From NCBI RefSeq assembly GCF_009017255.1, contig NZ_WBZB01000037.1, positions 1-64,000 on the forward strand: DNA of 64,000 nt. Reading direction: 5' to 3'. Shown here in pieces: positions 1 through 64,000 of this stretch. The notes below the pieces were generated by a model. The model ran no database searches and was not told the DNA's origin. It saw only the letters and a program-made list of their open reading frames with translations. The translations under genes and the position numbers were made by a program. How positions within the stretch are numbered: the first letter of the stretch is position 1; every line of letters starts with the position of its first letter. Origin of the DNA: Alkaliphilus serpentinus (GTDB lineage Bacteria > Bacillota > Clostridia > Peptostreptococcales > Natronincolaceae).

Positions 1-16
1 CATAACCTACTTTACA

Positions 17-1297
17 CTACCTCTTAATCATCCAATAAACTACGATTAAAATAATTGACAAGGCTGCCAACAAAATAATCACTGGTAAGATTGCGAAGGC
101 CTTTATAAAAACCTTTTCCGTTATAACTATGATGCTGTTAACTGAGTTTACAAAGTTGGCCTTTGCTTTACTCCATATTCCTTCATCAACAGGCTGGATT
201 CTAATAGTGGGGTCTTTTATTTCTTGAAGCTCTAAATCTATGGTAGCCATAGAAACCAGCTTGTCATAGTTATCCAAGGTGCCCCTTAAGCTGTTTATTT
301 GATTTCTTACCCTAGATAATTCATTTTCTATACGAAGTAAATCCTCAACCTTATCAGCCTTCCCTAGAATTTCCCTTAGGCGTTCCTCTTGGATTTCTAG
401 GTTTTTAGCTTCATTTTCAATATCTCTATATTGATCGGTGATATTTACAGTGGATATATTATGGTTTAATACCACACCTAAGTCCCTTAGCTTCTGAAAT
501 ACCTCCATAAAATCATCTCCGGGGATTCTTATCGATAAGTTGGCAACCCTTATAGAGTTCTCTGGATGATCTCTAACAATTTGTCGGTAATAAATTTCAG
601 AATGCTGGAAATAGCCCCGATACTCATCAACAAGGTTTATAATATTATCATAGACACCGTCAAAATTGCTGCTTTCAATTCTAAGCCTACCCTGATGAAT
701 AAGCTTCATAGGGGATTGGGCTTCTTGAGGCTCTTGGGCTTCCATTGCTTCACTGAACTGCAGGGATACCTCCCGTCGCCCTCTTACACCAGTAACAACC
801 ACATCATTTGATGAATCTTCCATATTTCCATACTCTTCTGCCTCTGCTGTTTTTTGATCCATAGAAGTGGTAAACAGATTCATTCCGCCCTCCTCGGGAG
901 CCTCGGCAGGGGCCGAATCGTAGGCAAGCTCCTCTGAAGCTTTGTATTGTAGAGGCCCATTTATAGCATTAAAGGCGGCTGCAGAAAAAACAACGATCAT
1001 CAAGCTGGCGGCCAATCCCTTCCAATGCTTAGAAGCCCATTGTAAGGTTTTCTTAGTTTTCGTTATTTGAGGCTGTTCAATAGAGGTTAGCCTTTGACGA
1101 AGGGTAGTATTAAAATCCGGTGGTAATTCAATATCCTCAATATCCTTTAAGCATTCAACCACCGTTTGAAGATTCTTAAGCGCCATTTTACAAATACTAC
1201 ATTCTTCAATATGCTGTAAAAAATCTTCCCTTTCATTTTCAGAAAGCATATCATCAATATATAATGAGCTGTAATAATCAAAATTTTTGCAATCCAT
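17..1297 (-). CDS. Zinc-finger anti-sigma factor fused to a DUF4349 domain
   Basis: This is a probable membrane anti-sigma factor controlling the ECF sigma factor encoded just upstream. Residues 1-60 form a zf-HC2 zinc finger with the HxxxCxxC motif (HIEECSIC). A membrane segment follows near residues 95-115. A long extracytoplasmic part carries a DUF4349 domain with a coiled-coil stretch rich in E, L and R. A second hydrophobic helix ends the protein in a short basic tail. An in-frame start 18 bases upstream overlaps the sigma stop codon, but a GGGAGGGG ribosome binding site lies a few bases before the ATG at 1297, so I chose that start. The family assignment is firm. The sensing role of the DUF4349 part is inferred. 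Confidence 0.85.
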   Translation of the reverse strand: MDCKNFDYYSSLYIDDMLSENEREDFLQHIEECSICKMALKNLQTVVECLKDIEDIELPPDFNTTLRQRLTSIEQPQITKTKKTLQWASKHWKGLAASLMIVVFSAAAFNAINGPLQYKASEELAYDSAPAEAPEEGGMNLFTTSMDQKTAEAEEYGNMEDSSNDVVVTGVRGRREVSLQFSEAMEAQEPQEAQSPMKLIHQGRLRIESSNFDGVYDNIINLVDEYRGYFQHSEIYYRQIVRDHPENSIRVANLSIRIPGDDFMEVFQKLRDLGVVLNHNISTVNITDQYRDIENEAKNLEIQEERLREILGKADKVEDLLRIENELSRVRNQINSLRGTLDNYDKLVSMATIDLELQEIKDPTIRIQPVDEGIWSKAKANFVNSVNSIIVITEKVFIKAFAILPVIILLAALSIILIVVYWMIKR

Positions 1298-1311
1298 TTC
1301 TACCCCTCCCT

Positions 1312-1887
1312 TCATGCTTTCATTCTTTCGCCCAGCAGCTGTCTTAAATTGCCCCTTGCTCGGCTTATTCTTGATTTAACAGTTCCCTCAGAGCATTTAA
1401 GAATATCAGCAATTTCCTGATAGGTGAAGCCTTGAATATCTCTAAGTACAATTATTTCACGGTGTTCATGATTTAACTGATTAATAGCGTCATGGATCAT
1501 AAATCGGGTTTCCTTCTTTTCTAAGATTTCTTCAGGAGTGTTAATATCGTCAGCAATCTCCATTTGATATGTTCCTTCCTCATTTTCCTTTTCTCGATCA
1601 AGATAGATAATTTTTGCCCTTCTATTCTTTCTTATAAAATCAATACAAGTATTGGTAACAATTGCGTATAACCATGTTGAAAATTTACTATTACCTTGAA
1701 AGTTTCCAATAGATTTATAAATCTTGATAAGAGCCTCTTGTGTAGCATCACTGGCGTCTTCAACATTCCCAAGCATTCTATAGGCAATATTATATGCCTT
1801 CTTCTGATAAGGCTGGATTAGCCTTTCAAAGCTATCCACATCCCCCTGCTTAGTTCTTTCAACTAAGGAGATTTCTTCTGGACTCAA
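1312..1887 (-). CDS. ECF-type RNA polymerase sigma factor (SigW-like)
   Basis: This is a 191-residue sigma-70 family factor of the extracytoplasmic-function type. It has region 2 (the YRMLGN...DATQEAL stretch and the STWLYAI box) and region 4 (a helix-turn-helix near QEIADILKCSEGTVKS), with no region 3. It directs polymerase to stress promoters and is presumably held by the anti-sigma factor encoded downstream in the same operon. I chose the TTG start at 1887 because AAAGGAG lies 8 bases upstream. The longer frame reaching 1950 would place the start inside a candidate ECF promoter at 1924-1948. The family is certain, and the start is likely. Confidence 0.9.
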   Translation of the reverse strand: MSPEEISLVERTKQGDVDSFERLIQPYQKKAYNIAYRMLGNVEDASDATQEALIKIYKSIGNFQGNSKFSTWLYAIVTNTCIDFIRKNRRAKIIYLDREKENEEGTYQMEIADDINTPEEILEKKETRFMIHDAINQLNHEHREIIVLRDIQGFTYQEIADILKCSEGTVKSRISRARGNLRQLLGERMKA

Positions 1888-1923
1888 TTGCTTCACTCCT
1901 TTCCCTGCCCTCCTATTATCTTT

Positions 1924-1948
1924 GACGACGAAAAATAAAATTTGTTCC
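1924..1948 (-). promoter_or_regulatory. Candidate autoregulatory ECF promoter
   Basis: On the minus strand GGAAC (1948-1944) is followed after 16 bases by CGTC (1927-1924). This resembles the -35 (GAAC) and -10 (CGTC/CGTA) boxes recognised by SigW-type ECF factors. It lies about 37 bases upstream of the preferred TTG start of the sigma gene. Autoregulation is usual in this family. A second CGTC three bases closer makes the spacing ambiguous. Confidence 0.45.
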
Positions 1949-2001
1949 ATATATAATAAACTCTATTTAATTATATACCATTTTATAGAGGATTTAATAA
2001 A

Positions 2002-2034
2002 ACAAAAAACAATCGGTAAACTACCGCCGATTGT
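2002..2034 (-). terminator. Intrinsic terminator of the ydjM-like gene
   Basis: On the minus strand the arms ACAATCGG and CCGATTGT (2009-2016 and 2027-2034) form a stem followed by TTTTTTG, directly after the stop codon at 2037. Confidence 0.85.
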
Positions 2035-2036
2035 TC

Positions 2037-2981
2037 TTATTTTTTTATTTTGATCTGATTGTCTAGTTTAAAGGGATGAAAGAAACTCTTTATTAGCTGA
2101 GCTTCTCTGTTATAATGAATTGTAGCATGATGCTTAAAGCCCTTCTTTATTCGATATCTTATATCGGTAAGCTTAATACAAATATTTTCTTTATCCCTTA
2201 ATACTGAAGCATGGAAATAAGGTGTGAAATCTTTAAAGTATACCCCCAGCTCCTCCTCTAAGGATTTCTCAATCATGGGATCAAACTCCTTTTCAAGGAT
2301 TTGAAGGGGATAGGGTCTTCTTTTAATGCTGCTAATATCGCCTATGATCCAAACATTCTTTGTTGATAGTAAATAGTTCCAGCTAATAGGATTATATTCA
2401 GAAGGCATTAAGGTTACTTCCTTTACACCCTCCATACCCGAATGATAATTTTTAACAACCTTAGATAGTCTTTTACGATCTATATACTTGAGTAGCAGAT
2501 AGATTGTAATTATTACCACAATAGCTAATAATTCACTAACACGCCTTTTATATAGTAGTAAAATATAACCACACACTAGCGTAATAACTGGGTCGTATAT
2601 TGTAATTAGATTAACTGAGTATTTTTTTCTCACCATCGGATACAATAATGCCACACCGTAGGAGTTCATATAATCCAACAGAATATGGGATAGAACCCCG
2701 ATCATTGTCCATAAAAAAACCTCTTTAAATATAAAAGCCGAGAACAAAACCGATAAGACAAGGGTTATTGCCATTGCAGTTGGAATGATTCCAGCTATGC
2801 TATGACTTTCGACTCTGTGGTGTTTTAAATAAACGTAATCTCCCTTTAGTTTTGTGATAATATCTAAATCTGGAACAATGGAGCCAATAATTATTCCGAT
2901 AAAGGCTGGATTATCTAGGGATGTATTATTTAATAGGGCATAGACAGCTCCGCCTATTATCCCATGAGATATTGGATCCAT
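2037..2981 (-). CDS. YdjM-like membrane-bound metal-dependent hydrolase (DUF457)
   Basis: This 314-residue integral membrane protein belongs to the YdjM/DUF457 family, often annotated as inner-membrane metal-dependent hydrolase. The N-terminus has the family hallmarks: MDPISHGIIGG with an early His, then PDLD, a KHHRVESHS segment, and a later HILLDYMNSYG box with His and Asp residues that may bind metal. About five hydrophobic helices cover residues 1-165. The C-terminal 150 residues are soluble and not recognised. AGGGGG precedes the ATG. It stands alone, with its own terminator. The substrate is unknown. Confidence 0.8.
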   Translation of the reverse strand: MDPISHGIIGGAVYALLNNTSLDNPAFIGIIIGSIVPDLDIITKLKGDYVYLKHHRVESHSIAGIIPTAMAITLVLSVLFSAFIFKEVFLWTMIGVLSHILLDYMNSYGVALLYPMVRKKYSVNLITIYDPVITLVCGYILLLYKRRVSELLAIVVIITIYLLLKYIDRKRLSKVVKNYHSGMEGVKEVTLMPSEYNPISWNYLLSTKNVWIIGDISSIKRRPYPLQILEKEFDPMIEKSLEEELGVYFKDFTPYFHASVLRDKENICIKLTDIRYRIKKGFKHHATIHYNREAQLIKSFFHPFKLDNQIKIKK

Positions 2982-3104
2982 TTTCTTTTCCCCCTATATT
3001 GGTTTACATAAAATTATATCAAAAAAACCAGGTATAACCTAGTTGAAGATTTTAACTATCTTTGAGGGATGATTAATCAAAGGATTTAACCCCACAGCTT
3101 TTTC

Positions 3105-3134
3105 TTGACAAACCAACCTACAGTATGCTAATAT
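3105..3134 (+). promoter_or_regulatory. Promoter of the tRNA-Leu gene
   Basis: A consensus TTGACA at 3105-3110 and TAATAT at 3129-3134 are separated by 18 bases, about 20 bases upstream of the tRNA. Confidence 0.7.
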
Positions 3135-3152
3135 ATGTTTTGTAGTTCTCAT

Positions 3153-3239
3153 GCCGCGGTGGCGGAACTGGCAGACGCAGCAGACTCAAAATCTGCCGAT
3201 GGCAACATCGTGGGGGTTCGATTCCCTTCCGCGGCACCA
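3153..3239 (+). tRNA. tRNA-Leu (anticodon CAA)
   Basis: This is an 87-base class II tRNA with a long variable arm. The acceptor arms GCCGCGG and CCGCGGC pair, and the CCA end is encoded. The anticodon stem GCAGA/TCTGC holds the loop CTCAAAA, giving anticodon CAA, which reads UUG. The T-arm GGGGGTTCGATTCCC is intact. Confidence 0.96.
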
Positions 3240-3245
3240 AACATA

Positions 3246-3279
3246 TAAAAAATAGACCTAGAATTAGGTCTATTTTTTA
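3246..3279 (+). terminator. Intrinsic terminator after tRNA-Leu
   Basis: The arms AATAGACCTA and TTAGGTCTAT form a hairpin followed by a run of six T, just downstream of the tRNA. There is an A-run on the other side. Confidence 0.85.
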
Positions 3280-3497
3280 TATTATTATGCTGTTGAAAAA
3301 TTACATTAAACTATAAAGTTTTCTAAGGCAGTGAATATCAAAACTGATACAAGTCCTAGTATTCATAACCACTCCAGATAAAGAGACCCTCCTTCTAGGT
3401 ATTTTACATAATAGAAGAATCCTTCCTTTCTATCCATGTGATGTTTTGTTTTCTATGGGTATATCTGCTAATATATAAAGGTAGTGATGATTGAATA

Positions 3498-3950
3498 CTA
3501 AACTAGTAGAATTTTTTTAGGGATACATTTCAAGATGTCGTTATAAATAACATCAATGGTTTCATCGATTTCCTTTAAGGATTCTGTTTGAGATGTATTA
3601 TCTAAGGGATATTCTATGGATATTGTTTTCATTAATTTTATCATATTATCTCTGAAAAGCCTTTTATTTGTGTCATTATCTAATTCTTTAATTTCAGGGA
3701 AATAACCTGCTAGATCACTATTTCTTATGAAAACAGTAACCATAAAGGTGACGATGGGAATTTGAAAGTAGCTAATATGCATAGGGTCGTAATCGTTTTT
3801 TACCAAGAGATTGATAATCTCGTGATTGCATTTTTGCAGAAGATTTTCAAACCTTCCCTTTAGATTACGATTTAGGAAATGATAAAAATTTATAAAAAAC
3901 TCTCTTTGTTTAGTAGTTTTATAATCCCTTAAATCTATCACCTTTGACAT
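3498..3950 (-). CDS. Hypothetical protein, 150 residues
   Basis: I do not recognise this protein. The start (AAGGAGG upstream of ATG) is well supported and the composition is normal for a real gene. It is soluble and probably all-helical, with a basic N-terminus (IDLRDYKTTKQREFF), a mildly hydrophobic central helix (QIPIVTFMVTVFIR) and a short hydrophobic C-terminal tail (PKKILLV). No Cys/His metal motif and no nucleotide-binding motif is visible. It is convergent with nothing and divergent from the CDF transporter at 4052. About 250 bases between it and the tRNA-Leu terminator hold nothing I can identify. Confidence 0.7.
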   Translation of the reverse strand: MSKVIDLRDYKTTKQREFFINFYHFLNRNLKGRFENLLQKCNHEIINLLVKNDYDPMHISYFQIPIVTFMVTVFIRNSDLAGYFPEIKELDNDTNKRLFRDNMIKLMKTISIEYPLDNTSQTESLKEIDETIDVIYNDILKCIPKKILLV

Positions 3951-4051
3951 GCCTTTTTCCTCCTTAATCTTCTGATTATAAGTATTTGCATATGATTGCT
4001 ATTGTATTCAGATAATAAACACATTCAATAGTTTTGGGAAGGAAGGTTATT

Positions 4052-4951
4052 ATGCAAGATCAACAACGATATCAAGAAGTAAAGCGGGTTTCAATCGTAA
4101 GCATTATCGGTAATGTAGTGCTTACCATCATAAAAGCCGTAATTGGTATTATTTCTGGGTCCACGGCCCTCTTTGCCGATTCCATACATTCTGCTTCAGA
4201 CGTATTTGGTACAATTGTTCTTTTACAGGGTTTAAGAATAGCTCATATGCCTCCTGATGAATCCCATCCCTATGGTCATCATAAGGCAGAGTCCATTACA
4301 TCAAAACTTTTGGCAATTATTTTGGTAGTAACTGCTTTGGGTATCGGTAACGAAGCAATAAAAGTATTACGATCACAGGATATATCTCCCCCAGGGATCA
4401 TTGCAGTATACACTGCCATAGTCTCGATAGTGATAAAGGAAGGCATGTATAGGTATGTTATGGGGGTTGGAAAGCGGATAAAGAGTCAAGCGGTTATTGC
4501 TGATGCTTGGCAAAATAGATCCGATGCCTTTTCATCGGTGGCAACCCTTATCGGTGTTGGTGGATCCATAGCTGGGTACCCTTTTATGGATCCCTTGGCA
4601 GGAATTTTCGTTTCATTAATGATTTTGAAAACCGGTGTCTCAATTTATATTGATGCAATAAAGGGCCTGATGGATACTGCTCCCGAGGGTTCTGTTATAG
4701 AGGATATTGCAAAATTAGCCAATGAAGCTGAAGGTGTAATATCTGTACAGGATGTGAAGGTAAGACAATATGGAGCTAAGTATCATGTGGATATGAAGAT
4801 TTGTGTTGATCCAAAAATTACTGTAGAAGAGGGTCATGGTGCCGCTGCTAGGGCAAAGGAAAATATTATGAAGAATCGTGAGGATATTTTAGATGTATTA
4901 ATACATGTGAATCCTTGTCCTAATCTTATGAAAAAATATAGGGATGAATAA
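4052..4951 (+). CDS. Cation diffusion facilitator (CDF) family metal exporter
   Basis: This 299-residue membrane transporter exports divalent metal against a proton or cation gradient. About six helices occupy residues 15-205, followed by a cytoplasmic ferredoxin-like dimerisation domain. The TM2 site reads ADSIHSASD (HxxxD). The TM5 site reads AWQNRSDAFSS, where the usual first His of HxxxD is Gln, so the metal preference may differ from Zn-type relatives. The HPYGHHKAE loop between TM3 and TM4 is typical of the family. The ATG at 4052 follows GGAAGGAAGG; an upstream in-frame TTG lacks a site. A LysR gene follows 23 bases downstream and may be co-transcribed. Confidence 0.88.
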   Translation: MQDQQRYQEVKRVSIVSIIGNVVLTIIKAVIGIISGSTALFADSIHSASDVFGTIVLLQGLRIAHMPPDESHPYGHHKAESITSKLLAIILVVTALGIGNEAIKVLRSQDISPPGIIAVYTAIVSIVIKEGMYRYVMGVGKRIKSQAVIADAWQNRSDAFSSVATLIGVGGSIAGYPFMDPLAGIFVSLMILKTGVSIYIDAIKGLMDTAPEGSVIEDIAKLANEAEGVISVQDVKVRQYGAKYHVDMKICVDPKITVEEGHGAAARAKENIMKNREDILDVLIHVNPCPNLMKKYRDE

Positions 4952-4974
4952 ATGTTCTTTAGGGGGAATAATGA

Positions 4975-5874
4975 ATGGATTTTAGACAATTAGAAAGCTT
5001 TGTGATGGTGGCCAAACATAAAAGTTTTTCAAAGGCAGCGGATTATTTATACTTAACTCAGCCCACCATTAGTAGTCACATATTAAATTTGGAGAAGGAC
5101 ATGAACACCATTTTGATTAATCGATCTAATAGGAAAATCTCCCTAACAAAGGCTGGTGAGATTCTTTATGAGTATGCTGTTAATCTTTTAAATTTAAAGG
5201 AAGATGCAGTTTATAAGCTTAATCAATACAAAGGAAAGATTGTTGGTAGTATAGAAATTGCCGCCAGCACCATTCCAGAACAATATATATTACCACAGCT
5301 TATGTCTGAATTTAATAAGGAATATCCAGATGTTACCTTTAGGATGCTTCATTATGATTCTCAACAGGTGGTGGAGGGAATTCTTCAAAATCAAATAGAT
5401 TTTGGTATAGTTGGGGCAAAAGTTCCCAACAACCAGTTAAACTATGTAGAACTTATTCATGATGAGGTATTTTTAATTACACCAGCCACCGGTAGCTATG
5501 CTAATCTAAAGGAGCCAGTATCTCTGCAGGATATCCTTGATGAACGGTTTATATTTAGAGAGATGGGGTCAGGCACAAGAAAATTAGTAGATTCAGCCCT
5601 CCGGGAGTTAAAGCTAGATACTGCCACCCTTAATGTTATAGCCTATATTGAAAATACCGAGGCCATTAAAGAATGTATTAGGCACGGTTTAGGATTATCC
5701 TTTTTATCTAAAAGAGCTGTTGTTGATGAAATACAACTAAATGTCCTCAGAGCACTAAAGGTGAAGGAGCTTAACCTAGCTCGGAAGTTCTATTTCGTTT
5801 ATCATAAGTATCGAAACCCTTCCCCTTTAGAAGCCACCTTCCAGACCTTTGTTTCCACTTATTTTAATAAATAA
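4975..5874 (+). CDS. LysR-family transcriptional regulator
   Basis: This 299-residue regulator has an N-terminal winged helix-turn-helix (residues 1-60, MDFRQLESFVMVAKHKSF, then a recognition helix around LTQPTISSHI). It also has a periplasmic-binding-protein-like effector domain (residues 90-295) with the usual DFGIVG and GSGTRKLVD segments. It resembles the CysL/CysB branch, but the effector cannot be read from the sequence. The short gap after the CDF gene suggests co-transcription, so a link to metal homeostasis is possible but unproven. A strong terminator follows immediately. Confidence 0.88.
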   Translation: MDFRQLESFVMVAKHKSFSKAADYLYLTQPTISSHILNLEKDMNTILINRSNRKISLTKAGEILYEYAVNLLNLKEDAVYKLNQYKGKIVGSIEIAASTIPEQYILPQLMSEFNKEYPDVTFRMLHYDSQQVVEGILQNQIDFGIVGAKVPNNQLNYVELIHDEVFLITPATGSYANLKEPVSLQDILDERFIFREMGSGTRKLVDSALRELKLDTATLNVIAYIENTEAIKECIRHGLGLSFLSKRAVVDEIQLNVLRALKVKELNLARKFYFVYHKYRNPSPLEATFQTFVSTYFNK

Positions 5875-5875
5875 C

Positions 5876-5904
5876 AAAACTGACCTTTTGGGGTCAGTTT
5901 TATT
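5876..5904 (+). terminator. Intrinsic terminator after the LysR gene
   Basis: AAAACTGACC and GGTCAGTTTT form a hairpin with a T-rich tail right after the stop codon. Confidence 0.88.
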
Positions 5905-5942
5905 TATTGAAAAGTGATTAGCTTAGCAGTGAAAACATACCA

Positions 5943-6064
5943 AGGCTGATCAAAATTATTCAGGTTCAAGACGCAAGAAAAAACAGCACCGGAGCTTATA
6001 CAAGCATAAGTGAGGATGCTGTTTTTTTGCAGTAACGAAGAAGATGGATGATTTTCATCAGCCT
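5943..6064. repeat. Palindromic dispersed repeat, copy A
   Basis: This 122 bp imperfect palindrome is related to the copy at 44922-45046. Outer arms AGGCTGAT/ATCAGCCT (5943-5950, 6057-6064) and AAAAT/ATTTT continue into a middle stem (ACAGC at 5983-5987, GCTGT at 6018-6022) and an apical stem CTTAT/ATAAG (5995-5999, 6006-6010). It ends 12 bases from the degV stop codon. Confidence 0.8.
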
Positions 6065-6075
6065 ACTCTAAAGGT

Positions 6076-6900
6076 CTAATAGCAGACTAGAAGACCACCA
6101 ATCCCCGCATGAGTACCAATAACTGGACCCATGGTTGTTACGATAACTTCACTGGGGTTAAATCGCTTTATAATTTCATTCTTTAAGGCTATTGCGTCCT
6201 CTATACAATCACAGTGGGTAATTCCAATGATCCGTTCTTTAAAGTTCACATTCTCCTCTGCAAGCTTATCAATCATAAAGCTAATGGCCTTTTTCTTACC
6301 CCTTAAGGTTTTTAGAAGCTTTACATAGCCTTCTTCTACATGGACAACAAACTTTAAATTCAGCATACTAGCCATCATTTCTTTGGTTTTACTTACTCTA
6401 CCACCCTTAACGGCATTTTCTAAAGTTTCAAGATATACAAATACACGCATTTGCTCTCTATATTCCCTTAACTTTTCGATGATTTTACTTTTATCAAAGC
6501 CTTCCTCCAGCATCTGACACGCCTTAAGGACCTGAAGTCCAAGACCTAAGGACCCATTTAAGGAATCAAATATTTCTACATCCTCTCCAGCCATATCCTT
6601 TGCCATATTTGCACAATCGAAGGTCCCACTAAGCTTAGAAGATAGGTGGATGCTTAGGGTTTCCTTTGCCCTCTTAGCTCCTTCCTTAAATGCCTCTATA
6701 AAGCTATGGGGTGAAGGCTGTGCTGTTTTGGGTAGGTTCTTAGATGCTGCCATTTTATTAAAGAACTCCTGGTGACTTAATTCTATGCCATCTACATAAT
6801 TTTTGTCATCGATTTCAATACTCAATGGCACAACCATAATCTTATACTTATCGATTATGTCCTTAGGCAAATCACAAGAGCTATCAGTGATTATCTGCAT
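6076..6900 (-). CDS. DegV family fatty-acid-binding protein
   Basis: This 274-residue protein has the two-domain DegV fold. The family binds a long-chain fatty acid and, in Firmicutes, acts as FakB, presenting the fatty acid to a FakA kinase. Hallmarks are the N-terminal ITDSSCDLP, the DGxELS box near residue 40, TAQPSPHSF, and a C-terminal GPVIGTHAGIG, which lines the ligand head-group site. Length matches the family (about 280). The gene stands alone, and no fakA is in the window. A palindromic repeat lies just beyond its stop. Confidence 0.9.
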   Translation of the reverse strand: MQIITDSSCDLPKDIIDKYKIMVVPLSIEIDDKNYVDGIELSHQEFFNKMAASKNLPKTAQPSPHSFIEAFKEGAKRAKETLSIHLSSKLSGTFDCANMAKDMAGEDVEIFDSLNGSLGLGLQVLKACQMLEEGFDKSKIIEKLREYREQMRVFVYLETLENAVKGGRVSKTKEMMASMLNLKFVVHVEEGYVKLLKTLRGKKKAISFMIDKLAEENVNFKERIIGITHCDCIEDAIALKNEIIKRFNPSEVIVTTMGPVIGTHAGIGGLLVCY

Positions 6901-7011
6901 ACTATACCTCCTTAATTTCTTTTAGGTTATCTTCTACAAATAACGAATTTTCCCTGCATATTTATATGGTTTTTTTAAATTATTATTACCTAATTATCGC
7001 TTAAGAGGCTA

Positions 7012-7069
7012 TAAACAAAAATTCTTCGCCTCCATAAAATCAATCAATCATTTATAGTAGGCGAAGAAT
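7012..7069 (-). terminator. Terminator with a long loop after the M18 aminopeptidase gene
   Basis: An 11-base perfect stem (ATTCTTCGCCT at 7021-7031 with AGGCGAAGAAT at 7059-7069) encloses a 27-base loop. On the minus strand it is followed by TTTTGTTTAT, 31 bases past the gene end. Confidence 0.75.
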
Positions 7070-7100
7070 TCAAGTGAACTTTTATTCCATTAAAGCTTAA

Positions 7101-8519
7101 CTACGCAATATAGAAGGCTTTATAGGCTTTATAAGTCATATAAAGGTCAACCTTACTCACCAATTCCAGTGGAGCATGCATACTGAGCATTGGAGTTCCG
7201 CAATCGATAACCTCAGCTCCATAATTAGCTAATATATAGGCTATCGTTCCGCCACCTCCTTGGTCTACCTTGCCAAGTTCTCCAACCTGCCATACTACTT
7301 CGTTGTTATTAAATATTCTTCTTATTTCAGCGATGAACTCTGCATTAGCATCATTACAACCACCTTTACCCCTAACGCCTGTATATTTGGTGATGGTTAC
7401 GCCCTTACCAATAAATGACGCATTCCTTTTGTCAAGAACCTCAGGATAGTTGGGATCATATCCAGCTGTAACATCACCTGAAAGAACTTTTGTATTTTTA
7501 AAGGCCCTTCTAATTGCTAGATGGCTGGTATTCCCCTGTAATACCAATAGCTCTGCCACAACATTCTCGAAGAACATCGACTCCATACCTGTATTACCCA
7601 TGCTTCCAACCTCTTCTTTATCCACAAAGAGGCCAACAACAGTTGTTTCAGGGTTTTCAATTTCCAATACTGCTTCTAAGGCTGCATAGGAGCAAACTCT
7701 ATCGTCATGTCCATGGGCAGCTATCATACTTCCATCTAGGCCAACATCTCTAGCCTTACCTGCTGGAACCACTTCAATCTCAGCAACAGTAAAATCCTCT
7801 TCAACAATACCATATTTCTTATTTAGAAGATTTAGAACATTAAGCTTCACCTTATCTTTAGCGTCTTTACTGTTGTAGGGAATATTACCAATCAAGATGT
7901 TCAAACCTTCTCCCGTAATACCTTCCCCCATCTTTTTTGCCATTTGATCTGAAGCTAAATGAGGTAGTAAATCTGAAATATAAAAAACAGGATCTTGATC
8001 CTCTTCTCCTATGGAAATATTAATCTTATTTCCCTTTCTATCAATGATAACACCATGTATAGCCAGAGGTATGGAAACCCACTGGTATTTTTTAATTCCA
8101 CCGTAGTAATGGGTTTTAAGCATTGCCAATCCTTCATCCTCATATAAAGGAAATGCCTTTAAATCCAATCTTGGCGCATCAAGATGGGAACCCACGATCT
8201 TCATACCCTTCTCTATTCCATCTTTACCTACAACAAAAAGGGCTATAGCCTTATCTCTGTTAACTGAATAAATCTTATCTCCAGCTTGAATTGAACCCTT
8301 TTCTATAGCATCCTCTAGGGATATGTAACCCTTTTTCTTAGCTCTATCTAATATTTCAGTAACGCATTCCCTTTCGGTTTTTCCCCTATCTAGAAATCCC
8401 TTATAGGTTTCACCAAAGGCAAAAACTTTTTCCATTTCTCCATCCTTCAATTGCTCCCAAGCACTTTTAAAGCTCTTGGTTAATAACTCCTGTAGCTCTT
8501 TACCATTTCCAGTGGTCAT
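7101..8519 (-). CDS. M18 family aminopeptidase
   Basis: This 472-residue cytosolic dinuclear-zinc aminopeptidase removes N-terminal residues (often Asp/Glu) from peptides. Metal and catalytic residues are visible in order: SHLDAPR (His and catalytic Asp), GHDDR (bridging Asp), DKEEVGSMG (Glu pair), SGDVTAGYDP (Asp) and SMHAPLEL (the last His). Length is typical for bacterial M18 proteins. The start follows GGGAGG. It is monocistronic, with a hairpin terminator. The exact substrate preference cannot be told. Confidence 0.93.
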   Translation of the reverse strand: MTTGNGKELQELLTKSFKSAWEQLKDGEMEKVFAFGETYKGFLDRGKTERECVTEILDRAKKKGYISLEDAIEKGSIQAGDKIYSVNRDKAIALFVVGKDGIEKGMKIVGSHLDAPRLDLKAFPLYEDEGLAMLKTHYYGGIKKYQWVSIPLAIHGVIIDRKGNKINISIGEEDQDPVFYISDLLPHLASDQMAKKMGEGITGEGLNILIGNIPYNSKDAKDKVKLNVLNLLNKKYGIVEEDFTVAEIEVVPAGKARDVGLDGSMIAAHGHDDRVCSYAALEAVLEIENPETTVVGLFVDKEEVGSMGNTGMESMFFENVVAELLVLQGNTSHLAIRRAFKNTKVLSGDVTAGYDPNYPEVLDKRNASFIGKGVTITKYTGVRGKGGCNDANAEFIAEIRRIFNNNEVVWQVGELGKVDQGGGGTIAYILANYGAEVIDCGTPMLSMHAPLELVSKVDLYMTYKAYKAFYIA

Positions 8520-8628
8520 GTCATTAGCCTCCCTGTTATAATATAAAATTTATATGTTAATCTAATTTTATATATGCATTTTTTATTTGTCAATAATTTT
8601 AAACAATTCTAAAAAAATTGTAAATACT

Positions 8629-8661
8629 AAAGGGACGTATTTACTATGAAATCGTCCCTTT
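8629..8661 (-). terminator. Possible terminator of the degS-degU operon
   Basis: A perfect 9-base inverted repeat (AAAGGGACG, CGTCCCTTT) with a 15-base loop lies 230 bases past degU. On the minus strand the T-run follows only after about 11 bases, so this is a moderate call. The rest of the 8520-8893 gap is the heptamer repeat described separately. Confidence 0.45.
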
Positions 8662-8735
8662 AAAAATTTCTATATTATAATATGTGTCTGTTTAATTACC
8701 TCTTCCTTTGCCCCAAGAGCAAAACACATTCATAA

Positions 8736-8860
8736 ATGTTGAATGTTGAATGTTGAATGTTGAATGTTGAATGTTGAATGTTGAATTGATGAAGAAATTT
8801 GACTTAGACAAATTTCCACAAGAATTATTCACTATTAGATATTCACTATTCAATGGTTTT
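8736..8860. repeat. ATGTTGA heptamer tandem repeat (7 copies) with conserved flank
   Basis: Seven perfect copies of ATGTTGA (8736-8784) are followed by a tail containing the hairpin GAAATTTG/CAAATTTC and then TATTCACTATT-type repeats. The tail is nearly the same as the one after the 3-copy array at 25832. Confidence 0.9.
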
Positions 8861-8893
8861 TATGTTTTGTTCTCAATTCTCAATTTGCCTTTA

Positions 8894-9541
8894 CTATATT
8901 TTCTTAATATTGTGCTTGTAAGCATATATAGCCGCTTGGGTACGGTCGTTTACATTAATTTTTTTAAATATATTGGAAACATGATTTTTTACAGTTTTCT
9001 CACTTATGTAAAGACTGCTGGCTATTTCTTTGTTGTTTAATCCATCAGCGATTAGGGTTAGTACCTCATATTCTCTTCTTGTAAGCTTAATATCCGATAA
9101 AATCTTATTATTGTTTACTTTATTATTGTCTGAAGCTAAATTATAGGCTAGAGTTGGATGGATATAGGAACCGCCTCTGTAAACTTCTCTTATGGCCTTT
9201 ACCAAGCTCTCGCTTTCAGCGTCCTTTAAAACGTATCCATTTGCACCTAGATTAATGGTTTCAAAAAGATATTCCTGATCACCATGGAAGGTTAGCATAA
9301 TAATTTTGGTAGTTTTGTTGATATCCTTTAATCTCCTAAGGGTTTGAATACCATTCAAAAGTGGCATATTAATGTCTAATAATACAATATCTGGCTTTAG
9401 TGTTTGTACCAGCTTTATTGCATCTTCACCATTTCCTGCTTGTCCTACTATTGCTAAGTCTTCTTCCAGCTCCAGAATTTGCTTTAAGCCTTGTCTTACC
9501 ATAGAGTGATCGTCAACCAAAAGTATATGAATTTTTTTCAT
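8894..9541 (-). CDS. degU: DegU-like response regulator (NarL/FixJ family)
   Basis: This 215-residue response regulator has a receiver domain (residues 1-120) with the acidic pair in LLVDDHSMVR, the phospho-acceptor Asp in DIVLLDINMP, and a Lys in YVLKDAES. A LuxR-type helix-turn-helix (residues 150-210) has the TRREYEVLTLIADG and ISEKTVKNHV segments. It is 12 bases downstream of the DegS-like kinase gene, which almost certainly phosphorylates it. In Bacillus, DegU controls exoenzymes, motility and biofilm. The regulon here is unknown. The symbol rests on kinase pairing and domain match. Confidence 0.88.
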   Translation of the reverse strand: MKKIHILLVDDHSMVRQGLKQILELEEDLAIVGQAGNGEDAIKLVQTLKPDIVLLDINMPLLNGIQTLRRLKDINKTTKIIMLTFHGDQEYLFETINLGANGYVLKDAESESLVKAIREVYRGGSYIHPTLAYNLASDNNKVNNNKILSDIKLTRREYEVLTLIADGLNNKEIASSLYISEKTVKNHVSNIFKKINVNDRTQAAIYAYKHNIKKI

Positions 9542-9553
9542 TAAGTTACCCCC

Positions 9554-10702
9554 TTATTCATATGGTATATTTACATTTATTTTTGTACCTTTATTAACTT
9601 CACTTCTTATTTGCAGACTACCATTCAACAACTCTACCCTTTCCTTCATGTTGGTTATTCCAAATCCCCCATCATCACGGATTTCCATCTCATTTTCATT
9701 CAATTCAAAACCGATGCCATCATCTATAATATAAAGACTGATGCCTTTTTTATTCATTTCAAGCTTAATCTTAACGTTTTTAGCCCCTGAGTGTTTCTTA
9801 ATATTATTTAGTGATTCTTGTATTACTCTAAAAATTGAAAGGTTCTTTACCTGGTCCTCCATTTGTGATTGGGATAATATGATGAAGTCAACAGCGATAC
9901 CAGTATCCTTTTGAAAAACCTCAATGTATCTTTGTACCATAGGTATAAAGCCTAAATCGTCTATAGCCATAGGCCTAAGGTTGTATATGATTTTTCGAAT
10001 GTCCTTGACTCCTTCTCTTAGTATATTCCTTAATACCTGCAGCTCAATTTTGGATTTTTCCTTATCTATATCCATAAGTTTCTCACAAATCTCAGCCTTA
10101 ATAATTACATTTGCAAAGGTTTGGGCTGGACCATCATGAATATCTCTTGCCACCCGCTGTCTTTCCTCTTCTTGTGCACGAATGATTCTTCTACCTATGT
10201 TCTGCTTCACTTGTATATCTTCTAAGGTAGTAGTTAAATCCTGTAGATTTCCTGTTAAGTATTCCATTGCTACCCCAATCTTAGATACAAGCTCCTCAGC
10301 TTTCTTAAGTGTATCTTCCGATTGTTTGAACCTCATTTCTAATTCTGTTCTATATCTAAACAAATCATTTTCTTCTTGTCTTTTGAGGATTAACTTAATC
10401 TGCAGCTCATTTGCCTGTTGATAAGCCTTTTTTATATCTTCCTCCGAGTACTTTGAAAAGTCTTTACTAACCTGCAGCAGTCTCTTTCGTCCATTTTTTT
10501 CAAGGGCCTCCACCAGTTCAACTTCCTGCAACAGGGTCTTCATTTTTTGCTTTGTTTCTTCCAATTGCTTTTTTATGCTATTACATGCCTTACGAGCATT
10601 CTCTGCAATGTCGAAGATCGCCTCTTTACTCTCTTCAATAGCAGCAACTGTCTTATTAAGTATTGAATTCATCTCCTCAATATCATAGGAGCCATTGACC
10701 AT
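9554..10702 (-). CDS. degS: DegS-like cytoplasmic sensor histidine kinase
   Basis: This 382-residue kinase lacks membrane segments. Residues 1-150 form the coiled-coil DegS sensor domain. A HisKA_3 dimerisation domain follows, with phospho-acceptor His near residue 187 in ARDIHDGPAQ. It ends in a HATPase_c domain with the N box (QESLNNIKKHS) and G boxes (DDGIGF, GGFGITNMKER). It acts on the response regulator encoded 12 bases downstream. AGAGGTGA precedes the ATG. The stretch upstream (10703-11082) has no protein gene and holds the RNA candidate. Confidence 0.9.
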   Translation of the reverse strand: MVNGSYDIEEMNSILNKTVAAIEESKEAIFDIAENARKACNSIKKQLEETKQKMKTLLQEVELVEALEKNGRKRLLQVSKDFSKYSEEDIKKAYQQANELQIKLILKRQEENDLFRYRTELEMRFKQSEDTLKKAEELVSKIGVAMEYLTGNLQDLTTTLEDIQVKQNIGRRIIRAQEEERQRVARDIHDGPAQTFANVIIKAEICEKLMDIDKEKSKIELQVLRNILREGVKDIRKIIYNLRPMAIDDLGFIPMVQRYIEVFQKDTGIAVDFIILSQSQMEDQVKNLSIFRVIQESLNNIKKHSGAKNVKIKLEMNKKGISLYIIDDGIGFELNENEMEIRDDGGFGITNMKERVELLNGSLQIRSEVNKGTKINVNIPYE

Positions 10703-10812
10703 AATATCACCTCTGTATCATTTATCAATTTATTTCTTTATTAAATAAGGATTTCCTCTATTTTTATCCATAAAATTGGCTTCTATAAAAGGAATAGGAC
10801 TTTTAACCTAAA

Positions 10813-11046
10813 TACATCCAAAAAAAATACACTGAACAAAAGTAGCTAGCGCCACGTTTGTTTTCCAGGGAACCCATGTGTTCCCTAGGACGTTTCACTT
10901 TCGGTCGTCTCACCGTCTCGACGCCGTTCGTAGCATAGTGTCACTTATTCGTGACACAACTCACCTCTCCTTACTTTAATAAGGGGGGAACGCCCCCCTT
11001 AACAACCTCCCATTTCATAGGCCTTAAAACGAACTTTCCTATGAAA
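10813..11046 (-). ncRNA. Candidate structured RNA gene, unassigned family
   Basis: This GC-richer block is full of perfect stems. On the minus strand, in order, they are: ATTTCATAGG/CCTATGAAAT (11011-11046), AAGGGGGG with CCCCCCTT and a 4-base loop (10981-11000), GTGTCAC/GTGACAC (10938-10957), a purine-rich junction with repeated GACG/CGTC segments and a GAAA, AGGGAAC/GTTCCCT (10867-10887), and a final AACAAACGTGGC/GCTACTTTTGTT stem with loop GCTA (10837-10864). A T-run follows about 8 bases later. Unpaired bases are purine-rich on the minus strand, which favours that strand. I cannot name the family or find a convincing promoter. Confidence 0.55.
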
Positions 11047-11047
11047 T

Positions 11048-11077
11048 AAAAAAGGGAGGCCACTTCTCCCTTTTTTT
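11048..11077. terminator. Bidirectional terminator between the exported-protein gene and the RNA candidate
   Basis: The stem GGGAG/CTCCC (11054-11058, 11066-11070) is flanked by A6 and T7, so it can end transcription in both directions, directly after the gene ending at 11083. Confidence 0.8.
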
Positions 11078-11082
11078 AAACA

Positions 11083-11565
11083 TTATGATATTGGATAATA
11101 ATCCTTTAAAAACCAATCTTCACCCTTCCTGACCATCACCATATGATAGAGGGTTTTCTCTTGCCTAAATTCTTCCATCCCCTGCAAAAACCAAGTAATA
11201 GCAACCTCCAGTTGAACTGTGTCACCCTCTTGCTCTACAACATTTAATTCCTCTATCTTAAAATCCTCAATAAACTCATGATCTATACCATCAGTCCTTA
11301 GTTCTTTAAAGGTCTCAATATCTGCTGTAAGTAATGGATCCTCAAGATAGTATCGTAGCTTCTTTTTCACTTCAGAAGTATCTATTTCAGTTCCTTCAAG
11401 TATTTGATTAAACAATTCAACCCGAATATGTAATCCTTCTTTAACTCTAATATATATTTCCCTTTCCAATAAATCAGTATTGGTAGGATTAAGAATAGCA
11501 AAAATATTAAGATGGTTAGCCATTAATAGTAGGATTAATAGCAGTGGCATTATAATCTTCTTCAT
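11083..11565 (-). CDS. Small exported protein of unknown function
   Basis: This 160-residue protein starts with a signal peptide (MKKIIMPLLLILLLMANHL, basic then hydrophobic) and probably acts outside the membrane. The mature part is acidic and mixed alpha/beta. The C-terminal half (VQLEVAITWFLQGMEE, then KGEDWFLKDYYPIS) resembles an NTF2-like or lumazine-type beta sheet, but I do not recognise a family. AAGGGGGA precedes the ATG. It lies between cheW and the RNA candidate and has its own terminator. Confidence 0.72.
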   Translation of the reverse strand: MKKIIMPLLLILLLMANHLNIFAILNPTNTDLLEREIYIRVKEGLHIRVELFNQILEGTEIDTSEVKKKLRYYLEDPLLTADIETFKELRTDGIDHEFIEDFKIEELNVVEQEGDTVQLEVAITWFLQGMEEFRQEKTLYHMVMVRKGEDWFLKDYYPIS

Positions 11566-11672
11566 ATAAAATCCCCCTTTGTCTATACATTATAAACAAA
11601 AGAGGGAGAATAATTTGCTCTTTTTTGACTTGTATAAAAAACTTTTCAACAACAGAGTGTGGCATTTTTTTG

Positions 11673-12128
11673 TTATTGATCCATGTTTTCTATTTTTTTC
11701 TTTTCATCATCACTAAGGACCTTTTCTAGATCCAACAAAATTACCATTCTCTCAACAACCTTTGCAATTCCGCTAATAAACTTTTGGTCTATATCTGTAA
11801 TTAGGTCGGGTGCTGGGTCTACATCCTTATTCTCAATAGTTAATACTTGGGATGCATCATCTACTAGGAAGCCTACTTGTTTCTCTTTAAGATTGATGAT
11901 AATAATTCTTGTATTGGAGGTTATTTCCTTAATTTCTAGATGAAACTTTCTTCTTAGATTGATTATGGGAGTTATCACGCCACGATAGTTAATAATTCCA
12001 TCCACAAAATTTGGAGCATTAGGAATCTTAACACTTTCTTTAAACTCACTAATTTCTTTAACATGCATTATATCTACACCATATTCTTCTTTATCTAGTT
12101 TAAAAATTACATATTGTCTTTCACTCAT
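11673..12128 (-). CDS. cheW: CheW-like chemotaxis coupling protein
   Basis: This 151-residue single-domain CheW protein couples chemoreceptors to the CheA kinase. The N-terminus (QYVIFKLDKEEYGVDI) and the NYRGVITPIINLR and VGFLVDDASQVL segments are typical of the SH3-like double barrel. No other chemotaxis gene is near, so it may be an orphan or serve a receptor system elsewhere. AGGAGGG precedes the ATG. Length matches the family. Confidence 0.9.
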   Translation of the reverse strand: MSERQYVIFKLDKEEYGVDIMHVKEISEFKESVKIPNAPNFVDGIINYRGVITPIINLRRKFHLEIKEITSNTRIIIINLKEKQVGFLVDDASQVLTIENKDVDPAPDLITDIDQKFISGIAKVVERMVILLDLEKVLSDDEKKKIENMDQ

Positions 12129-12227
12129 GTTATCCCTCCTAATTTCTTGACTTGTATTATATTACTAATTCGCTATAAAAAAGAAAACTCCTTTTATTCA
12201 TGTCAAAAAATGTAGAAGAGTGGCATA

Positions 12228-12398
12228 TTAATCAACAATCTCAATTCTATCCAATTGATCCTTGAAGGATTTTCTAAAGTTTTTAATATATTCTTCCCGT
12301 AATTTCTTTTGTTCAAGCTTTTCTTCCCCTGTTAACTCCCTGGTTTTAGATATTTTAACCAATTCATTAATTCTATTTAACTTTTCTTTAGTTAGCAT
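12228..12398 (-). CDS. YnzC/DUF896 family small protein
   Basis: This 56-residue protein was found by reading the gap. It begins MLTKEKLNRINELVK, contains LTGEEKLEQKKLREEY, and ends in a FRKSFKDQLDRI helix. That is the pattern of the DUF896 (YnzC) family of small two-helix Firmicute proteins. AAGGAG lies 8 bases before the ATG. Members are often linked to the SOS region in Bacillus, but the function is not established. There is no obvious operon partner. Confidence 0.85.
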   Translation of the reverse strand: MLTKEKLNRINELVKISKTRELTGEEKLEQKKLREEYIKNFRKSFKDQLDRIEIVD

Positions 12399-12463
12399 TT
12401 TCAACACTCCTTAATCTATTACTTAATACAATATACCATAGTATTAAAAATTGATAAAGGGTC

Positions 12464-13288
12464 TTATTCCATTTTCAGTTGATTATCTTCTTCAGTAGAA
12501 CTAGTATCCATGTTATTCTCATCTATAGGAGTTTCTGCAGCTCCAAGCAATGACTTTTCTTCTTCATTTCCCATACTGCTTATAACCTTTAATATCTGTA
12601 CCATCTTTGTTAAGGATTCTTTTTGCTCCTCACTAACAAAGGGTTGTAAAATCTGAATGATATCCATCTCATCTATTTTTTTCTTTTTCTCCATGGATTT
12701 AACCAACTTCAACATCCCCATTAGGGTTTTCATCTCATGGGACTTAGCTTTTATTTCACCCTCCAATAATGGTTCGAATAGCTCAATGTATTTCTCCACT
12801 GCTTCGATGGTTATCCCCTCAGTACCCAATTCTTGTATTTCCTTTAGCTTGCTACCCATCATATTGGTCTTAAGATTTAACTCTATCGCCCTATGAATTA
12901 CTTCTCTTTTTTCATCCTCTACAAATTCTGCTATATCCATGAGCATATATCTCTTTTTATCCTCAAAGGATAAGGCATGGTACTTGGTTTCAACCTTCTG
13001 CAATTGAGAAATCTCAAATAGACCCTTTAGCTTTAGTATAATATGTAATACCATTTCAGCCCTATGGACAATTCCCTGCTCTTCCTCTAGCATATAGCCC
13101 TTGATCCTGTTCAAAAGCTTTATTTTTTTTGACAGCTTATCTTCTTCTATCTCGCTTATCCTAATTAGATCTGGCATTTTTTGGAACAGCATCACTAACA
13201 CAGGTACAAATAAGAACCAGTTTTTTTTAATGACACTTATATTAATGATATGATCCATTCTATTCTCATTACCCTCTATTGATCCCAT
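12464..13288 (-). CDS. Hypothetical protein with a hydrophobic N-terminal helix
   Basis: I do not recognise this 274-residue protein. A short hydrophobic segment near residues 20-35 (NWFLFVPVLVMLF) may anchor or insert in the membrane. The rest is charged and helical, with a run of basic residues (MEKKKKIDEMD) and an acidic tail. Its region near residues 205-235 (IIQILQPFVSEEQKESL) resembles the C-terminus of the divergent gene at 13464 (IIQQIQPFLTDDQKVKL). I chose the start at 13288, which has GAGGGGG upstream, over an upstream in-frame ATG at 13342. Confidence 0.7.
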   Translation of the reverse strand: MGSIEGNENRMDHIINISVIKKNWFLFVPVLVMLFQKMPDLIRISEIEEDKLSKKIKLLNRIKGYMLEEEQGIVHRAEMVLHIILKLKGLFEISQLQKVETKYHALSFEDKKRYMLMDIAEFVEDEKREVIHRAIELNLKTNMMGSKLKEIQELGTEGITIEAVEKYIELFEPLLEGEIKAKSHEMKTLMGMLKLVKSMEKKKKIDEMDIIQILQPFVSEEQKESLTKMVQILKVISSMGNEEEKSLLGAAETPIDENNMDTSSTEEDNQLKME

Positions 13289-13463
13289 TGTTTTCCCCCT
13301 CTTACAATTTGTATCAATATTAATATATATTTCATTACTCATAGAATTATTAAAACTTTATTTATTTGTTTAAATTAAATAAAAACTTGTAACAAAGGAG
13401 ATTCTATTGCATACCTTATATAGATATAGAAAAAATCAACCTATAATATCAGGAGGGATATGG

Positions 13464-13751
13464 ATGGATGAAGCCAAACTAAATGAGTTAATAAAAGCTG
13501 CTAAAGCTGGAGATTATTCTAAGCTAGAGGAAGTAAAGGATTTAATTTCTGAAGAGGATTATCAGAAGGTCCTAAATCTTTTTCAGCAATACAAGGGAAA
13601 GTCAGAGGGTGAAATTCTAAAGGAATTGTCTAGATTGCAAGGGAATATACCCAACAAGGAAGCCATAATTCAACAAATACAACCCTTCTTAACTGATGAT
13701 CAGAAGGTTAAACTGCAAAAAATCATGGAATATTTAAATCAACAAGAGTAA
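13464..13751 (+). CDS. Small hypothetical helical protein, 95 residues
   Basis: This small soluble helical protein begins MDEAKLNELIKAAKAGD and ends in a helix sharing the QPF-x5-QK motif with the divergently transcribed gene at 13288. AGGAGGG lies 6 bases before the ATG at 13464; the longer frame from 13407 has no comparable site. The function is unknown. The shared motif suggests the two divergent genes belong to one small family. Confidence 0.75.
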   Translation: MDEAKLNELIKAAKAGDYSKLEEVKDLISEEDYQKVLNLFQQYKGKSEGEILKELSRLQGNIPNKEAIIQQIQPFLTDDQKVKLQKIMEYLNQQE

Positions 13752-13755
13752 AAAA

Positions 13756-13790
13756 GATCCACCATTCTAAATGAATGGTGGAGACTTTTT
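13756..13790. terminator. Bidirectional terminator shared with hutH
   Basis: The perfect stem CCACCATTC/GAATGGTGG (13759-13767, 13773-13781) has T-runs on both strands and lies between two converging stop codons. Confidence 0.88.
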
Positions 13791-15312
13791 AGTATAGGCT
13801 TATCACCTCATCAACTTTATTTACGATCTCATGGTTAAAAATTAATTTGCTACATTTGTTTATATCAATGTAAAATTCTCTATCTTCTTGAAGCCTATCC
13901 ACATGATCCCTTATTACCCTATAGGCAATTTCAGTTCCCTTTCCAAGCTTATGGCCTTCATAGAAGTCTATTGCTTGTGCAGCTGCCAATAGCTCTATAG
14001 CCAATACATTAACGGCATTCTTATAGATTTCCCTAGCCTTTCTTGCTGCTATTGTTCCCATGGATACATGGTCCTCTTGGTTGGCTGAGGATGGAATAGA
14101 GTCTACACTGGCTGGATGGGCCAATACCTTATTTTCTGATACCAGTGCCGCAGCAGCGTATTGAGCTATCATAAATCCTGAGTTTAACCCCCCCTTAGCT
14201 GTTAAAAAGGCTGGAAGACTACTAAGCTGTGGATTAACCAATCTTTCTGTTCTCCTTTCAGATACATTGGCAAGCTCCGAAATTGCAATTCCTAAAAAGT
14301 CAAAGGCCAAGGCCATTGGTTGACCATGGAAGTTTCCTCCTGATATAACCCTTTGATCTTCTGTAAAGATCAGTGGGTTGTCAGTTGCTGCATTCATTTC
14401 AATCATCAGTTTTGATTCTACATAGCCTATAGCATCTCTGCTTCCTCCGTGAATTTGTGGAATACATCTTAAGGTGTAGGCGTCTTGAACTCTTATTTCT
14501 CCCTGTCTTGTAGTATATGTACTATTCTCCAGTAGTTTCAAAAGGTTTTCTGCTGTTTCTAACTGACCTTTATGAGGCCTTACCCCATGGACTAAAGGAC
14601 TAAAGGCATCTACAATTCCTCTTTGGGCTTCTACTGTCATAGCTCCAGCAATATCCGCTAGCTTTAACAACTTCTTACAGTCAAAAACCGTTAAAGCCCC
14701 TATGGCTGTCATTACCTGAGTACCATTTATTAAGGCCAAACCCTCTTTAGCGGTTAATCGAATGATGGGTATGCCAGCCTTATCCATAGCATCCCTTCCC
14801 CTCATTCTTTCACCCTTATAAGTGGCTTCACCTAAGCCAATCATTACAAGGACCATATGGGCTAGCGGAGCTAGATCCCCACTTGCACCTAGGGAGCCCT
14901 TTTCAGGAATGATGGGATGGACACCCTTATTTAACATATCTAAAAGGGTATTAACAGTGGATAGCCGCACACCTGAGTAGCCCTTTGCCAAGGCATTGGC
15001 CCTTAAAAGCATAATAGCCCTTACGACATCCTCTGGCAAAGGCTCCCCTACTCCACAAGCATGACTGGTAATAAGGTTTTTTTGAAGATCCTCTGTTTCA
15101 TCCTTAGAGATTGCTACATCACTGAATTTTCCAAAGCCTGTGGTTATACCATACACTACCCTTTCCTCATTAACAAATTCATCAACCAATCTTCTACTCT
15201 CTTGCATTTTCTCAATGGCTTCATTACTGATTTCAACAGCTACAAAGTCTCTAGCCACGCTAGCCACTACCTCTAATGTCAGACTATTACCATCGATGAT
15301 GATTTTATTCAT
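13789..15312 (-). CDS. hutH: Histidine ammonia-lyase
   Basis: This 507-residue enzyme converts L-histidine to trans-urocanate and ammonia. The MIO prosthetic group is formed from the Ala-Ser-Gly triad in GSLGASGDLAPL, near residue 144. Other hallmarks are the early YGITTGFG (with the catalytic Tyr), SHACGVGEPL, typical of His-specific lyases, GNFHGQPMA, and a C-terminal SSANQEDHVSMG. Length equals typical HutH. No hutU, hutI or hutG is adjacent, so the rest of histidine degradation must lie elsewhere. AGGAGG precedes the ATG. Confidence 0.95.
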   Translation of the reverse strand: MNKIIIDGNSLTLEVVASVARDFVAVEISNEAIEKMQESRRLVDEFVNEERVVYGITTGFGKFSDVAISKDETEDLQKNLITSHACGVGEPLPEDVVRAIMLLRANALAKGYSGVRLSTVNTLLDMLNKGVHPIIPEKGSLGASGDLAPLAHMVLVMIGLGEATYKGERMRGRDAMDKAGIPIIRLTAKEGLALINGTQVMTAIGALTVFDCKKLLKLADIAGAMTVEAQRGIVDAFSPLVHGVRPHKGQLETAENLLKLLENSTYTTRQGEIRVQDAYTLRCIPQIHGGSRDAIGYVESKLMIEMNAATDNPLIFTEDQRVISGGNFHGQPMALAFDFLGIAISELANVSERRTERLVNPQLSSLPAFLTAKGGLNSGFMIAQYAAAALVSENKVLAHPASVDSIPSSANQEDHVSMGTIAARKAREIYKNAVNVLAIELLAAAQAIDFYEGHKLGKGTEIAYRVIRDHVDRLQEDREFYIDINKCSKLIFNHEIVNKVDEVISLY

Positions 15313-15496
15313 ATCTTCATTCCTCCTGAAATCCTATTTTATAATCCTTTATTCTTATTATAATCATATATAAAAGGTTCTACAGATAAAAGCCTTTTCC
15401 TTCATTATTTACAATTTTTTTATAAGCCTTCCAAAAATTTTAGTAGTTTAATGAATTAAAGTACTATTATGAAAAAGGGAAGGGATACTACATAAT

Positions 15497-15528
15497 AAAA
15501 ACTGGAGCTGTTGGCTCCAGTTTTTATT
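15497..15528. terminator. Bidirectional terminator after the ykuS-like gene
   Basis: The stem AAAAACTGGAGC/GCTCCAGTTTTT with a 5-base loop lies 17 bases past the stop at 15542. Confidence 0.88.
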
Positions 15529-15541
15529 ATGAATCAGTTTA

Positions 15542-15790
15542 TTAGCTTAAACGCCTACGAATTTCATCATGTATTGCCTCAGCTGTTTGACCTCTGGCAT
15601 CAATAATAGGTGCCTTTGTATAGGTATCTTCAATACCCATCATGTTAGAGTCTTGACCTGTGATTACAATTGCTGCATACTTATTTAGATTATTGTTACT
15701 ACCCAAGGCCTCTACTTTAAAGCCCTTTTGCTGTAGATAGTCCCTTACATTTGTTAAGGAGCCTTCTACTCCTATTAAATTATCCTTCAA
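15542..15790 (-). CDS. UPF0180 (YkuS-like) family protein
   Basis: This 82-residue protein of the YkuS/UPF0180 family is small and alpha/beta. It carries the family pattern: VRDYLQQKGFKVEAL near the N-terminus, then YAAIVITGQDSNMMG and APIIDARGQTAEAI. The function is unknown. The start is a TTG with AGGAGGTG 5 bases upstream. The gene lies between hutH and the giant regulatory gene, 53 bases beyond the end of the latter, and could be its last cistron. Confidence 0.88.
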   Translation of the reverse strand: MKDNLIGVEGSLTNVRDYLQQKGFKVEALGSNNNLNKYAAIVITGQDSNMMGIEDTYTKAPIIDARGQTAEAIHDEIRRRLS

Positions 15791-15843
15791 TTCAACACCT
15801 CCTAATAAAGATTCATGATTATTATTTGGTGTTTTAGTTCATA

Positions 15844-18800
15844 TTATTCTATTACAGGACCAAGGATATTGCTTGTAATTTTAGCAAGGTTGTATGCATT
15901 AAAATCAAATTCCTTTTCCTTAACGGAAGATGATAAATACACAATTCCCTTCAGCTCACCATTATATAGTATCGGTGTAACGATTACAGACTTCCAATTG
16001 GGTGTGCCAGTGAAAATATCTATTTGACTGGCATCCTCCCAATCGATTAGATGTTCACCCTGTTTGGTTTGAATTACCCTTTCAATGAGCTTACTATTAT
16101 AGTTCATTTCATTTAACCATGTATCTATAAAGCGTTTTCTACCATATTCTCCGGTAATAACACCTTCCTTTAAAGTAAATAGAATGCCTTCCTCTGCCTC
16201 AAGTATTTCAATGAGTCTTCCCAAAATGGTGAAAAATTTCTCCTCAGTGGTTCCGTATTCGGTAACCAGTTCTATGGCTTCTGCTATAACAAGAACGTTC
16301 CTCTGATCTTGTACGGTATTTCCCGTTACAATTCCTGCCAATTTATCAATCCTTTTATCTACAAAGCTGATTCCCTCTTCCCATAGAACCGACTGATTTC
16401 GTCCCTTTTCCTTAGCTGCATAGAGGGCTTGATCTGCCCTTTCTATTAATGAGTCCTTATTCATACCATCATGGGGGAAGCTGGAAATGCCACAGCTAAT
16501 GGTTAAGTCTTCATCATCCCCTAAAAGCTTTGCCTCATGAATGCTGGTTCTAATCTTCTCAGCAACATTATATGCGTCCTCTTTAGTAGCCCCCGTCAAC
16601 AAAATGATAAACTCTTCACCACCATATCTTGCTGGATAATCCGTTTCCCGGATATTACTGAGAATAATCTTACCTAGCTTAGCAAGAACCATATCACCTT
16701 TTTGATGGCCATAGGTATCATTGACTACCTTAAAGTGATCAATATCACACATGATTATTGAAAATTGCAGATCTCCTTCTATAGCATATTCCAATTCATC
16801 ATTAAACACCTTTTCAAAATGTTTTCTAACATAGACACCAGTTAATTTATCGATGGAAGAAGATATTCTTAAATAGTAATTATTTATCATAACCCCGGCT
16901 AAGGGAACTAATTTAGCACATTCCCTTAAGGTTTCCTGGGAAAAATTATTAAAGATTTTATCGGTTTCCATGTATAGATATCCAATAATCTTCTCTTGAT
17001 CAAGCCTTGAATCCCTTCGCAGGTTTGACTTAACCTGACTACTTCTAATCTTACTAACAATCGGTAAAACAATGAGGGCTCTTATATCCTTATGGCTTTC
17101 GCCACCATCCATTGGCTGAAGAACATTGTTTTCAATTAACAGACCACCTGAATGCATAGTAGATTTTTCTAGTAGATGCTGAATATCTTCAGGTAGAATC
17201 TTATTGCCAAAGGAAGCAATAACATCAAGCCCTGTTTCATTTACCCCCAAAAGAACTCCGCCTGTAGCCAGCACATGTTTACCGGCCAATTTCGTTAGCA
17301 TATCAAGGTTATAGGTGACATCGTTGGTTAATGCCTCCATTAGCTGTTCTATATCTTCAACCTCTATTGGGAATAAACTTTTATATTGCTCAAAGGCCAG
17401 TTGATAAAAGGCAGGATTTTGGAATAAATCTTGAAATCTAGTAACATCAAAGAAATCATTAAAATCAAAGCCTTCTGCAATGATTTCCGGCAAGGCCTTA
17501 ATATCAATAGCCCCCTTTGATATAGCCTTCTCCATAATCAGAAGCTGATGCTTTATTTTATACTTATCTTCCCTTAAAATATAGCTTTCTCTAAACTCAT
17601 CAGGGGTTCTATTTAATAATAGCTGTATGATTTCCAACACAGTAAAATAGCAACTGGCGGCTCTATAGTAATCCTTTCTTTCTAAATAGGCTTCTGCAAG
17701 TCTCTTATAAACCTTCCATTTTACTTCCTTGTTATTTGTCTTAAGTAAAGGTATTAAGGTTTCCTCAAATATGGATATGATATTATTGGGTTGGTTAATC
17801 ATTGCATCTAAAAAGATTCTTTGAATATGTAATGATTTATTATCATATTTATCAACCAATCCCTCATCTTCAGTTAATAATTCCTTTGCCTTTTCAAGGT
17901 CATTTAAATCATAGAAGAAGAAGGAGGCTTCTATTAGGGCGGCTCTATAATCCCTAATATAGGTTTTATTTTCATACTTACCAATAATATCTAAGAGAAC
18001 CTTCAAGCTAGTAGAGTTATCCATATGATAATCTACATAAAATGCGGTTTTCTCCATTAATAGCCTATTCCTTTCATCCTTCTGGCTGGCCTCTTGGAAA
18101 TAGCCTTCCAAGGATTCCTTTGCCTTTTTATAGTCCCCCATTTTCAGATAAAATTGAGCAGAGATCATTAGATAGTTTTCTTTATATAACCCACCCTCAG
18201 GATAGGTTTTAAGTAGATCCTTTGTCTTCATTAAGCAATTATAGGCAAGCTTATAGTTTCCAGTATGAATATAGCATTCAATAAGGTTGGTATATCCGAT
18301 TATGCTGATGGTCTTCTCTTCATATTCTTGGGCTAGTGTTATATTCTTGCTTAAAACTTCAATTGCTCTATCAAACTCATGGTCCTGCATTAAAGAGTCG
18401 GCAATGTTATTAGATGCCGTTAAAATGTCATCAATACGATTAAACTTTATGGCAATATTTAGGGATTTGTTAAAATATTCCCTTGCTTTAACAGAATCCT
18501 GATAATAATCCTGTAAGATTGCACCGATGTTGTTGATGGGACGTACTGTATCCTGGGGCTTGTTTCCTTTTTCAAGGTGGATAACACTATTTTTAAAGCA
18601 TGCCATCCCCATTTCAACATTGCCTTTATAAACATTAAAAACTCCCTTTTGGCTCATCATTAACCCGTAATAATCATCCAATCCTACCTTTTTTGCATAT
18701 TCCAAGTATTCTTCAACAACCTTACCCAAATCGTCAATTCTCCCTGCAAACATATAGGCTCTACTTAATAAATAGGCAGCCTTTAAAATTCCATCCTCAT

Positions 18801-21222
18801 ACCTCAGTTTTTTGGCTTTTTCAAGGCAAACTTTAAATAAGTCCTCTGCTGCATTGATTTCATTTCTATTTAAATGGATATTTCCCATTTTGTTTTTAGT
18901 ATCAACCACTACGAAGGGGTCATACTTTTCAGCAATTTTCACTGCCTGAATATAGTATTTTAATGCCTCAGTGTTTTTACCTTGACTTTGATTGGCATCT
19001 GCTATTTTAATCAGTAGCTTGTATCTTTTAATCTGGTCATTTACCCCTAACAACTTATAGCCACGATCATAAAAAACCATAGCCTGAGAATAAATTTTTA
19101 AATTACTCATACTATCTCCTGCAGCTATGCAATAGTCAATTGCTTTATCCCTTTGATCCGACTGCAGCAAGTGAAAAATTAACTCATCCTTATTCTCTCT
19201 GCCTTCTTTTTTATATAAGTACTCTAGGATATCGCTGGCATCATTATGGAGCTTAACTTTTCGTTCATTTTCGATGTTGTGGTAAATGTAGGTTTTTATG
19301 TTTTTATTATAAAAGCCATAGGTGTATCCCCAATCTTCTAGCTTTTCATTTAATATTTTTAACTGAGTTAGAAGTCCTAAATGGGAGGTGTAATCTTCTT
19401 CCTCTCTAATGATATAAGAGATAATTTCCTTTGAAACAGCTGTATTAAAAATTGAGATAACCTCTAGGATGTTTCTAGTAATTTCATCAAAATTATTCAG
19501 CTGTTTAATAGCTGCCTCATCTAGATTTTCTGGCAACTTCAAATTTGAACAATCATCAGTGGTTTTATGCCATGAGAAGCCCTTATGCCTATCACTATAA
19601 TCCACAATAATGGCTTTTTGGGAGTATAGCTCCTTTATGGCACCCTCAATAAAGGCAGGAACACCATCGGCTTCCTTCATAATCCTTGTAGTAAAGTTTA
19701 ATGGCTCTTGATTCCATCCTAAGATATGTTTAATAACCTTGGCGGTTTCTTCAATTGTGAGTCTCCCCAGCTTTATTTCTAAAGTAGTATCCTGCATAAG
19801 CCAAGTTGAAAGATAATTCTTGATAAGGCTGTTCTCTATCTCATCTCTATTAAAGGTTAAAGCTGTAATAATAGTAGCTTTTTTCAGTCTGCAGGTTTTA
19901 ATAAAATAATCTATAAACTCATATACAGTATTGTCACCATAATGTACATCATCCATCGTAAGAACAGCTAGTTGAGTCCCTACTGATTCTATAATAAAAT
20001 TAGACACACGATCAAAGAGCTTAAGGAGCTCTTTATCCTCAGGTAAAGGTCTTGAAGGAGTAATCCTTCTATTGAGTCCTATCTCTGGTAATATTTTAAC
20101 CAATTCATCACAATATTTATCTATAATGGCATTGGGAGCTATACGCAAAACTTCTTTCAGGATCCTTGCAGCAACCTTATAAAAATCCTCTTCCTGATTT
20201 GAGATTGAGGCGTTAAATAATGAACAACCCATCCATTTCATCTTATATTTTATTTCATTTTGAATTCTGGTCTTTCCAATACCTTTATCCCCATGAATCA
20301 ATACAAGATTCCTGTTGGTATCCCCGGTTAAATTCAATACCTTTCTTATTTCTAAATCTCTACCGATTATAGGTATTTTAAAATTGAGCTTTTCTAAAGA
20401 TTCTTTCTTTTCGATGTTATAATCTAATTGGTATATTTCCTTTATCCTAGCATTTAACTCATGTATAGATTGATATCTTTCTGTAAAATCAAGGCTTGTC
20501 ATTTTCATAAGGGTTTCAAAAAAAGCATTTTCCCATTTTAGCTGATCTATTCCTTTATCCTTCTTTGCCATGAGTTTATGGTATTGATGATCCTCATGGG
20601 AATACAGATAAAAAATAAATGCGCCAAGGGAATAAATATCTGTATAATAGCCCAATTCAATTCCATAGGTAATTTCTGGCGCACGACAATTTACCGTTAA
20701 ATGTTCATGATACCTTTTGCTGATTTCATGTTTTTTAACGGTTATTAAATCCTGTAGCTTAACAGCTAATTTACCATTTATATAGTAAATATGAATGGTG
20801 TCTATAGACAGGTATTTATAGATAATTCCTTTAAAATGTAAATAGTCTAGTATATTAGCCAGTTGCTCGTAAATTTCAAGAATTTCTTCCTTAGTAAAGC
20901 TTTTCTTTCTACCTAGTATATTTTGATCTTCAATATATTCAGTAGTGTAAAAATACTTTCTTTCACTAATTTTTTTATCATCAATGGTTTCAATAATCCC
21001 ATAACTAAATACCCTAAGAATATTATCATGATGATAGGCTGAAAATTCATAGAAGTTTTTACTGCAATAATCCACAAAATCCATTGTATGACTTGAGTAA
21101 TTAATAACATATAAGGTGATTTTCTTGTTTTTTTGCATTAAGTCCAAAGCAACGAACTTATTATATAAGTTTTCTTGCTCCAATGACTCTTCAATCTTAT
21201 ATCTATTATTAATTAAATCCAT
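15844..21222 (-). CDS. Giant pseudokinase-ATPase-TPR-GAF-GGDEF-GAF signalling protein
   Basis: This 1792-residue soluble multidomain protein probably makes cyclic di-GMP under complex control. Residues 1-280 have a protein-kinase fold whose catalytic residues are lost: the VAIK Lys is Tyr (KITLYVINY) and HRD is YKY (IIYKYLSID). Residues 285-560 form an AAA-type ATPase with Walker A GDKGIGKT (about 310) and Walker B LAVLTMDD. A long TPR region spans about 700-1180, a GAF-like domain about 1287-1450, a GGDEF domain about 1455-1620 and a second GAF about 1640-1792. The GGDEF is intact: RYGGEEF with an RETD inhibitory site five residues before GGEEF. The layout matches kinase-ATPase-GAF-histidine kinase giants, with GGDEF as output. 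A MarR gene lies 27 bases upstream. Confidence 0.85.
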   Translation of the reverse strand: MDLINNRYKIEESLEQENLYNKFVALDLMQKNKKITLYVINYSSHTMDFVDYCSKNFYEFSAYHHDNILRVFSYGIIETIDDKKISERKYFYTTEYIEDQNILGRKKSFTKEEILEIYEQLANILDYLHFKGIIYKYLSIDTIHIYYINGKLAVKLQDLITVKKHEISKRYHEHLTVNCRAPEITYGIELGYYTDIYSLGAFIFYLYSHEDHQYHKLMAKKDKGIDQLKWENAFFETLMKMTSLDFTERYQSIHELNARIKEIYQLDYNIEKKESLEKLNFKIPIIGRDLEIRKVLNLTGDTNRNLVLIHGDKGIGKTRIQNEIKYKMKWMGCSLFNASISNQEEDFYKVAARILKEVLRIAPNAIIDKYCDELVKILPEIGLNRRITPSRPLPEDKELLKLFDRVSNFIIESVGTQLAVLTMDDVHYGDNTVYEFIDYFIKTCRLKKATIITALTFNRDEIENSLIKNYLSTWLMQDTTLEIKLGRLTIEETAKVIKHILGWNQEPLNFTTRIMKEADGVPAFIEGAIKELYSQKAIIVDYSDRHKGFSWHKTTDDCSNLKLPENLDEAAIKQLNNFDEITRNILEVISIFNTAVSKEIISYIIREEEDYTSHLGLLTQLKILNEKLEDWGYTYGFYNKNIKTYIYHNIENERKVKLHNDASDILEYLYKKEGRENKDELIFHLLQSDQRDKAIDYCIAAGDSMSNLKIYSQAMVFYDRGYKLLGVNDQIKRYKLLIKIADANQSQGKNTEALKYYIQAVKIAEKYDPFVVVDTKNKMGNIHLNRNEINAAEDLFKVCLEKAKKLRYEDGILKAAYLLSRAYMFAGRIDDLGKVVEEYLEYAKKVGLDDYYGLMMSQKGVFNVYKGNVEMGMACFKNSVIHLEKGNKPQDTVRPINNIGAILQDYYQDSVKAREYFNKSLNIAIKFNRIDDILTASNNIADSLMQDHEFDRAIEVLSKNITLAQEYEEKTISIIGYTNLIECYIHTGNYKLAYNCLMKTKDLLKTYPEGGLYKENYLMISAQFYLKMGDYKKAKESLEGYFQEASQKDERNRLLMEKTAFYVDYHMDNSTSLKVLLDIIGKYENKTYIRDYRAALIEASFFFYDLNDLEKAKELLTEDEGLVDKYDNKSLHIQRIFLDAMINQPNNIISIFEETLIPLLKTNNKEVKWKVYKRLAEAYLERKDYYRAASCYFTVLEIIQLLLNRTPDEFRESYILREDKYKIKHQLLIMEKAISKGAIDIKALPEIIAEGFDFNDFFDVTRFQDLFQNPAFYQLAFEQYKSLFPIEVEDIEQLMEALTNDVTYNLDMLTKLAGKHVLATGGVLLGVNETGLDVIASFGNKILPEDIQHLLEKSTMHSGGLLIENNVLQPMDGGESHKDIRALIVLPIVSKIRSSQVKSNLRRDSRLDQEKIIGYLYMETDKIFNNFSQETLRECAKLVPLAGVMINNYYLRISSSIDKLTGVYVRKHFEKVFNDELEYAIEGDLQFSIIMCDIDHFKVVNDTYGHQKGDMVLAKLGKIILSNIRETDYPARYGGEEFIILLTGATKEDAYNVAEKIRTSIHEAKLLGDDEDLTISCGISSFPHDGMNKDSLIERADQALYAAKEKGRNQSVLWEEGISFVDKRIDKLAGIVTGNTVQDQRNVLVIAEAIELVTEYGTTEEKFFTILGRLIEILEAEEGILFTLKEGVITGEYGRKRFIDTWLNEMNYNSKLIERVIQTKQGEHLIDWEDASQIDIFTGTPNWKSVIVTPILYNGELKGIVYLSSSVKEKEFDFNAYNLAKITSNILGPVIE

Positions 21223-21249
21223 GTCGCCACTTCCCTATTTCTATATATT

Positions 21250-21687
21250 TTAAAGGGTTTTTCCGTATATCATCTCTACTCCCTTTAGAATAAAATCCTT
21301 TTGCTGGCTATTAAGGTCCTTTAATAGTTCAGCAAGATAATTCCTTCTAACATGTAAAACCTCATTTATAATCTCGTGGCCCTTTTCTAACACCTGAATC
21401 CTTACCACTCTTCTATCCTTTTCATCCCGTTTTCTCTTTACCAAATCATTTTTTTCCATTCTATCAACCAGGTCAGTAATTGTACTGCAGGCCAAGAACA
21501 TCTTATTGCTAAGTTCACCTATTGTAAGATTTTCCTCAAGAATTAAATACTGAAGGGCCATAAATTGAGGTGGGGTAATTTCAAAATCTGTTAAGATTTC
21601 CCTTCCCTTTTGCTTAATCATGGTACATAAATGTCGAAGCTCCTTCTCAAGCTCAATTACGGTTTCATCATATTTTATATCCTTCAT
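21250..21687 (-). CDS. MarR family transcriptional regulator
   Basis: This 145-residue winged helix-turn-helix dimer of the MarR family has TPPQFMALQYLI, LTIGELSNKMFLACSTITDLV (recognition helix) and a wing with KRDEKDRRVVRIQ, the usual Asp-Arg pair. It lies 27 bases upstream of the giant GGDEF gene on the same strand, so the two are probably co-transcribed. It may regulate that operon. AGGAGG precedes the ATG. The ligand is unknown. Confidence 0.9.
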   Translation of the reverse strand: MKDIKYDETVIELEKELRHLCTMIKQKGREILTDFEITPPQFMALQYLILEENLTIGELSNKMFLACSTITDLVDRMEKNDLVKRKRDEKDRRVVRIQVLEKGHEIINEVLHVRRNYLAELLKDLNSQQKDFILKGVEMIYGKTL

Positions 21688-21938
21688 AAAGACCTCCTAT
21701 ATCACTATTCGAAAATATTTATCCTTAGATTAAAATTCTAAGTATCATGTTAAAAATCCTTTTTTTTTATTACAAAATTTTTATAAACTTTACTTAAATC
21801 CATTAAATTATCCCTATACCGATATGAGTTAGATTTCCTATTTATGAAATATTTTATGTTTTTTAAAAGGTTTTTTTGATTAGATGTAGAATATATTTCA
21901 CTTAAACCCATCAAGCTAGGGTAAGGAGGATAGATCAT

Positions 21939-22889
21939 ATGAATAAGTTTCGCCATATAGTGGGGAAGGAAAAGAAACTACTATCTATTACAGTAATCCC
22001 CAGTGAATCTAAAAATATTATACAATTTAACCTCCCTTATTGGCTACCAATTTTCTCAATTATATTAATCTTATCTTTAACCGCCGGGACAATCTTCTAC
22101 TATAGAAATTTTAATGAGACGAATCAACAATTAACTTTAGCCAATAATACCATATTAAATTTAAAGATGGAAAACAACAATCAAGAAAACGAAATACATT
22201 TTTTAAAGAATCGTACTGCTGAAATAGAATCTAATTTGGTGGAGCTTTATGATCTTCAAAGTAGAGTTTACAATTTGGTTGGTTTAGAAGCTGAAGCCTC
22301 TGAAGCAACAGATTCATCTAAAGATAATGAAGGAACTGAATCTTTTATTCTTGCTTCACGATCAGCCACTAGAGATCCAATATTTAATACCAGCAATGAT
22401 GACGAAAATATCATTCTAGATGATTTAATAGAAAAACAGAAGAAAAATATGCAAAAGCTTATCGTTGATGTAGAAGAACAATTAAAATATATTGACTCTT
22501 TACCCAACCTGGTGCCTACAAAGGGGAAGATTTCTTCAGGATATGGGTATAGAATATCTCCAATAAACCGAAGAAGAGAGTTCCATTCAGGAGTAGATAT
22601 TGCCAATAAAACCAACACAGAGATTCTTGCAGCAGGAAGTGGAATAGTAACCTTCGCAGGATATAATGGAGCCTACGGCAGAATGGTTATTATATCCCAC
22701 GGATATGGTTACACCTCCGTTTATGCCCACAATTCTTCCATTCTTGTTAAGGTTGGAGATAAGGTTATTAAGGGTGATACGATTGCTAAAATGGGAAGTA
22801 CCGGTAGGAGTACCGGCCCTCACCTTCATTTTGAAATAAGAGAAAACGGCGTTACTTTAAACCCCGTAACTTTATTAGAAGATTTATAA
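21939..22889 (+). CDS. M23 family murein peptidase, membrane anchored
   Basis: This 316-residue LytM/M23 zinc endopeptidase cuts peptidoglycan cross-bridges. A single membrane segment near residues 30-55 (LPIFSIILILSLTAGTIFYY) is followed by a coiled coil (to about residue 110), an acidic linker and a C-terminal M23 domain. Zinc ligands are visible: the His and Asp of HSGVDIA, and HLHFEI near the C-terminus. GGAGG precedes the ATG. The bactofilin gene follows 12 bases downstream; this pairing is common and points to localised wall remodelling. Confidence 0.92.
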   Translation: MNKFRHIVGKEKKLLSITVIPSESKNIIQFNLPYWLPIFSIILILSLTAGTIFYYRNFNETNQQLTLANNTILNLKMENNNQENEIHFLKNRTAEIESNLVELYDLQSRVYNLVGLEAEASEATDSSKDNEGTESFILASRSATRDPIFNTSNDDENIILDDLIEKQKKNMQKLIVDVEEQLKYIDSLPNLVPTKGKISSGYGYRISPINRRREFHSGVDIANKTNTEILAAGSGIVTFAGYNGAYGRMVIISHGYGYTSVYAHNSSILVKVGDKVIKGDTIAKMGSTGRSTGPHLHFEIRENGVTLNPVTLLEDL

Positions 22890-22901
22890 AGGAGGATGTA
22901 A

Positions 22902-23282
22902 ATGTTGGGAAAAAAGCAGGAGGTTCAATATACCAAATTTAATACACTAATAGGAGCTGAGTGTAGCTTCGAAGGACGACTAAATATTAAGGGCACAATT
23001 CGTGTAGAAGGAGAATTTAAAGGGGAAATAAATATTGATGGGAACCTTTATATTGGCGAGTCTGGAAGAATAATAGGGAACATCAATAGCACCAATGTCT
23101 TCGTAGCCGGAACTGTAGAGGGCAACGTAAATGCTTCAGGCCAACTGAGGATTGCCTCCAAAGGGAAGCTTTTCGGTGATGTAGATATCAGCAATTTTAT
23201 TCTTGATGAAGATGCTATTTTTGAAGGAAGCTGTAAAATGAAAAGAAATGGTATTCCTGCTAAGGAAGAAATAAGAGACTAA
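22902..23282 (+). CDS. Bactofilin
   Basis: This 126-residue bactofilin (DUF583) polymerises into filaments through a right-handed beta-helix core made of short repeating turns (GRLNIKGTIRVEG, GNLYIGESG, GTVEGNVNASG). It probably scaffolds the M23 peptidase encoded immediately upstream. Terminal tails are short and unstructured, as in the family. AAAGGAGG precedes the ATG. A terminator follows. Confidence 0.93.
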   Translation: MLGKKQEVQYTKFNTLIGAECSFEGRLNIKGTIRVEGEFKGEINIDGNLYIGESGRIIGNINSTNVFVAGTVEGNVNASGQLRIASKGKLFGDVDISNFILDEDAIFEGSCKMKRNGIPAKEEIRD

Positions 23283-23283
23283 G

Positions 23284-23309
23284 AAAAGACACTATTAGTG
23301 TCTTTTTTT
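23284..23309 (+). terminator. Intrinsic terminator after the bactofilin gene
   Basis: GACAC/GTGTC with a 5-base loop is followed by seven T. Confidence 0.85.
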
Positions 23310-23314
23310 ATATG

Positions 23315-24223
23315 CTATATATTTTTAAAATCCATAGGAACAATCATTGGGATGGCTTCTTGAATAACCTTAAAGGTCATAGGAAGGGTTCCTCCCATTT
23401 CTCCATCAATATCTATATTAATCTTCTCTTTGCTCATAATTCTGAACTCCTTAACGTGTAAGTAGGTAATATTATTATGACTTACATGATTACCCTGTAG
23501 CATCAAAAAGAAAAGATTAGCAGCATCAATAATATGGCTGTTTTCAACAAGTATTAAGTCCATGAATCCATCATTAATCTTGGCTTCTGAGGCAATTCTT
23601 TTAAAGCCCCCAACATGGGTACTGTTGGCCAGCAGAAAGAATAGAATATCCTTTTCTTCCGTTAGCCCACCAACCTTCAATTGTATCTTTAGGGATTTAA
23701 ACATTTGCTTAGGAAAAACCTTAATACCTTCAAAATAATAAGCAAATTTTCCAAGAACAGTCTTTGCATCAGAAGAAACATAATGGGCTACATCTGTTAG
23801 TAACCCTCCTGCGGCTACATTTAGAAAATATCGATCTCCTGCCAAACCAATATCTACATCAATTACTCTACCCTCATAAATCATCTCTGCAAAACGTCTG
23901 ATATTCCTTGGGATATTTAAATGGCAGCCAAAATCATTCACTGTACCAGCAGGATATATTGCCAACTGAATTTTTTGGCCACTCTCCATTATGCCATTAA
24001 CAACCTCATTGACGGTACCATCTCCACCAGCAGCAACTATTAGATCGTAATTTCCCATAGCAGTTTTATAAGCGATTTCTCTACCATGATTCTTTCCTTC
24101 TGTTGCTTCCTTATCAACAATAAACTTGAATTCATTTGTAAGGATATCCTCAAGTTCTGGTATCGTTTTTCGCAGTGCCCTTCTACCCGAATCTGGGTTA
24201 TAAATAATCTTCACTCTTTTCAT
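23315..24223 (-). CDS. YegS/DgkB-like lipid (diacylglycerol) kinase
   Basis: This 302-residue kinase of the DAGK catalytic family phosphorylates diacylglycerol or a related lipid at the membrane face. Hallmarks are the early YNPDSGRRAL, the nucleotide motif AAGGDGTVNEVVNG near residue 70, LAIYPAGTVNDFG, and a C-terminal half with IDIDGEMGG. The ATG at 24223 was preferred over a GTG 9 bases upstream because of the GGTGGGG site. It is convergent with the bactofilin operon and 22 bases beyond the MocR-type gene, so co-transcription with that gene is likely. Confidence 0.88.
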   Translation of the reverse strand: MKRVKIIYNPDSGRRALRKTIPELEDILTNEFKFIVDKEATEGKNHGREIAYKTAMGNYDLIVAAGGDGTVNEVVNGIMESGQKIQLAIYPAGTVNDFGCHLNIPRNIRRFAEMIYEGRVIDVDIGLAGDRYFLNVAAGGLLTDVAHYVSSDAKTVLGKFAYYFEGIKVFPKQMFKSLKIQLKVGGLTEEKDILFFLLANSTHVGGFKRIASEAKINDGFMDLILVENSHIIDAANLFFLMLQGNHVSHNNITYLHVKEFRIMSKEKINIDIDGEMGGTLPMTFKVIQEAIPMIVPMDFKNI

Positions 24224-24245
24224 TGTCCCCACCCCATATACTCAA

Positions 24246-25739
24246 TTATAAAATCGGTTTAATAATAGGCTCTTTTCTTTTAGGAGCTTGGTTATCTAAA
24301 TATTCATCTATGATTCTACTCAGTCTCTTTATCCCAGCTTCTATTTGACTTTGATTGACGGAAGCAATACTGAGGCGAAAATAACCATCATCTTTATTGT
24401 TTATAAAAAACAAACTCCCTGGTGCCAGGGCAATGTTTTCTGTCTCTGCCCTGCTGTGTAGCTCAATAGCACTAAATCCCTTGGGAAGCTTAAACCAAAA
24501 ATTAACTCCCCCACTTGGAATATTTACTCCAACGTCCTTTGAAAGATATTTTTCAATAGCCTTTACCATTGTTTTAAATCTTTCTTGATACTTTCCTTCC
24601 ATATAAAGGAGGTGTTGTTGCCATATTCCCCTCCTTAGATATAATTCAAAGGCCCTTTGCAATAGTCCCGAGGTAGATATATCTGTTGCATGCTTTGCAA
24701 TTAGCAGATTTTCGTTAAAAATAGAAGGAATAACCAAAAAACCCAACCTTAAGCCTGGCATAAATATCTTTGAAAAGCTTTTTACATAGATCACCTGTTG
24801 ATGAAGATCAAGGGCCTTTAAGGTTATATTATTCTCATCGTTAAAATTTAACTCACTAAGATAGTCGTCCTCAACTATATACACACCCTCCTCTTTGCAA
24901 AGCTTTAATAGGCCTTCCTTTTTCTCCATGCTATAGGATATTCCTGTAGGATTTTGAAAATTCGGCATTAAATAAATCAGCTTCGGATGATAGAGTCTGA
25001 TTTTCTTTTCTAAGGTCTTCAAGTCCAAGCCGTCCTGCTGCAAGGGTATATCAATCATTCTGGCCCCTCTGGAGTGAAAGGCTGCCATTGCTCCAGTGTA
25101 GGATGGACTTTCTACAAAAACATAGTCACCATAATTTAAGAGGGCCTTAGAAATAATATCAATTCCCTGTTGAGCACCTGAAATGACTTGAATATTTTCG
25201 GCATCTGCATAAATCCCATAATGCTTTATATATTCTACCAATATTTGCCTTAATGGATAATAGCCCTTTCCCTCTTGATAATCAAAGGCAAAGCCCTTAT
25301 CCCTATCCAAAACCTCGTTTAATACTTCCTTAAACTCGTCTATGGGAAATAGCTCAGCCGATGGAGTACCACTGGCAAAATTAATCATATTTTCATCAAT
25401 TTTTACACGACTCTGGCCAACTGTAACCGTCTGATATTCTATTTCTTTGTAAAGCTGGGAAGGCCTTCTATCAATAAAATCCTTAATATACTCTTTTGAT
25501 ATAAAGGTACCACTGCCAATCTTTTTGTAAACCAATCCCTCCTGCTCTAGAATTTCATAAGCCTTCACAACAGTTATATTGTTAACAGCTAATAGGTTTG
25601 CCATTTTCCTAACTGGAGGTAACCGATCTTCTTCACCTAACTGTCCTCTAAGAATCATGTTTTTAATCTCTTTATATAGTTGTATGTATAAATGTTGATC
25701 CTTATCTTTATCGATAACAATGTCCTTAAAGGATTTCAT
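24246..25739 (-). CDS. MocR-type GntR regulator with aminotransferase domain
   Basis: This 497-residue protein fuses an N-terminal GntR winged helix-turn-helix (residues 1-75, with LPPVRKMANLLAVNNITVVKAYEIL) to a class I aminotransferase fold (residues 110-480). The PLP Lys lies in YVKSFSKIF, with the NFQNPTG loop and YIVEDDYLSEL also present. MocR proteins sense PLP or amino-acid adducts and control PdxS/T, GABA or related genes; no such target is adjacent. I chose the ATG at 25739 (GAGGTGA 8 bases upstream) over a GTG at 25748. Confidence 0.9.
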   Translation of the reverse strand: MKSFKDIVIDKDKDQHLYIQLYKEIKNMILRGQLGEEDRLPPVRKMANLLAVNNITVVKAYEILEQEGLVYKKIGSGTFISKEYIKDFIDRRPSQLYKEIEYQTVTVGQSRVKIDENMINFASGTPSAELFPIDEFKEVLNEVLDRDKGFAFDYQEGKGYYPLRQILVEYIKHYGIYADAENIQVISGAQQGIDIISKALLNYGDYVFVESPSYTGAMAAFHSRGARMIDIPLQQDGLDLKTLEKKIRLYHPKLIYLMPNFQNPTGISYSMEKKEGLLKLCKEEGVYIVEDDYLSELNFNDENNITLKALDLHQQVIYVKSFSKIFMPGLRLGFLVIPSIFNENLLIAKHATDISTSGLLQRAFELYLRRGIWQQHLLYMEGKYQERFKTMVKAIEKYLSKDVGVNIPSGGVNFWFKLPKGFSAIELHSRAETENIALAPGSLFFINNKDDGYFRLSIASVNQSQIEAGIKRLSRIIDEYLDNQAPKRKEPIIKPIL

Positions 25740-25831
25740 CGGTTTCACCTCAAATAGAAGCTTAATGAGTAATTATTAATTAGTAATTTCAAAAGACTAA
25801 TTAGAAATTAGAGATAAAAGTATATAGCGCA

Positions 25832-25920
25832 ATGTTGAATGTTGAATGTTGAATTGATGAAGAAATTTGACTGAAGCAAATTTCCACAGTACTTATTCTC
25901 TATTAGTTATTCACTATTCA
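25832..25920. repeat. ATGTTGA heptamer repeat (3 copies) with conserved flank
   Basis: Three perfect ATGTTGA copies (25832-25852) are followed by the same tail as at 8785: a GAAATTTG/CAAATTTC hairpin with a different loop, then TATTCACTATT repeats. It lies in the 423-base gap upstream of the MocR-type gene. Confidence 0.88.
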
Positions 25921-25933
25921 CTAGAATTTTCTT

Positions 25934-26106
25934 ATATCAAATTCCTAACTAAGTGGCTGACACCAAAACAAGTTTCGGGTCATAAAAAAATTATTTTAGA
26001 TGAAGTTAGCTAATTTGATATAAAATACGAAATTAAATATTTGAAATTTTACATCAAATTCCTAACTAAGTGGCTGACACCAAAACAAGTTTCGGGTCAT
26101 CCACTT
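25934..26106. repeat. 48 bp direct repeat containing a TGACACC hairpin
   Basis: Two identical 48 bp copies (25936-25983, 26053-26100) start ATCAAATTCC and end GGGTCAT. The second forms a full hairpin AAGTGG..TGAC with GTCA..CCACTT (26068-26106). The first is instead enclosed by ATATCAAATT (25934-25943) and AATTTGATAT (26012-26021), with inner CTAACT/AGTTAG. Diverged relatives are at 40541-40621. Confidence 0.85.
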
Positions 26107-26144
26107 AATTATACCAAAGAATCCTTGAAAAATAAATCGAAATA

Positions 26145-26167
26145 AGAAAGAGGCACGTTCTGTGCCC
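26145..26167 (-). terminator. Terminator after the 63-residue gene
   Basis: On the minus strand GGCAC/GTGCC with a short loop is followed by TCTTTCTT, directly past the stop at 26172. Confidence 0.65.
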
Positions 26168-26171
26168 CATT

Positions 26172-26363
26172 TTATTGTCTTCTATATTTGTCTGATAATC
26201 TTTGTAGCTGTCTAGCCTGCTCTCCACTGAGTTCTGCAAATTCTTTAAAGTATTTAGCTACCTCCTGATCATCGGTATTTTTAGAGAACATCTCAAAATC
26301 TCTAACCATCTCCTGTGCATCCAATAGCTTCTTAGTAATCATATCTCTAGTGTCCATATTCAC
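26172..26363 (-). CDS. Small hypothetical helical protein, 63 residues
   Basis: This short acidic two-helix protein is not assigned to a family. It contains DMITKKLLDAQEMVRDFEMF and ends KYRRQ. The spacing of hydrophobic residues suggests an antiparallel helix pair, as in small ferritin-like or spore-associated proteins, but no metal ligands stand out. AAAGGAGG lies 8 bases before the GTG at 26363; the ATG two codons later (26357) is the alternative. It has its own terminator. Confidence 0.6.
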   Translation of the reverse strand: MNMDTRDMITKKLLDAQEMVRDFEMFSKNTDDQEVAKYFKEFAELSGEQARQLQRLSDKYRRQ

Positions 26364-26448
26364 ATCCAACACCTCCTTTGCTTTAATAATATTTTCCCTA
26401 ACATATTTCTAAATATACCGCTGTATGTCAATTTTCACGTAATCTATA

Positions 26449-28200
26449 TTAATCCAAGGGTGAGATTCTACTCAGTTTTATTCTATGAATTTCCTCAATA
26501 TACTCATTAAGGATTTCATAAGCATTTTCTTCATCTAGGGCCTTAAACAATGCTTCTGTTTCAAAGAACCTCTTAGGAAAGGTTATGTCCTTATAGGAAA
26601 ATCCCATTCTTTCCTTTAATATCATCTTTTCTAAAAAGGTTCTTAAGCCAATTTCATGTAATTCCTCTTTAGATATCTTTATACCAATTGAATTAAGAGC
26701 ATTCTTTATTGTATCAAAGTCATATACCTTCCTGGCGAACAAACATATAACCAAGCTATTTAGAAGATTTCTTTCAATTTCCTCTTGTATCAGCTTTTTA
26801 ACAATTTCCTTTGAATCTAAGGAATTTATTTCTTGGTCTATGCTATAGCCACCATTGTCTAGATGAGAATGACGGGCCCCTACCGCTTGGCCCAATAGAT
26901 TGCCATATCCAGTATGATAACCAGCCACTTCATTTTTAGCTAGCACCATTCCGTAATCCTGTCCACCATAGTGGGAAGTAAGGCTATGGGTACCCTCTGC
27001 CGCCCTTTTGTAAAACTCATTTGGTTGGATAACAATATTCTCAATGATTTTTAAGTAGCCTTCCTTTTTCCCAAAGGCTGGAGTGGTCAATAGCATCTTA
27101 GCATCCAATAGTCCCCTTTGATAGGCCTCAGTTATCCATGCCATTAATACTCCCGAAGTAATAGCATCTAAACCCTTCTTCTCAACAGCCTCTATTAATT
27201 CTAAAACTTCCTCACCCCTTGCTATTCCCAGCATTGAACCAAGGGAGTATATAAGCTCATGATCATAGGCTACAGCTGTTGAGTGATATTCATGGGGCTC
27301 ACCAAATTTCTTTCTTCTTATGGCTATATGGATACATCCGATGGGACAACCACTGCAGGCAAGCTTCTTTATCAAATGCTTTTTAGCAAAATACTCTCCA
27401 GTAATTCTACTACACCTGTTGAATTGACTTTTTTGAAAGTTAAAGGTTGGTAATCCTCCCATTTCGTTTAGGGCCTTGATGTTTATGGAGGTTCCTATAC
27501 CATGATACTTTTCCATTACATCAGTGTCTATGACCCTTTTTGCAATTTCTTTATACACCCTTTTGTACTCCTTAAGATTATCAACTTCCCTACCCCTAGC
27601 ACCTTCTACAATGATGGCTTTTATATTTTTGCTTCCCAGCAGACATCCAAGACCCAATCGCCCAAAATGTCTATAGCTATCGATGGTTACATTGGCAAAT
27701 TTAACTCCCTTTTCACCGCCATCTCCAATAACCATAATAGATCGCAAACCCCGCTTCCCCTCTTGATCATGCAAAAGCCGAGTGGTCTCATCGGTATCAA
27801 GGCCCCAAAGAGACTTAGCATCTAAAAATCTTACACCTTTATCGTCAATGTGAAGGATACAGGGGGCCCCTCTCCTTCCCTTAATCACAATTCCATCTAA
27901 ACCAGCCAGTGCCATAGCCATGGCTAAACGCATACCTCCATAGCTTTCTCCCAGCTCACCAGTTAAGGGGGATGTAAACATACTGCAAACCTTGGTGACA
28001 ACAGGAAATATTGTGTTCAGTGGTCCCTTAGTAAATATAACTGGTTGATTATTGACAAGGGGGTCCTCCTCTATAAGACAGTTTTCCTTCAACAATTCTG
28101 TTGCTAGGGCAACGCCTCCAAGATAAGAGGATAAATCCCCTCTACGATCAATTTTATGAGTACCCTTTTCCAAGTCTATATACATAATTTCAGGATCCAT
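26449..28200 (-). CDS. Aldehyde:ferredoxin oxidoreductase family protein
   Basis: This 583-residue enzyme of the tungsten-pterin AOR family oxidises aldehydes (or reduces carboxylic acids) with ferredoxin. The N-terminal domain has ESYGGMRLAMAMALAG. The iron-sulfur ligands CSGCPIGC (CxxCxxxC) lie near residue 285, with a further Cys in LVICLFARK near residue 495, as in the family. Its stop-start junction overlaps the upstream ferredoxin gene (ATGATG at 28203/28200); the second ATG has the better spacing from GGAGGTG. It requires the Mo/W-pterin cofactor whose MoeA enzymes are at 41-44 kb. The exact aldehyde is unknown. Confidence 0.9.
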   Translation of the reverse strand: MDPEIMYIDLEKGTHKIDRRGDLSSYLGGVALATELLKENCLIEEDPLVNNQPVIFTKGPLNTIFPVVTKVCSMFTSPLTGELGESYGGMRLAMAMALAGLDGIVIKGRRGAPCILHIDDKGVRFLDAKSLWGLDTDETTRLLHDQEGKRGLRSIMVIGDGGEKGVKFANVTIDSYRHFGRLGLGCLLGSKNIKAIIVEGARGREVDNLKEYKRVYKEIAKRVIDTDVMEKYHGIGTSINIKALNEMGGLPTFNFQKSQFNRCSRITGEYFAKKHLIKKLACSGCPIGCIHIAIRRKKFGEPHEYHSTAVAYDHELIYSLGSMLGIARGEEVLELIEAVEKKGLDAITSGVLMAWITEAYQRGLLDAKMLLTTPAFGKKEGYLKIIENIVIQPNEFYKRAAEGTHSLTSHYGGQDYGMVLAKNEVAGYHTGYGNLLGQAVGARHSHLDNGGYSIDQEINSLDSKEIVKKLIQEEIERNLLNSLVICLFARKVYDFDTIKNALNSIGIKISKEELHEIGLRTFLEKMILKERMGFSYKDITFPKRFFETEALFKALDEENAYEILNEYIEEIHRIKLSRISPLD

Positions 28201-28619
28201 CATCTCACCTCCATCTTGATCACCTGGTGGGGGCAGCTCTCCACACATAAACCACACTGTAGACAGGGTATGGCCCTTTTATGATCTTTATCATAGGCTA
28301 TTGCCGATATTAGACATGCATCAATGCATTTTTTACAGCCATTGCATTTATCCTGATGAAATAGGACACCACCACCATCCCTGCTGGTGAGGGCATTGGT
28401 AGGGCATGCTTCTACGCATTGTCCGTCCTGACAGCCTCTACAGATGTCTATTACAACCCTCCCTTGGTACCCTCCACTGGCCTTAACTCGAATGGCACTT
28501 TTTAGGAGGGAAAAATCCCTATGGACTAAGGTTGAACAGGCGATCATACAGGAATAACACCCTATACATTGGGCTAAATTTTTAATTTGTAAGATCTTTT
28601 GAGGCCTGGTTTCCTCCAT
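28200..28619 (-). CDS. Polyferredoxin, electron partner of the aldehyde oxidoreductase
   Basis: This 139-residue iron-sulfur protein has four [4Fe-4S] motifs in order: CIGCYSCMIAC, CRGCQDGQCVEACP, CNGCKKCIDAC and CLQCGLCVESCP. It resembles the HycB/AorB electron-transfer subunits. The translational overlap with the AOR gene strongly suggests a complex with electrons passing between them. An AGGAGA site precedes the ATG. No promoter is obvious in the 186-base gap to the divergent ABC genes. Confidence 0.93.
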   Translation of the reverse strand: MEETRPQKILQIKNLAQCIGCYSCMIACSTLVHRDFSLLKSAIRVKASGGYQGRVVIDICRGCQDGQCVEACPTNALTSRDGGGVLFHQDKCNGCKKCIDACLISAIAYDKDHKRAIPCLQCGLCVESCPHQVIKMEVR

Positions 28620-28805
28620 AATATCGTCTCCTAGCCTTTAAAGAATATTTTCTAGGGTATTATAACCATGTGCCTATTTTATATTCTTTTACCATTGCCT
28701 TGTTATTTATCCAATAGAGGACTAGAATTAATAAAAGGGTTTAATTCCTTTTTATAGAATAATAAATATTTAGATATGCAAAATAATTTGATTCGAGGTG
28801 ACAGC

Positions 28806-30554
28806 ATGAGAAACTTTAGAGTTCTTAAGGACTTCTTTATCCGTAACAAATGGTATTATTTCTTCGGTATTGTATGGCTATTATTGGTAGATATTCTCCA
28901 GCTACTGGTTCCAGAAATACTAAGACGCTTCACGGATCAGCTGCAGGCTAACCTTTTATCTGCCTCAGAGATTCTAATCTACAGCCTATATATTGTTGCC
29001 ATTGGCTTTGGTATTGCCCTATTCCGTTTTTTGTGGAGAATTTTTATAATAGGCACCTCACGTAGATTGGAATATGAGCTTAGAAATAAGCTATTTTCTC
29101 ATTTACTAGATTTATCTACCAATTATTATACCCATCATAAAACTGGAGATTTAATGGCCCATGCCACCAATGATATAAACGCTGTAAGAATGGCTCTAGG
29201 ACCGGGTATCGTAATGCTTACTGATGCAATTTTCATTACGGTTATTGCCATTGCTATGATGGTTTTAACAACAGACTGGAAGCTCACCCTCTTAGCCCTT
29301 ATACCTCTACCCTTTTTAGCCTTTACCATTAGTAAATTTGGTAAGGTGATAAACAAGCGATTTAAGGCAGTACAGGAAGCCTTTTCGGTATTAACCGATA
29401 CAGTGCAGGAGAGCTTTTCAGGGATTAGGGTTGTGAAATCCTTTTTACAAGAGGATGCAGAAATTAAGAAATTTAGCAAGAAAAATACCCTAGTTTATGA
29501 AAAAAACATGAAGCTAGTTAAGCTTTATGGGATGTTTTTTCCATTAGTTCATTTCGTATCTGCCATAAGCTTTTTAATAGTGATTGGCTATGGCGGTACC
29601 CTGGTTATTTATGGAGATATTTCCTTAGGGGATTTTATAGCCTTCGAAGCCTATCTAGCTTTATTGGTATGGCCCATGATGGCCATTGGCTGGGTAATTA
29701 ACGTGCTGCAAAGGGGCTCAGCTTCTATGGAAAGATTGAATAGGATTTTTAATGAAAACCCAGAAATTGTAGATGCTGAGGATACAAAGGAGCTACCTGC
29801 CATGAAGGGAGAAATCAGCTTTGAGAAGGTATCCTTCAAATATCCAGGTAGCAATGAATATGCCATTAAGGATTTTTCTTTACATATTGCCTCAGGAAAA
29901 AGCATCGGACTTATTGGTAGAACCGGAAGTGGAAAGAGCACCATCGCCACTTTGCTATTAAGGCTTTATCCGGTTCATGAAGGCACCATAGAAATTGATG
30001 GTCATGATATTAATAAAATAAAGCTAAAATCTTTAAGGCATCAAATTGGTTATGTTGATCAAGATAGCTTTTTATTCTCCACAACCATAGCAGAAAATAT
30101 CGCCTTTGGTGTAGATGAAGCTACAGCTGAAGAAATAAAAGGGGTAGCCAAAATTGCCGAGGTTCATGACAATATAATGGATTTTCCCCAAGGGTATCAA
30201 ACCTATGTTGGGGAAAGGGGCGTAACCCTTTCAGGTGGACAAAAACAGAGAGTATCCATCGCCAGAGCTTTAATTAAGAAACCTAAAATATTGATTCTGG
30301 ACGATTCCCTATCTGCTGTAGACACCGACACAGAAGAAAAAATTCTTGGGGCCCTAAAGGGAGATTTAAGGGATAAGACAAGCATCATTATTGCCCATAG
30401 GATTTCTACCATAAAGGATTGTGATGAAATTATTGTTTTAGATGAGGGTAGAATTGTTGAACAAGGAACCCACAATCAGCTTTTATCGAATCAAAAGCTG
30501 TATTACGACATTTATCAAAAGCAATTATTAGAAGAAAGAATAGCTAAGGATTAG
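28806..30554 (+). CDS. ABC exporter half-transporter, degenerate-site subunit
   Basis: This 582-residue protein has six membrane helices (residues 1-310) and a nucleotide-binding domain. Visible motifs are Walker A GRTGSGKST, signature LSGGQ and Walker B ILILDDSLSAVD. The catalytic Glu after Walker B is Asp, the usual mark of the degenerate half of a heterodimeric exporter (TM287/BmrC type). The partner gene starts 12 bases downstream and has the normal Glu. I chose the ATG at 28806 (GAGGTGA upstream) over 28776. The substrate is unknown; drug or lipid-like compounds are common for the family. Confidence 0.93.
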   Translation: MRNFRVLKDFFIRNKWYYFFGIVWLLLVDILQLLVPEILRRFTDQLQANLLSASEILIYSLYIVAIGFGIALFRFLWRIFIIGTSRRLEYELRNKLFSHLLDLSTNYYTHHKTGDLMAHATNDINAVRMALGPGIVMLTDAIFITVIAIAMMVLTTDWKLTLLALIPLPFLAFTISKFGKVINKRFKAVQEAFSVLTDTVQESFSGIRVVKSFLQEDAEIKKFSKKNTLVYEKNMKLVKLYGMFFPLVHFVSAISFLIVIGYGGTLVIYGDISLGDFIAFEAYLALLVWPMMAIGWVINVLQRGSASMERLNRIFNENPEIVDAEDTKELPAMKGEISFEKVSFKYPGSNEYAIKDFSLHIASGKSIGLIGRTGSGKSTIATLLLRLYPVHEGTIEIDGHDINKIKLKSLRHQIGYVDQDSFLFSTTIAENIAFGVDEATAEEIKGVAKIAEVHDNIMDFPQGYQTYVGERGVTLSGGQKQRVSIARALIKKPKILILDDSLSAVDTDTEEKILGALKGDLRDKTSIIIAHRISTIKDCDEIIVLDEGRIVEQGTHNQLLSNQKLYYDIYQKQLLEERIAKD

Positions 30555-30566
30555 GAGGTGGTGACT

Positions 30567-32630
30567 ATGGAAAATATACAACAGGAAGAAAAGCTGGGGA
30601 AGGCCTACGATTCGAAGCTGATGGCTAGACTTTTAAAGTATGCGAAACCCTACTGGAAGGCCATGGCCCTTTCTATAATACTACTAATTATTATTGCTGT
30701 TATAGACCTAGCCCAGCCCTATATTATTAAAATTGCCATAGATGATTATATCAATGTTTACGAGAAGCCCCTTTATGTATTTGAAGAACCACCAGAGGAT
30801 TTACCCCATATAGCCTTTAATGACCGTTATTACGTTAAGGACCAGGACTATGATGGAAGGGCTGGTAGTATAGGCATCCATCAGCTATTACGTCATCAAA
30901 AGCAGGATTTTCTTGTAGGTAGTGATATCAGCTTAGAAGACTATGAAGTAATAAAAGAACCTATAGGGGAGTATACCCTGAAGATCAATGGTGATAGGGT
31001 ATCACTACAGCATTTATCCTCTAGTGATATAAAGGTCTTTAGAGAAAAGGACGTAAATCAACTACAGAGGTTATCTATCATCTATCTCATTATTATCGCC
31101 ATAGGCTTCGGACTGAATTATGTACAGGTATACCTTTTAAACCGTACCAGCAACAAAATTGTTTACAATATTAGGCAAGAGCTCTTTTCTCATTTACAAA
31201 GGATGTCTCTAAGCTTTTTCGATAGAAATCCCATTGGGAGGCTTGTAACAAGAGTCACCAATGATACAGAAACCCTTTATGAAATGTACACAGGAGTTTT
31301 GGTCAATCTGTTTAAGGATCTATTTCTTTTACTGGGAATTGTCATTGTTATGCTTAGGTTGAATGTAAAGCTTGCATTAGTATCCTTTTTAGTCATTCCC
31401 TTAATTTTAATCTCAGCTGCCATCTTTAGACTTAAAATAAGGGATGCCTATAGAGATGTTCGAGTAAAGCTTGCTAAAATCAATGCAACCCTCAATGAAA
31501 ACTTCACCGGTATGAAGACCATCCATTCCTTTAGTCGGGAAGATCAGCAATTTAAGGTCTTTAATGAGAGCAATCACCAGCTAATGAAGGCTAATCAAAG
31601 GGAGATTTTTATTTTTTCAATATTTAGACCTTCAATGGAGGTTATTCGTTCCTTAGGTACAGCTCTATTAATTTGGTATGGAGGGGGCCAGCTTCTTAGA
31701 CAGGGTATAGAGTTTGGAGTTCTATTCGCCTTTATAAGCTATCTCAAAAGGTTCTTTCAACCCATTAATGACCTTACAGAAAAGTACAACATTCTTCAAT
31801 CGGCCATGGCATCCTCAGAGAGGATTTTTCAGTTGATTGATAAGGAGACAGATATCCAGGAACCTATAAACCCTGTTATTCCCAAAGCCTTTAGTGGAGA
31901 AATAGAATTTAAAAATGTGTGGTTTGCCTATAAAGAGGAGGATTGGGTATTAAGGGATATTAGCTTTACCATTAAGCCTGGTGAATCGGTGGCCTTCGTA
32001 GGGGCAACAGGAGCAGGTAAATCCTCTATCATTAACCTTATTGGACGATTTTATGACATACAAAAGGGTCAGATATTAATAGACGGAGTTGATATTAAGG
32101 ATTATCCCCTCAAGGAGCTAAGAAGCAGGATCGGTATAGTTTTACAGGATGTATTTATGTTTACTGGCTCCGTTAAAGACAACATTGTGTTAAATAATTC
32201 AGGAATAGATCATGCTACAGTATTGGAAATGTCTAAGTATGTAAATGCCCATCCCTTTATTGATAAGCTGCCACAGAAATATGATGAGGCAGTGATGGAA
32301 CGAGGGGCAAATTTATCTACAGGTCAGCGTCAGCTTATAGCCTTTACCAGAGCACTGGTATATAACCCATCTATCTTGATTCTAGATGAGGCAACCTCCA
32401 ATATAGACACTGAAACTGAGCACTTAATACAGGATGCCATACTAAAGCTTATTAAAGGTAGAACTACAATAGCCATTGCCCATAGATTATCCACCATTCA
32501 AACCTGTAATAAAATTATCGTTCTCCACAAGGGAAAAATTCGAGAAATAGGTACTCACCAGGAGCTGTTGGATAAGGAGGGTATTTATTATAAGCTATAT
32601 CAGCTTCAATATAAAGAAAGTTTTGCTTAA
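30567..32630 (+). CDS. ABC exporter half-transporter, canonical subunit with a large external loop
   Basis: This 687-residue partner of the preceding exporter subunit has Walker A GATGAGKSS, Walker B SILILDEATSNID with the catalytic Glu, and a signature that reads LSTGQ. Together with the Asp in the first subunit this gives one degenerate and one competent ATP site, as in TM287/288. An insertion of about 105 residues lies between the first two membrane helices (about 65-170; FEEPPEDLPH...QQLQR-like, charged and soluble). This would form an external domain uncommon in such exporters. AGGAGGTG precedes the ATG at 30567. Confidence 0.93.
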   Translation: MENIQQEEKLGKAYDSKLMARLLKYAKPYWKAMALSIILLIIIAVIDLAQPYIIKIAIDDYINVYEKPLYVFEEPPEDLPHIAFNDRYYVKDQDYDGRAGSIGIHQLLRHQKQDFLVGSDISLEDYEVIKEPIGEYTLKINGDRVSLQHLSSSDIKVFREKDVNQLQRLSIIYLIIIAIGFGLNYVQVYLLNRTSNKIVYNIRQELFSHLQRMSLSFFDRNPIGRLVTRVTNDTETLYEMYTGVLVNLFKDLFLLLGIVIVMLRLNVKLALVSFLVIPLILISAAIFRLKIRDAYRDVRVKLAKINATLNENFTGMKTIHSFSREDQQFKVFNESNHQLMKANQREIFIFSIFRPSMEVIRSLGTALLIWYGGGQLLRQGIEFGVLFAFISYLKRFFQPINDLTEKYNILQSAMASSERIFQLIDKETDIQEPINPVIPKAFSGEIEFKNVWFAYKEEDWVLRDISFTIKPGESVAFVGATGAGKSSIINLIGRFYDIQKGQILIDGVDIKDYPLKELRSRIGIVLQDVFMFTGSVKDNIVLNNSGIDHATVLEMSKYVNAHPFIDKLPQKYDEAVMERGANLSTGQRQLIAFTRALVYNPSILILDEATSNIDTETEHLIQDAILKLIKGRTTIAIAHRLSTIQTCNKIIVLHKGKIREIGTHQELLDKEGIYYKLYQLQYKESFA

Positions 32631-32643
32631 AAAAACACAATAT

Positions 32644-32680
32644 GAAGGGTGAAGGAATCAATCCTTCACCCTTCACTTTT
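32644..32680. terminator. Bidirectional terminator after the ABC operon
   Basis: A perfect 13-base stem (GAAGGGTGAAGGA, TCCTTCACCCTTC) with a 5-base loop. T-runs follow on both strands, though weaker on the plus strand. Confidence 0.85.
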
Positions 32681-32690
32681 AATTAAATTT

Positions 32691-32789
32691 TTATCTTACC
32701 ATTACAAAATCCTTTATATAGACCAAAACCTCTCCAGTATAATAAATCCCTATAATACCTATCATTAAGATTTTTAATAACTTCTTCAT
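32691..32789 (-). CDS. Very small membrane protein, 32 residues
   Basis: This short frame begins MKKLLKILMIGIIGIYYTG and ends IKDFVMVR: one basic-flanked hydrophobic helix. AAAGGGTGA lies a few bases before the ATG and a terminator follows directly, which makes a real gene likely. No family is recognised. It may act as a small regulatory membrane peptide; that is inference. Confidence 0.55.
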   Translation of the reverse strand: MKKLLKILMIGIIGIYYTGEVLVYIKDFVMVR

Positions 32790-32849
32790 AAAATCACCCT
32801 TTACCCACCTAATCACTATTATTATACTACGTAACAAGCTACTAAATAA

Positions 32850-32884
32850 AAATAATTAAAAAGACCCCCAAATTAGGAGTCTTA
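32850..32884 (-). terminator. Terminator after the Cys-rich small gene
   Basis: On the minus strand AAGAC/GTCTT with GG/CC inside is followed by a long T-rich tail. Confidence 0.7.
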
Positions 32885-32915
32885 CCTTTGTGCAAAAGGT
32901 TTTGCAGTATATATG

Positions 32916-33056
32916 TTAGCCTTCCTGCATATATCTTCTTTCATACATCTCGCATTCATCTAAAGTACAGGTGTTAACCACACAATGTATACAGGTGTAC
33001 ACCCCACATTCTCTAGTAACTTCAGCCTTTTCAAATTCCTTATTATTATTTGACAT
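32916..33056 (-). CDS. Small cysteine-rich protein, 46 residues
   Basis: This short frame has six cysteines in a compact C-x4-C-x2-C-x4-C-x4-C pattern (CGVYTCIHCVVNTC, then LDECEMYERR) in a soluble acidic peptide. That suggests metal binding or a redox/zinc role. AAGGAGG precedes the ATG and a terminator follows, so it is likely real. I do not recognise a family. It is divergent from arcA. Confidence 0.65.
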   Translation of the reverse strand: MSNNNKEFEKAEVTRECGVYTCIHCVVNTCTLDECEMYERRYMQEG

Positions 33057-33267
33057 CACCTATACCTCCTTAAAAAATTTCACTTTACAAACTGTAAGAT
33101 AATTATATCACTCATTCAATTGTTTGTCAATTGCAATTGTATATTTTATATTATGCATATTGCTGTAAAAGTATTACAACAATTATGATATTTTTGACTA
33201 ATCCCCTCAGTAGAAAGCCATAATATTATATATCAAAATGATCATTAGGGTAGTTAGGAGGGTTAAT

Positions 33268-34482
33268 TTGAATAACATACAGGTATATAATGAAATTGGT
33301 AAATTAAAAAGGGTTCTCCTTCATTGTCCAGGCGAAGAAATCGAAAACATTGTTCCCGATTATCTTACAAGGCTTCTTTTTGATGAAATTGCATTTTTGA
33401 AGCAGGCAAAAAAAGAGCACCAGCAGTTTTCAGACATCCTCAGAAATGAAGGTGTGGAGGTTTTGTATTTGACAGAGCTGATGGCAGAAATTCTCCAAGA
33501 CCCTGAGGTAAGAAAGAGCTTTTTAGAGGATTTCTTAATGGAGGGCAAGGTTGCTTCTCAGGGATTAAAGGAAGGGCTTTTAGAATACTTCTCAGATAAA
33601 TCCCCCATGGAAGTGGTGAGAAAATCCATGGGGGGAGTTAGAAAGGAAGAGCTAAAGGAAATCAAGGTTAAGCAGCTGGCGGATATGGTGAAGAACCCCT
33701 ACCCCTTTTATCTTGATCCCATTCCAAATCTTTATTTCCAAAGAGATCCCTTTGCATCCATAGGAAGGGGTATATCTTTAAATGTAATGTTCTCGAGAAC
33801 AAGGAATAGAGAAACCCTCTTTGCAAAATATATTTTCGACCATCACCCCCACTATAAAGATATTCCAAGGTGGTACAATCGGGATATGAGTCATTCTATA
33901 GAAGGGGGAGATATTTTGGTTCTATCCGATAAGGTGGTTGCCATAGGCATTAGCCAACGGACAGATGCTGTGGCCATTGAAATGCTGGCTGAGAAGCTTT
34001 TTAAATCTCAGGAAACCTTCGAAACCATTTTAGCCTTTGATATTCCCAAAACCAGAGCCTACATGCATCTAGATACAGTGTTTACAATGGTTGACTACGA
34101 CAAGTTTACTATATACCCTGGAATTGAAATGCCACTGGACGTTTATAGCCTAAAAAGGGGTAAAAATCATAGCATAGACATTACCTATGAAGAAAATAAG
34201 CTTTCAAATATATTGAAGGAGTATCTTAAGCTGTCCTCCGTCACATTAATCCGATGTGGTAACAATGATATTATCGCTGCCGGAAGGGAGCAATGGAGTG
34301 ATGGTAGCAATACCCTTGCTATATCCCCCGGAAAGGTTGTATGCTATAACAGGAATTATGTAACAAACGAAGCCCTCAGAAATCATGGAGTTGAGGTGTT
34401 AGAATTTGATTCCTATGAGCTTTCACGGGGACGAGGAGGTCCCCGATGTATGAGTATGCCCCTTATTCGTGAAAATCTTTAG
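33268..34482 (+). CDS. arcA: Arginine deiminase
   Basis: This 404-residue enzyme hydrolyses L-arginine to citrulline and ammonia, the first step of the arginine deiminase ATP-yielding pathway. Motifs in order are: FQRDPFA near residue 160, HSIEGGD (substrate Glu and Asp), HLDTVF (catalytic His), and RGRGGPRCMSMP with the nucleophilic Cys near residue 395. The start is TTG at 33268 with GGAGGG 5 bases upstream. arcB, arcC and a permease are not adjacent, so the pathway is completed elsewhere. Confidence 0.95.
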   Translation: MNNIQVYNEIGKLKRVLLHCPGEEIENIVPDYLTRLLFDEIAFLKQAKKEHQQFSDILRNEGVEVLYLTELMAEILQDPEVRKSFLEDFLMEGKVASQGLKEGLLEYFSDKSPMEVVRKSMGGVRKEELKEIKVKQLADMVKNPYPFYLDPIPNLYFQRDPFASIGRGISLNVMFSRTRNRETLFAKYIFDHHPHYKDIPRWYNRDMSHSIEGGDILVLSDKVVAIGISQRTDAVAIEMLAEKLFKSQETFETILAFDIPKTRAYMHLDTVFTMVDYDKFTIYPGIEMPLDVYSLKRGKNHSIDITYEENKLSNILKEYLKLSSVTLIRCGNNDIIAAGREQWSDGSNTLAISPGKVVCYNRNYVTNEALRNHGVEVLEFDSYELSRGRGGPRCMSMPLIRENL

Positions 34483-34574
34483 CTATTTAAACTTACTGAA
34501 TTTATCCTTTGACCTAGAGATGCTTTAGTTATAAAATAGTTCTTAGATTGATCATTCTTACTAGGGGGTACAAT

Positions 34575-35381
34575 ATGTTTGACTATCACATCCATACTCA
34601 TTTCTCACCGGATTCAGCCATGTCAATGAAGGAGGCAATTATTGCCGCCATAGATAAGGGATTAAATGAAATCACCATAACAGATCATTTAGATTTTGAT
34701 TATAATGGTAAGGGGAGTCATATTGAATTTGTTATTGAGGATTATTTTAAAGCCATAGCCAATTATCAGGAGGAATTTAAGTCGGTAATCAAAATAAAGA
34801 CTGGCATTGAATTGGGTTTGCAACCCCACCTTACTGAGGCTTATAGAAGGGTTATAAACAGCCATCCCTTTGATTTTGCCATTGCTTCCATTCATTCAGT
34901 TGAGAAAACAGATTTGTATATGGGGAACTATTTTCAAAAAAAGACCCAACAGGAGGCCTATCACATATACTTTAAAGAGCTATATGAGGTTGTAAATCTT
35001 TTTGATAGTTTTACTGTTCTAGGCCATCTAGATGTAATAAAAAGATATGGAGCATACGACGTCCCCCTGCCCTTGGAGGATTTTAGGGAGGTGACCTCCC
35101 TGATATTAAATAAAATTATAGAAAAAGGTAAGGGAATTGAATTAAACACCTCTGGAATTCGTTATCAAGTGGGAGATTATCATCCTTCCCTAGAGGTATT
35201 TAAGCTATACCATAGCTTAGGTGGAGAAATTATCAGCCTTGGATCTGATGCTCATTCCACCCATCATTTAGCCTTCGACTTTAATAATGCATTGAGGGCC
35301 TTGAAGGAAATTGGCTTTCAGTACATATGTACCTTCGAGAAAATGAAGCCTATCTATCATAAGATTGATGAAATCTTATAA
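34575..35381 (+). CDS. hisK: Histidinol-phosphatase (PHP family)
   Basis: This 268-residue PHP-fold phosphoesterase converts histidinol phosphate to histidinol in histidine biosynthesis. Metal ligands are visible: HIHTH with following SPDS, the internal GIELG, IASIHS, GHLDVIKRYG, and SDAHSTHHL near the C-terminus. AGGGGG lies just before the ATG at 34575. No other his genes adjoin. Some PHP relatives act on other phosphomonoesters, so the symbol is likely but not certain. Confidence 0.85.
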   Translation: MFDYHIHTHFSPDSAMSMKEAIIAAIDKGLNEITITDHLDFDYNGKGSHIEFVIEDYFKAIANYQEEFKSVIKIKTGIELGLQPHLTEAYRRVINSHPFDFAIASIHSVEKTDLYMGNYFQKKTQQEAYHIYFKELYEVVNLFDSFTVLGHLDVIKRYGAYDVPLPLEDFREVTSLILNKIIEKGKGIELNTSGIRYQVGDYHPSLEVFKLYHSLGGEIISLGSDAHSTHHLAFDFNNALRALKEIGFQYICTFEKMKPIYHKIDEIL

Positions 35382-35390
35382 TATCCACAG

Positions 35391-35421
35391 AAATACAGGA
35401 GGCCGATGGCCTCCTGTATTT
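35391..35421. terminator. Bidirectional terminator after hisK
   Basis: A perfect 14-base stem (AAATACAGGAGGCC with GGCCTCCTGTATTT) and a 3-base loop lie between two converging genes. Confidence 0.88.
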
Positions 35422-35429
35422 ATCTGCTT

Positions 35430-35672
35430 TTATATTTTAACCCTTTTAATTGGTAGCCTTTGTTTAGAGTCGCAACTGGGACAATAAAATAGATGCATAC
35501 ATTCATCCTCTGCAGCTCCATCTACTTTATCGGTAATACTCCTGTCTAAGTAAGGACTATAATCATCATAAAAATCCTGAACCACCCCTGAATCCTCCAT
35601 AGGACCTCCACAATCAGGACAACTTATCAGATAACTTGCCATACAATTGCAAACTGGGCAAACTAAGTCCAT
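35430..35672 (-). CDS. Small zinc-ribbon-like protein
   Basis: This 80-residue protein has CPVC and CPDC near the N-terminus and CPSC near the C-terminus. They look like zinc-ribbon knuckles. The middle is acidic (DDYSPYLDRS). No family is recognised. AAGGAGG lies 6 bases before the second ATG (35672); the first ATG (35678) is too close. It is 11 bases from rpsN and probably co-transcribed. Confidence 0.72.
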   Translation of the reverse strand: MDLVCPVCNCMASYLISCPDCGGPMEDSGVVQDFYDDYSPYLDRSITDKVDGAAEDECMHLFYCPSCDSKQRLPIKRVKI

Positions 35673-35683
35673 TTTCATCCTCC

Positions 35684-35869
35684 TTACCAGCTGGCTTTTT
35701 TGATTCCTGGAATTTGTCCTTTATAGGCCAGCTCTCTAAAGCAGATTCTGCAAACTCCAAATTTCCGAAGATATCCATGGGGCCTACCACATATGTTACA
35801 TCTATTATATTCCTTGGTTTTATATTTTTGACGCTTCTTTTGTTTTAACACTAAAGCTTTTCTAGCCAT
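35684..35869 (-). CDS. rpsN: 30S ribosomal protein S14, zinc (type Z) form
   Basis: This 61-residue type Z S14 has CNIC and CRIC zinc ligands and a [13 protein letters not shown]-terminal signature, matching the usual 61-residue length. It is not in the S10/spc ribosomal operon context: neighbours are a zinc-ribbon gene and a GGDEF gene. It may therefore be a second or displaced copy. AAAGGAGG precedes the ATG. Confidence 0.95.
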
Positions 35870-35934
35870 TTTTTCCTCCTTTAATATTGATATGGTTAGT
35901 ATTTGTTTGCTGGGGGGAATTATGTATTAGTACA

Positions 35935-35962
35935 ATGTTGAATGTTGAATGTTGAATGTTGA
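35935..35962. repeat. ATGTTGA heptamer repeat (4 copies)
   Basis: Four perfect ATGTTGA copies lie 20 bases past the stop of the degenerate-GGDEF gene. The tail found at 8785 and 25853 is absent here. Confidence 0.88.
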
Positions 35963-35981
35963 ACAATTTAACATTTATATT

Positions 35982-36608
35982 TCACTTACTATATTTATCA
36001 AACAAATCATCCAAGGCTTCCCTTAAAAGAAATGCTTCTGTTTTATCGGTTTTCTTAGAAAGGTCTGCCAGCCTTTCTAATTGAGTTTTTGTAAAATAAT
36101 TGGTTTTCTGCACCATACTTTCATTTTCGGCAAGGCAAATACGATTCTTCCCCTCTCTTTTGGCCCTAAACAAAGCACTATCAGCTGCCCTTAAAAGTTC
36201 TACTACTGTTTTGGCATCCCTTGGATAGCTGGCTATTCCTCCACTGATTTTAATGGCGATTTCCTTTTTCCTACCTCCCAGCTGAAAGGTGTTTTTATCT
36301 AAATATCTTCTGATTTCCTCCACAATAATTAACCCAGTTTCAGCTGAAGTGCTTGTAAAGAGGACATTAAACTCATCCTTATTACTACGACATACAAGAT
36401 CGTGGTTTTTAATGTTTTGCTTTAATATGGACGCAATTTTTTTAATCACATCATCTCCTACGGATTCACCGTAATAGCTATTAACCGTTTCAAAATCATC
36501 AATATCTATCGAAGCCAAAGTAAAAACTTCCGAGCACCCCGAAACCATATCCTCTATCCTGTTTATGAAATCCTCTTTATCTAATATTCCTAAGATTTTA
36601 CCAATCAT
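35982..36608 (-). CDS. Degenerate GGDEF protein with a C-terminal ribbon-helix-helix domain
   Basis: This 208-residue protein has a GGDEF fold (residues 10-155: SIDIDDFETVNSYYG, GGIASYPRDA, AADSALFRAK). The catalytic signature is RSNKDEF instead of RxGGDEF, so cyclic-di-GMP synthesis is unlikely. Residues 165-208 (FTKTQLERLADLSKKTDK, then LLREALDDLF) match a CopG-like ribbon-helix-helix DNA-binding unit. It could be a nucleotide-responsive DNA-binding protein; this is inference. The start at 36608 has GAGGGGG upstream; the longer frame does not. Confidence 0.8.
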   Translation of the reverse strand: MIGKILGILDKEDFINRIEDMVSGCSEVFTLASIDIDDFETVNSYYGESVGDDVIKKIASILKQNIKNHDLVCRSNKDEFNVLFTSTSAETGLIIVEEIRRYLDKNTFQLGGRKKEIAIKISGGIASYPRDAKTVVELLRAADSALFRAKREGKNRICLAENESMVQKTNYFTKTQLERLADLSKKTDKTEAFLLREALDDLFDKYSK

Positions 36609-36779
36609 TTCAATCCCCCTCTGTTTCAAATGGTTCCTCGTGTTATTTATATGTACCCATCTTTTTCTATTATTCATACCCAAATATAAAGTCTTCTAAA
36701 GGTTTATTTTGATTAGCTAAGTAATAAAGCTACATTCACTAGAATATCTATTGAATATCTAAATCTTTGAGGTGATTAT

Positions 36780-38318
36780 ATGGAGAAAAAAACGTCCTTT
36801 ATCATGGGAGTAGTATTACTTACCACAATTAATTTTATAGTAAGATCTATGGGTTTTATTTATCGAATTCTACTATCTAGGATGATAGGCCCCCAAGCCA
36901 TAGGTTTATATCAGATGGTTTTCCCCTTTTTAATGGTTTTAATTACAATTCCAACAGCCGGAATACCCATAGCTGTTTCAAAGCTTGTAGCTAAAGAGAA
37001 CTCCCTTAAAAATAGAAGAGGTATGTTCCAAATCCTACTTTTAGCTCTATCCATAGGAGGTATTTTGTCTTTAATATTAACATTATTTGTATCCTTTAAA
37101 ATAGACTTTATCACAGAAAGGGTCTTAAAAAATAATGATTTATATTTGCTTATTCTATGGATTATTCCCGCTATAAGCTTAATAACCTTTTCAAGCATCC
37201 TTAGGGGCTTCTTCTATGGAATCAAGGACATTAAGCCAGCGGCATTAGCCCAAATCATTGAACAGCTCAGCAGAATTACCTTTGTCCTTGCGGTATTATA
37301 TATGAAAAAGCCTGATCACCCCATCACAATGGCAACCATCGCTATTATAGGTCTGTCTATTGGCGAACTCTTTGGCTTAATCTGTTTAATCCTCAGCTTT
37401 GGTGTTAGACGGATCTTTAAGATTATACCCTATAATAGAGTATTATCCTCAAACATCAAACAACTGAAGGACATCCTATATATCTCAGTGCCCATAACAA
37501 TTAGCAGGCTTTTATCAGTGTTTATGCAAACGATTAATGCAATACTCATCCCCCATAGACTGATTATTTCAGGATACTCTCAGGTGGCTGCGGTAGAATT
37601 ATTCGGAAAGATATCCGGGATGGCCATGCCCCTCCTATTTCTTCCCTTTACTGTGACTTCTGCTCTCGTCATAAACATCATCCCCAATATATCGGAGCAA
37701 ATGGCAGTAAAGAATATAAAGGATATAGAAACAAAGGGTAATCAAGCCATAAGAATCACCCTTTTGGTGGCAATACCTACAACCCTTATATTTACTATTA
37801 TGGGTAAAGAGCTGGCATCGTTAGTTTTCCATCAAAGAGATGTGGGCCTCTATCTTTCTCTCATTAGTTATTCTACATTATTCCTTTGCATGCAACATAC
37901 CCTATCGGGAATCCTCCATGGCTTGGGTAAGCAGGTAATCACAACTATCAATTTCCTATTGGGTATGACAATTCAATTGTACTGCACCTATTATTTAGTA
38001 CCCAATCCCCGTTATGGTATCTATGGATTTATTATTGGCTTTACCTTATCCTCCTTTGTGATATTCACATTGAATTTGATATCCTTAAGACGTTATATGC
38101 CCATAAGATTATCCATTGTAAACACATTAATCAAACCCATCACTGCAGCACTAATGGCGGTAGGAACTATGTTTTACCTATATTACCATCCAATTTTAAG
38201 TTTCTCACCAAATCTATATTCTGCAATGGTCTTTATTTTTGGTGGTTTTCTATACCTAGCCATATTAGTTATGACGAAGGCAGTAGATGCTAGGTCCATA
38301 ATTAAAAATATTAAATGA
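36780..38318 (+). CDS. spoVB: Stage V sporulation protein B-like lipid flippase
   Basis: This 512-residue MOP/MVF-superfamily transporter has about 14 helices and the signature SMGFIYRILLSRMIGPQAIGLYQM at its start. SpoVB flips lipid-linked peptidoglycan precursors for the spore cortex. Clostridia often carry several paralogs, some of which flip other polysaccharides. GAGGTGA precedes the ATG. It converges with polX, and a palindromic repeat lies between them. Confidence 0.88.
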   Translation: MEKKTSFIMGVVLLTTINFIVRSMGFIYRILLSRMIGPQAIGLYQMVFPFLMVLITIPTAGIPIAVSKLVAKENSLKNRRGMFQILLLALSIGGILSLILTLFVSFKIDFITERVLKNNDLYLLILWIIPAISLITFSSILRGFFYGIKDIKPAALAQIIEQLSRITFVLAVLYMKKPDHPITMATIAIIGLSIGELFGLICLILSFGVRRIFKIIPYNRVLSSNIKQLKDILYISVPITISRLLSVFMQTINAILIPHRLIISGYSQVAAVELFGKISGMAMPLLFLPFTVTSALVINIIPNISEQMAVKNIKDIETKGNQAIRITLLVAIPTTLIFTIMGKELASLVFHQRDVGLYLSLISYSTLFLCMQHTLSGILHGLGKQVITTINFLLGMTIQLYCTYYLVPNPRYGIYGFIIGFTLSSFVIFTLNLISLRRYMPIRLSIVNTLIKPITAALMAVGTMFYLYYHPILSFSPNLYSAMVFIFGGFLYLAILVMTKAVDARSIIKNIK

Positions 38319-38373
38319 AGGTTGTATTAATTTAAGACTATAATTTATATAACTTATGCTACTATCTTAAAGA

Positions 38374-38420
38374 CCCCTACATTTTAAAACTAAGAAGTTC
38401 TCTGTTTTAAAGTATAGGGG
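38374..38420. repeat. Short palindromic repeat between spoVB and polX
   Basis: CCCCTA/TAGGGG (38374-38379, 38415-38420) and inner TTTTAAAAC/GTTTTAAA arms surround a small AGA..TCT core. The left arm is related to the left arm of the element at 53091-53314. Confidence 0.75.
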
Positions 38421-38444
38421 TTTGAAAAAGTATATGGAAATATT

Positions 38445-40175
38445 TCATATATTTGATTTTCTTTTCCGCAAAAACTCCAATACTTTATCTGTTTCCCAGC
38501 TATTTAAAACATTGGCCTCCTCCAGCCAGCCCTTTCTAGCCACACCAACACCATATTGGATATCATCAATTCCCTCTACTCTATGGGCATCGGGTTCTAT
38601 AGCAATGAAAACTCCCCTTTCTTTCGCAAATCTGCACATTCTCCAATCAAGCTCAAGTCGATGGGGATTGCTATTGATTTCTATAGCAACTTGATTTTTT
38701 CCACAGGCTTCAATAACCGCCTCTATATCTAAGGTGTAAGATGGTCTTGATAATAATAGTCTTCCCGTCGCATGGCCAAGAATGGTTAGGTAGCGATTAT
38801 TAATGGCCTTTATCAGCCGTTTGGTCATGGTATTTATATCCATACTAAAATTGGAATGAATTGAACCAATTATATAATCAAAGGACTCTAGAACTTCATC
38901 ACTGTAATCTAAGGAACCATCAGCAAGGATATCTGATTCAATACCCTTTAGGATAACAATATCCTTATATTTTTCCTGCAGTATACCAATTTCCTCATGC
39001 TGCCTTTTAATGTCCTCCTCCTTTAAACCACCTGCGTAGATGGCACTCCTACTATGATCAGAAATTCCGATATATTTGAAGCCTAAGGAAATCCCCTTCT
39101 GAACCAACTCTTCAATGGTGTTATGTCCATCACTATAATTGCTATGGATATGCATGACGCCCTTTATGTCAGAAGTCTTAATCAGATTGGGTAGATTACC
39201 CTTCTCTGCAGCTTCAATTTCTCCATTATTCTCTCTAATCTCAGGGGGAATATAATCTAGTTGTAACAGCTTGTATAGATCTTCCTCTGTTTTTACAGGT
39301 TGAGGGTTATCACCTTTAAAAATTCCATATTCATTAACCTTATAGCCCATCTCCTTGGCCCTCTGTCTTAGGGCAGTATTATGCTCCTTACTGCCTGTAA
39401 AATGCTGCAGAGCATTGGGATACTCCCCATCACCAACAAGCCTTAGGTCCACGTTAATTCCCATGGGTAAGCGAAGGCTGCTTTTGGTGATCCCCTTTTC
39501 CTTCACATCTTTAATACCCTCCAAAGATGTAAAAAAATCCATTACAGCCAGTCTATTGTCTTCATCACAGCTGGCAATAATATCAATATCCTTAATGGTT
39601 TCCTTGTGGCGTCTTATGCTTCCTGCCAGACTCACCCTTTTAATCAGGGGATTGGTTTTTAAGACCTTAACCATCTCATTACCATAGGCTAAACCCGTTG
39701 AAATAAGATATTGACCGCTGAAGTTTTTATAGTTCTCTATTCCTTCTAAAATTTTCTTAGTGGTTTTTTCTCCAAAACCTTTAAGGTTGGATAATTTATC
39801 TTCAAGACAGGCCCTCTCCAGTTCCTCCACAGAGGTTATGTTCAGCTTATCATATAGAACCCTAACCTTTTTAGGACCAAGACCCTGTATTTTTAGCAAT
39901 TCCAATAAACCTTCAGGAAATTCTTCCTTTAGTCTTCGATAAAATTCTAACTCCCCCGTCTTAACAAGCTCAATAATTTTTTCCTCTAGAGCCTTGCCAA
40001 TCCCCTCGATTTCATGGAGGCGATTCTCCTCCACCAGCTGATGTAAATCCTCCTCCATCAGTTCAATGATTCTAGCTCCATTATAATAAGCCCTTACCTT
40101 GAAGGGATTTTCACCTTTTAGCTCCATCAAAACTCCAATTTCTTCAAAAATTCTACTGATCTCATTTTTATCCAT
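38445..40175 (-). CDS. polX: PolX DNA polymerase with PHP exonuclease domain
   Basis: This 576-residue repair polymerase matches Bacillus YshC/PolX. Residues 1-320 form the family X polymerase with helix-hairpin-helix motifs (GIGKALEEKI, IQGLGPKKVR) and the metal Asp pair in TIKDIDIIAS. Residues 330-576 form a PHP domain with HIHSNYSDG, GISDHSR and a C-terminal EPDAHR. It fills gaps in base excision repair and has 3'-5' exonuclease activity through PHP. The ATG at 40175 follows GGGAGGG. It converges with spoVB. Confidence 0.94.
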   Translation of the reverse strand: MDKNEISRIFEEIGVLMELKGENPFKVRAYYNGARIIELMEEDLHQLVEENRLHEIEGIGKALEEKIIELVKTGELEFYRRLKEEFPEGLLELLKIQGLGPKKVRVLYDKLNITSVEELERACLEDKLSNLKGFGEKTTKKILEGIENYKNFSGQYLISTGLAYGNEMVKVLKTNPLIKRVSLAGSIRRHKETIKDIDIIASCDEDNRLAVMDFFTSLEGIKDVKEKGITKSSLRLPMGINVDLRLVGDGEYPNALQHFTGSKEHNTALRQRAKEMGYKVNEYGIFKGDNPQPVKTEEDLYKLLQLDYIPPEIRENNGEIEAAEKGNLPNLIKTSDIKGVMHIHSNYSDGHNTIEELVQKGISLGFKYIGISDHSRSAIYAGGLKEEDIKRQHEEIGILQEKYKDIVILKGIESDILADGSLDYSDEVLESFDYIIGSIHSNFSMDINTMTKRLIKAINNRYLTILGHATGRLLLSRPSYTLDIEAVIEACGKNQVAIEINSNPHRLELDWRMCRFAKERGVFIAIEPDAHRVEGIDDIQYGVGVARKGWLEEANVLNSWETDKVLEFLRKRKSNI

Positions 40176-40243
40176 AAAATACCCTCCCATTAAGGCTGTT
40201 ATAATAGATTATATCCCATTTACATCCTCTCTAACAAAGAGAA

Positions 40244-40275
40244 AAGAAAAACCCCTCTATATGGAAAGAGGGGGT
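40244..40275 (-). terminator. Terminator of the MoeA-MoeA-MOSC operon
   Basis: On the minus strand CCCCCTCT..AGAGGGG is followed by TTTTTC. It is separated from the MOSC stop by repeat-rich DNA. Confidence 0.7.
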
Positions 40276-40386
40276 AAAATTGAATAATTAAAATTAAAAT
40301 GAAAAATTGAAAGTTAAAATGATCTTATCTTTGTTCTTTTTGAAATGCTTTATTTATTTGCTTCGACTATTCGAAGCGTCCTTAAT

Positions 40387-40414
40387 TCAACATTCAACAT
40401 TCAACATTTAACAT
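40387..40414. repeat. ATGTTGA heptamer repeat, minus-strand orientation
   Basis: Three TCAACAT copies plus one TTAACAT variant, the reverse complement of the same heptamer, in the gap between polX and the MOSC gene. Confidence 0.85.
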
Positions 40415-40540
40415 TAGGTAGCTAGTTAATTTATCAAAAAAACTCTATAATAGGCTAATGAAGTTTTGATTTGTTGCTAGATTATTTTCCTCAAAACTAT
40501 AATTATATTAATGATGTGGTTTTCCAGAAAATATCTAGCT

Positions 40541-40621
40541 AAGCGACTAACACTAAACAAGTTTCGGCTATCTGCTTATAGCTAAGTGACTAACTCCAAT
40601 CAGAGATTGGGTTATCTACTT
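40541..40621. repeat. Two diverged TGACACC-type hairpins
   Basis: Two hairpins in tandem (40541-40577 and 40584-40621) resemble the element at 25934-26106. The second has TAAC/GTTA where the others have TGAC/GTCA, a paired change. It contains the MOSC stop codon (40616-40618). Confidence 0.75.
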
Positions 40622-41050
40622 AATTATCTCAATCTTGTCTCCAGCCTTTACAATTCCGCCCTTTAAAACCTTTGTAAAGATTCCTTCCTTTGGCATTACA
40701 CAATCGCCAACCGTATGGAAAATGGCACATCTAGAGTGACATTCCTTACCAATTTGGGTAACCTCTTGAACTGTGTCCCCTATCTGAAGTCTGGTTCCAA
40801 TAGGTAGCTCATACAGTTTAATTCCTTCGGTAGTAATATTTTCTGCAAATCTCCCTGGGGTTAGATCCTCCACCCCCATAGCCTTGATTTTTTCAATGCT
40901 CTCTTGGCCCAATAAACTTACTTGCCTATGCCAATCTCCACCATGGGAATCATTCTTTAGTCCAAAGTTCTCCATAAATTCTCCTATTTCAATCGGATCC
41001 TTCGGTATTCCCTTTTTACTACTGATATTTATTGATAATACCTTTGCCAT
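40616..41050 (-). CDS. MOSC domain protein
   Basis: This 144-residue protein is a single MOSC domain (Mo/W cofactor sulfurase C-terminal fold). It carries the conserved Cys in CHSRCAIF and the PGRFAENIT and GTRLQIGD segments. MOSC proteins are thought to hand sulfur or mature cofactor to Mo/W enzymes. It is third in an operon behind two MoeA genes, 11 bases from the MoeA-fusion gene. AGGAGGG precedes the ATG. Confidence 0.9.
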   Translation of the reverse strand: MAKVLSINISSKKGIPKDPIEIGEFMENFGLKNDSHGGDWHRQVSLLGQESIEKIKAMGVEDLTPGRFAENITTEGIKLYELPIGTRLQIGDTVQEVTQIGKECHSRCAIFHTVGDCVMPKEGIFTKVLKGGIVKAGDKIEIIK

Positions 41051-41061
41051 TTATAGCCCTC

Positions 41062-42981
41062 CTAAATCAAAATAATCTTTCCTATATTTTCCGTATTATA
41101 TCCTCCCAATGCTTCAATGGAATGAATAAACTCATGATTCTTCATTGCAGCTATTAAGTCTTCAATCTTTTCATCCTTTAGTAAAGCCTGAGGTAAAAGC
41201 AGATCATAATCCTCCCAAGCAATTGGGATAAAATCTAAACCCATTGTTTTGGCAGCGGAGTAAACTCCCATACCACAATCAGCCGTCCCCCCTGCTATGG
41301 CAGCAGCAACAGCCATATGGGTGGTCATTTCTCTCTCATAGCCTTGAATTTCTTCTGCTTTAATTTTCTCCCTTTGCAGATAATAATCCAAAAGAATTCT
41401 AGTTCCAGCCCCCCTTTGACGATTCACAAAAAGTACATCCTGTCTTTTCAAATCTTCAATACCTTTAATACCCTTGGGATTTCCCCCTTTTATCATTAAG
41501 CCTTGGCTTCTGCCAACAAATTTCATTAAGGCCATTTTTTCACCTTTAATATACTGTTTTACATAGCTTGTATTGTATTCCCCAGAGGTTGTATCCATTA
41601 AGTGAATGGGAGCAATATGACACTCACCCTTTCTCATGGCCATGATACCTCCAAGACTACCTACATGGGCGGAGGACAAAAACAAACTACTTTTATTTTT
41701 ATGCAGTTGATTACCCAATAAGTCCATTACTAAATCGTGACTTCCAATCGATACAATAGTGTTTTCGATTTCATCAGCGGCTTTAAACAATCTAATTTCA
41801 ACCTGACTACCAGCCTCATAGCCTTCAAGCCTTTGAGGAACCACCAATACCCCATCAGCTCTAACCAAGGACATGGTTACCCCAGCTCCCCTTTCAAGGG
41901 GAGTTGCGATTAGTTTACCCTGCACACTTCCCAGCTTAACACGAATGTATTCTTCGTATTTAATGGACGATACCACTCTACGGGATAGGGTAGCAGTTAT
42001 AGTGGCGGTTTTCATAAATCTATGATGAGTATAGATAGCCAACAGGGGCTTTATAAAAAACTCCATGGTGAAGTAGGCAGAAACAGGGTAACCAGGTATT
42101 CCTACAACAGGCTTATTCTTTACCATAGCCAATATAACGGGCTTTCCTGGCTTCGTAGCCACACCATGGATTATCACTTCTCCAATTTCCCTTAATACAT
42201 TGGCTGTATAATCCTTAGACCCTGCCGATGATCCTGCATTTATCACCACCACATCATTTTCATCCACTGCCTTTAATATACTGTCCTTAATAAGCTGATA
42301 TTCATCTGGAACTACAGGATAACGTTTGGGCAAACCTTTATATTCCTTAATCATGGCAGCAAACATACTAGAATTAGATTCGATTATTTTCCCATCCTCA
42401 AGGGGAGCATCAACATGAATGATTTCAGACCCCGTCGGAATAATCCCTACAGTGGGCTCTTTATACACTTCAACCTCTCGAATCTGTCCAGCCAATAATG
42501 CACCAATATCCACAGGCCTGATTCTGTGTTTAGCAGATATGATTAGTTCACCCTCTACAATATCCTCTCCAATGGGCCTTATGTGCTGCCAAACTCCTGC
42601 TCCACTATAGATTTCTATCCAGTCTCCGTCGATTTCCACAATATCCTCAATCATGATAACGGCATCAAAGGGGTCCTTTATGATTCCCCCCGTATTAATG
42701 TAGATAAAATCCTTAGCTCTTTTAAGCCTTACTGGATTAGCTTCACTGGCCCCATAGGTACTAGAAGCAACCACTGCAACACCATCCATTGCAGCAGCAC
42801 TGTAATTAGGGGAGGATTTTTGGGCAAATATCGGAGAAACCGTTACCCGATCTAAAGCTTCATCTACAGGGATGATTTCTGTAGCTTTAAAGACTTTGTC
42901 CATTAGTACTCTATTTATAAACCTTTCCTTTGCCTCTTCTAAAGGAACATTGGTTAAGTATATATTTCTATCCTCTTTCAT
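41062..42981 (-). CDS. MoeA fused to a periplasmic-binding-like domain
   Basis: This 639-residue protein has an N-terminal MoeA domain (residues 1-405), which inserts Mo or W into adenylylated molybdopterin. Hallmarks are SAAAMDGVAV, GVAVVASS and the NAGSSAGSKDYT and VVGIPGYPVSA boxes. Residues 415-639 form a substrate-binding (PBP-like) domain (SRQGLMIKGGNPKG, VNRQRGAGTRIL, DCGMGVYSAAK). Such fusions are thought to bind the metal oxyanion or cofactor. It follows another MoeA gene by 16 bases. AGGAGG precedes the ATG. Confidence 0.92.
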   Translation of the reverse strand: MKEDRNIYLTNVPLEEAKERFINRVLMDKVFKATEIIPVDEALDRVTVSPIFAQKSSPNYSAAAMDGVAVVASSTYGASEANPVRLKRAKDFIYINTGGIIKDPFDAVIMIEDIVEIDGDWIEIYSGAGVWQHIRPIGEDIVEGELIISAKHRIRPVDIGALLAGQIREVEVYKEPTVGIIPTGSEIIHVDAPLEDGKIIESNSSMFAAMIKEYKGLPKRYPVVPDEYQLIKDSILKAVDENDVVVINAGSSAGSKDYTANVLREIGEVIIHGVATKPGKPVILAMVKNKPVVGIPGYPVSAYFTMEFFIKPLLAIYTHHRFMKTATITATLSRRVVSSIKYEEYIRVKLGSVQGKLIATPLERGAGVTMSLVRADGVLVVPQRLEGYEAGSQVEIRLFKAADEIENTIVSIGSHDLVMDLLGNQLHKNKSSLFLSSAHVGSLGGIMAMRKGECHIAPIHLMDTTSGEYNTSYVKQYIKGEKMALMKFVGRSQGLMIKGGNPKGIKGIEDLKRQDVLFVNRQRGAGTRILLDYYLQREKIKAEEIQGYEREMTTHMAVAAAIAGGTADCGMGVYSAAKTMGLDFIPIAWEDYDLLLPQALLKDEKIEDLIAAMKNHEFIHSIEALGGYNTENIGKIILI

Positions 42982-42997
42982 ACAACTTCCTCCTCGG

Positions 42998-44224
42998 TTA
43001 GAATAGGTAAACCTTTACTGGTTGTCCCTTATGAACTCCCTCTTGATTTTGCTCTATAATGACGTAGCCTAGGGAATTTGTCATCATAGTTAACATCCCA
43101 GATTTTCCATGGAGGGGGTAAACCAGCTTTTTGTTTTCCTCCTCTTTAATATTCACCATTACATAATGCTCCCTTCCATCAGCTGATGGAATGTTCACTG
43201 TCATTTCTCCCAATATATAAGGTTTAGCTGATGTTACTCCTTGAATAGCTTCTATAAAGCTCCTTACTAGAACATTATAAACAACCAAAGCAGAAACCGG
43301 CTGGCCCGGCAGCCCAAAAACTGCTTTGTCATGCACCTTTCCTACTATTGTAGGTTTTCCTGGTTTTACTGCAATTCCATGAATGAAAACCCCCGGTTCA
43401 CCCAGTTGATTAATGGCATCCTTTGTAACATCCCGAGTTCCCATTGAGCTTCCACCAGAAACTAAGACCATATCACTAATTTGTAAAAACTCACTAATCT
43501 TAGTTTTTAACAACTGTAATTGATCCTTTACCACTGCTGTGGCTGTTACTTGGCAGCCATCCTTTATAAGGGCAGCAGCCAAGCTGTAGGTGTTCATATC
43601 CCGAATTTGTCCCCTTTTCATTTTATCCTGAGGGCCAACAATTTCGTCTCCGGTGGAGATTATTCCAACCCTCAACTTCTTAAAGACAGGTATTTCATTA
43701 AATCCCATACCCCCTAAAACACCAATATCTTGACCCCTTAATATCAAGCCCTTTTTTAAAACCATCTCACCCTCTTTAATATCCTCACCCTTTAAAAGAC
43801 AGTTTTCATGAGGGGCCACACCTTTATATATACATATTGTAGCATCATCTAGAGCTTCGGTATATTCAACCATCACTACACCGTCACTTCCTTCTGGAAG
43901 CATACCACCGGTTGGGACATAGCAGCATTCACCATCTTCAACCCTCAAGCTAGTAGACTTACCCATCTCAACCTCCCCCACTACGTTAAAGAAGCCAGGA
44001 AGTCCTTCACTGCAGCCTATAGTTGATTTTGACTTAACTGCATAGCCATCCACTGTAGATCTGTTAAAGTCTGGAACATTTATTGGAGATAAAATATCTT
44101 CTGCTAGTATTCGACCGGAGGCTTCATATAGAGATATGTATTCTATATCCATCCTCCAATTGTTAAAATTCTCCTTAGTTAATACCTTTGCTTCCTTCAT
44201 CGATAGGGTCTTTAATAGCTCCAT
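42998..44224 (-). CDS. moeA: Molybdopterin molybdenumtransferase MoeA
   Basis: This 408-residue stand-alone MoeA carries out the last step of Mo/W-pterin cofactor assembly: AMP is released and metal inserted. Motifs are NRSTVDGYAVK, GMLPEGSDGVVMVE, the SGGSSMGTRD box (molybdate site) and FGLPGQPVSALV. It is first in a three-gene operon (moeA, moeA-PBP, MOSC) and has a structured 5' leader with an intrinsic terminator before the start. GGGGAGG precedes the ATG. Two MoeA proteins may divide Mo and W. Confidence 0.95.
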   Translation of the reverse strand: MELLKTLSMKEAKVLTKENFNNWRMDIEYISLYEASGRILAEDILSPINVPDFNRSTVDGYAVKSKSTIGCSEGLPGFFNVVGEVEMGKSTSLRVEDGECCYVPTGGMLPEGSDGVVMVEYTEALDDATICIYKGVAPHENCLLKGEDIKEGEMVLKKGLILRGQDIGVLGGMGFNEIPVFKKLRVGIISTGDEIVGPQDKMKRGQIRDMNTYSLAAALIKDGCQVTATAVVKDQLQLLKTKISEFLQISDMVLVSGGSSMGTRDVTKDAINQLGEPGVFIHGIAVKPGKPTIVGKVHDKAVFGLPGQPVSALVVYNVLVRSFIEAIQGVTSAKPYILGEMTVNIPSADGREHYVMVNIKEEENKKLVYPLHGKSGMLTMMTNSLGYVIIEQNQEGVHKGQPVKVYLF

Positions 44225-44308
44225 TAAAAATCCTCCCCTTTATGTTTAATTGGTAAATTGGTGAATTTCAAGTTGAATTCATTGTTATTATATGTATTGG
44301 AGATCAAA

Positions 44309-44346
44309 ATATAAAAAATAAAAGCCAACCCTATGGATTAGCTTTT
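44309..44346 (-). terminator. Leader terminator of the moeA operon
   Basis: On the minus strand AAAAGCTAATCC/GGTTGGCTTTT (with wobble pairs) and a 3-base loop are followed by TTTTATTTTTTAT, 85 bases before the moeA start. This is an attenuator position. Confidence 0.75.
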
Positions 44347-44472
44347 TAACAGTAGCTTTATATTCTATGCTAATAAATTTCCTTTCCAAGGGTGGGAGGT
44401 AAAGGAATTTCTTCTTTTACCCATAGGTGATAAATCGTAGCTTAGGCCTTAGATTTATGCACTCGGAAATTT
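44309..44472 (-). promoter_or_regulatory. Candidate Mo/W-cofactor riboswitch in the moeA leader
   Basis: On the minus strand a three-way junction has P1 AAATTTCC/GGAAATTT (44375-44382, 44465-44472), a 10-base arm ATAAATC..GATTTAT (44427-44462) and an arm GGTAAA/TTTACC (44398-44421) capped by GAAA. CCTAAG and TATGG are both present, the parts of the 11-nt GAAA receptor, but the intervening stem is not convincing. Downstream a 12-base terminator hairpin (44320-44346) precedes T-tracts. ATTAGC (44374-44369) can pair with GCTAAT of that hairpin (44342-44337), an antiterminator candidate. Position and layout fit a Moco/Tuco riboswitch; sequence class is not proven. Confidence 0.55.
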
Positions 44473-44551
44473 TCTATGAATCTAATCATAATCTTACCAT
44501 AATTCAGTAAATAGTTCAATAATATCCTAGAGTTGTAAAGTCCTTAGAGGT

Positions 44552-44572
44552 ATGACGGCTTTTCATCAGTCT
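44552..44572. repeat. Truncated end of the palindromic repeat
   Basis: The sequence from 44552 to 44572 (ATGACGGC to CAGTCT) matches the right end of copy B at 45024-45044, with two differences. The rest of the element is absent here. Confidence 0.7.
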
Positions 44573-44575
44573 AAA

Positions 44576-44611
44576 ATGAAGAGGGAGTAGCCTAGGCCAC
44601 TCCCTCTTCAT
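44576..44611. terminator. Near-perfect 36-base palindrome adjoining a truncated repeat
   Basis: Arms of 13 bases (ATGAAGAGGGAGT, ACTCCCTCTTCAT) enclose AGCCTAGGCC, itself containing the palindrome GCCTAGGC. On the minus strand the stem is followed by TTTTAG. It may be a terminator. Confidence 0.65.
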
Positions 44612-44651
44612 GAAGATAACATTGGGAAATTATCTTTTATTTGTAGTTTAA

Positions 44652-44727
44652 AAAGCAGCTTTTAATGCAGCGAGGAGACTGCATATCTGACAATTAAGTC
44701 AGCGGGGATATTGGGGAGTGCTGCTTT
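44652..44727. ncRNA. Candidate three-way-junction RNA element
   Basis: P1 AAAGCAGC/GCTGCTTT (44652-44659, 44720-44727), P2 ATGCAG/CTGCAT (44665-44670, 44679-44684, loop CGAGGAGA) and P3 CTGAC/GTCAG (44687-44691, 44698-44702, loop AATTAA) close a junction with a G-rich connector (CGGGGATATTGGGGAGT). All pairs are Watson-Crick. Plus-strand loops are purine-rich, but no plus-strand gene follows for 4 kb; the minus strand has a T-run after P1. Strand and class are open. Confidence 0.5.
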
Positions 44728-44889
44728 CTAATAACTAACTAAAAGGATTAATAAGTATGGATTATATTATGTAATAGTATATCATACTAAAAAAATAATT
44801 CATAGTCTTTTAGTAAAAAAAGTTATAAAAGTAACAATCTATTTATTGTGCTATACTATTTATGATATTGTATGTTATATATATGAATA

Positions 44890-44911
44890 AGGAGACTCTA
44901 ATGAGTCTCCT
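44890..44911. repeat. Distal copy of a duplicated terminator hairpin flanking copy B
   Basis: A 22-base hairpin sequence (AGGAGACTC..GAGTCTCCT) is identical to the one at 45047-45068, which contains the ftsH stop codon. Confidence 0.85.
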
Positions 44912-44921
44912 CTATATAATG

Positions 44922-45046
44922 CAGACTGTTCAAAAGTCGTTAGAGTCGAGGCGCAAGGAAAGACAGCGATTGCCGCGTATACATCAATACGTAAGAATGC
45001 TGTTTTTTTGCAGCAACGAAGAATATGGCGGCTTTTCACCAGTCTG
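44922..45046. repeat. Palindromic dispersed repeat, copy B
   Basis: This 125 bp imperfect palindrome is homologous to 5943-6064. Outer arms CAGACTG/CAGTCTG (44922-44928, 45040-45046), AAAAG/CTTTT, middle ACAGC/GCTGT and apical CGTAT/ATACG (44976-44980, 44987-44991). It sits between two identical 22 bp hairpins. Confidence 0.85.
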
Positions 45047-45068
45047 AGGAGACTCTAATGAGTCTCCT
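45047..45068. repeat. Gene-proximal copy of the duplicated hairpin, overlapping the ftsH stop
   Basis: This is identical to 44890-44911. The ftsH stop codon (45055-45057) lies in its loop region. No T-run follows this copy on the minus strand, whereas the distal copy is followed by TTATTCAT. Confidence 0.85.
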
Positions 45069-46812
45069 GGATAATTTGGTCTATATCTCCTTCATTTAAG
45101 GTTTCCCTCTCAAGAAGGCCTATTGTAATTCCCTCCACCAGATGCATATTTTTTTTTAACATTTCTCTTGTTTCTCTATATAACTGATCCATAGTCTCGT
45201 TGCATTCCTTCACAAATCCTTGGTCTGCACCTTGTTGTCCCATTAGAATATCATAATTTAACATCCCTAGCTTTTCACTCATACCAAATCGCTTCATCAT
45301 AACGACTAAGGTTTCTGTTGCTTTTTGGATATCGTTACTGGCTCCCGTTGTTATATTGTCCTTCCCAAAGATAAGCTCTTCAACTGCTCTACCTGCCAAT
45401 GCAATTTTAATATTATCCAGCATATCTTTTTTGGTATGAAACATTCTATCAGGAGGGATATTCATGCTGAAACCTCCAGCCCCATTGGTACTTGGTATGA
45501 TTGTAACCTTAGTAACCTTATTTAATGGGCACAGAAGCTTTGTTGCAACGGTATGACCAGCCTCATGATATGCAGTTATTTTTCTTTCTTGTATAGAAAT
45601 CTGTCCCCTATCCTTTTTCTCTTCTCCTGCAATAACCTTATAAAAGGCCTTATCTATATGATTCTGCATAATAGATTGGGTATTTTCTCTAGCGGCATAT
45701 ATGGCCGCTTCATTCATAAGATTCTCTAGCTTAGCACCGCTAAAATAAACCGTCTGTTGAGCCAACTGCCCTATATCTACGGTAGTTGAGACAGGTCTGT
45801 TTTGCGTATATAGCTCTAATATTTCCCTTCTTGCCTGTAAATCTGGTAGACCCACTTCAATTTGTCTATCAAATCTCCCGGGTCTTAATAGGGCATCATC
45901 TAAAGTATCTAGCCTATTGGTGGCAGCCAATACGATGATCCCATCGTTATCCTTAAAGCCAGACATCTCGGTTAAGAGGGCATTTAGGGTTCTATCAGAT
46001 TCATCACTGCCCCCCATACCACGATCCCTTTTTTTACCTAGGGCATCAATTTCATCTATAAATATGACGCATTTCTTTTTTTCACTAGCCTTCTTAAATA
46101 AACTTCTTATTCTGGCTGCACCAACTCCTACGTAGATTTGTACAAAGTCGGATCCGGAAACAGCCATAAAATCTACTCCTGCCTCACTGGCTAGGGCCTT
46201 TGCCATTAGAGTTTTACCAGTACCGGGAGGTCCATAAAGAATAACTCCCCTTGGCATCCTTGCTCCATAACGTCTATATTTGTCTGGATGTTTCAAAAAG
46301 TCCACCAGCTCTAAAAGACTTTCCTTGGCTTCTTGATTACCTGCTACTGAAGAGAAGGCAATTTGCTTTTCTCGTTTTGTAGAGTAATCTACTGAAGACA
46401 TTTTATCATATTCTTTAGATGCTTGATTGGTATTTTTCTTTGACAGATAAATCGCTAAAATAGACAAAACCGTTATGAAAACCACAAAGGAAATAAGTTG
46501 TGGTGCAGAGAATTCCTGATTTACCTCCTCCACTTCAATGGAGTGTTTCAGGAGGACTTCCTTTAAATCTTCTTTCCTTGGATTATCTGTTATAAAGGCT
46601 TGTCCATTGGCTAAAATCCCTTCAATATTTGCACCATCTGAAAGATAAACTTTTTTGATATTACTACCTTCTATATTCATTAAAAAATCATTATAGCTTA
46701 AGTTAATGGTTTCTACCTTCATGTATTTAAAATAATACAGAGTAGCTATCATACCAACAATTAACAAAGCTATCATTAGTCCAATTATTTGCTTTTTTCT
46801 TTTCTTTATCAA
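45055..46812 (-). CDS. ftsH: FtsH-type ATP-dependent zinc metalloprotease
   Basis: This 585-residue membrane protease degrades membrane and regulatory proteins. Two N-terminal helices (about 9-27 and 107-125) flank a small external domain. An AAA ATPase follows, with Walker A YGPPGTGKT near residue 197, Walker B CVIFIDEIDAL and the pore FVQIYVG, then an M41 peptidase with HEAGH near residue 415. It is shorter than the usual 640-660 residues because the C-terminal tail is short, and may be a paralog of the main FtsH. The start is TTG with AAAGGGGG 8 bases upstream. Confidence 0.93.
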   Translation of the reverse strand: MIKKRKKQIIGLMIALLIVGMIATLYYFKYMKVETINLSYNDFLMNIEGSNIKKVYLSDGANIEGILANGQAFITDNPRKEDLKEVLLKHSIEVEEVNQEFSAPQLISFVVFITVLSILAIYLSKKNTNQASKEYDKMSSVDYSTKREKQIAFSSVAGNQEAKESLLELVDFLKHPDKYRRYGARMPRGVILYGPPGTGKTLMAKALASEAGVDFMAVSGSDFVQIYVGVGAARIRSLFKKASEKKKCVIFIDEIDALGKKRDRGMGGSDESDRTLNALLTEMSGFKDNDGIIVLAATNRLDTLDDALLRPGRFDRQIEVGLPDLQARREILELYTQNRPVSTTVDIGQLAQQTVYFSGAKLENLMNEAAIYAARENTQSIMQNHIDKAFYKVIAGEEKKDRGQISIQERKITAYHEAGHTVATKLLCPLNKVTKVTIIPSTNGAGGFSMNIPPDRMFHTKKDMLDNIKIALAGRAVEELIFGKDNITTGASNDIQKATETLVVMMKRFGMSEKLGMLNYDILMGQQGADQGFVKECNETMDQLYRETREMLKKNMHLVEGITIGLLERETLNEGDIDQIIQETH

Positions 46813-46842
46813 TGTTATATCCCCCTTTGTTAATCATTCACT

Positions 46843-46885
46843 AAAAAAATAGACCTAACCCATAGGGCAGGCTATGTATATGATT
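46843..46885 (-). terminator. Probable terminator upstream of ftsH
   Basis: On the minus strand a bulged CCC/GGG, CCT/AGG stem is followed by ATTTTTTT, downstream of the membrane-protein gene ending at 47001. Confidence 0.55.
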
Positions 46886-47000
46886 AATCCTCTGAAGGCC
46901 AGGGGTTTACATAAAATATGATACCATAAAAAACAAAAAAAATAAAGCCTGATGGCCATATTCTCCTTATGCAATAATATCCAGCTGATTAATGAATACT

Positions 47001-47309
47001 CTAATTCTTAATATAGTTGTCCCCATTCCCCTTTCTCATTCTCTTTGTTAAAAGGTCATAATTCCCCATGGCAGCAGCTGCCACTAAAAAACTATTGATG
47101 GTACTTAAGTAAACTAAAGAAAAGCTAATACCCTTCATAATGATGTTGCTGGTAAGGGTGACAATAAACGCTACAATTAAGGTGCTTATTTTTTTATCTA
47201 GGCTTTTTGGAAAGTAGTCCTTAATAAAATGAGTAATAAGATTGGTTATAAAGACTCCACCCGTAAAGCTATTAAGAAACTCAATTGAAATATAATTGAT
47301 TTCATTCAT
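47001..47309 (-). CDS. Small membrane protein with three helices
   Basis: This roughly 102-residue protein has three hydrophobic segments (FLNSFTGGVFITNLITHFI, then LIVAFIVTLTSNII, then FSLVYLSTINSFLVAAAAMG) and a basic C-terminal tail (LTKRMRKGNG). The pattern resembles holin-like or phage-derived small membrane proteins, but no lysis partner is present. GGAG lies 9 bases before the ATG at 47309; earlier in-frame ATGs at 47330 and 47315 are less well placed. The function is unknown. Confidence 0.6.
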   Translation of the reverse strand: MNEINYISIEFLNSFTGGVFITNLITHFIKDYFPKSLDKKISTLIVAFIVTLTSNIIMKGISFSLVYLSTINSFLVAAAAMGNYDLLTKRMRKGNGDNYIKN

Positions 47310-47367
47310 AATCATACACTCCAATCCCATATATCCATTGTATGATTATCAATAACAATTGTTCCAA

Positions 47368-47544
47368 CTAACCCTCTAAGAATTTCTTTTTTTCCTTGAT
47401 CATCTCATTATATTGAGTATTGGTAATTATCCCCTTCTCTTGAAAGTCTTTAAGAAGTTTTATAAAGGTCTTAGTAACCTCTTTAAGCTCTTCTTCCACT
47501 TCCATTATGAGCTTATCTTCCTCTGGCAACCGACCATTAGTCAT
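47368..47544 (-). CDS. Small hypothetical helical protein, 58 residues
   Basis: This short frame was found in the gap. It is charged and helical, beginning MTNGRLPEEDKLIMEVEEEL and ending KEKKKFLEG. The pattern suggests a coiled coil or helical hairpin. AAGGGGG precedes the ATG. It lies between tRNA-Ala and the small membrane protein gene. No family is recognised. Confidence 0.6.
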   Translation of the reverse strand: MTNGRLPEEDKLIMEVEEELKEVTKTFIKLLKDFQEKGIITNTQYNEMIKEKKKFLEG

Positions 47545-47735
47545 TTTTTTTCCCCCTTCGTAAAGTAATGCTTATATGAAATATAGACAAGTATTTTATA
47601 TTTTATTCCATGTTTATCAAAAATATTCTTGTGTTATAAGATTATCCGCCCTGAGCAAATAACTACTTCTACATAAAATGGGAAATTCCTCCTCAAAAAA
47701 GTCTTAAAATATAGCTCATTATCAAAAATTACTAC

Positions 47736-47764
47736 TTGATATTGTTAGAGATATTGTATATAAT
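47736..47764 (+). promoter_or_regulatory. Promoter of the tRNA-Ala gene
   Basis: TTGATA (47736-47741) and a perfect TATAAT (47759-47764) are separated by 17 bases, 12 bases upstream of the tRNA. Confidence 0.8.
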
Positions 47765-47776
47765 TAATTGGTACCC

Positions 47777-47852
47777 GGGGGCGTAGTTCAGCTGGGAGAA
47801 CGCTTGACTGGCAGTCAAGAGGTCAGGGGTTCAAGTCCCCTCGTCTCCACCA
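47777..47852 (+). tRNA. tRNA-Ala (anticodon GGC)
   Basis: This is a 76-base tRNA with encoded CCA. The acceptor stem GGGGGCG pairs with CGTCTCC and carries the G3-U70 wobble that identifies tRNA-Ala. The anticodon stem CTTGA/TCAAG holds the loop CTGGCAG, giving anticodon GGC, which reads GCC. Confidence 0.96.
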
Positions 47853-47859
47853 GTGAATA

Positions 47860-47892
47860 AAAAATAGGACTAAAATGATAGTCCTATTTTTT
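47860..47892 (+). terminator. Intrinsic terminator after tRNA-Ala
   Basis: ATAGGACTA/TAGTCCTAT with a 6-base loop is followed by seven T. Confidence 0.88.
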
Positions 47893-47913
47893 TATGTCAA
47901 TTAAATTATAGCT

Positions 47914-48831
47914 TTATAAGTTTTCTAAGTGGAGTCCCAATTTTTTCAAATCCTCTGGCAGCTGTGCTTCAACCTCTATTTTTTCTCTAAAACGGGGCTG
48001 GAAAAGCTTTAAATAGGCGGCATGTAGGGCCTGCCTACTAAATTTAATGGTGCCGCCTTCATTATATAAGCTATCACCAATCAGTGGATGTCCTAAATAG
48101 GCCATATGTACCCTTATTTGATGGGTTCTACCCGTTAAAAGTTCTACCAGAACAACGGTGGAGTTTTTATATCGTCGAAGAACCTTGTACTTACTGATAG
48201 AGGTCTGCCCCCTATCATCAACTATTCTTCTTATACTATCATCCGATGGTCTATATATGGGAGCATCGATGGTTCCTTCTTCATCCTCAACCACGCCCTC
48301 TACAAAGGCAATGTATTTTTTCTGAATCTTATCCTCCTGCATCATTTGAGATAAAACATGATGGGAATAAGGATTTTTTGCAATAATTAGTAGGCCAGAG
48401 GTATCCATATCTAAGCGATTCACAAATCGTATCCTACAGGTTTTTCCTTGACTTTGCAAATAATAGGCAGCTGCATTGGCAATTGTGGAGTTGGGATGAC
48501 TTTTTGTTGGGTGGGATACAATGCCAGGCTGTTTATTAATAATAATTAAGTCAACGTCCTCATATACAATATTTAAGGGAATATCCTGAGGCTCAAATTG
48601 ATTAGGGGGCTCCTCCATATCTACTTGTATGATATCCCCTTCCTTAACAAGGGTATGATATTTTACATATTGCTGGTTTAAATAAACCCCTTCCCCATGC
48701 TTAAGCTTGGTCAGCAAACGGCTGGAAAAGTCCAGTTTGCTTCTAAGGACAGACTTAATGGTTTTACCATCGTCCTCCCTTTCTGTTTTGTAAACCATTA
48801 TTGTCTCTGTTTGATTTTCTTTTATAAGCAT
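47914..48831 (-). CDS. RluA-family pseudouridine synthase
   Basis: This 305-residue enzyme isomerises uridine to pseudouridine in rRNA or tRNA. An N-terminal S4-like domain (residues 10-80, with LTKLKHGEGVYLN) precedes the catalytic domain, which has the catalytic Asp in NRLDMDTSGLLI, LTGRTHQIRVH and HPLIGDSLY. Its exact target (RluD, RluC or YhcT-like) is not resolved. The ATG at 48831 was preferred (AGGTGA upstream). It converges with tRNA-Ala. Confidence 0.93.
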   Translation of the reverse strand: MLIKENQTETIMVYKTEREDDGKTIKSVLRSKLDFSSRLLTKLKHGEGVYLNQQYVKYHTLVKEGDIIQVDMEEPPNQFEPQDIPLNIVYEDVDLIIINKQPGIVSHPTKSHPNSTIANAAAYYLQSQGKTCRIRFVNRLDMDTSGLLIIAKNPYSHHVLSQMMQEDKIQKKYIAFVEGVVEDEEGTIDAPIYRPSDDSIRRIVDDRGQTSISKYKVLRRYKNSTVVLVELLTGRTHQIRVHMAYLGHPLIGDSLYNEGGTIKFSRQALHAAYLKLFQPRFREKIEVEAQLPEDLKKLGLHLENL

Positions 48832-49045
48832 ATTAATCACCTGTTTCTTAATTTAATGGATATTTATTGCATTAATATAATTCCCATTGTTATAATAATA
48901 GTGTAATGTGGTAGTTTTTTTCTTTACTATTATTTTGGATTTATTTCATATAGCGACACTTATATGTTATTATACCCATAGTCTGTACTAATGCAAGTAT
49001 GAACTTTAAATACTATTAATATGAAACAACATAAAGGAGAATATT

Positions 49046-49852
49046 ATGGAATTTAATAAAATTATAAATATTGTACATAGTGATACAAAATTCTCTATTG
49101 ATACTGCCAATTATCTAAGAGGAAAGCTTGAAAAACTGGGTTATTATGTAAGTGAGGTATTTGATTTTACTGCCGAGCTTGTTATTTGTATTGGTGGGGA
49201 TGGTTCATTTCTACGGGCTCTACATACTTATGATTTCGCTGATATTCCTATAGTTGGTATCAACACTGGTCACTTAGGCTTCTTCACAGAAATTAATCCT
49301 GATGAAATTGATGAGTTTTTAAATCGATATATTAATAAAGAATACTTCATAGATGAAATGAACCCCATAGAAGCAGTTATTTGTACCAGAACCAATTGTA
49401 TAAACGCAATGGGTTTAAATGAGATTGTTATTAAGGGCGATAAATCTAGAACTATCCATCTTGATATCTCTGTAGATGATCATTTAATACAGCGTTTTAG
49501 TGGAGATGGCATCTTAATATCAACCTCCACAGGCAGTACAGCCTATAACTATTCAGTAGGAGGCAGCATCGTTGACCCCAGATTAAATGTAATACAAGTA
49601 ACCCCATTGGCCCCCATTAATACCAATGCCTATAGATCCTTTACATCCAGCGTAATATTACCCTCCTATGCCACACTAAAGGTGAATCCAGAGTACCGTT
49701 TTGAGGATTCAATTGTTATCGTAAGCGATGGTGCAGAACATAGGCATGATAGCATTATAGAAATATCCTTAAGATTATCAGAGCTAAACATTAGAATGCT
49801 TCGATTAAAGGGCTCAGAATTTTGGAGTAAGGTTATTGATAAATTTCTATAA
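49046..49852 (+). CDS. nadK: NAD kinase
   Basis: This 268-residue NAD kinase makes NADP from NAD and ATP (or polyphosphate). It has the GGDGSFLRALH motif near residue 50, GINTGHLGFFTEI, and the conserved STSTGSTAYNYSVGG segment that binds NAD. Length matches bacterial enzymes. AAAGGAGA precedes the ATG. It is monocistronic with a terminator. Confidence 0.95.
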   Translation: MEFNKIINIVHSDTKFSIDTANYLRGKLEKLGYYVSEVFDFTAELVICIGGDGSFLRALHTYDFADIPIVGINTGHLGFFTEINPDEIDEFLNRYINKEYFIDEMNPIEAVICTRTNCINAMGLNEIVIKGDKSRTIHLDISVDDHLIQRFSGDGILISTSTGSTAYNYSVGGSIVDPRLNVIQVTPLAPINTNAYRSFTSSVILPSYATLKVNPEYRFEDSIVIVSDGAEHRHDSIIEISLRLSELNIRMLRLKGSEFWSKVIDKFL

Positions 49853-49884
49853 GCATTAATAAACAACAACAATTAGTTCAATCT

Positions 49885-49917
49885 AAAAACTTAACCCTTC
49901 TGGGTTGAGTTTTTTTA
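49885..49917. terminator. Bidirectional terminator after nadK
   Basis: AAACTTAACCC/GGGTTGAGTTT with a 4-base loop and T7 lies between two converging stops. Confidence 0.88.
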
Positions 49918-50823
49918 CAAATAGCCTTGATTTGCAAATAAGATGATTCCTTCTAAAAATTTCTTTACATTTATTTTTCCCCGATACTTGCTTTTACCCT
50001 TTATATAATCCATTTCCATTCGAACCTCTTGGAAATCGAATAGAGTATTTGAGTAGGTTGTAAAGGTAATGTCTCCGTAATCTTCTATGCCTATGCTGGC
50101 AATGTTTCTTATAGCTTTGGCTATGGCTCGTCGAACCCTTTGCTCTATAGCCTTTTCATTTGTTTCTAAGCCCTCCTCCATACTATTATAATAGTCGCAA
50201 AGAAGCTTATAAATATCAGATGTCTTATATCTGGTAAGGGTTTCGTTGTTCTCTATTCGATTACTGGTTAGAATATTTATAATTTCAATAAGATCCTTAC
50301 TACCAGCCTCACCTAATATTCCCAGCTGCGATAGTATCAGCTTAATCGGTTCCTTTATTCCTTTAACCTCTCTTATGCAATTATTGTCCTTGCTATTAAT
50401 ATCCTTTAGAAGTTTAAAGGCTGATTCTATATGCCTTAAGGTTTCTGTTAACTTATATTTCTCGATTACCTTTTTAATAACCGAGACAACTTCCTTCACA
50501 TTCACTGGCTTACTGATAAAGTATTCAATCCCTCCCTCATAAGCTTTAGCCATCATATCCTTAGAGCTCACTTGAGAGATCATAATAAATAGCATTTGGT
50601 TGTTAATGCTTTTAGCTTTTTCCACCAACTCAATACCATCTATATTGGGAAGGAGCAAATCTACAATTACGATATCTGGTTTAAAAAGAAATATATTTTT
50701 CAAACCTTCTTCACCATTGTCACTTTCACCAATAACATTGCCTAGTTTTTGAGTTTGAATGATATTTTTTATAATCTGCCTGATACTTATGTCATCATCA
50801 ATGATATAAATATTTAAATCCAT
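49915..50823 (-). CDS. GlnL-like response regulator with a YcbB domain
   Basis: This 302-residue response regulator has a receiver (residues 1-125) with phospho-acceptor Asp in DIVIVDLLLPN and the YFISKPVN Lys box. An uncommon C-terminal domain (residues 130-300; IEQRVRRAIAKAIRNIA helix, KFLEGIILF) matches the YcbB/GlnL type. In Bacillus, GlnK/GlnL control glutamine uptake. The kinase gene overlaps its upstream region. The ATG at 50823 follows GGGAGGAAG. Target genes here are unknown; a DAACS transporter lies 3 kb upstream on the same strand. Confidence 0.85.
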   Translation of the reverse strand: MDLNIYIIDDDISIRQIIKNIIQTQKLGNVIGESDNGEEGLKNIFLFKPDIVIVDLLLPNIDGIELVEKAKSINNQMLFIMISQVSSKDMMAKAYEGGIEYFISKPVNVKEVVSVIKKVIEKYKLTETLRHIESAFKLLKDINSKDNNCIREVKGIKEPIKLILSQLGILGEAGSKDLIEIINILTSNRIENNETLTRYKTSDIYKLLCDYYNSMEEGLETNEKAIEQRVRRAIAKAIRNIASIGIEDYGDITFTTYSNTLFDFQEVRMEMDYIKGKSKYRGKINVKKFLEGIILFANQGYL

Positions 50824-50837
50824 ATTACTTCCTCCCA

Positions 50838-52115
50838 TCAAATATTCATAAGTGGAATTTTGATGATAAACACAGTCGTGCCCTCATCCATAGCTTGTAC
50901 AGTATCTACATGAATACTTCCCTTGAAATAGTTATGTACCAAATGAGCTACATGGGTTAATCCTATTCCAGAATTCATCTTACCGGTATCTTCATCAAAC
51001 TTAGTGGTGAATCCCGGTTCAAAAATAATGTTCATGTCCTCCGACTTTATACCAATGCCATTATCAATAACCTTAAGCTGAAAATCTTCATGAATTTTTC
51101 TGCAGTTTACCAAAATCCTACCATGATCATCAATGGCTTCGATTGAATTTATTAGGAGGTTATTTATAATGGATATCATTTGGTAGGCATGCTTTATCAT
51201 AAAATCTTCAGTATAATTAAAATCCATCTGAATGTTCTTATCAATCACCGTAGGGTTTTTTTCATAGCTGGATTTAAGGATATTAAAGATATCTTTAATC
51301 TGCATATTATCATGGGTTTCAATCTCTGGTAATATTTTTTCTAAGCCTGCCGTGAGTCTTAAATAATCCTTTTTAATTTCATGTATATCCTTTGATAAAG
51401 AAAGGGCTGCAAAGGATAGCTGATCATCCTGATCTTTGTTGCAATCTTTAAGATTATAATATAACTGATAGCTTTTTTCCATAGCATTTTCAATATCATC
51501 CATAGACTTCTTTATGAAAAACATTTCGGATTTAAGATTAGAGGTTAATAATATCAACTGCTTATATCGTTCCTCATGCTGCTCCTTCATTAAAAGCATT
51601 TCATAGTAGTTGATTACTTCTATTACAAGGATGGTAATAAAGCTTCTTAAAAAGGCCACAAAAAAGATTACCGAAAAGCCTGTAAATTTTTCAATGTTAT
51701 CCATCCGTATCAGCAATTCAATAATATTAGCAAATCCATCAGAAAGGGTTACCATGACAATAAACATATATTTCTTATCATGAAGGCCTCTAAAGTTTGA
51801 TATCCTTAGGAAGATACCAAAGAATATATAATAGCCTATGGCCGGATAATGGATGTGTACAAGCTCTAAAATTTGAAGTTCTGGAGCTTGAAGGAATTGC
51901 ATCAGCATCCTAAAGGCAAATACAAATATACCCGTAATAAAGGACACAGTTATGATATTAAGATCCTTATAAAAATATAAGAACAATGAAAATGCCACTA
52001 CACTCAATGAAAATCTAAACTCACTATTAAAGGGATTCAAATAAATTTGACCCATAAAGGTAGTGACAAAACAAATGAGTATTATTTTCTTAATGGTTGA
52101 ATTCATTTCTTTCAA
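50838..52115 (-). CDS. GlnK-like membrane sensor histidine kinase
   Basis: This 425-residue kinase has about six N-terminal helices (residues 8-175), a charged linker with coiled coil (QEERYKQLILLT..MDDIENAMEK), and a HATPase_c domain (residues 280-420). The N box is IINNLLINSIEAIDDHG, with DNGIGIKSEDM and GIGLTHVAHLV. The dimerisation helix lacks an obvious HxxxP. It pairs with the YcbB-type regulator, whose preferred start at 50823 lies 14 bases past this stop. The TTG start at 52115 follows AGGGTGA. The signal is unknown; glutamine is possible by analogy. Confidence 0.83.
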   Translation of the reverse strand: MKEMNSTIKKIILICFVTTFMGQIYLNPFNSEFRFSLSVVAFSLFLYFYKDLNIITVSFITGIFVFAFRMLMQFLQAPELQILELVHIHYPAIGYYIFFGIFLRISNFRGLHDKKYMFIVMVTLSDGFANIIELLIRMDNIEKFTGFSVIFFVAFLRSFITILVIEVINYYEMLLMKEQHEERYKQLILLTSNLKSEMFFIKKSMDDIENAMEKSYQLYYNLKDCNKDQDDQLSFAALSLSKDIHEIKKDYLRLTAGLEKILPEIETHDNMQIKDIFNILKSSYEKNPTVIDKNIQMDFNYTEDFMIKHAYQMISIINNLLINSIEAIDDHGRILVNCRKIHEDFQLKVIDNGIGIKSEDMNIIFEPGFTTKFDEDTGKMNSGIGLTHVAHLVHNYFKGSIHVDTVQAMDEGTTVFIIKIPLMNI

Positions 52116-52126
52116 AGGCTCTCACC

Positions 52127-52762
52127 CTACCCTTCATTCATGGTGAGCTCTCTGAAAACGGAATTTGTATTGCCTTCTGCCCATCGTCTATATTCTTTGC
52201 CTTTTTTTCTGAATATAAGAGAATTTTCTTTCTTATTATATTTCCATTCTCCTTGGTTTAAACTATAACTACCCCCGACTATTAGTCCTTCTAAAATAAT
52301 AAAATTATCATTGAAATATCTATCAAAAATCTGTTCAAGGGTTCCTTCCTCAGGAATCAAATGTTGATAGGCATCTATAGCCATTGCTTTATAAATCCAT
52401 TCCATATCCCTTGAGATGCGGTTAACATTTTTTAAAAAGAATCTTTTATCAGTGAAAATATAGGTCTTTATATCAGAGGTTGGTATAAAGTCTCTATAGA
52501 TTTCATGAAACAATATTTGATTTACTTCCATCCAACCTTTGTCCCTCATCTTTTGCCTTAAAACATCCAGAATAACCGATTCATACACAACGGGTTCTTG
52601 GTCTGTGAGATAATCCTCTAAATCCCCATCATTTCCTACTGCATTATTCAATATATCAAAATAGATATCCTCATTAATCCAAATCCATCCTTGGCCCTCC
52701 ATATCAATGGGGAAAATATCCTCTAAGTCACTTTTTTCAAGGGCATTATAGATAAAATCCAT
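52127..52762 (-). CDS. Hypothetical protein upstream of the two-component genes
   Basis: I do not recognise this 211-residue soluble protein. It is acidic in the first half and contains many aromatic residues (GWIWINEDIYFD, EIYRDFIPTSD). The C-terminal part is basic (RKKGKEYRRWAEG). It lies 11 bases upstream of the kinase gene, so the three genes are probably one operon and it may belong to the signalling pathway. I chose the ATG at 52762, 9 bases from AAAGGA. Confidence 0.65.
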   Translation of the reverse strand: MDFIYNALEKSDLEDIFPIDMEGQGWIWINEDIYFDILNNAVGNDGDLEDYLTDQEPVVYESVILDVLRQKMRDKGWMEVNQILFHEIYRDFIPTSDIKTYIFTDKRFFLKNVNRISRDMEWIYKAMAIDAYQHLIPEEGTLEQIFDRYFNDNFIILEGLIVGGSYSLNQGEWKYNKKENSLIFRKKGKEYRRWAEGNTNSVFRELTMNEG

Positions 52763-52918
52763 ATAGATCATTCCTTTCTAGTGTGGAAAACAGATCATAT
52801 TTGTATTTATAGTATAAAACAGATACATAATGTGTTCTAAAATTATTGTAATTATAGAAATAAGTTCAGCTGTTTAATCCATCAGTAAACAGCTTTTTCT
52901 AATCGTAGCACCATTAAT

Positions 52919-52946
52919 TCAATATTCAACATTCAACATTTAATAT
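52919..52946. repeat. ATGTTGA heptamer repeat, minus-strand orientation
   Basis: Two TCAACAT units with TCAATAT and TTAATAT variants at the ends, in the 606-base gap between 52763 and 53368. The rest of that gap is the palindromic element at 53091-53314. Confidence 0.8.
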
Positions 52947-53071
52947 TCCTTTTCTAAGTTATCCTTTTACGATCAGTTGCATTTTACTATTACTATATTA
53001 AGCAAAAATTAATAAACTCCTTTTTATTGTAGGTTATTCAGTAAATTTTTTATATTTTATTTAAACGAAAA

Positions 53072-53090
53072 GAAGGCATTTCTGCCTTCC
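53072..53090. repeat. Distal copy of a duplicated hairpin flanking the 53 kb element
   Basis: GAAGGCA..TGCCTTC hairpin. On the minus strand it is followed by TTTTCGTTT. The same 19-base sequence, with one difference, recurs at 53315-53333. Confidence 0.8.
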
Positions 53091-53314
53091 GAGGTTATCG
53101 AAAAACCACTATATTTTAAAACTGAGAAATTGGCTCTCGGTCAAAAGGCAGGATGAACTCAAAAATCACAGGTGTTTTCAAAACTCACCTTTGGCTCATA
53201 CATTGAAAACACTCATCTGTAATTTTCTCCTTCTTTTATTCTTATCTCCGCAGATTTCTCATTATTTAAGAATATAGGGTTTTAATGTAGTTTTATACTT
53301 TTTCGATGGTCTGA
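53091..53314. repeat. Palindromic element flanked by duplicated hairpins
   Basis: This 224 bp element has outer arms ATCGAAAAA/TTTTTCGAT (53097-53105, 53299-53307), then a CTATATTTTAAA-type arm with its imperfect complement TTTAAGAATATAG, and GAGAAAT/ATTTCTC. The core (about 53130-53250) has no open frame I can support. It ends GGTCTGA next to the proximal hairpin copy. Confidence 0.75.
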
Positions 53315-53333
53315 GAAGGTATTTCTGCCTTCC
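53315..53333. repeat. Gene-proximal copy of the duplicated hairpin
   Basis: GAAGGTATTTCTGCCTTCC is one base different from 53072-53090, 36 bases from the stop of the transporter gene, with no T-run on the gene's own strand. Confidence 0.8.
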
Positions 53334-53368
53334 ATTTCTTTAGATCATCTAATATTAAATCAATGGCT

Positions 53369-54520
53369 TTATACCTTTATGCCTTTTGCAATCTTATTTA
53401 CAAAGATGGCTATTGCTCCATCACCGGTTACATTTGCTGCAGTTCCAAAGCTATCTTGAGCAATATATATTGCCATCATTAAAGCTAGCTGTGGTTCTCC
53501 AAAGCCCAACATCGTTTCTAATAAACCTAGTGCTGCCATAATAGCTCCCCCTGGCACTCCCGGAGCAGCAACCATTGTTACACCCAGCATTAGGATAAAG
53601 GGTAAGAATTGTCCAAAATTTACTCCCATACCCTCTAAGGCCATTACTGCTATTGCGCAGGTGGTAAGAGTTATAGTACTTCCTGCAAGATGAATAGTTG
53701 CACATAAGGGGATTACAAATTCCACCACCTCATCTGTGATTCCATTGGCCTTTGTAGACCTTACAGTAACGGGGATAGTTGCAGCTGAAGATTGAGTTCC
53801 TATTGCTGTAAAGTAAGCAGGCAGCATATTTTTAATTGCTCTAAATGGATTCATTCCTGTATAGGCCCCTGCCAATAAATATTGTAATAGGATATAAGCT
53901 ACATGTAGAATAAAAACCATTACGATTACACGGCTGAAGACCGAAAGGGTTCTGGCAACTTGTCCAGAAAATGCCATTCTAGCAAATACTCCTGCTATAT
54001 GAACAGGTAATAGTGGAATTATGATGTTCTTAATCACCTTATTGATGATTTCTTGAAATTCATTCATAAAGTTAAATATAGCTTTTCCTTTAATTGCAGC
54101 CATTCCTAAACCCAGTAAAAATGCAGTAACCAAAGCTGTCATAACTCCCATAATAGCAGGAATTTCAATTTGAAAATACCCAGCAACCTTCGCTCCTTCA
54201 CCAACCTCTCCTCCTGCTGTAATGATAGATGGCAATATCATCGAAGCTACGAAAAAAGCTAGAATTCCTGCTAGTATAGTGGATAAGTAAGCAATCCCCG
54301 CAGTTATACCAAGTAGTTTACCAGCCCTATCTCCTAATTCAGCAATTCCTGGTGCAACAAAAGCAATGATTAATAGTGGAATTATAAATCCTAAGAAATT
54401 TCCAAAGATCCCAGTAAAGGTTACTAGAATTTTTGTTAAAAACTCAATTTTAGTAATTCCAATTAATATACCAAGAATGATGCCTATAACCAATCTTGGT
54501 AGCAAGCCTAAATTTTTCAT
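53369..54520 (-). CDS. Dicarboxylate/amino acid:cation symporter (DAACS family)
   Basis: This 383-residue transporter (PF00375 family) takes up glutamate, aspartate, dicarboxylates or serine with Na+ or H+. It has eight helices and two hairpins. Hallmarks are GTQSSAATIPVT (serine-rich tip), IHLAGSTITL, PGVPGGAI and DSFGTAANVTGDG. The substrate cannot be chosen from the sequence; in a sodium-using organism Na+ coupling is likely. AGGAGG precedes the ATG. It is divergent from the hydrogenase-like gene. Confidence 0.92.
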   Translation of the reverse strand: MKNLGLLPRLVIGIILGILIGITKIEFLTKILVTFTGIFGNFLGFIIPLLIIAFVAPGIAELGDRAGKLLGITAGIAYLSTILAGILAFFVASMILPSIITAGGEVGEGAKVAGYFQIEIPAIMGVMTALVTAFLLGLGMAAIKGKAIFNFMNEFQEIINKVIKNIIIPLLPVHIAGVFARMAFSGQVARTLSVFSRVIVMVFILHVAYILLQYLLAGAYTGMNPFRAIKNMLPAYFTAIGTQSSAATIPVTVRSTKANGITDEVVEFVIPLCATIHLAGSTITLTTCAIAVMALEGMGVNFGQFLPFILMLGVTMVAAPGVPGGAIMAALGLLETMLGFGEPQLALMMAIYIAQDSFGTAANVTGDGAIAIFVNKIAKGIKV

Positions 54521-54732
54521 ATTTCTTCCTCCTTCTAGTTCATTAATTTTACTGAATCACCTCTTTGACATTAAAATAACAATGTCATAAAAAACCTTTA
54601 TACTATTTTGTTTTTTTTCATTTAAGTGTATAATTAAATTGTTAAACAATTTTATATTTTTAAATAATTTTTATGATTATTATTTACTTTTATTGTAATA
54701 TTTATAAACACTATTTTTATGGAGGAACCCCT

Positions 54733-55974
54733 ATGCAGGCATTAATTTATGCGATAATATTAGATCCCGATAAATGTGTCGGCTGTACCAACTGTATAAA
54801 GAGCTGTCCCACTGAAGCCATAAGAGTAAAAAATGGCCACTCCTATACTATAAAGGAACGGTGTATTAACTGTGGGCAGTGTATATTGGCCTGCCCTAGA
54901 CATGCCAGATTTGGAACCACCGATGGTTTAGAATTAATCAATTCCTATAAATATAAAATTGCCCTTATTGACCCTGTTCTATACGGACAATTTAACGAAG
55001 TAATCTCCCCACCAGAGGTAATCAACGGTATATTAAATCTTGGCTTTGATAACTATTTTGAAACTTCTAGAGGAGCAGATGTGATAACGGAATTTACTAA
55101 ATCCCTTATGAACAATGATTTTAACAAACCAGTAATCTCATCTGCCTGTCCTACAATCGTAAGGCTTATACAAATAAGATTTCCCAGCTTAATTGACAAT
55201 ATTCTACCGATCGATTCTCCAGTTGAAGTATCAGCATTTATGGCAAGAAAAGATGCCTATGAAGAGCACAATTTATCTGAAGATGAGGTAGGAGTATTCT
55301 ACATTACTCCTTGTCCAGCAAGGATATTTAGCTTTAAAAAGCCTGTAGGAATTAAAAAATCCCATATAAGTGGGACATTATCTATCAAATCAGCCTTTAT
55401 AGAAGTCAGTAAAAACCTAAACAAAAACCAAAATCATCCCAAGAGTTTTTATCCCTCAGGAAAGGGAATTGGTTGGGCACGAAGCGGAGGCCAAAGCCAG
55501 GCCCTTGGAATTAAAGATTATTTAGCTATTGATGGTATCAAAAATGTTATTAGTGTTTTGGAAGAAATTGAAAATCATAAGATGAAGGATTTAAAATTTT
55601 TAGAGTGCTGCGCCTGTACCAATGGATGTGTTGGTGGTAGTTTAACCATTGAAAATTCCTTTGTTGCCAGAAATAGGATTAGGAGACTAGCAGAAAAATA
55701 TTATAACTATGAATCAAAACCAGATGTGCCCTTTGAGGATTTTCTTTTACAAGAAGATTTAGCACCCATACAGGTTACTAAGCTGGATGATGACCTTCTC
55801 ACTGCCATTAAAAAAATGGAAGAAATTCAGAGGATTTTACCTACCCTACCCAATATCGATTGCGGGGCCTGTGGCGCACCAAATTGCAGAGCCTTAGCTG
55901 AGGATATTGTTTTAGGCTCAGCCAGCATAGAGGATTGTATAGTGATACTTAAAAGTAGCGTTAAGAAAAAGTAG
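54733..55974 (+). CDS. [FeFe]-hydrogenase-like protein with extra iron-sulfur domains
   Basis: This 413-residue protein has two N-terminal [4Fe-4S] motifs (CVGCTNCIKSCP, CINCGQCILACP), an H-cluster domain and a C-terminal CGACGAPNCRALAED iron-sulfur domain (PF04060-like). The three H-cluster motifs are present in altered form: SSACPTIVRL, ITPCPARIF and ECCACTNGCVGG. This is the pattern of the sensory or regulatory group C/D hydrogenases, not the classic TSCCP/MPC enzymes. It may sense H2 or redox state. The ATG at 54733 follows TGGAGG; a longer frame to 54673 lacks a site. Confidence 0.88.
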   Translation: MQALIYAIILDPDKCVGCTNCIKSCPTEAIRVKNGHSYTIKERCINCGQCILACPRHARFGTTDGLELINSYKYKIALIDPVLYGQFNEVISPPEVINGILNLGFDNYFETSRGADVITEFTKSLMNNDFNKPVISSACPTIVRLIQIRFPSLIDNILPIDSPVEVSAFMARKDAYEEHNLSEDEVGVFYITPCPARIFSFKKPVGIKKSHISGTLSIKSAFIEVSKNLNKNQNHPKSFYPSGKGIGWARSGGQSQALGIKDYLAIDGIKNVISVLEEIENHKMKDLKFLECCACTNGCVGGSLTIENSFVARNRIRRLAEKYYNYESKPDVPFEDFLLQEDLAPIQVTKLDDDLLTAIKKMEEIQRILPTLPNIDCGACGAPNCRALAEDIVLGSASIEDCIVILKSSVKKK

Positions 55975-56035
55975 ATCCTTGCTAGTGTTAGATAAAACAT
56001 CATTTATTGATAAAAAAGAACTGAATATAAAAAAG

Positions 56036-56088
56036 AACTGAGTAACCAATAATCAAATAGGATTTTTTTATTGACTACTCAGTTTTTT
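56036..56088 (+). terminator. Terminator after the hydrogenase-like gene
   Basis: AACTGAGTA..TACTCAGTT with a long, partly paired inner stem is followed by six T. Confidence 0.75.
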
Positions 56089-56141
56089 ATTGTGCTAAAG
56101 GGTCATTTGTATACACCCTTTGGCTTTGTTTATATAACTTA

Positions 56142-56405
56142 TTAATTATACCGATGGTTAGAGGCCTCTCTATGCTGATCTGAATATAAACCCACCTCAG
56201 TACTGTTAATTTGGGCTACAGATAAAATATTATCATAGCTAAAATTTCTTATAGACCTCCTCAAATAGCAGTATGCCTTAATGTTACGATTATTTATTTC
56301 CTTTACCAGTATTTTTCGTTGACTGATCTCTAAGCCCTTATGATAAATTATGATAATGGGTAATTGATTAATTAAGGAGTATTGAAATATTCTTTCCACC
56401 AGCAT
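56142..56405 (-). CDS. Small hypothetical protein with WYL-like segment
   Basis: This 87-residue protein resembles the C-terminal strand-rich part of WYL domains: IIIIYHKGLEISQRKILV and NIKAYCYLRRSIRNF. No DNA-binding part is present. The ATG at 56405 lies just after AGAGAGGTG, though a GTG two codons later has better spacing. It follows the cation exchanger gene by 50 bases. The function is unknown. Confidence 0.62.
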   Translation of the reverse strand: MLVERIFQYSLINQLPIIIIYHKGLEISQRKILVKEINNRNIKAYCYLRRSIRNFSYDNILSVAQINSTEVGLYSDQHREASNHRYN

Positions 56406-56455
56406 CACCTCTCTTTTAAAATTATTATACCAGAACATACGTTCTGATTCAATGG

Positions 56456-57409
56456 TTAATTTCTGATAATTATAAATATCATATAGGCAATAAACGCAAT
56501 TGCTAATAAAGACCCCTCTAGCTTAGACAGTTTCAAATGGGTTTTAGAGAAAACAAGTACTACCACCGTCGATAGAACCATCACTAGGGCATCAACAAAC
56601 ATTTTACTATCAACTGATAGTGGGGTTATCACTGCTGAAATACCTAAAATGAAGAAAACATTAAATATATTACTCCCCACAACATTTCCCAATGCAATTT
56701 CACTTTTCTTCTTAATGGCAGCTGTAACGGAAGTAATAAGTTCAGGTAAAGATGTACCAACAGCCACAATTGTTAGTCCCACTAGGGTTTCACTCATGCC
56801 TAAAGAGTATGCTATTTTGATACTACTCCTTACCACCTGATCTCCTCCAAAAATAATAGCCATCAAACCACCGATGGTGAATAAGATATTTTTTCCTAGA
56901 GACTTAGTATCTAATTCTATATCCTCCACCATGGATTTTTCCCTGCTATTCCTTGCTACTTCAAATATATAATAAAGAAATATCATAAAGAAGGATAACA
57001 GAACAAGGCCATCAGCCCTTGTTATTAGATTGGTGCTAAAACCTTGAAGTCTTATATCATTTATGAGAATGATCATTAACACACTGGCCAACAAAGCAAA
57101 GGGAATTTCCTTTCTTATGGTTTCCCTTTCAACCTTTAATGGATATATAAAAGCAGCTAAACCTAAAATGAAGGTGATGTTAAAAATATTACTTCCCACC
57201 ACATTTCCTAGCGCGATGCTTCCACTCCCCTTTAGTGCTGCTGATATACTTACAGCAGCTTCAGGTGCACTGGTTCCAAAGGCAACAATGGTTAAACCTA
57301 TCAGAATGGGAGGTATTCTTAAATAGGTTGCAATCTTTGATGCACCCTCTACAAAATAATCCGCTCCCTTCACAAGTATCACTAAGCCCAAGATTAAAAA
57401 TAAATACAT
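56456..57409 (-). CDS. CaCA-family cation exchanger, likely Mn2+-responsive
   Basis: This 317-residue membrane antiporter has 10 helices in two inverted halves. Alpha repeats read GTSAPEAAVSIS with GNVVGSNIFN and GTSLPELITSVT with GNVVGSNIFN. The family exchanges Ca2+, and some members Mn2+, for Na+ or H+. A yybP-ykoY riboswitch with terminator lies in its 5' leader (57495-57655), which points to Mn2+ export. AGGAGGAG precedes the ATG at 57409; a TTG is 3 bases upstream. Confidence 0.88.
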   Translation of the reverse strand: MYLFLILGLVILVKGADYFVEGASKIATYLRIPPILIGLTIVAFGTSAPEAAVSISAALKGSGSIALGNVVGSNIFNITFILGLAAFIYPLKVERETIRKEIPFALLASVLMIILINDIRLQGFSTNLITRADGLVLLSFFMIFLYYIFEVARNSREKSMVEDIELDTKSLGKNILFTIGGLMAIIFGGDQVVRSSIKIAYSLGMSETLVGLTIVAVGTSLPELITSVTAAIKKKSEIALGNVVGSNIFNVFFILGISAVITPLSVDSKMFVDALVMVLSTVVVLVFSKTHLKLSKLEGSLLAIAFIAYMIFIIIRN

Positions 57410-57494
57410 CAAAATGAACTCCTCCTGTGTGAATAGATTAATAGTCTTTTTATAATTGTAACCAAATATTTAGGATCAAAAAGCATTTATGTTA

Positions 57495-57553
57495 ACAAAA
57501 AAAGACCTTTAACATAAATTTATCCCAAAAGATAAAATCATGTTAAAGGTCTT
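57495..57553 (-). terminator. Riboswitch-linked terminator
   Basis: Perfect 14-base stem (AAGACCTTTAACAT, ATGTTAAAGGTCTT) with a 24-base loop and seven T on the minus strand. Confidence 0.85.
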
Positions 57554-57655
57554 GCTTCTTTATTGCTAAAGGATAAAGCCAGACAGAAAATCCTGCCATG
57601 TATGTTGACTTTATCAATCCATATGGATAGCTACTCCCCTTCAACTGGAGAATTA
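57495..57655 (-). promoter_or_regulatory. yybP-ykoY (Mn2+) riboswitch with terminator
   Basis: On the minus strand the conserved GAAGGGGAGTAGC (57642-57630) is followed by GTCAACATACATGG (57609-57596), and by a GTCTGGCTTTATCC segment (57584-57571) that pairs with GATAAAG upstream. These are the core features of the Mn2+-binding yybP-ykoY class. A 14-base terminator hairpin with T7 follows (57495-57553), 86 bases before the exchanger start. Mn2+ binding should relieve termination. Confidence 0.88.
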
Positions 57656-57830
57656 TATTGACTATAGCGATATATTAACTCAATTGTTGATAATAATCAA
57701 GTAAAATTCCGTTAAACCCTACTAAAAAAACACGATATTTATAAAAAATATGTAATTATTTTTAATAGGGATATAGTGTATAATTAAATAGGAAAAAATC
57801 CTATAACGAAATATTAGTGAGGCGAATAAA

Positions 57831-59213
57831 ATGAACCTTGAGATCAGTGAACCATCCCAGAAAGAAATTCGAAAAAAGATCCTTTCAATGATTCTTCCTA
57901 TAACCATTGAGAACATATTGCAGATGACGGCAGGCTTTGTTGCTATGGCCATGATTGGAAGAATCAGTGCTGCCTCAATCGGTGCTGTTGGCTTAAGCCA
58001 AAGAATCGTGGGAATTATTTGGGCTTTGTTTAAAGGCGTAACCACCGGTGCAACGGTTTTTGTCGCCCAAGCCTATGGTGCCAATGATACTATTAGATTA
58101 AAAAAAGTAGTACAGCAAACCCTATTATCTTCTATCCTTTTAGTTTTGGCTCTTCAACAAATCATATATTGGTTTGCACCTGATATTTTAAAAATTTTTG
58201 GAGCTAAAGGAAACATCTTAATAGATGGAACCCTTTACTTAAGAACAGTATCTTGGGGATTACCCTTTATGGCAATTATACTGGTGGTTACAGGGATATC
58301 TCAAGGAATGGGAAATGCAAAAACTCCAGCAAAAATCGCCCTAATCATGAATCTTATTAATATTTCCTTAGGCTATATCCTAATATTTGGACCCCTCGGC
58401 CTTCCTTCCATAGGATTAAAGGGAGCTGGAATAGCTATGGTTTCTTCTCAGTTTGTGGCTGCCCTTCTGGGTCTTTATGTGCTTTTTAATAGAAACGGCG
58501 TCTTAGGATCATTATTTAATCTAGACTTCTTCAAGCTAGATATCAAGCAAGTGTTAGAGGTATACCGTGTAGGCTCACCTTCAGCAGCTGAATCGATTTT
58601 TTGGCAACTATCCTCCTTACTGATTACGATGATGATCCTGTCCTTTGGAGAGCTGGCTCTAGCCTCCTATCAGTTGGGCTTACAAACTGAATCCATATCC
58701 TATATGCCTGCTATGGGCTTTGGTATTGCAGCCACGGCCTTTATTGGCCAAACCATTGGTGCCAATAACCCCCAATTGGGCAGGAAATATATCAAAGAGA
58801 TTGTAAAGGGCTCTTTGTTGGTTACCGCCTTGGCATCTGCAATCCTACTATTTATGCCAGCTATTGTATTAAGACTGTTAACTGATCAACAGGAGGTAAT
58901 TGATTTAGGGGTTAAATACCTAATTTTAATGGGGCTGGTTCAAATACCCCAAAGCATGTCTGGGGTCTTAAATGGCGCCCTAAGGGGTGCTGGATATACT
59001 AAAGTTCCCATGATTGTTGCTGGAACAGGGTTATGGGCCATTCGTATTCCTGTCTCTTATATACTATATCGCTATTTTAATACCTCTGTAACAGCAATTT
59101 GGATGGTCATGAGTATCGATCTTATTTTTAGGTTTTTATTAAGCTTCTATCTATATAAAAAATATGATGTTTATAATAATTCAAGGGTTGTACTGAAGGA
59201 AATCGAGATTTAA
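57831..59213 (+). CDS. MATE family efflux transporter
   Basis: This 460-residue multidrug and toxin extrusion protein has 12 helices in two halves. Typical segments are ISAASIGAVGLSQR near the start, GAKGNILIDGTLYLR, and GFGIAATAFIGQTIGANNP in the second half. Such pumps use Na+ or H+ to export cationic compounds. GAGGCG precedes the ATG. It is divergent from the cation exchanger and shares the gap holding the Mn2+ riboswitch. Confidence 0.92.
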   Translation: MNLEISEPSQKEIRKKILSMILPITIENILQMTAGFVAMAMIGRISAASIGAVGLSQRIVGIIWALFKGVTTGATVFVAQAYGANDTIRLKKVVQQTLLSSILLVLALQQIIYWFAPDILKIFGAKGNILIDGTLYLRTVSWGLPFMAIILVVTGISQGMGNAKTPAKIALIMNLINISLGYILIFGPLGLPSIGLKGAGIAMVSSQFVAALLGLYVLFNRNGVLGSLFNLDFFKLDIKQVLEVYRVGSPSAAESIFWQLSSLLITMMILSFGELALASYQLGLQTESISYMPAMGFGIAATAFIGQTIGANNPQLGRKYIKEIVKGSLLVTALASAILLFMPAIVLRLLTDQQEVIDLGVKYLILMGLVQIPQSMSGVLNGALRGAGYTKVPMIVAGTGLWAIRIPVSYILYRYFNTSVTAIWMVMSIDLIFRFLLSFYLYKKYDVYNNSRVVLKEIEI

Positions 59214-59253
59214 AGGATAGAAATAATGCTCCTATAAAATGATAAAAATATAA

Positions 59254-59505
59254 TACATAGTAAAGGAGCACATATATCCACCCTATCAAGGCTTAACAAA
59301 GGAAATTATTCTTGATGGGAAGGTTATGAAGGAAAACCTAGCTGACGCAAAATTAAATGAAAAATGGCTAATGAAACAGCTTAATGGTTATGGAATTGAA
59401 AATATTAAGGATGTATTTTATGCAGGCTTAGATACATCCAATAATTTATATATATCCAGAAAAAATGTACAGGAAGAAACCCATGGGAAATATGGGATAG
59501 AATAA
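59254..59505 (+). pseudogene. Remnant of a DUF421 (YetF-like) gene
   Basis: An open stretch with no start codon, beginning right after an in-frame stop (59251-59253), encodes about 83 residues. These match the C-terminal part of DUF421 membrane proteins: GLTKEIILDGKVMKENL, LNEKWLMKQLNGYGIENIKD and FYAGLDTSNNLYIS. The N-terminal membrane helices are gone. It lies 40 bases after the MATE gene, so a deletion joined them. Confidence 0.8.
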
Positions 59506-59515
59506 GGTTAATAGA

Positions 59516-59555
59516 TAAAGACCATCTATTGAAGTAATAGATGGTCTTTTTTATT
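59516..59555. terminator. Terminator between the DUF421 remnant and tRNA-Val
   Basis: AAAGACCATCTATT/AATAGATGGTCTTT with a 5-base loop; T6 on the plus strand, TTTATCT on the minus. Confidence 0.85.
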
Positions 59556-59559
59556 TCGT

Positions 59560-59635
59560 TGGTGGGCAATAAGGGACTCGAACCCCTGACTTCCTCCACG
59601 TCAAGGAGACACTCTACCAGCTGAGTTAATTGCCC
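59560..59635 (-). tRNA. tRNA-Val (anticodon GAC)
   Basis: This is a 76-base tRNA on the minus strand with encoded CCA. The acceptor GGGCAAT pairs with ATTGCCC. The anticodon arm ends CTCC, loop TTGACGT, then GGAG, giving anticodon GAC, which reads GUC. The D-arm and T-arm (AGGGGTTCGAGTCCCTT) are intact. Confidence 0.96.
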
Positions 59636-59649
59636 AAATATTAAACACA

Positions 59650-59663
59650 ATGTTGAATGTTAA
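59650..59663. repeat. ATGTTGA heptamer, short copy
   Basis: One ATGTTGA and one ATGTTAA variant in the leader of tRNA-Val. The same heptamer occurs at five other sites in the window. Confidence 0.6.
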
Positions 59664-59768
59664 GTTCTCTATTGAAGATATAATAGCATCAAAATAGAGA
59701 AAAAGCAACTTCTTTTTAATGCCAAGATAATTGAAATAACAGATCTAGACCACTACCATAGTAAACAC

Positions 59769-59951
59769 GAAGGAATTTTCCTTCCATTTATTGTAAGGTG
59801 ACAAGAAATTGCTGGTGAAGAGGGACTGATAAGAAGGTCTCTTTAAATATTGGTAAAGGTTCCCTCATATATATAACTGTATGTGAATATGTTTTGATTA
59901 GAGTAATGTGGGTAAAAAAGTATTATCATTGAAACGTAAGGGGGACTATGT
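59769..59951 (+). other. Leader of the nqr operon with competing stems
   Basis: A small palindrome GAAGGAATTTTCCTTC (59769-59784) is followed by GAGGGA (59820-59825). That segment can pair either with TCTCTT just downstream (59838-59843) or with TCCCTC (59861-59866). These pairings are mutually exclusive. No known riboswitch class is recognised and no terminator is clear. The 316-base gap from tRNA-Val holds this leader and the short heptamer copy. Confidence 0.35.
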
Positions 59952-60908
59952 GTGTCAAAATACAACCAATTATTTATGAAACAGCTGATGATGAGAAAGG
60001 TTTTGCTTAGTCTCATTCCTATAATTGTAGGAGCTGTTTTCTTTTTCGGATGGAGAACTCTTCTCTTAATGCTGGTAGTAACAGTTGCTGGTATCTTAAC
60101 AGAAGCAATCTTTAAGAGAAGACAAAACAAGAAAATAAGTGAAGCGGTAATCGTTACATCAGTATTGTTTTCCCTCACCCTTCCTGTTGCTACACCCTTT
60201 TGGGTAGCAATTATTGGAATCATTTTTGGTGTTGCTTTTGCTAAGGAGGTTTTTGGCGGCTTTGGTCATAATATTTTTAATCCAGCCCTTGCAGCTAGAA
60301 CCTTTATCTATGTTTGCTTCCCAGAATATCTAACGGTGAGATGGAACATTGCTGCTAGTAGTTTTCCCGGAGGCTTTACTAGATATATCACACCTGCAGT
60401 TGATGCAGTTTCTGGCTCTACTCCCCTTTTATCCTTAAGGCAGTCTGGAATCATTACTTCATTGCAGCAGCTTTTATTTGGCAATGCTTCAGGTTCCATG
60501 GGTGAAACCAGTGGTGCATTGATCCTTCTTGGTGCAATTATTCTTATCCTTACTAAAACAATTGACTGGAAGCTGATGCTATCCCCAACTGTTGGTTTTG
60601 TTGCAACCAGCAGCATACTAACCCTTATTGGGGTCAACAATGCTCCTAGCCCAGTATTTGGATTGCTTTCTGGAGGATTTCTTTTTGCCTCAGTTTACTT
60701 TATAACTGAGCCCATCACCGCTCCTAAAAACTCCAGTGCAAAGATCCTCTACGGGCTTTTAATTGGTATGATAACCATATTAATAAGGGTCTTTGGAATA
60801 TTTGTAGAGGGAGTCATGTTCTCAGTTCTCATTATGAATTCCTTTGCTCCAATCATAGATGTAGCCTTTAAGGAATTGAAAAAAAGAAGGCAGGTGAAGA
60901 CAGCATGA
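59952..60908 (+). CDS. nqrB: NqrB/RnfD-like membrane flavoprotein subunit
   Basis: This 318-residue integral membrane subunit of a Na+-NQR/RNF-type complex carries covalent FMN. The FMN-Thr site is SGST in VDAVSGSTPLL near residue 156. Other hallmarks are GGFGHNIFNPALAAR and FITEPITAPKNS. At 318 residues it matches RnfD length and lacks the N-terminal extension of about 80-100 residues that NqrB uses to contact NqrA. The GTG start follows GGGGG by 7 bases. It is the first of five overlapping genes. Confidence 0.9.
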   Translation: MSKYNQLFMKQLMMRKVLLSLIPIIVGAVFFFGWRTLLLMLVVTVAGILTEAIFKRRQNKKISEAVIVTSVLFSLTLPVATPFWVAIIGIIFGVAFAKEVFGGFGHNIFNPALAARTFIYVCFPEYLTVRWNIAASSFPGGFTRYITPAVDAVSGSTPLLSLRQSGIITSLQQLLFGNASGSMGETSGALILLGAIILILTKTIDWKLMLSPTVGFVATSSILTLIGVNNAPSPVFGLLSGGFLFASVYFITEPITAPKNSSAKILYGLLIGMITILIRVFGIFVEGVMFSVLIMNSFAPIIDVAFKELKKRRQVKTA

Positions 60909-61510
60909 AGGCCTTTAATTATAAATCCATTATGTTTATGTTAATTATTTCAGTTATATTTACTGGTAGCTTAGCAATTATCAATGAGTTAACAGCTAAC
61001 AAAATAGAAATGAATTTAGAAATGAAGCAACAAAAATCGCTATTATATGTATTAGGTTTTTCCGTTGAGAATCAAACGGCAGTAGAGGTTAGTAATTTGT
61101 ATAATGAAGCCATCGAAGTAAAAGAGAGTGAAGATATAACTTATTATTTAGGCTATAGGGATGACTCTTTAGTTGGATATGTCTTTCCCTTTGGGGGAGA
61201 TGCAGTTTGGGGCTTCTTGAAGGGCTTTATTGCATTAGATCCTTCTTTAACAAAGATTATAGGAATAGACTTCTTATCCCATAGTGAAACACCTGGACTT
61301 GGAGGTAGAATTGATGAAGAAGGCTTCAAGGAGCAATTTAGAGGGGTTGTTTTAAATACAGAGGATCTTCAAGAATTCATCAAATATCGACCCAATCCAG
61401 GAGGTCAGGTGGATGCCATATCAGGGGCTACCGGAACCTCCAATGCTGTTAAGAGAATCATCAATGACAATCTAAGGGAAATCTTAGATGAAGCAAAGGA
61501 GGGTCTATAG
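60905..61510 (+). CDS. nqrC: NqrC/RnfG-like subunit with covalent FMN
   Basis: This 201-residue subunit has one N-terminal membrane helix and an extracytoplasmic FMN domain. The FMN-attachment Thr lies in VDAISGATGTSNAV near residue 176, and ETPGLGGRI and GGDAVWG are typical. It passes electrons from NqrB-type to the final acceptor. Its ATG overlaps the preceding stop by 4 bases. The sequence fits both NqrC and RnfG; the neighbours decide for NQR. Confidence 0.9.
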   Translation: MKAFNYKSIMFMLIISVIFTGSLAIINELTANKIEMNLEMKQQKSLLYVLGFSVENQTAVEVSNLYNEAIEVKESEDITYYLGYRDDSLVGYVFPFGGDAVWGFLKGFIALDPSLTKIIGIDFLSHSETPGLGGRIDEEGFKEQFRGVVLNTEDLQEFIKYRPNPGGQVDAISGATGTSNAVKRIINDNLREILDEAKEGL

Positions 61511-61511
61511 A

Positions 61512-62165
61512 ATGTTAAAACTAAAGGAATATAAAAATATCTTTTCAATGGGAGTTTTTAAAGATAACCCTATATTTAGACAAATACTAGGTATATGCTC
61601 TGCCCTTGCGGTGACCAACCTTATGCTAAACTCCTTCGTAATGGGCTTGGGTTTAATATTCGTAACATCCTTTTCAAGCTTGACGGTATCCATTATCCGT
61701 CAATATACACCTAGGCATATTAGAATGATGGTCCAAACTCTGATTATATCTGCATATGTTATTATCGTTGACATCGTACTTAAGGCCTATTACCCAACCA
61801 TAAGCGAAGCCTTAGGACCCTATGTAGGCTTAATTATAACCAATTGTATTATTATGGGCCGCTGCGAATCCTATGCTCAGAATAATCCTCCCCTCCCAGC
61901 CTTTATGGATGGTGTTGCTTCAGGAGTAGGATATACCATGATCTTGTTAATAATAGCCTTCTTTAGAGAATTATTAGGCTTTGGTAGCTTATTTGGCTAT
62001 CAGGTATTAGGGGGTTGGTGGCCAAGATGGATTTTTATGATTATGCCCCCAGGAGCCTTCTTCATGCTAGCCATTGTCATTTGGGTTGCCAACACATTAT
62101 CAGCAAAATCTGAAGAGGATCAGCTGCAAGTACCAGCAACAGCTAAAGCAGGAGGTGTAGAATAA
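61512..62165 (+). CDS. nqrD: NqrD-like integral membrane subunit
   Basis: This 217-residue subunit has six helices, with conserved Cys in LGICSALAV and ITNCIIMGR. The two Cys of NqrD and NqrE together hold an iron site in the membrane. The NqrD-type LGxCSALAVT box and [13 protein letters not shown] are closer to NqrD than to RnfE. The ATG at 61512 follows the previous stop directly. A poorly conserved acidic tail ends the protein. Confidence 0.92.
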
Positions 62166-62752
62166 TGACAGTACATCCCTTTGTTATATTGTTTGCTTCA
62201 ATATTCACCAGCAATATGATTTTAAGTAATTTCCTTGGTATGTGTTCCTTTATAGCAGTATCAAAGGAGATCAGAACCTCCCTGGGTCTAGGCCAGGCAG
62301 TAATCTTTGTTACTACAGGAACCACCATTATTAATTTCTTAGTATATCATTATATATTAATGCCCCTTGGATTAGAGTATCTAAGGTTTATCGTCTTTAT
62401 TATTACAATAGCTGCCTTTGTTCAGCTGGTTGAGATGATTGTAGAAAGATACATGCCAACACTATACTACTCATTGGGAATCTTTCTGCCATTGATTACT
62501 GTAAACTGTGCCATACTAGGGGTTTCCCTCTTTATGGTTATCCGTAGCTACAGCTTTATTCAATCAGTGGTCTTTGGTTTTGGTTCAGGTTTAGGTTGGG
62601 CATTGGCTATAGTAGCCATGGCAGGCATACGACAAAGGCTTAAGAATTCTCCTATACCTAAGGGGTTACAGGGGCCAGGAATTACCCTTATTATAACTGG
62701 CTTAATGGCCCTTGCCTTTATTGGTTTTTCTGGTATAGTAAAAATTCAGTAG
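62165..62752 (+). CDS. nqrE: NqrE-like integral membrane subunit
   Basis: This 195-residue subunit pairs with NqrD as the inverted membrane partner. It has Cys in [11 protein letters not shown] and [10 protein letters not shown], and the typical [10 protein letters not shown] and [13 protein letters not shown] segments. The ATG overlaps the nqrD stop (TAATG), indicating translational coupling. The family match is close to NqrE rather than RnfA. Confidence 0.93.
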
Positions 62753-62768
62753 CCCTGGAGGTGGCAAA

Positions 62769-63872
62769 ATGTTAAATATAATCATAACAATCGCAGTAAT
62801 TTCAGGTATAGCTACGATCCTTGCAATAATCTTATCCTTAGCCGATGTTTATATTGCAGACTATGGTGAGAAAAAAATCATTATAAACAAGGATAAGGAG
62901 CTGGTGGTGGATGGTGGTAATAGCCTTCTATCCTCCCTGATTAGTAATGATATCTTCATTCCTTCTGCCTGTGGAGGTAAGGGCAGCTGCGGCTATTGCA
63001 AATGTACCATTAATAGTGGTGGCGGTCCGGTGCTGGCAACAGAGCTTTCCTATCTTACAGAGGATGATATTGCCAATAATGTAAGACTCTCCTGCCAGGT
63101 AAAGGTTAAAGAGGATATGGACATTACAATTCCTGAAGAATTATTTAATGTAAAACAATACAAAGCAGTGGTGGAAATCGCTAAGGATTTAACCCCTAAA
63201 ATCAAATATCTACGTCTTCGAATTACTGATGGTCAGCAGATTTCCTTTAAGGCTGGTCAATACATTCAATTGCTGGCCCCTCCCTATCCAGGTAATCAAG
63301 AGGAGGTCTATAGGGCCTATTCAGTTGCATCCTCAACAAAAAACAATAATTTTGTAGACCTGATCATTGGTTATGTTGAAGGTGGAATACTAACCACCTA
63401 TGTCCACAAGCACCTTTCCCAAGGAGACGAGGTATCCTTCAATGGCCCCTATGGAGATTTCTATCTGGATGAAGAAAGTGATCGAGAAATGGTAATGGTG
63501 GCTGTTGGAACAGGTATGGCTCCAATACGAAGTATTTTATATGAAATGCTGGATAAGGGTATTAATAGAAAGGCAACCTACTTCTTTGGTGCCCGTTGTA
63601 AAGAGGATCTCTTTATGCTAGAGGAAATGGAAATGCTTCAGAATAACTTGCTGGATTTCATGTATATACCAAGCCTTTCGAGACCTTTGGAAACCGACAA
63701 TTGGGAAGGGGATGTAGGTAGGGTTACCGATGCAATTGCTGAATACCTTAGTGAAGGTGAAAATAAGGAGGCCTATCTGTGTGGTAGTGCTCCAATGATC
63801 GAATCTACCATCAAAGCCTTAAAGGCCAAAGGGATTCCAGAGGATAGGATTTACTATGATAAGTTTGATTAA
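62769..63872 (+). CDS. nqrF: NqrF-like NADH dehydrogenase subunit
   Basis: This 367-residue subunit takes electrons from NADH. One N-terminal helix is followed by a [2Fe-2S] domain (CGGKGSCGYCKC with a further Cys in RLSCQV) and an FAD/NADH reductase module with RAYSVASS (FAD), GPYGDFYL, GTGMAPIRS (NADH) and YLCGSAPMI. It is full length. CTGGAGGTGG precedes the ATG. It is the last gene of the cluster, followed by a terminator, so no nqrA lies downstream in the operon. Confidence 0.95.
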   Translation: MLNIIITIAVISGIATILAIILSLADVYIADYGEKKIIINKDKELVVDGGNSLLSSLISNDIFIPSACGGKGSCGYCKCTINSGGGPVLATELSYLTEDDIANNVRLSCQVKVKEDMDITIPEELFNVKQYKAVVEIAKDLTPKIKYLRLRITDGQQISFKAGQYIQLLAPPYPGNQEEVYRAYSVASSTKNNNFVDLIIGYVEGGILTTYVHKHLSQGDEVSFNGPYGDFYLDEESDREMVMVAVGTGMAPIRSILYEMLDKGINRKATYFFGARCKEDLFMLEEMEMLQNNLLDFMYIPSLSRPLETDNWEGDVGRVTDAIAEYLSEGENKEAYLCGSAPMIESTIKALKAKGIPEDRIYYDKFD

Positions 63873-63948
63873 TTAAATTGAAGATTATAAAAGGGAAACT
63901 ATAATATTGTAAAGCCAAAAGTTCATAACTGAACCTGCTGGAACAAAC

Positions 63949-63995
63949 AAAAGCTACTGAACTATATACAAACTATAGTTCAGTAGCTTTTCAGT
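63949..63995 (+). terminator. Terminator after the nqr cluster
   Basis: A perfect 18-base stem (AAAAGCTACTGAACTATA with its complement at 63974-63991) and a 7-base loop, with a T-rich tail overlapping the stem end. Confidence 0.85.
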
Positions 63996-64000
63996 TACTT

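Follow-up and report, generated by a model that had tools for sequence, protein, structure and literature searches.

The structured intergenic stretch at positions 10813-11046 of the window (the whole 64,000 nt of Alkaliphilus serpentinus DNA that we analysed) represents one of many dispersed copies of an element that has fixed ends and is placed behind terminators. The first-pass annotation had described it as an unassigned structured RNA. It is indeed structured, covarying, and outside of Rfam, but it is not a lone intergenic RNA: because it is multi-copy and has fixed ends behind terminators, we set aside the reading as an orphan single-copy RNA gene. The element is very probably mobile and terminator-targeting. 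We read it as a mobile element because of its dispersal, its fixed ends, the hairpin and T-run upstream of it, its covarying hairpins, its optional module, and its element-behind-element arrays. Our best explanation in full, which we rate at slightly less than an even chance, is that the element is small and non-coding, homes to intrinsic terminators as a non-autonomous mobile element, and is moved in trans, with a Y1 transposase as the first choice of enzyme.

The window contains one copy, which is of the long form. Its neighbors are the gene for a 160-aa protein without a Pfam match and, on the other side, a DegS/DegU-like pair. The features of this copy and its target are:

11048-11077, minus strand: intrinsic terminator (hairpin and T-run) of the gene at 11083-11565, the target that the element adjoins
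10834-11047, minus strand: the element, long form, whose ends follow from aligning it with other copies
11047, minus strand: 5' end of the element (the 3' end is TTTTGTT at 10841-10835, then C)
11012-11047, minus strand: P1, the 5' hairpin ATTTCATAGG..CCTATGAAAT, with perfect arms at 11047-11038/11021-11012
10980-11001, minus strand: P2 hairpin TAAGGGGGG..CCCCCCTTA, with arms at 11001-10993/10988-10980
10902-10964, minus strand: optional 63-nt module with two covarying hairpins (10957-10938 and 10923-10906), absent from short copies
10865-10888, minus strand: P4 hairpin CTAGGGAAC..GTTCCCTGG, with arms at 10888-10880/10873-10865
10835-10862, minus strand: P5, the terminal hairpin AACAAA..TTTTGTT, which is the element's own terminator-like 3' end, with arms at 10862-10857/10841-10835

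The inverted repeat of the terminator (11048-11058/11066-11076) is 100% complementary, and the T-run directly abuts the 5' end of the element. In the module, hairpin arms lie at 10957-10951/10944-10938 on the minus strand. The six perfect or near-perfect stems that had been claimed are present on the minus strand, with the neighboring gene's terminator (11048-11076) counted among them. The claim of strong structure also stands: relative to dinucleotide shuffles, the folding energy has z = -5.08 on the minus strand and z = -6.48 on the plus strand, and on neither strand did any of 200 shuffles fold as stably. No open frame accounts for the stretch, as had been stated (there is no ORF of ≥60 aa within 10813-11046), and an Rfam scan at gathering scores gave no match there. 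The suggestion that it might be a raiA motif (RF03072) failed, as this family was not among the 15 sub-threshold matches in the stretch at E up to 10. We rejected the Rfam families found at lax thresholds, which gave sub-threshold matches only, with the window copy as the query and likewise with a 357-bp relative. Elsewhere in the window, at 44363-44480 on the minus strand, is a molybdenum/tungsten cofactor riboswitch (Rfam RF01055, 69.4 bits).

The homolog search that had been recommended turned up dispersed copies whose hairpins have compensatory changes. BLAST of the stretch against its own genome found at least 54 matching pieces (the best 40 of 75 candidates were scored). Many copies in this genome are at contig ends, which is expected because repeats break assemblies. 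A covariance model of the core had 46 matches in the own genome, 57 in G008, 23 in G017, and a single one in G007; the remaining 16 of the 20 family genomes gave none, so that by this model the element is present in 4 of 20 (the own genome and 3 of 19 relatives). We take G008 to be the metagenome-assembled genome Clostridiaceae M1-B18 and G007 to be A. pronyensis; G017 appears to be Alkaliphilus peptidifermentans DSM 18978 (Natronincolaceae). When named genomes were scanned with a pattern, 45 stretches came up; by eye, we judged 36 to be elements and 9 to be likely chance matches in other phyla. Of these 36, 35 are in G008, G017, or G007 and one is in a Desulfitobacteriaceae MAG (L121). Further copies are present in distant Bacillota: in a sample of the phylum, at least 8 of 398 genomes had a match, including the own genome and, weakly, G357 (at most eight candidates were scored per genome). 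Plasmid and phage collections gave short matches only (best E 6e-3), confined to the first 46 nt of the query, which take in the terminator and T-run, and viral contigs had no exact match to the core pattern.

Upstream of the copies we find a hairpin and a T-run whose sequence differs from site to site. A hairpin with a score of at least 9 ends within 15 nt upstream of the element at 57 of 89 distinct junctions (a set that takes in, among its weak rows, some chance pattern hits and one junction on the wrong strand). By comparison, in 30 shuffle sets of the junctions such hairpins numbered 6.6 on average and never more than 12, and this score was reached in 6.8% of 811 windows drawn at random from the same loci. 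The other 32 junctions do not reach a score of 9; by eye, some of them are chance pattern hits and some have longer or imperfect hairpins. L181 and L202 are real junctions without a clear terminator. Of the five positions just before the junction, four have a T fraction above 0.8. At L162 and L174, the upstream hairpins resemble the terminators of T-box leaders.

The orientation of the element is constant relative to the upstream terminator. There is no sign of target duplication in the 44 copies with both ends (the mean anchored flank identity is 2.57, as compared to 2.44 in permuted pairs, with a standard deviation of 0.12). Nor does the window copy have an inverted pair that joins its ends; other copies were judged for inverted terminal repeats by eye. 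The element's own 3' end, a hairpin followed by TTTTGTTCT, resembles the target and can stand in its place, since elements directly follow such ends: at L107, one element comes directly after another's 3' end, and at L128 and L131, an element comes directly after a lone copy of the 3' hairpin.

The aligned copies share the order P1, P2 (AAGGGGG..CCCCCTT), a stretch AAGGAG..TCCTA, P4, GGAAAACAAA, and P5 ending in TTTTGTT. The 44 copies with both ends range from 118 to 235 bp, and their 3' boundary is sharp: the next base is C in 35 of them, and the one after it is T in 29. In the aligned long copies of the own genome and G008, the 63-nt module lies behind AAGGAG. We also observed it inside P4, in copies from G208 (L182, L185) and G213 (L224, L234). 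From these alignments, it looks as if the module had been moved or swapped independently in different hosts. In G213, the element takes forms of about 179, 302, 308, and 357 bp, measured from end to end, and L043, L044, and L047 have lost inner parts and kept both ends. Given the varying position of the module, the differing lengths, and these internal deletions, the element is, as judged from sequence comparison, modular. G213 has at least 51 pieces (the best 40 of 62 candidates were scored). By our pairing, the matches listed comprise 10 near-complete copies, 10 head-tail pairs, 17 heads without a tail, and 4 tails without a head. Among these matches, the 5' end is retained more often than the 3' end, although the head may simply be the easier part to detect. 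In distant copies (L162, L169, L174, L178, L181, and L184 of G213, and others), P1 contains TGTGGATAA, which the window copy does not have and which we take to be DnaA-box-like.

The fold of the element is conserved. Across 32 copies, six pairs are changed on both sides, in 31 cells; 0 of 500 shuffles reach either figure, and versions of the fold that were slid along the alignment reach at most 4 cells. Four of these are outer pairs of P1, and two pairs of P4 are changed on both sides. Among 25 modules, five pairs vary in this way, in 28 cells (0 of 500 shuffles reach this number of cells and 43 of 500 reach the number of pairs; slid versions reach up to 12 cells). The 27 short copies form a weak set, with two pairs and 19 cells, which 380 and 0 of 500 shuffles reach, respectively. 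As the copies are related, all of these counts overstate the number of independent changes. Either RNA or single-stranded DNA could be the form in which the conserved fold acts. G.U pairs outnumber A.C pairs by 22 to 2 in A1, although a single P2 pair of ambiguous alignment contributes 13 of the 22; the counts are 3 to 6 in A2 and 9 to 2 in the module, and together they weakly favor the minus strand as the RNA. A strong folding z-score and covariation are not by themselves proof of an RNA gene.

We propose that the element would insert immediately 3' of a terminator hairpin, in the direction of the terminator and without target duplication. The moving form would be a folded single strand, and strand exchange would take place behind a hairpin that is followed by about 9 T-rich nt, an arrangement that the target would supply and so would the element's 3' end (hairpin-TTTTGTTCT). 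The enzyme would be provided in trans. Our first choice is a Y1 (HUH) transposase, RAYT-like or IS200-like, which is a real possibility that we nevertheless hold to be somewhat doubtful. We rank Y1 first because of the hairpin ends, the absence of target duplication, the fixed orientation, and the two carriers without a reverse-transcriptase match. Y1_Tnp is found in all ten carriers searched. We discarded this co-occurrence as support, because Y1 genes are present in 18 of the 20 family genomes and 14 of these 18 have no match to the covariance model. No Y1 gene was flanked by element ends in 44 partly overlapping loci around a subset of the carriers' Y1 genes; the sole element match there was 24 nt inside another gene. 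Six of the seven Y1 proteins of the own genome were scanned: five have 252-265 aa and scores of 43-65 bits, and one has 157 aa and 138 bits. The label RAYT is presumptive. The presence of TGTGGATAA in P1 suggested a fusion of Y1 with DnaA, which we rejected: these six proteins and one from G008 gave Y1_Tnp and one sub-cutoff HTH_23, and no DnaA domain.

The kind of target raises the question of whether the element is instead the satellite of a retroelement, with its RNA carried by the reverse transcriptase of a group IIC-type intron. Group IIC introns insert at a T-rich site that a short spacer separates from a DNA stem-loop (PMC10190682, in part), and this is the same kind of target; also, the element has a conserved RNA-like structure, and RVT_1 is found in 6 of 6 distant carriers. 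In G213, a group II intron is found both behind hairpins and inside two copies of the element. One copy is 2.4 kb long and contains a group II intron (L217; Rfam group-II-D1D4-3 at 59.5 bits and Intron_gpII at 44.8 bits), within which a protein of 421 aa with the domains RVT_1 and GIIM is encoded. A second copy, of a different element subtype and cut short behind the intron, has the same intron in the same place (99.86% identity over 2178 nt). The insertion point in both copies (L217, L222) is just behind the P2 hairpin, and two further copies of the intron (L268, L272) are directly behind hairpins and outside of any element. As the same intron is found in two element subtypes and behind two other, unrelated hairpins, it looks like a guest in the element, and we rejected the idea that the reverse transcriptase belongs to the element itself. 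The intron seems to act like a group IIC intron, apparently taking P2 for a terminator. It has no sequence in common with the element. In the window copy, Rfam matches to group II domains (the catalytic V/VI or D1-D4) were absent, and the same search finds such domains in L217. Carriage by a reverse transcriptase is also hard to reconcile with the gene content of the closer carriers, as RVT_1 has no match in G008 (with its 57 model matches) or in G007 and is a fragment in G017. The own genome has one degenerate reverse-transcriptase locus with several stop codons (G000:C34:77032-77660; L064, L066, L086) and no element sequence beside it. Finally, the retention of 5' ends in G213 (17 to 4 among the matches listed) counts against reverse transcription, because copying from the 3' end of an RNA would leave the opposite pattern, if the minus strand is the RNA. 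We regard carriage by a group IIC-type reverse transcriptase as unlikely.

Integron integrases recognize folded attC hairpins, and the element might similarly be a cassette that is moved by a site-specific recombinase reading folded hairpins. Each element does have a single 3' hairpin site and can follow another element's 3' end, and target duplication is absent. On the other hand, the targets are ordinary terminators without a common sequence, and we consider such a recombinase rather improbable. We find it very improbable that the element is an ncRNA or cis-regulator with a function for the host, such as a processing or termination signal, of which many copies have arisen: conserved loops, covariation, and the constant orientation relative to terminators would fit, but there are dozens of copies behind unrelated genes, the presence of the element is patchy, and some copies are truncated or internally deleted. 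Also, nothing that we tested pointed to a host function. A mobile element that homes to terminators would most likely be tolerated by the host as a parasite, since insertion behind the terminator spares the upstream gene.

Both non-autonomous folded repeats (PMC3049150, in part) and the targeting of stem-loops by group IIC introns (PMC10190682, in part) are already known. BOX, RUP, and SPRITE of pneumococcus are short, folded, dispersed repeats that are regarded as non-autonomous. The middle part of the modular BOX is optional and folds alone, SPRITE is terminator-like, and BOX and RUP have inverted terminal repeats in common with insertion sequences (PMC3049150, in part). The element is likewise short, folded, and dispersed, and like BOX it is modular with an optional part, but it lacks the inverted terminal repeats of BOX and RUP, shows no target duplication, and sits directly behind the terminators of other genes. 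It resembles group IIC introns in inserting behind a stem-loop with T-rich DNA (57 of 89 junctions; PMC10190682, in part) and differs from them in having neither ribozyme domains nor a reverse transcriptase.

REP/REPIN and other non-autonomous relatives of IS200/IS605 share with the element the hairpins at the ends, the lack of inverted terminal repeats and target duplication, the Y1 genes in the hosts, and the CT at the element's end. The differences are that we found no Y1 gene with the same ends and that the target preference is for the fold of a terminator. The bcr1 repeat of the Bacillus cereus group is another short, structured, dispersed repeat of Bacillota. Unlike a classical MITE, the window copy is without inverted terminal repeats, and the 44 copies are without target-site duplications.

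The main text of a report on intrastrand triplex repeats contains no mention of Firmicutes or Clostridi (PMC4666352, in part). In our searches of open-licence literature, we recognized no description of a gene-free repeat that prefers terminators as targets. It is conceivable, and we advance it tentatively, that there is a new class of gene-free elements that home to terminators by means of a 3' end folded like the target (a hairpin with about 9 T-rich nt and CT behind it), that can string together, that have swappable RNA-like modules, and that are moved in trans by a fold-recognizing enzyme. Terminator-homing elements of this kind would account for structured intergenic sequences in Bacillota that resemble orphan ncRNAs. 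Besides group IIC introns, they would be a second type of element for which terminators are safe places to insert, and they would offer a natural system in which to ask how insertion is guided by the fold of the target DNA.

Near 574 on the plus strand of L225 (G213), a shortened element stops just ahead of a start codon and places its GGAGGG at a spacing like that of a ribosome binding site. The downstream protein presumably resembles phosphoglycerate kinase.

We also observed a different small element in G011, G079, and G017 (L012, L013, L018, L277, L278, L283, L284, L287, L290, L291, L292, L294, L297, L300, and L302). It shares only the inner P1 hairpin (ATAGGAAAGTTC..CTTTCCTAT) with the main element, and it likewise adjoins hairpins on their 3' side. 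In 15 copies, the arm after P1 matches the copy's own upstream flank, including the T-run, with a mean complementarity of 11.4 nt as compared to 5.8 nt in permuted pairs (0 of 2000 permutations were as high). Possible explanations of this match are guide-like pairing, templated copying, and palindrome correction.
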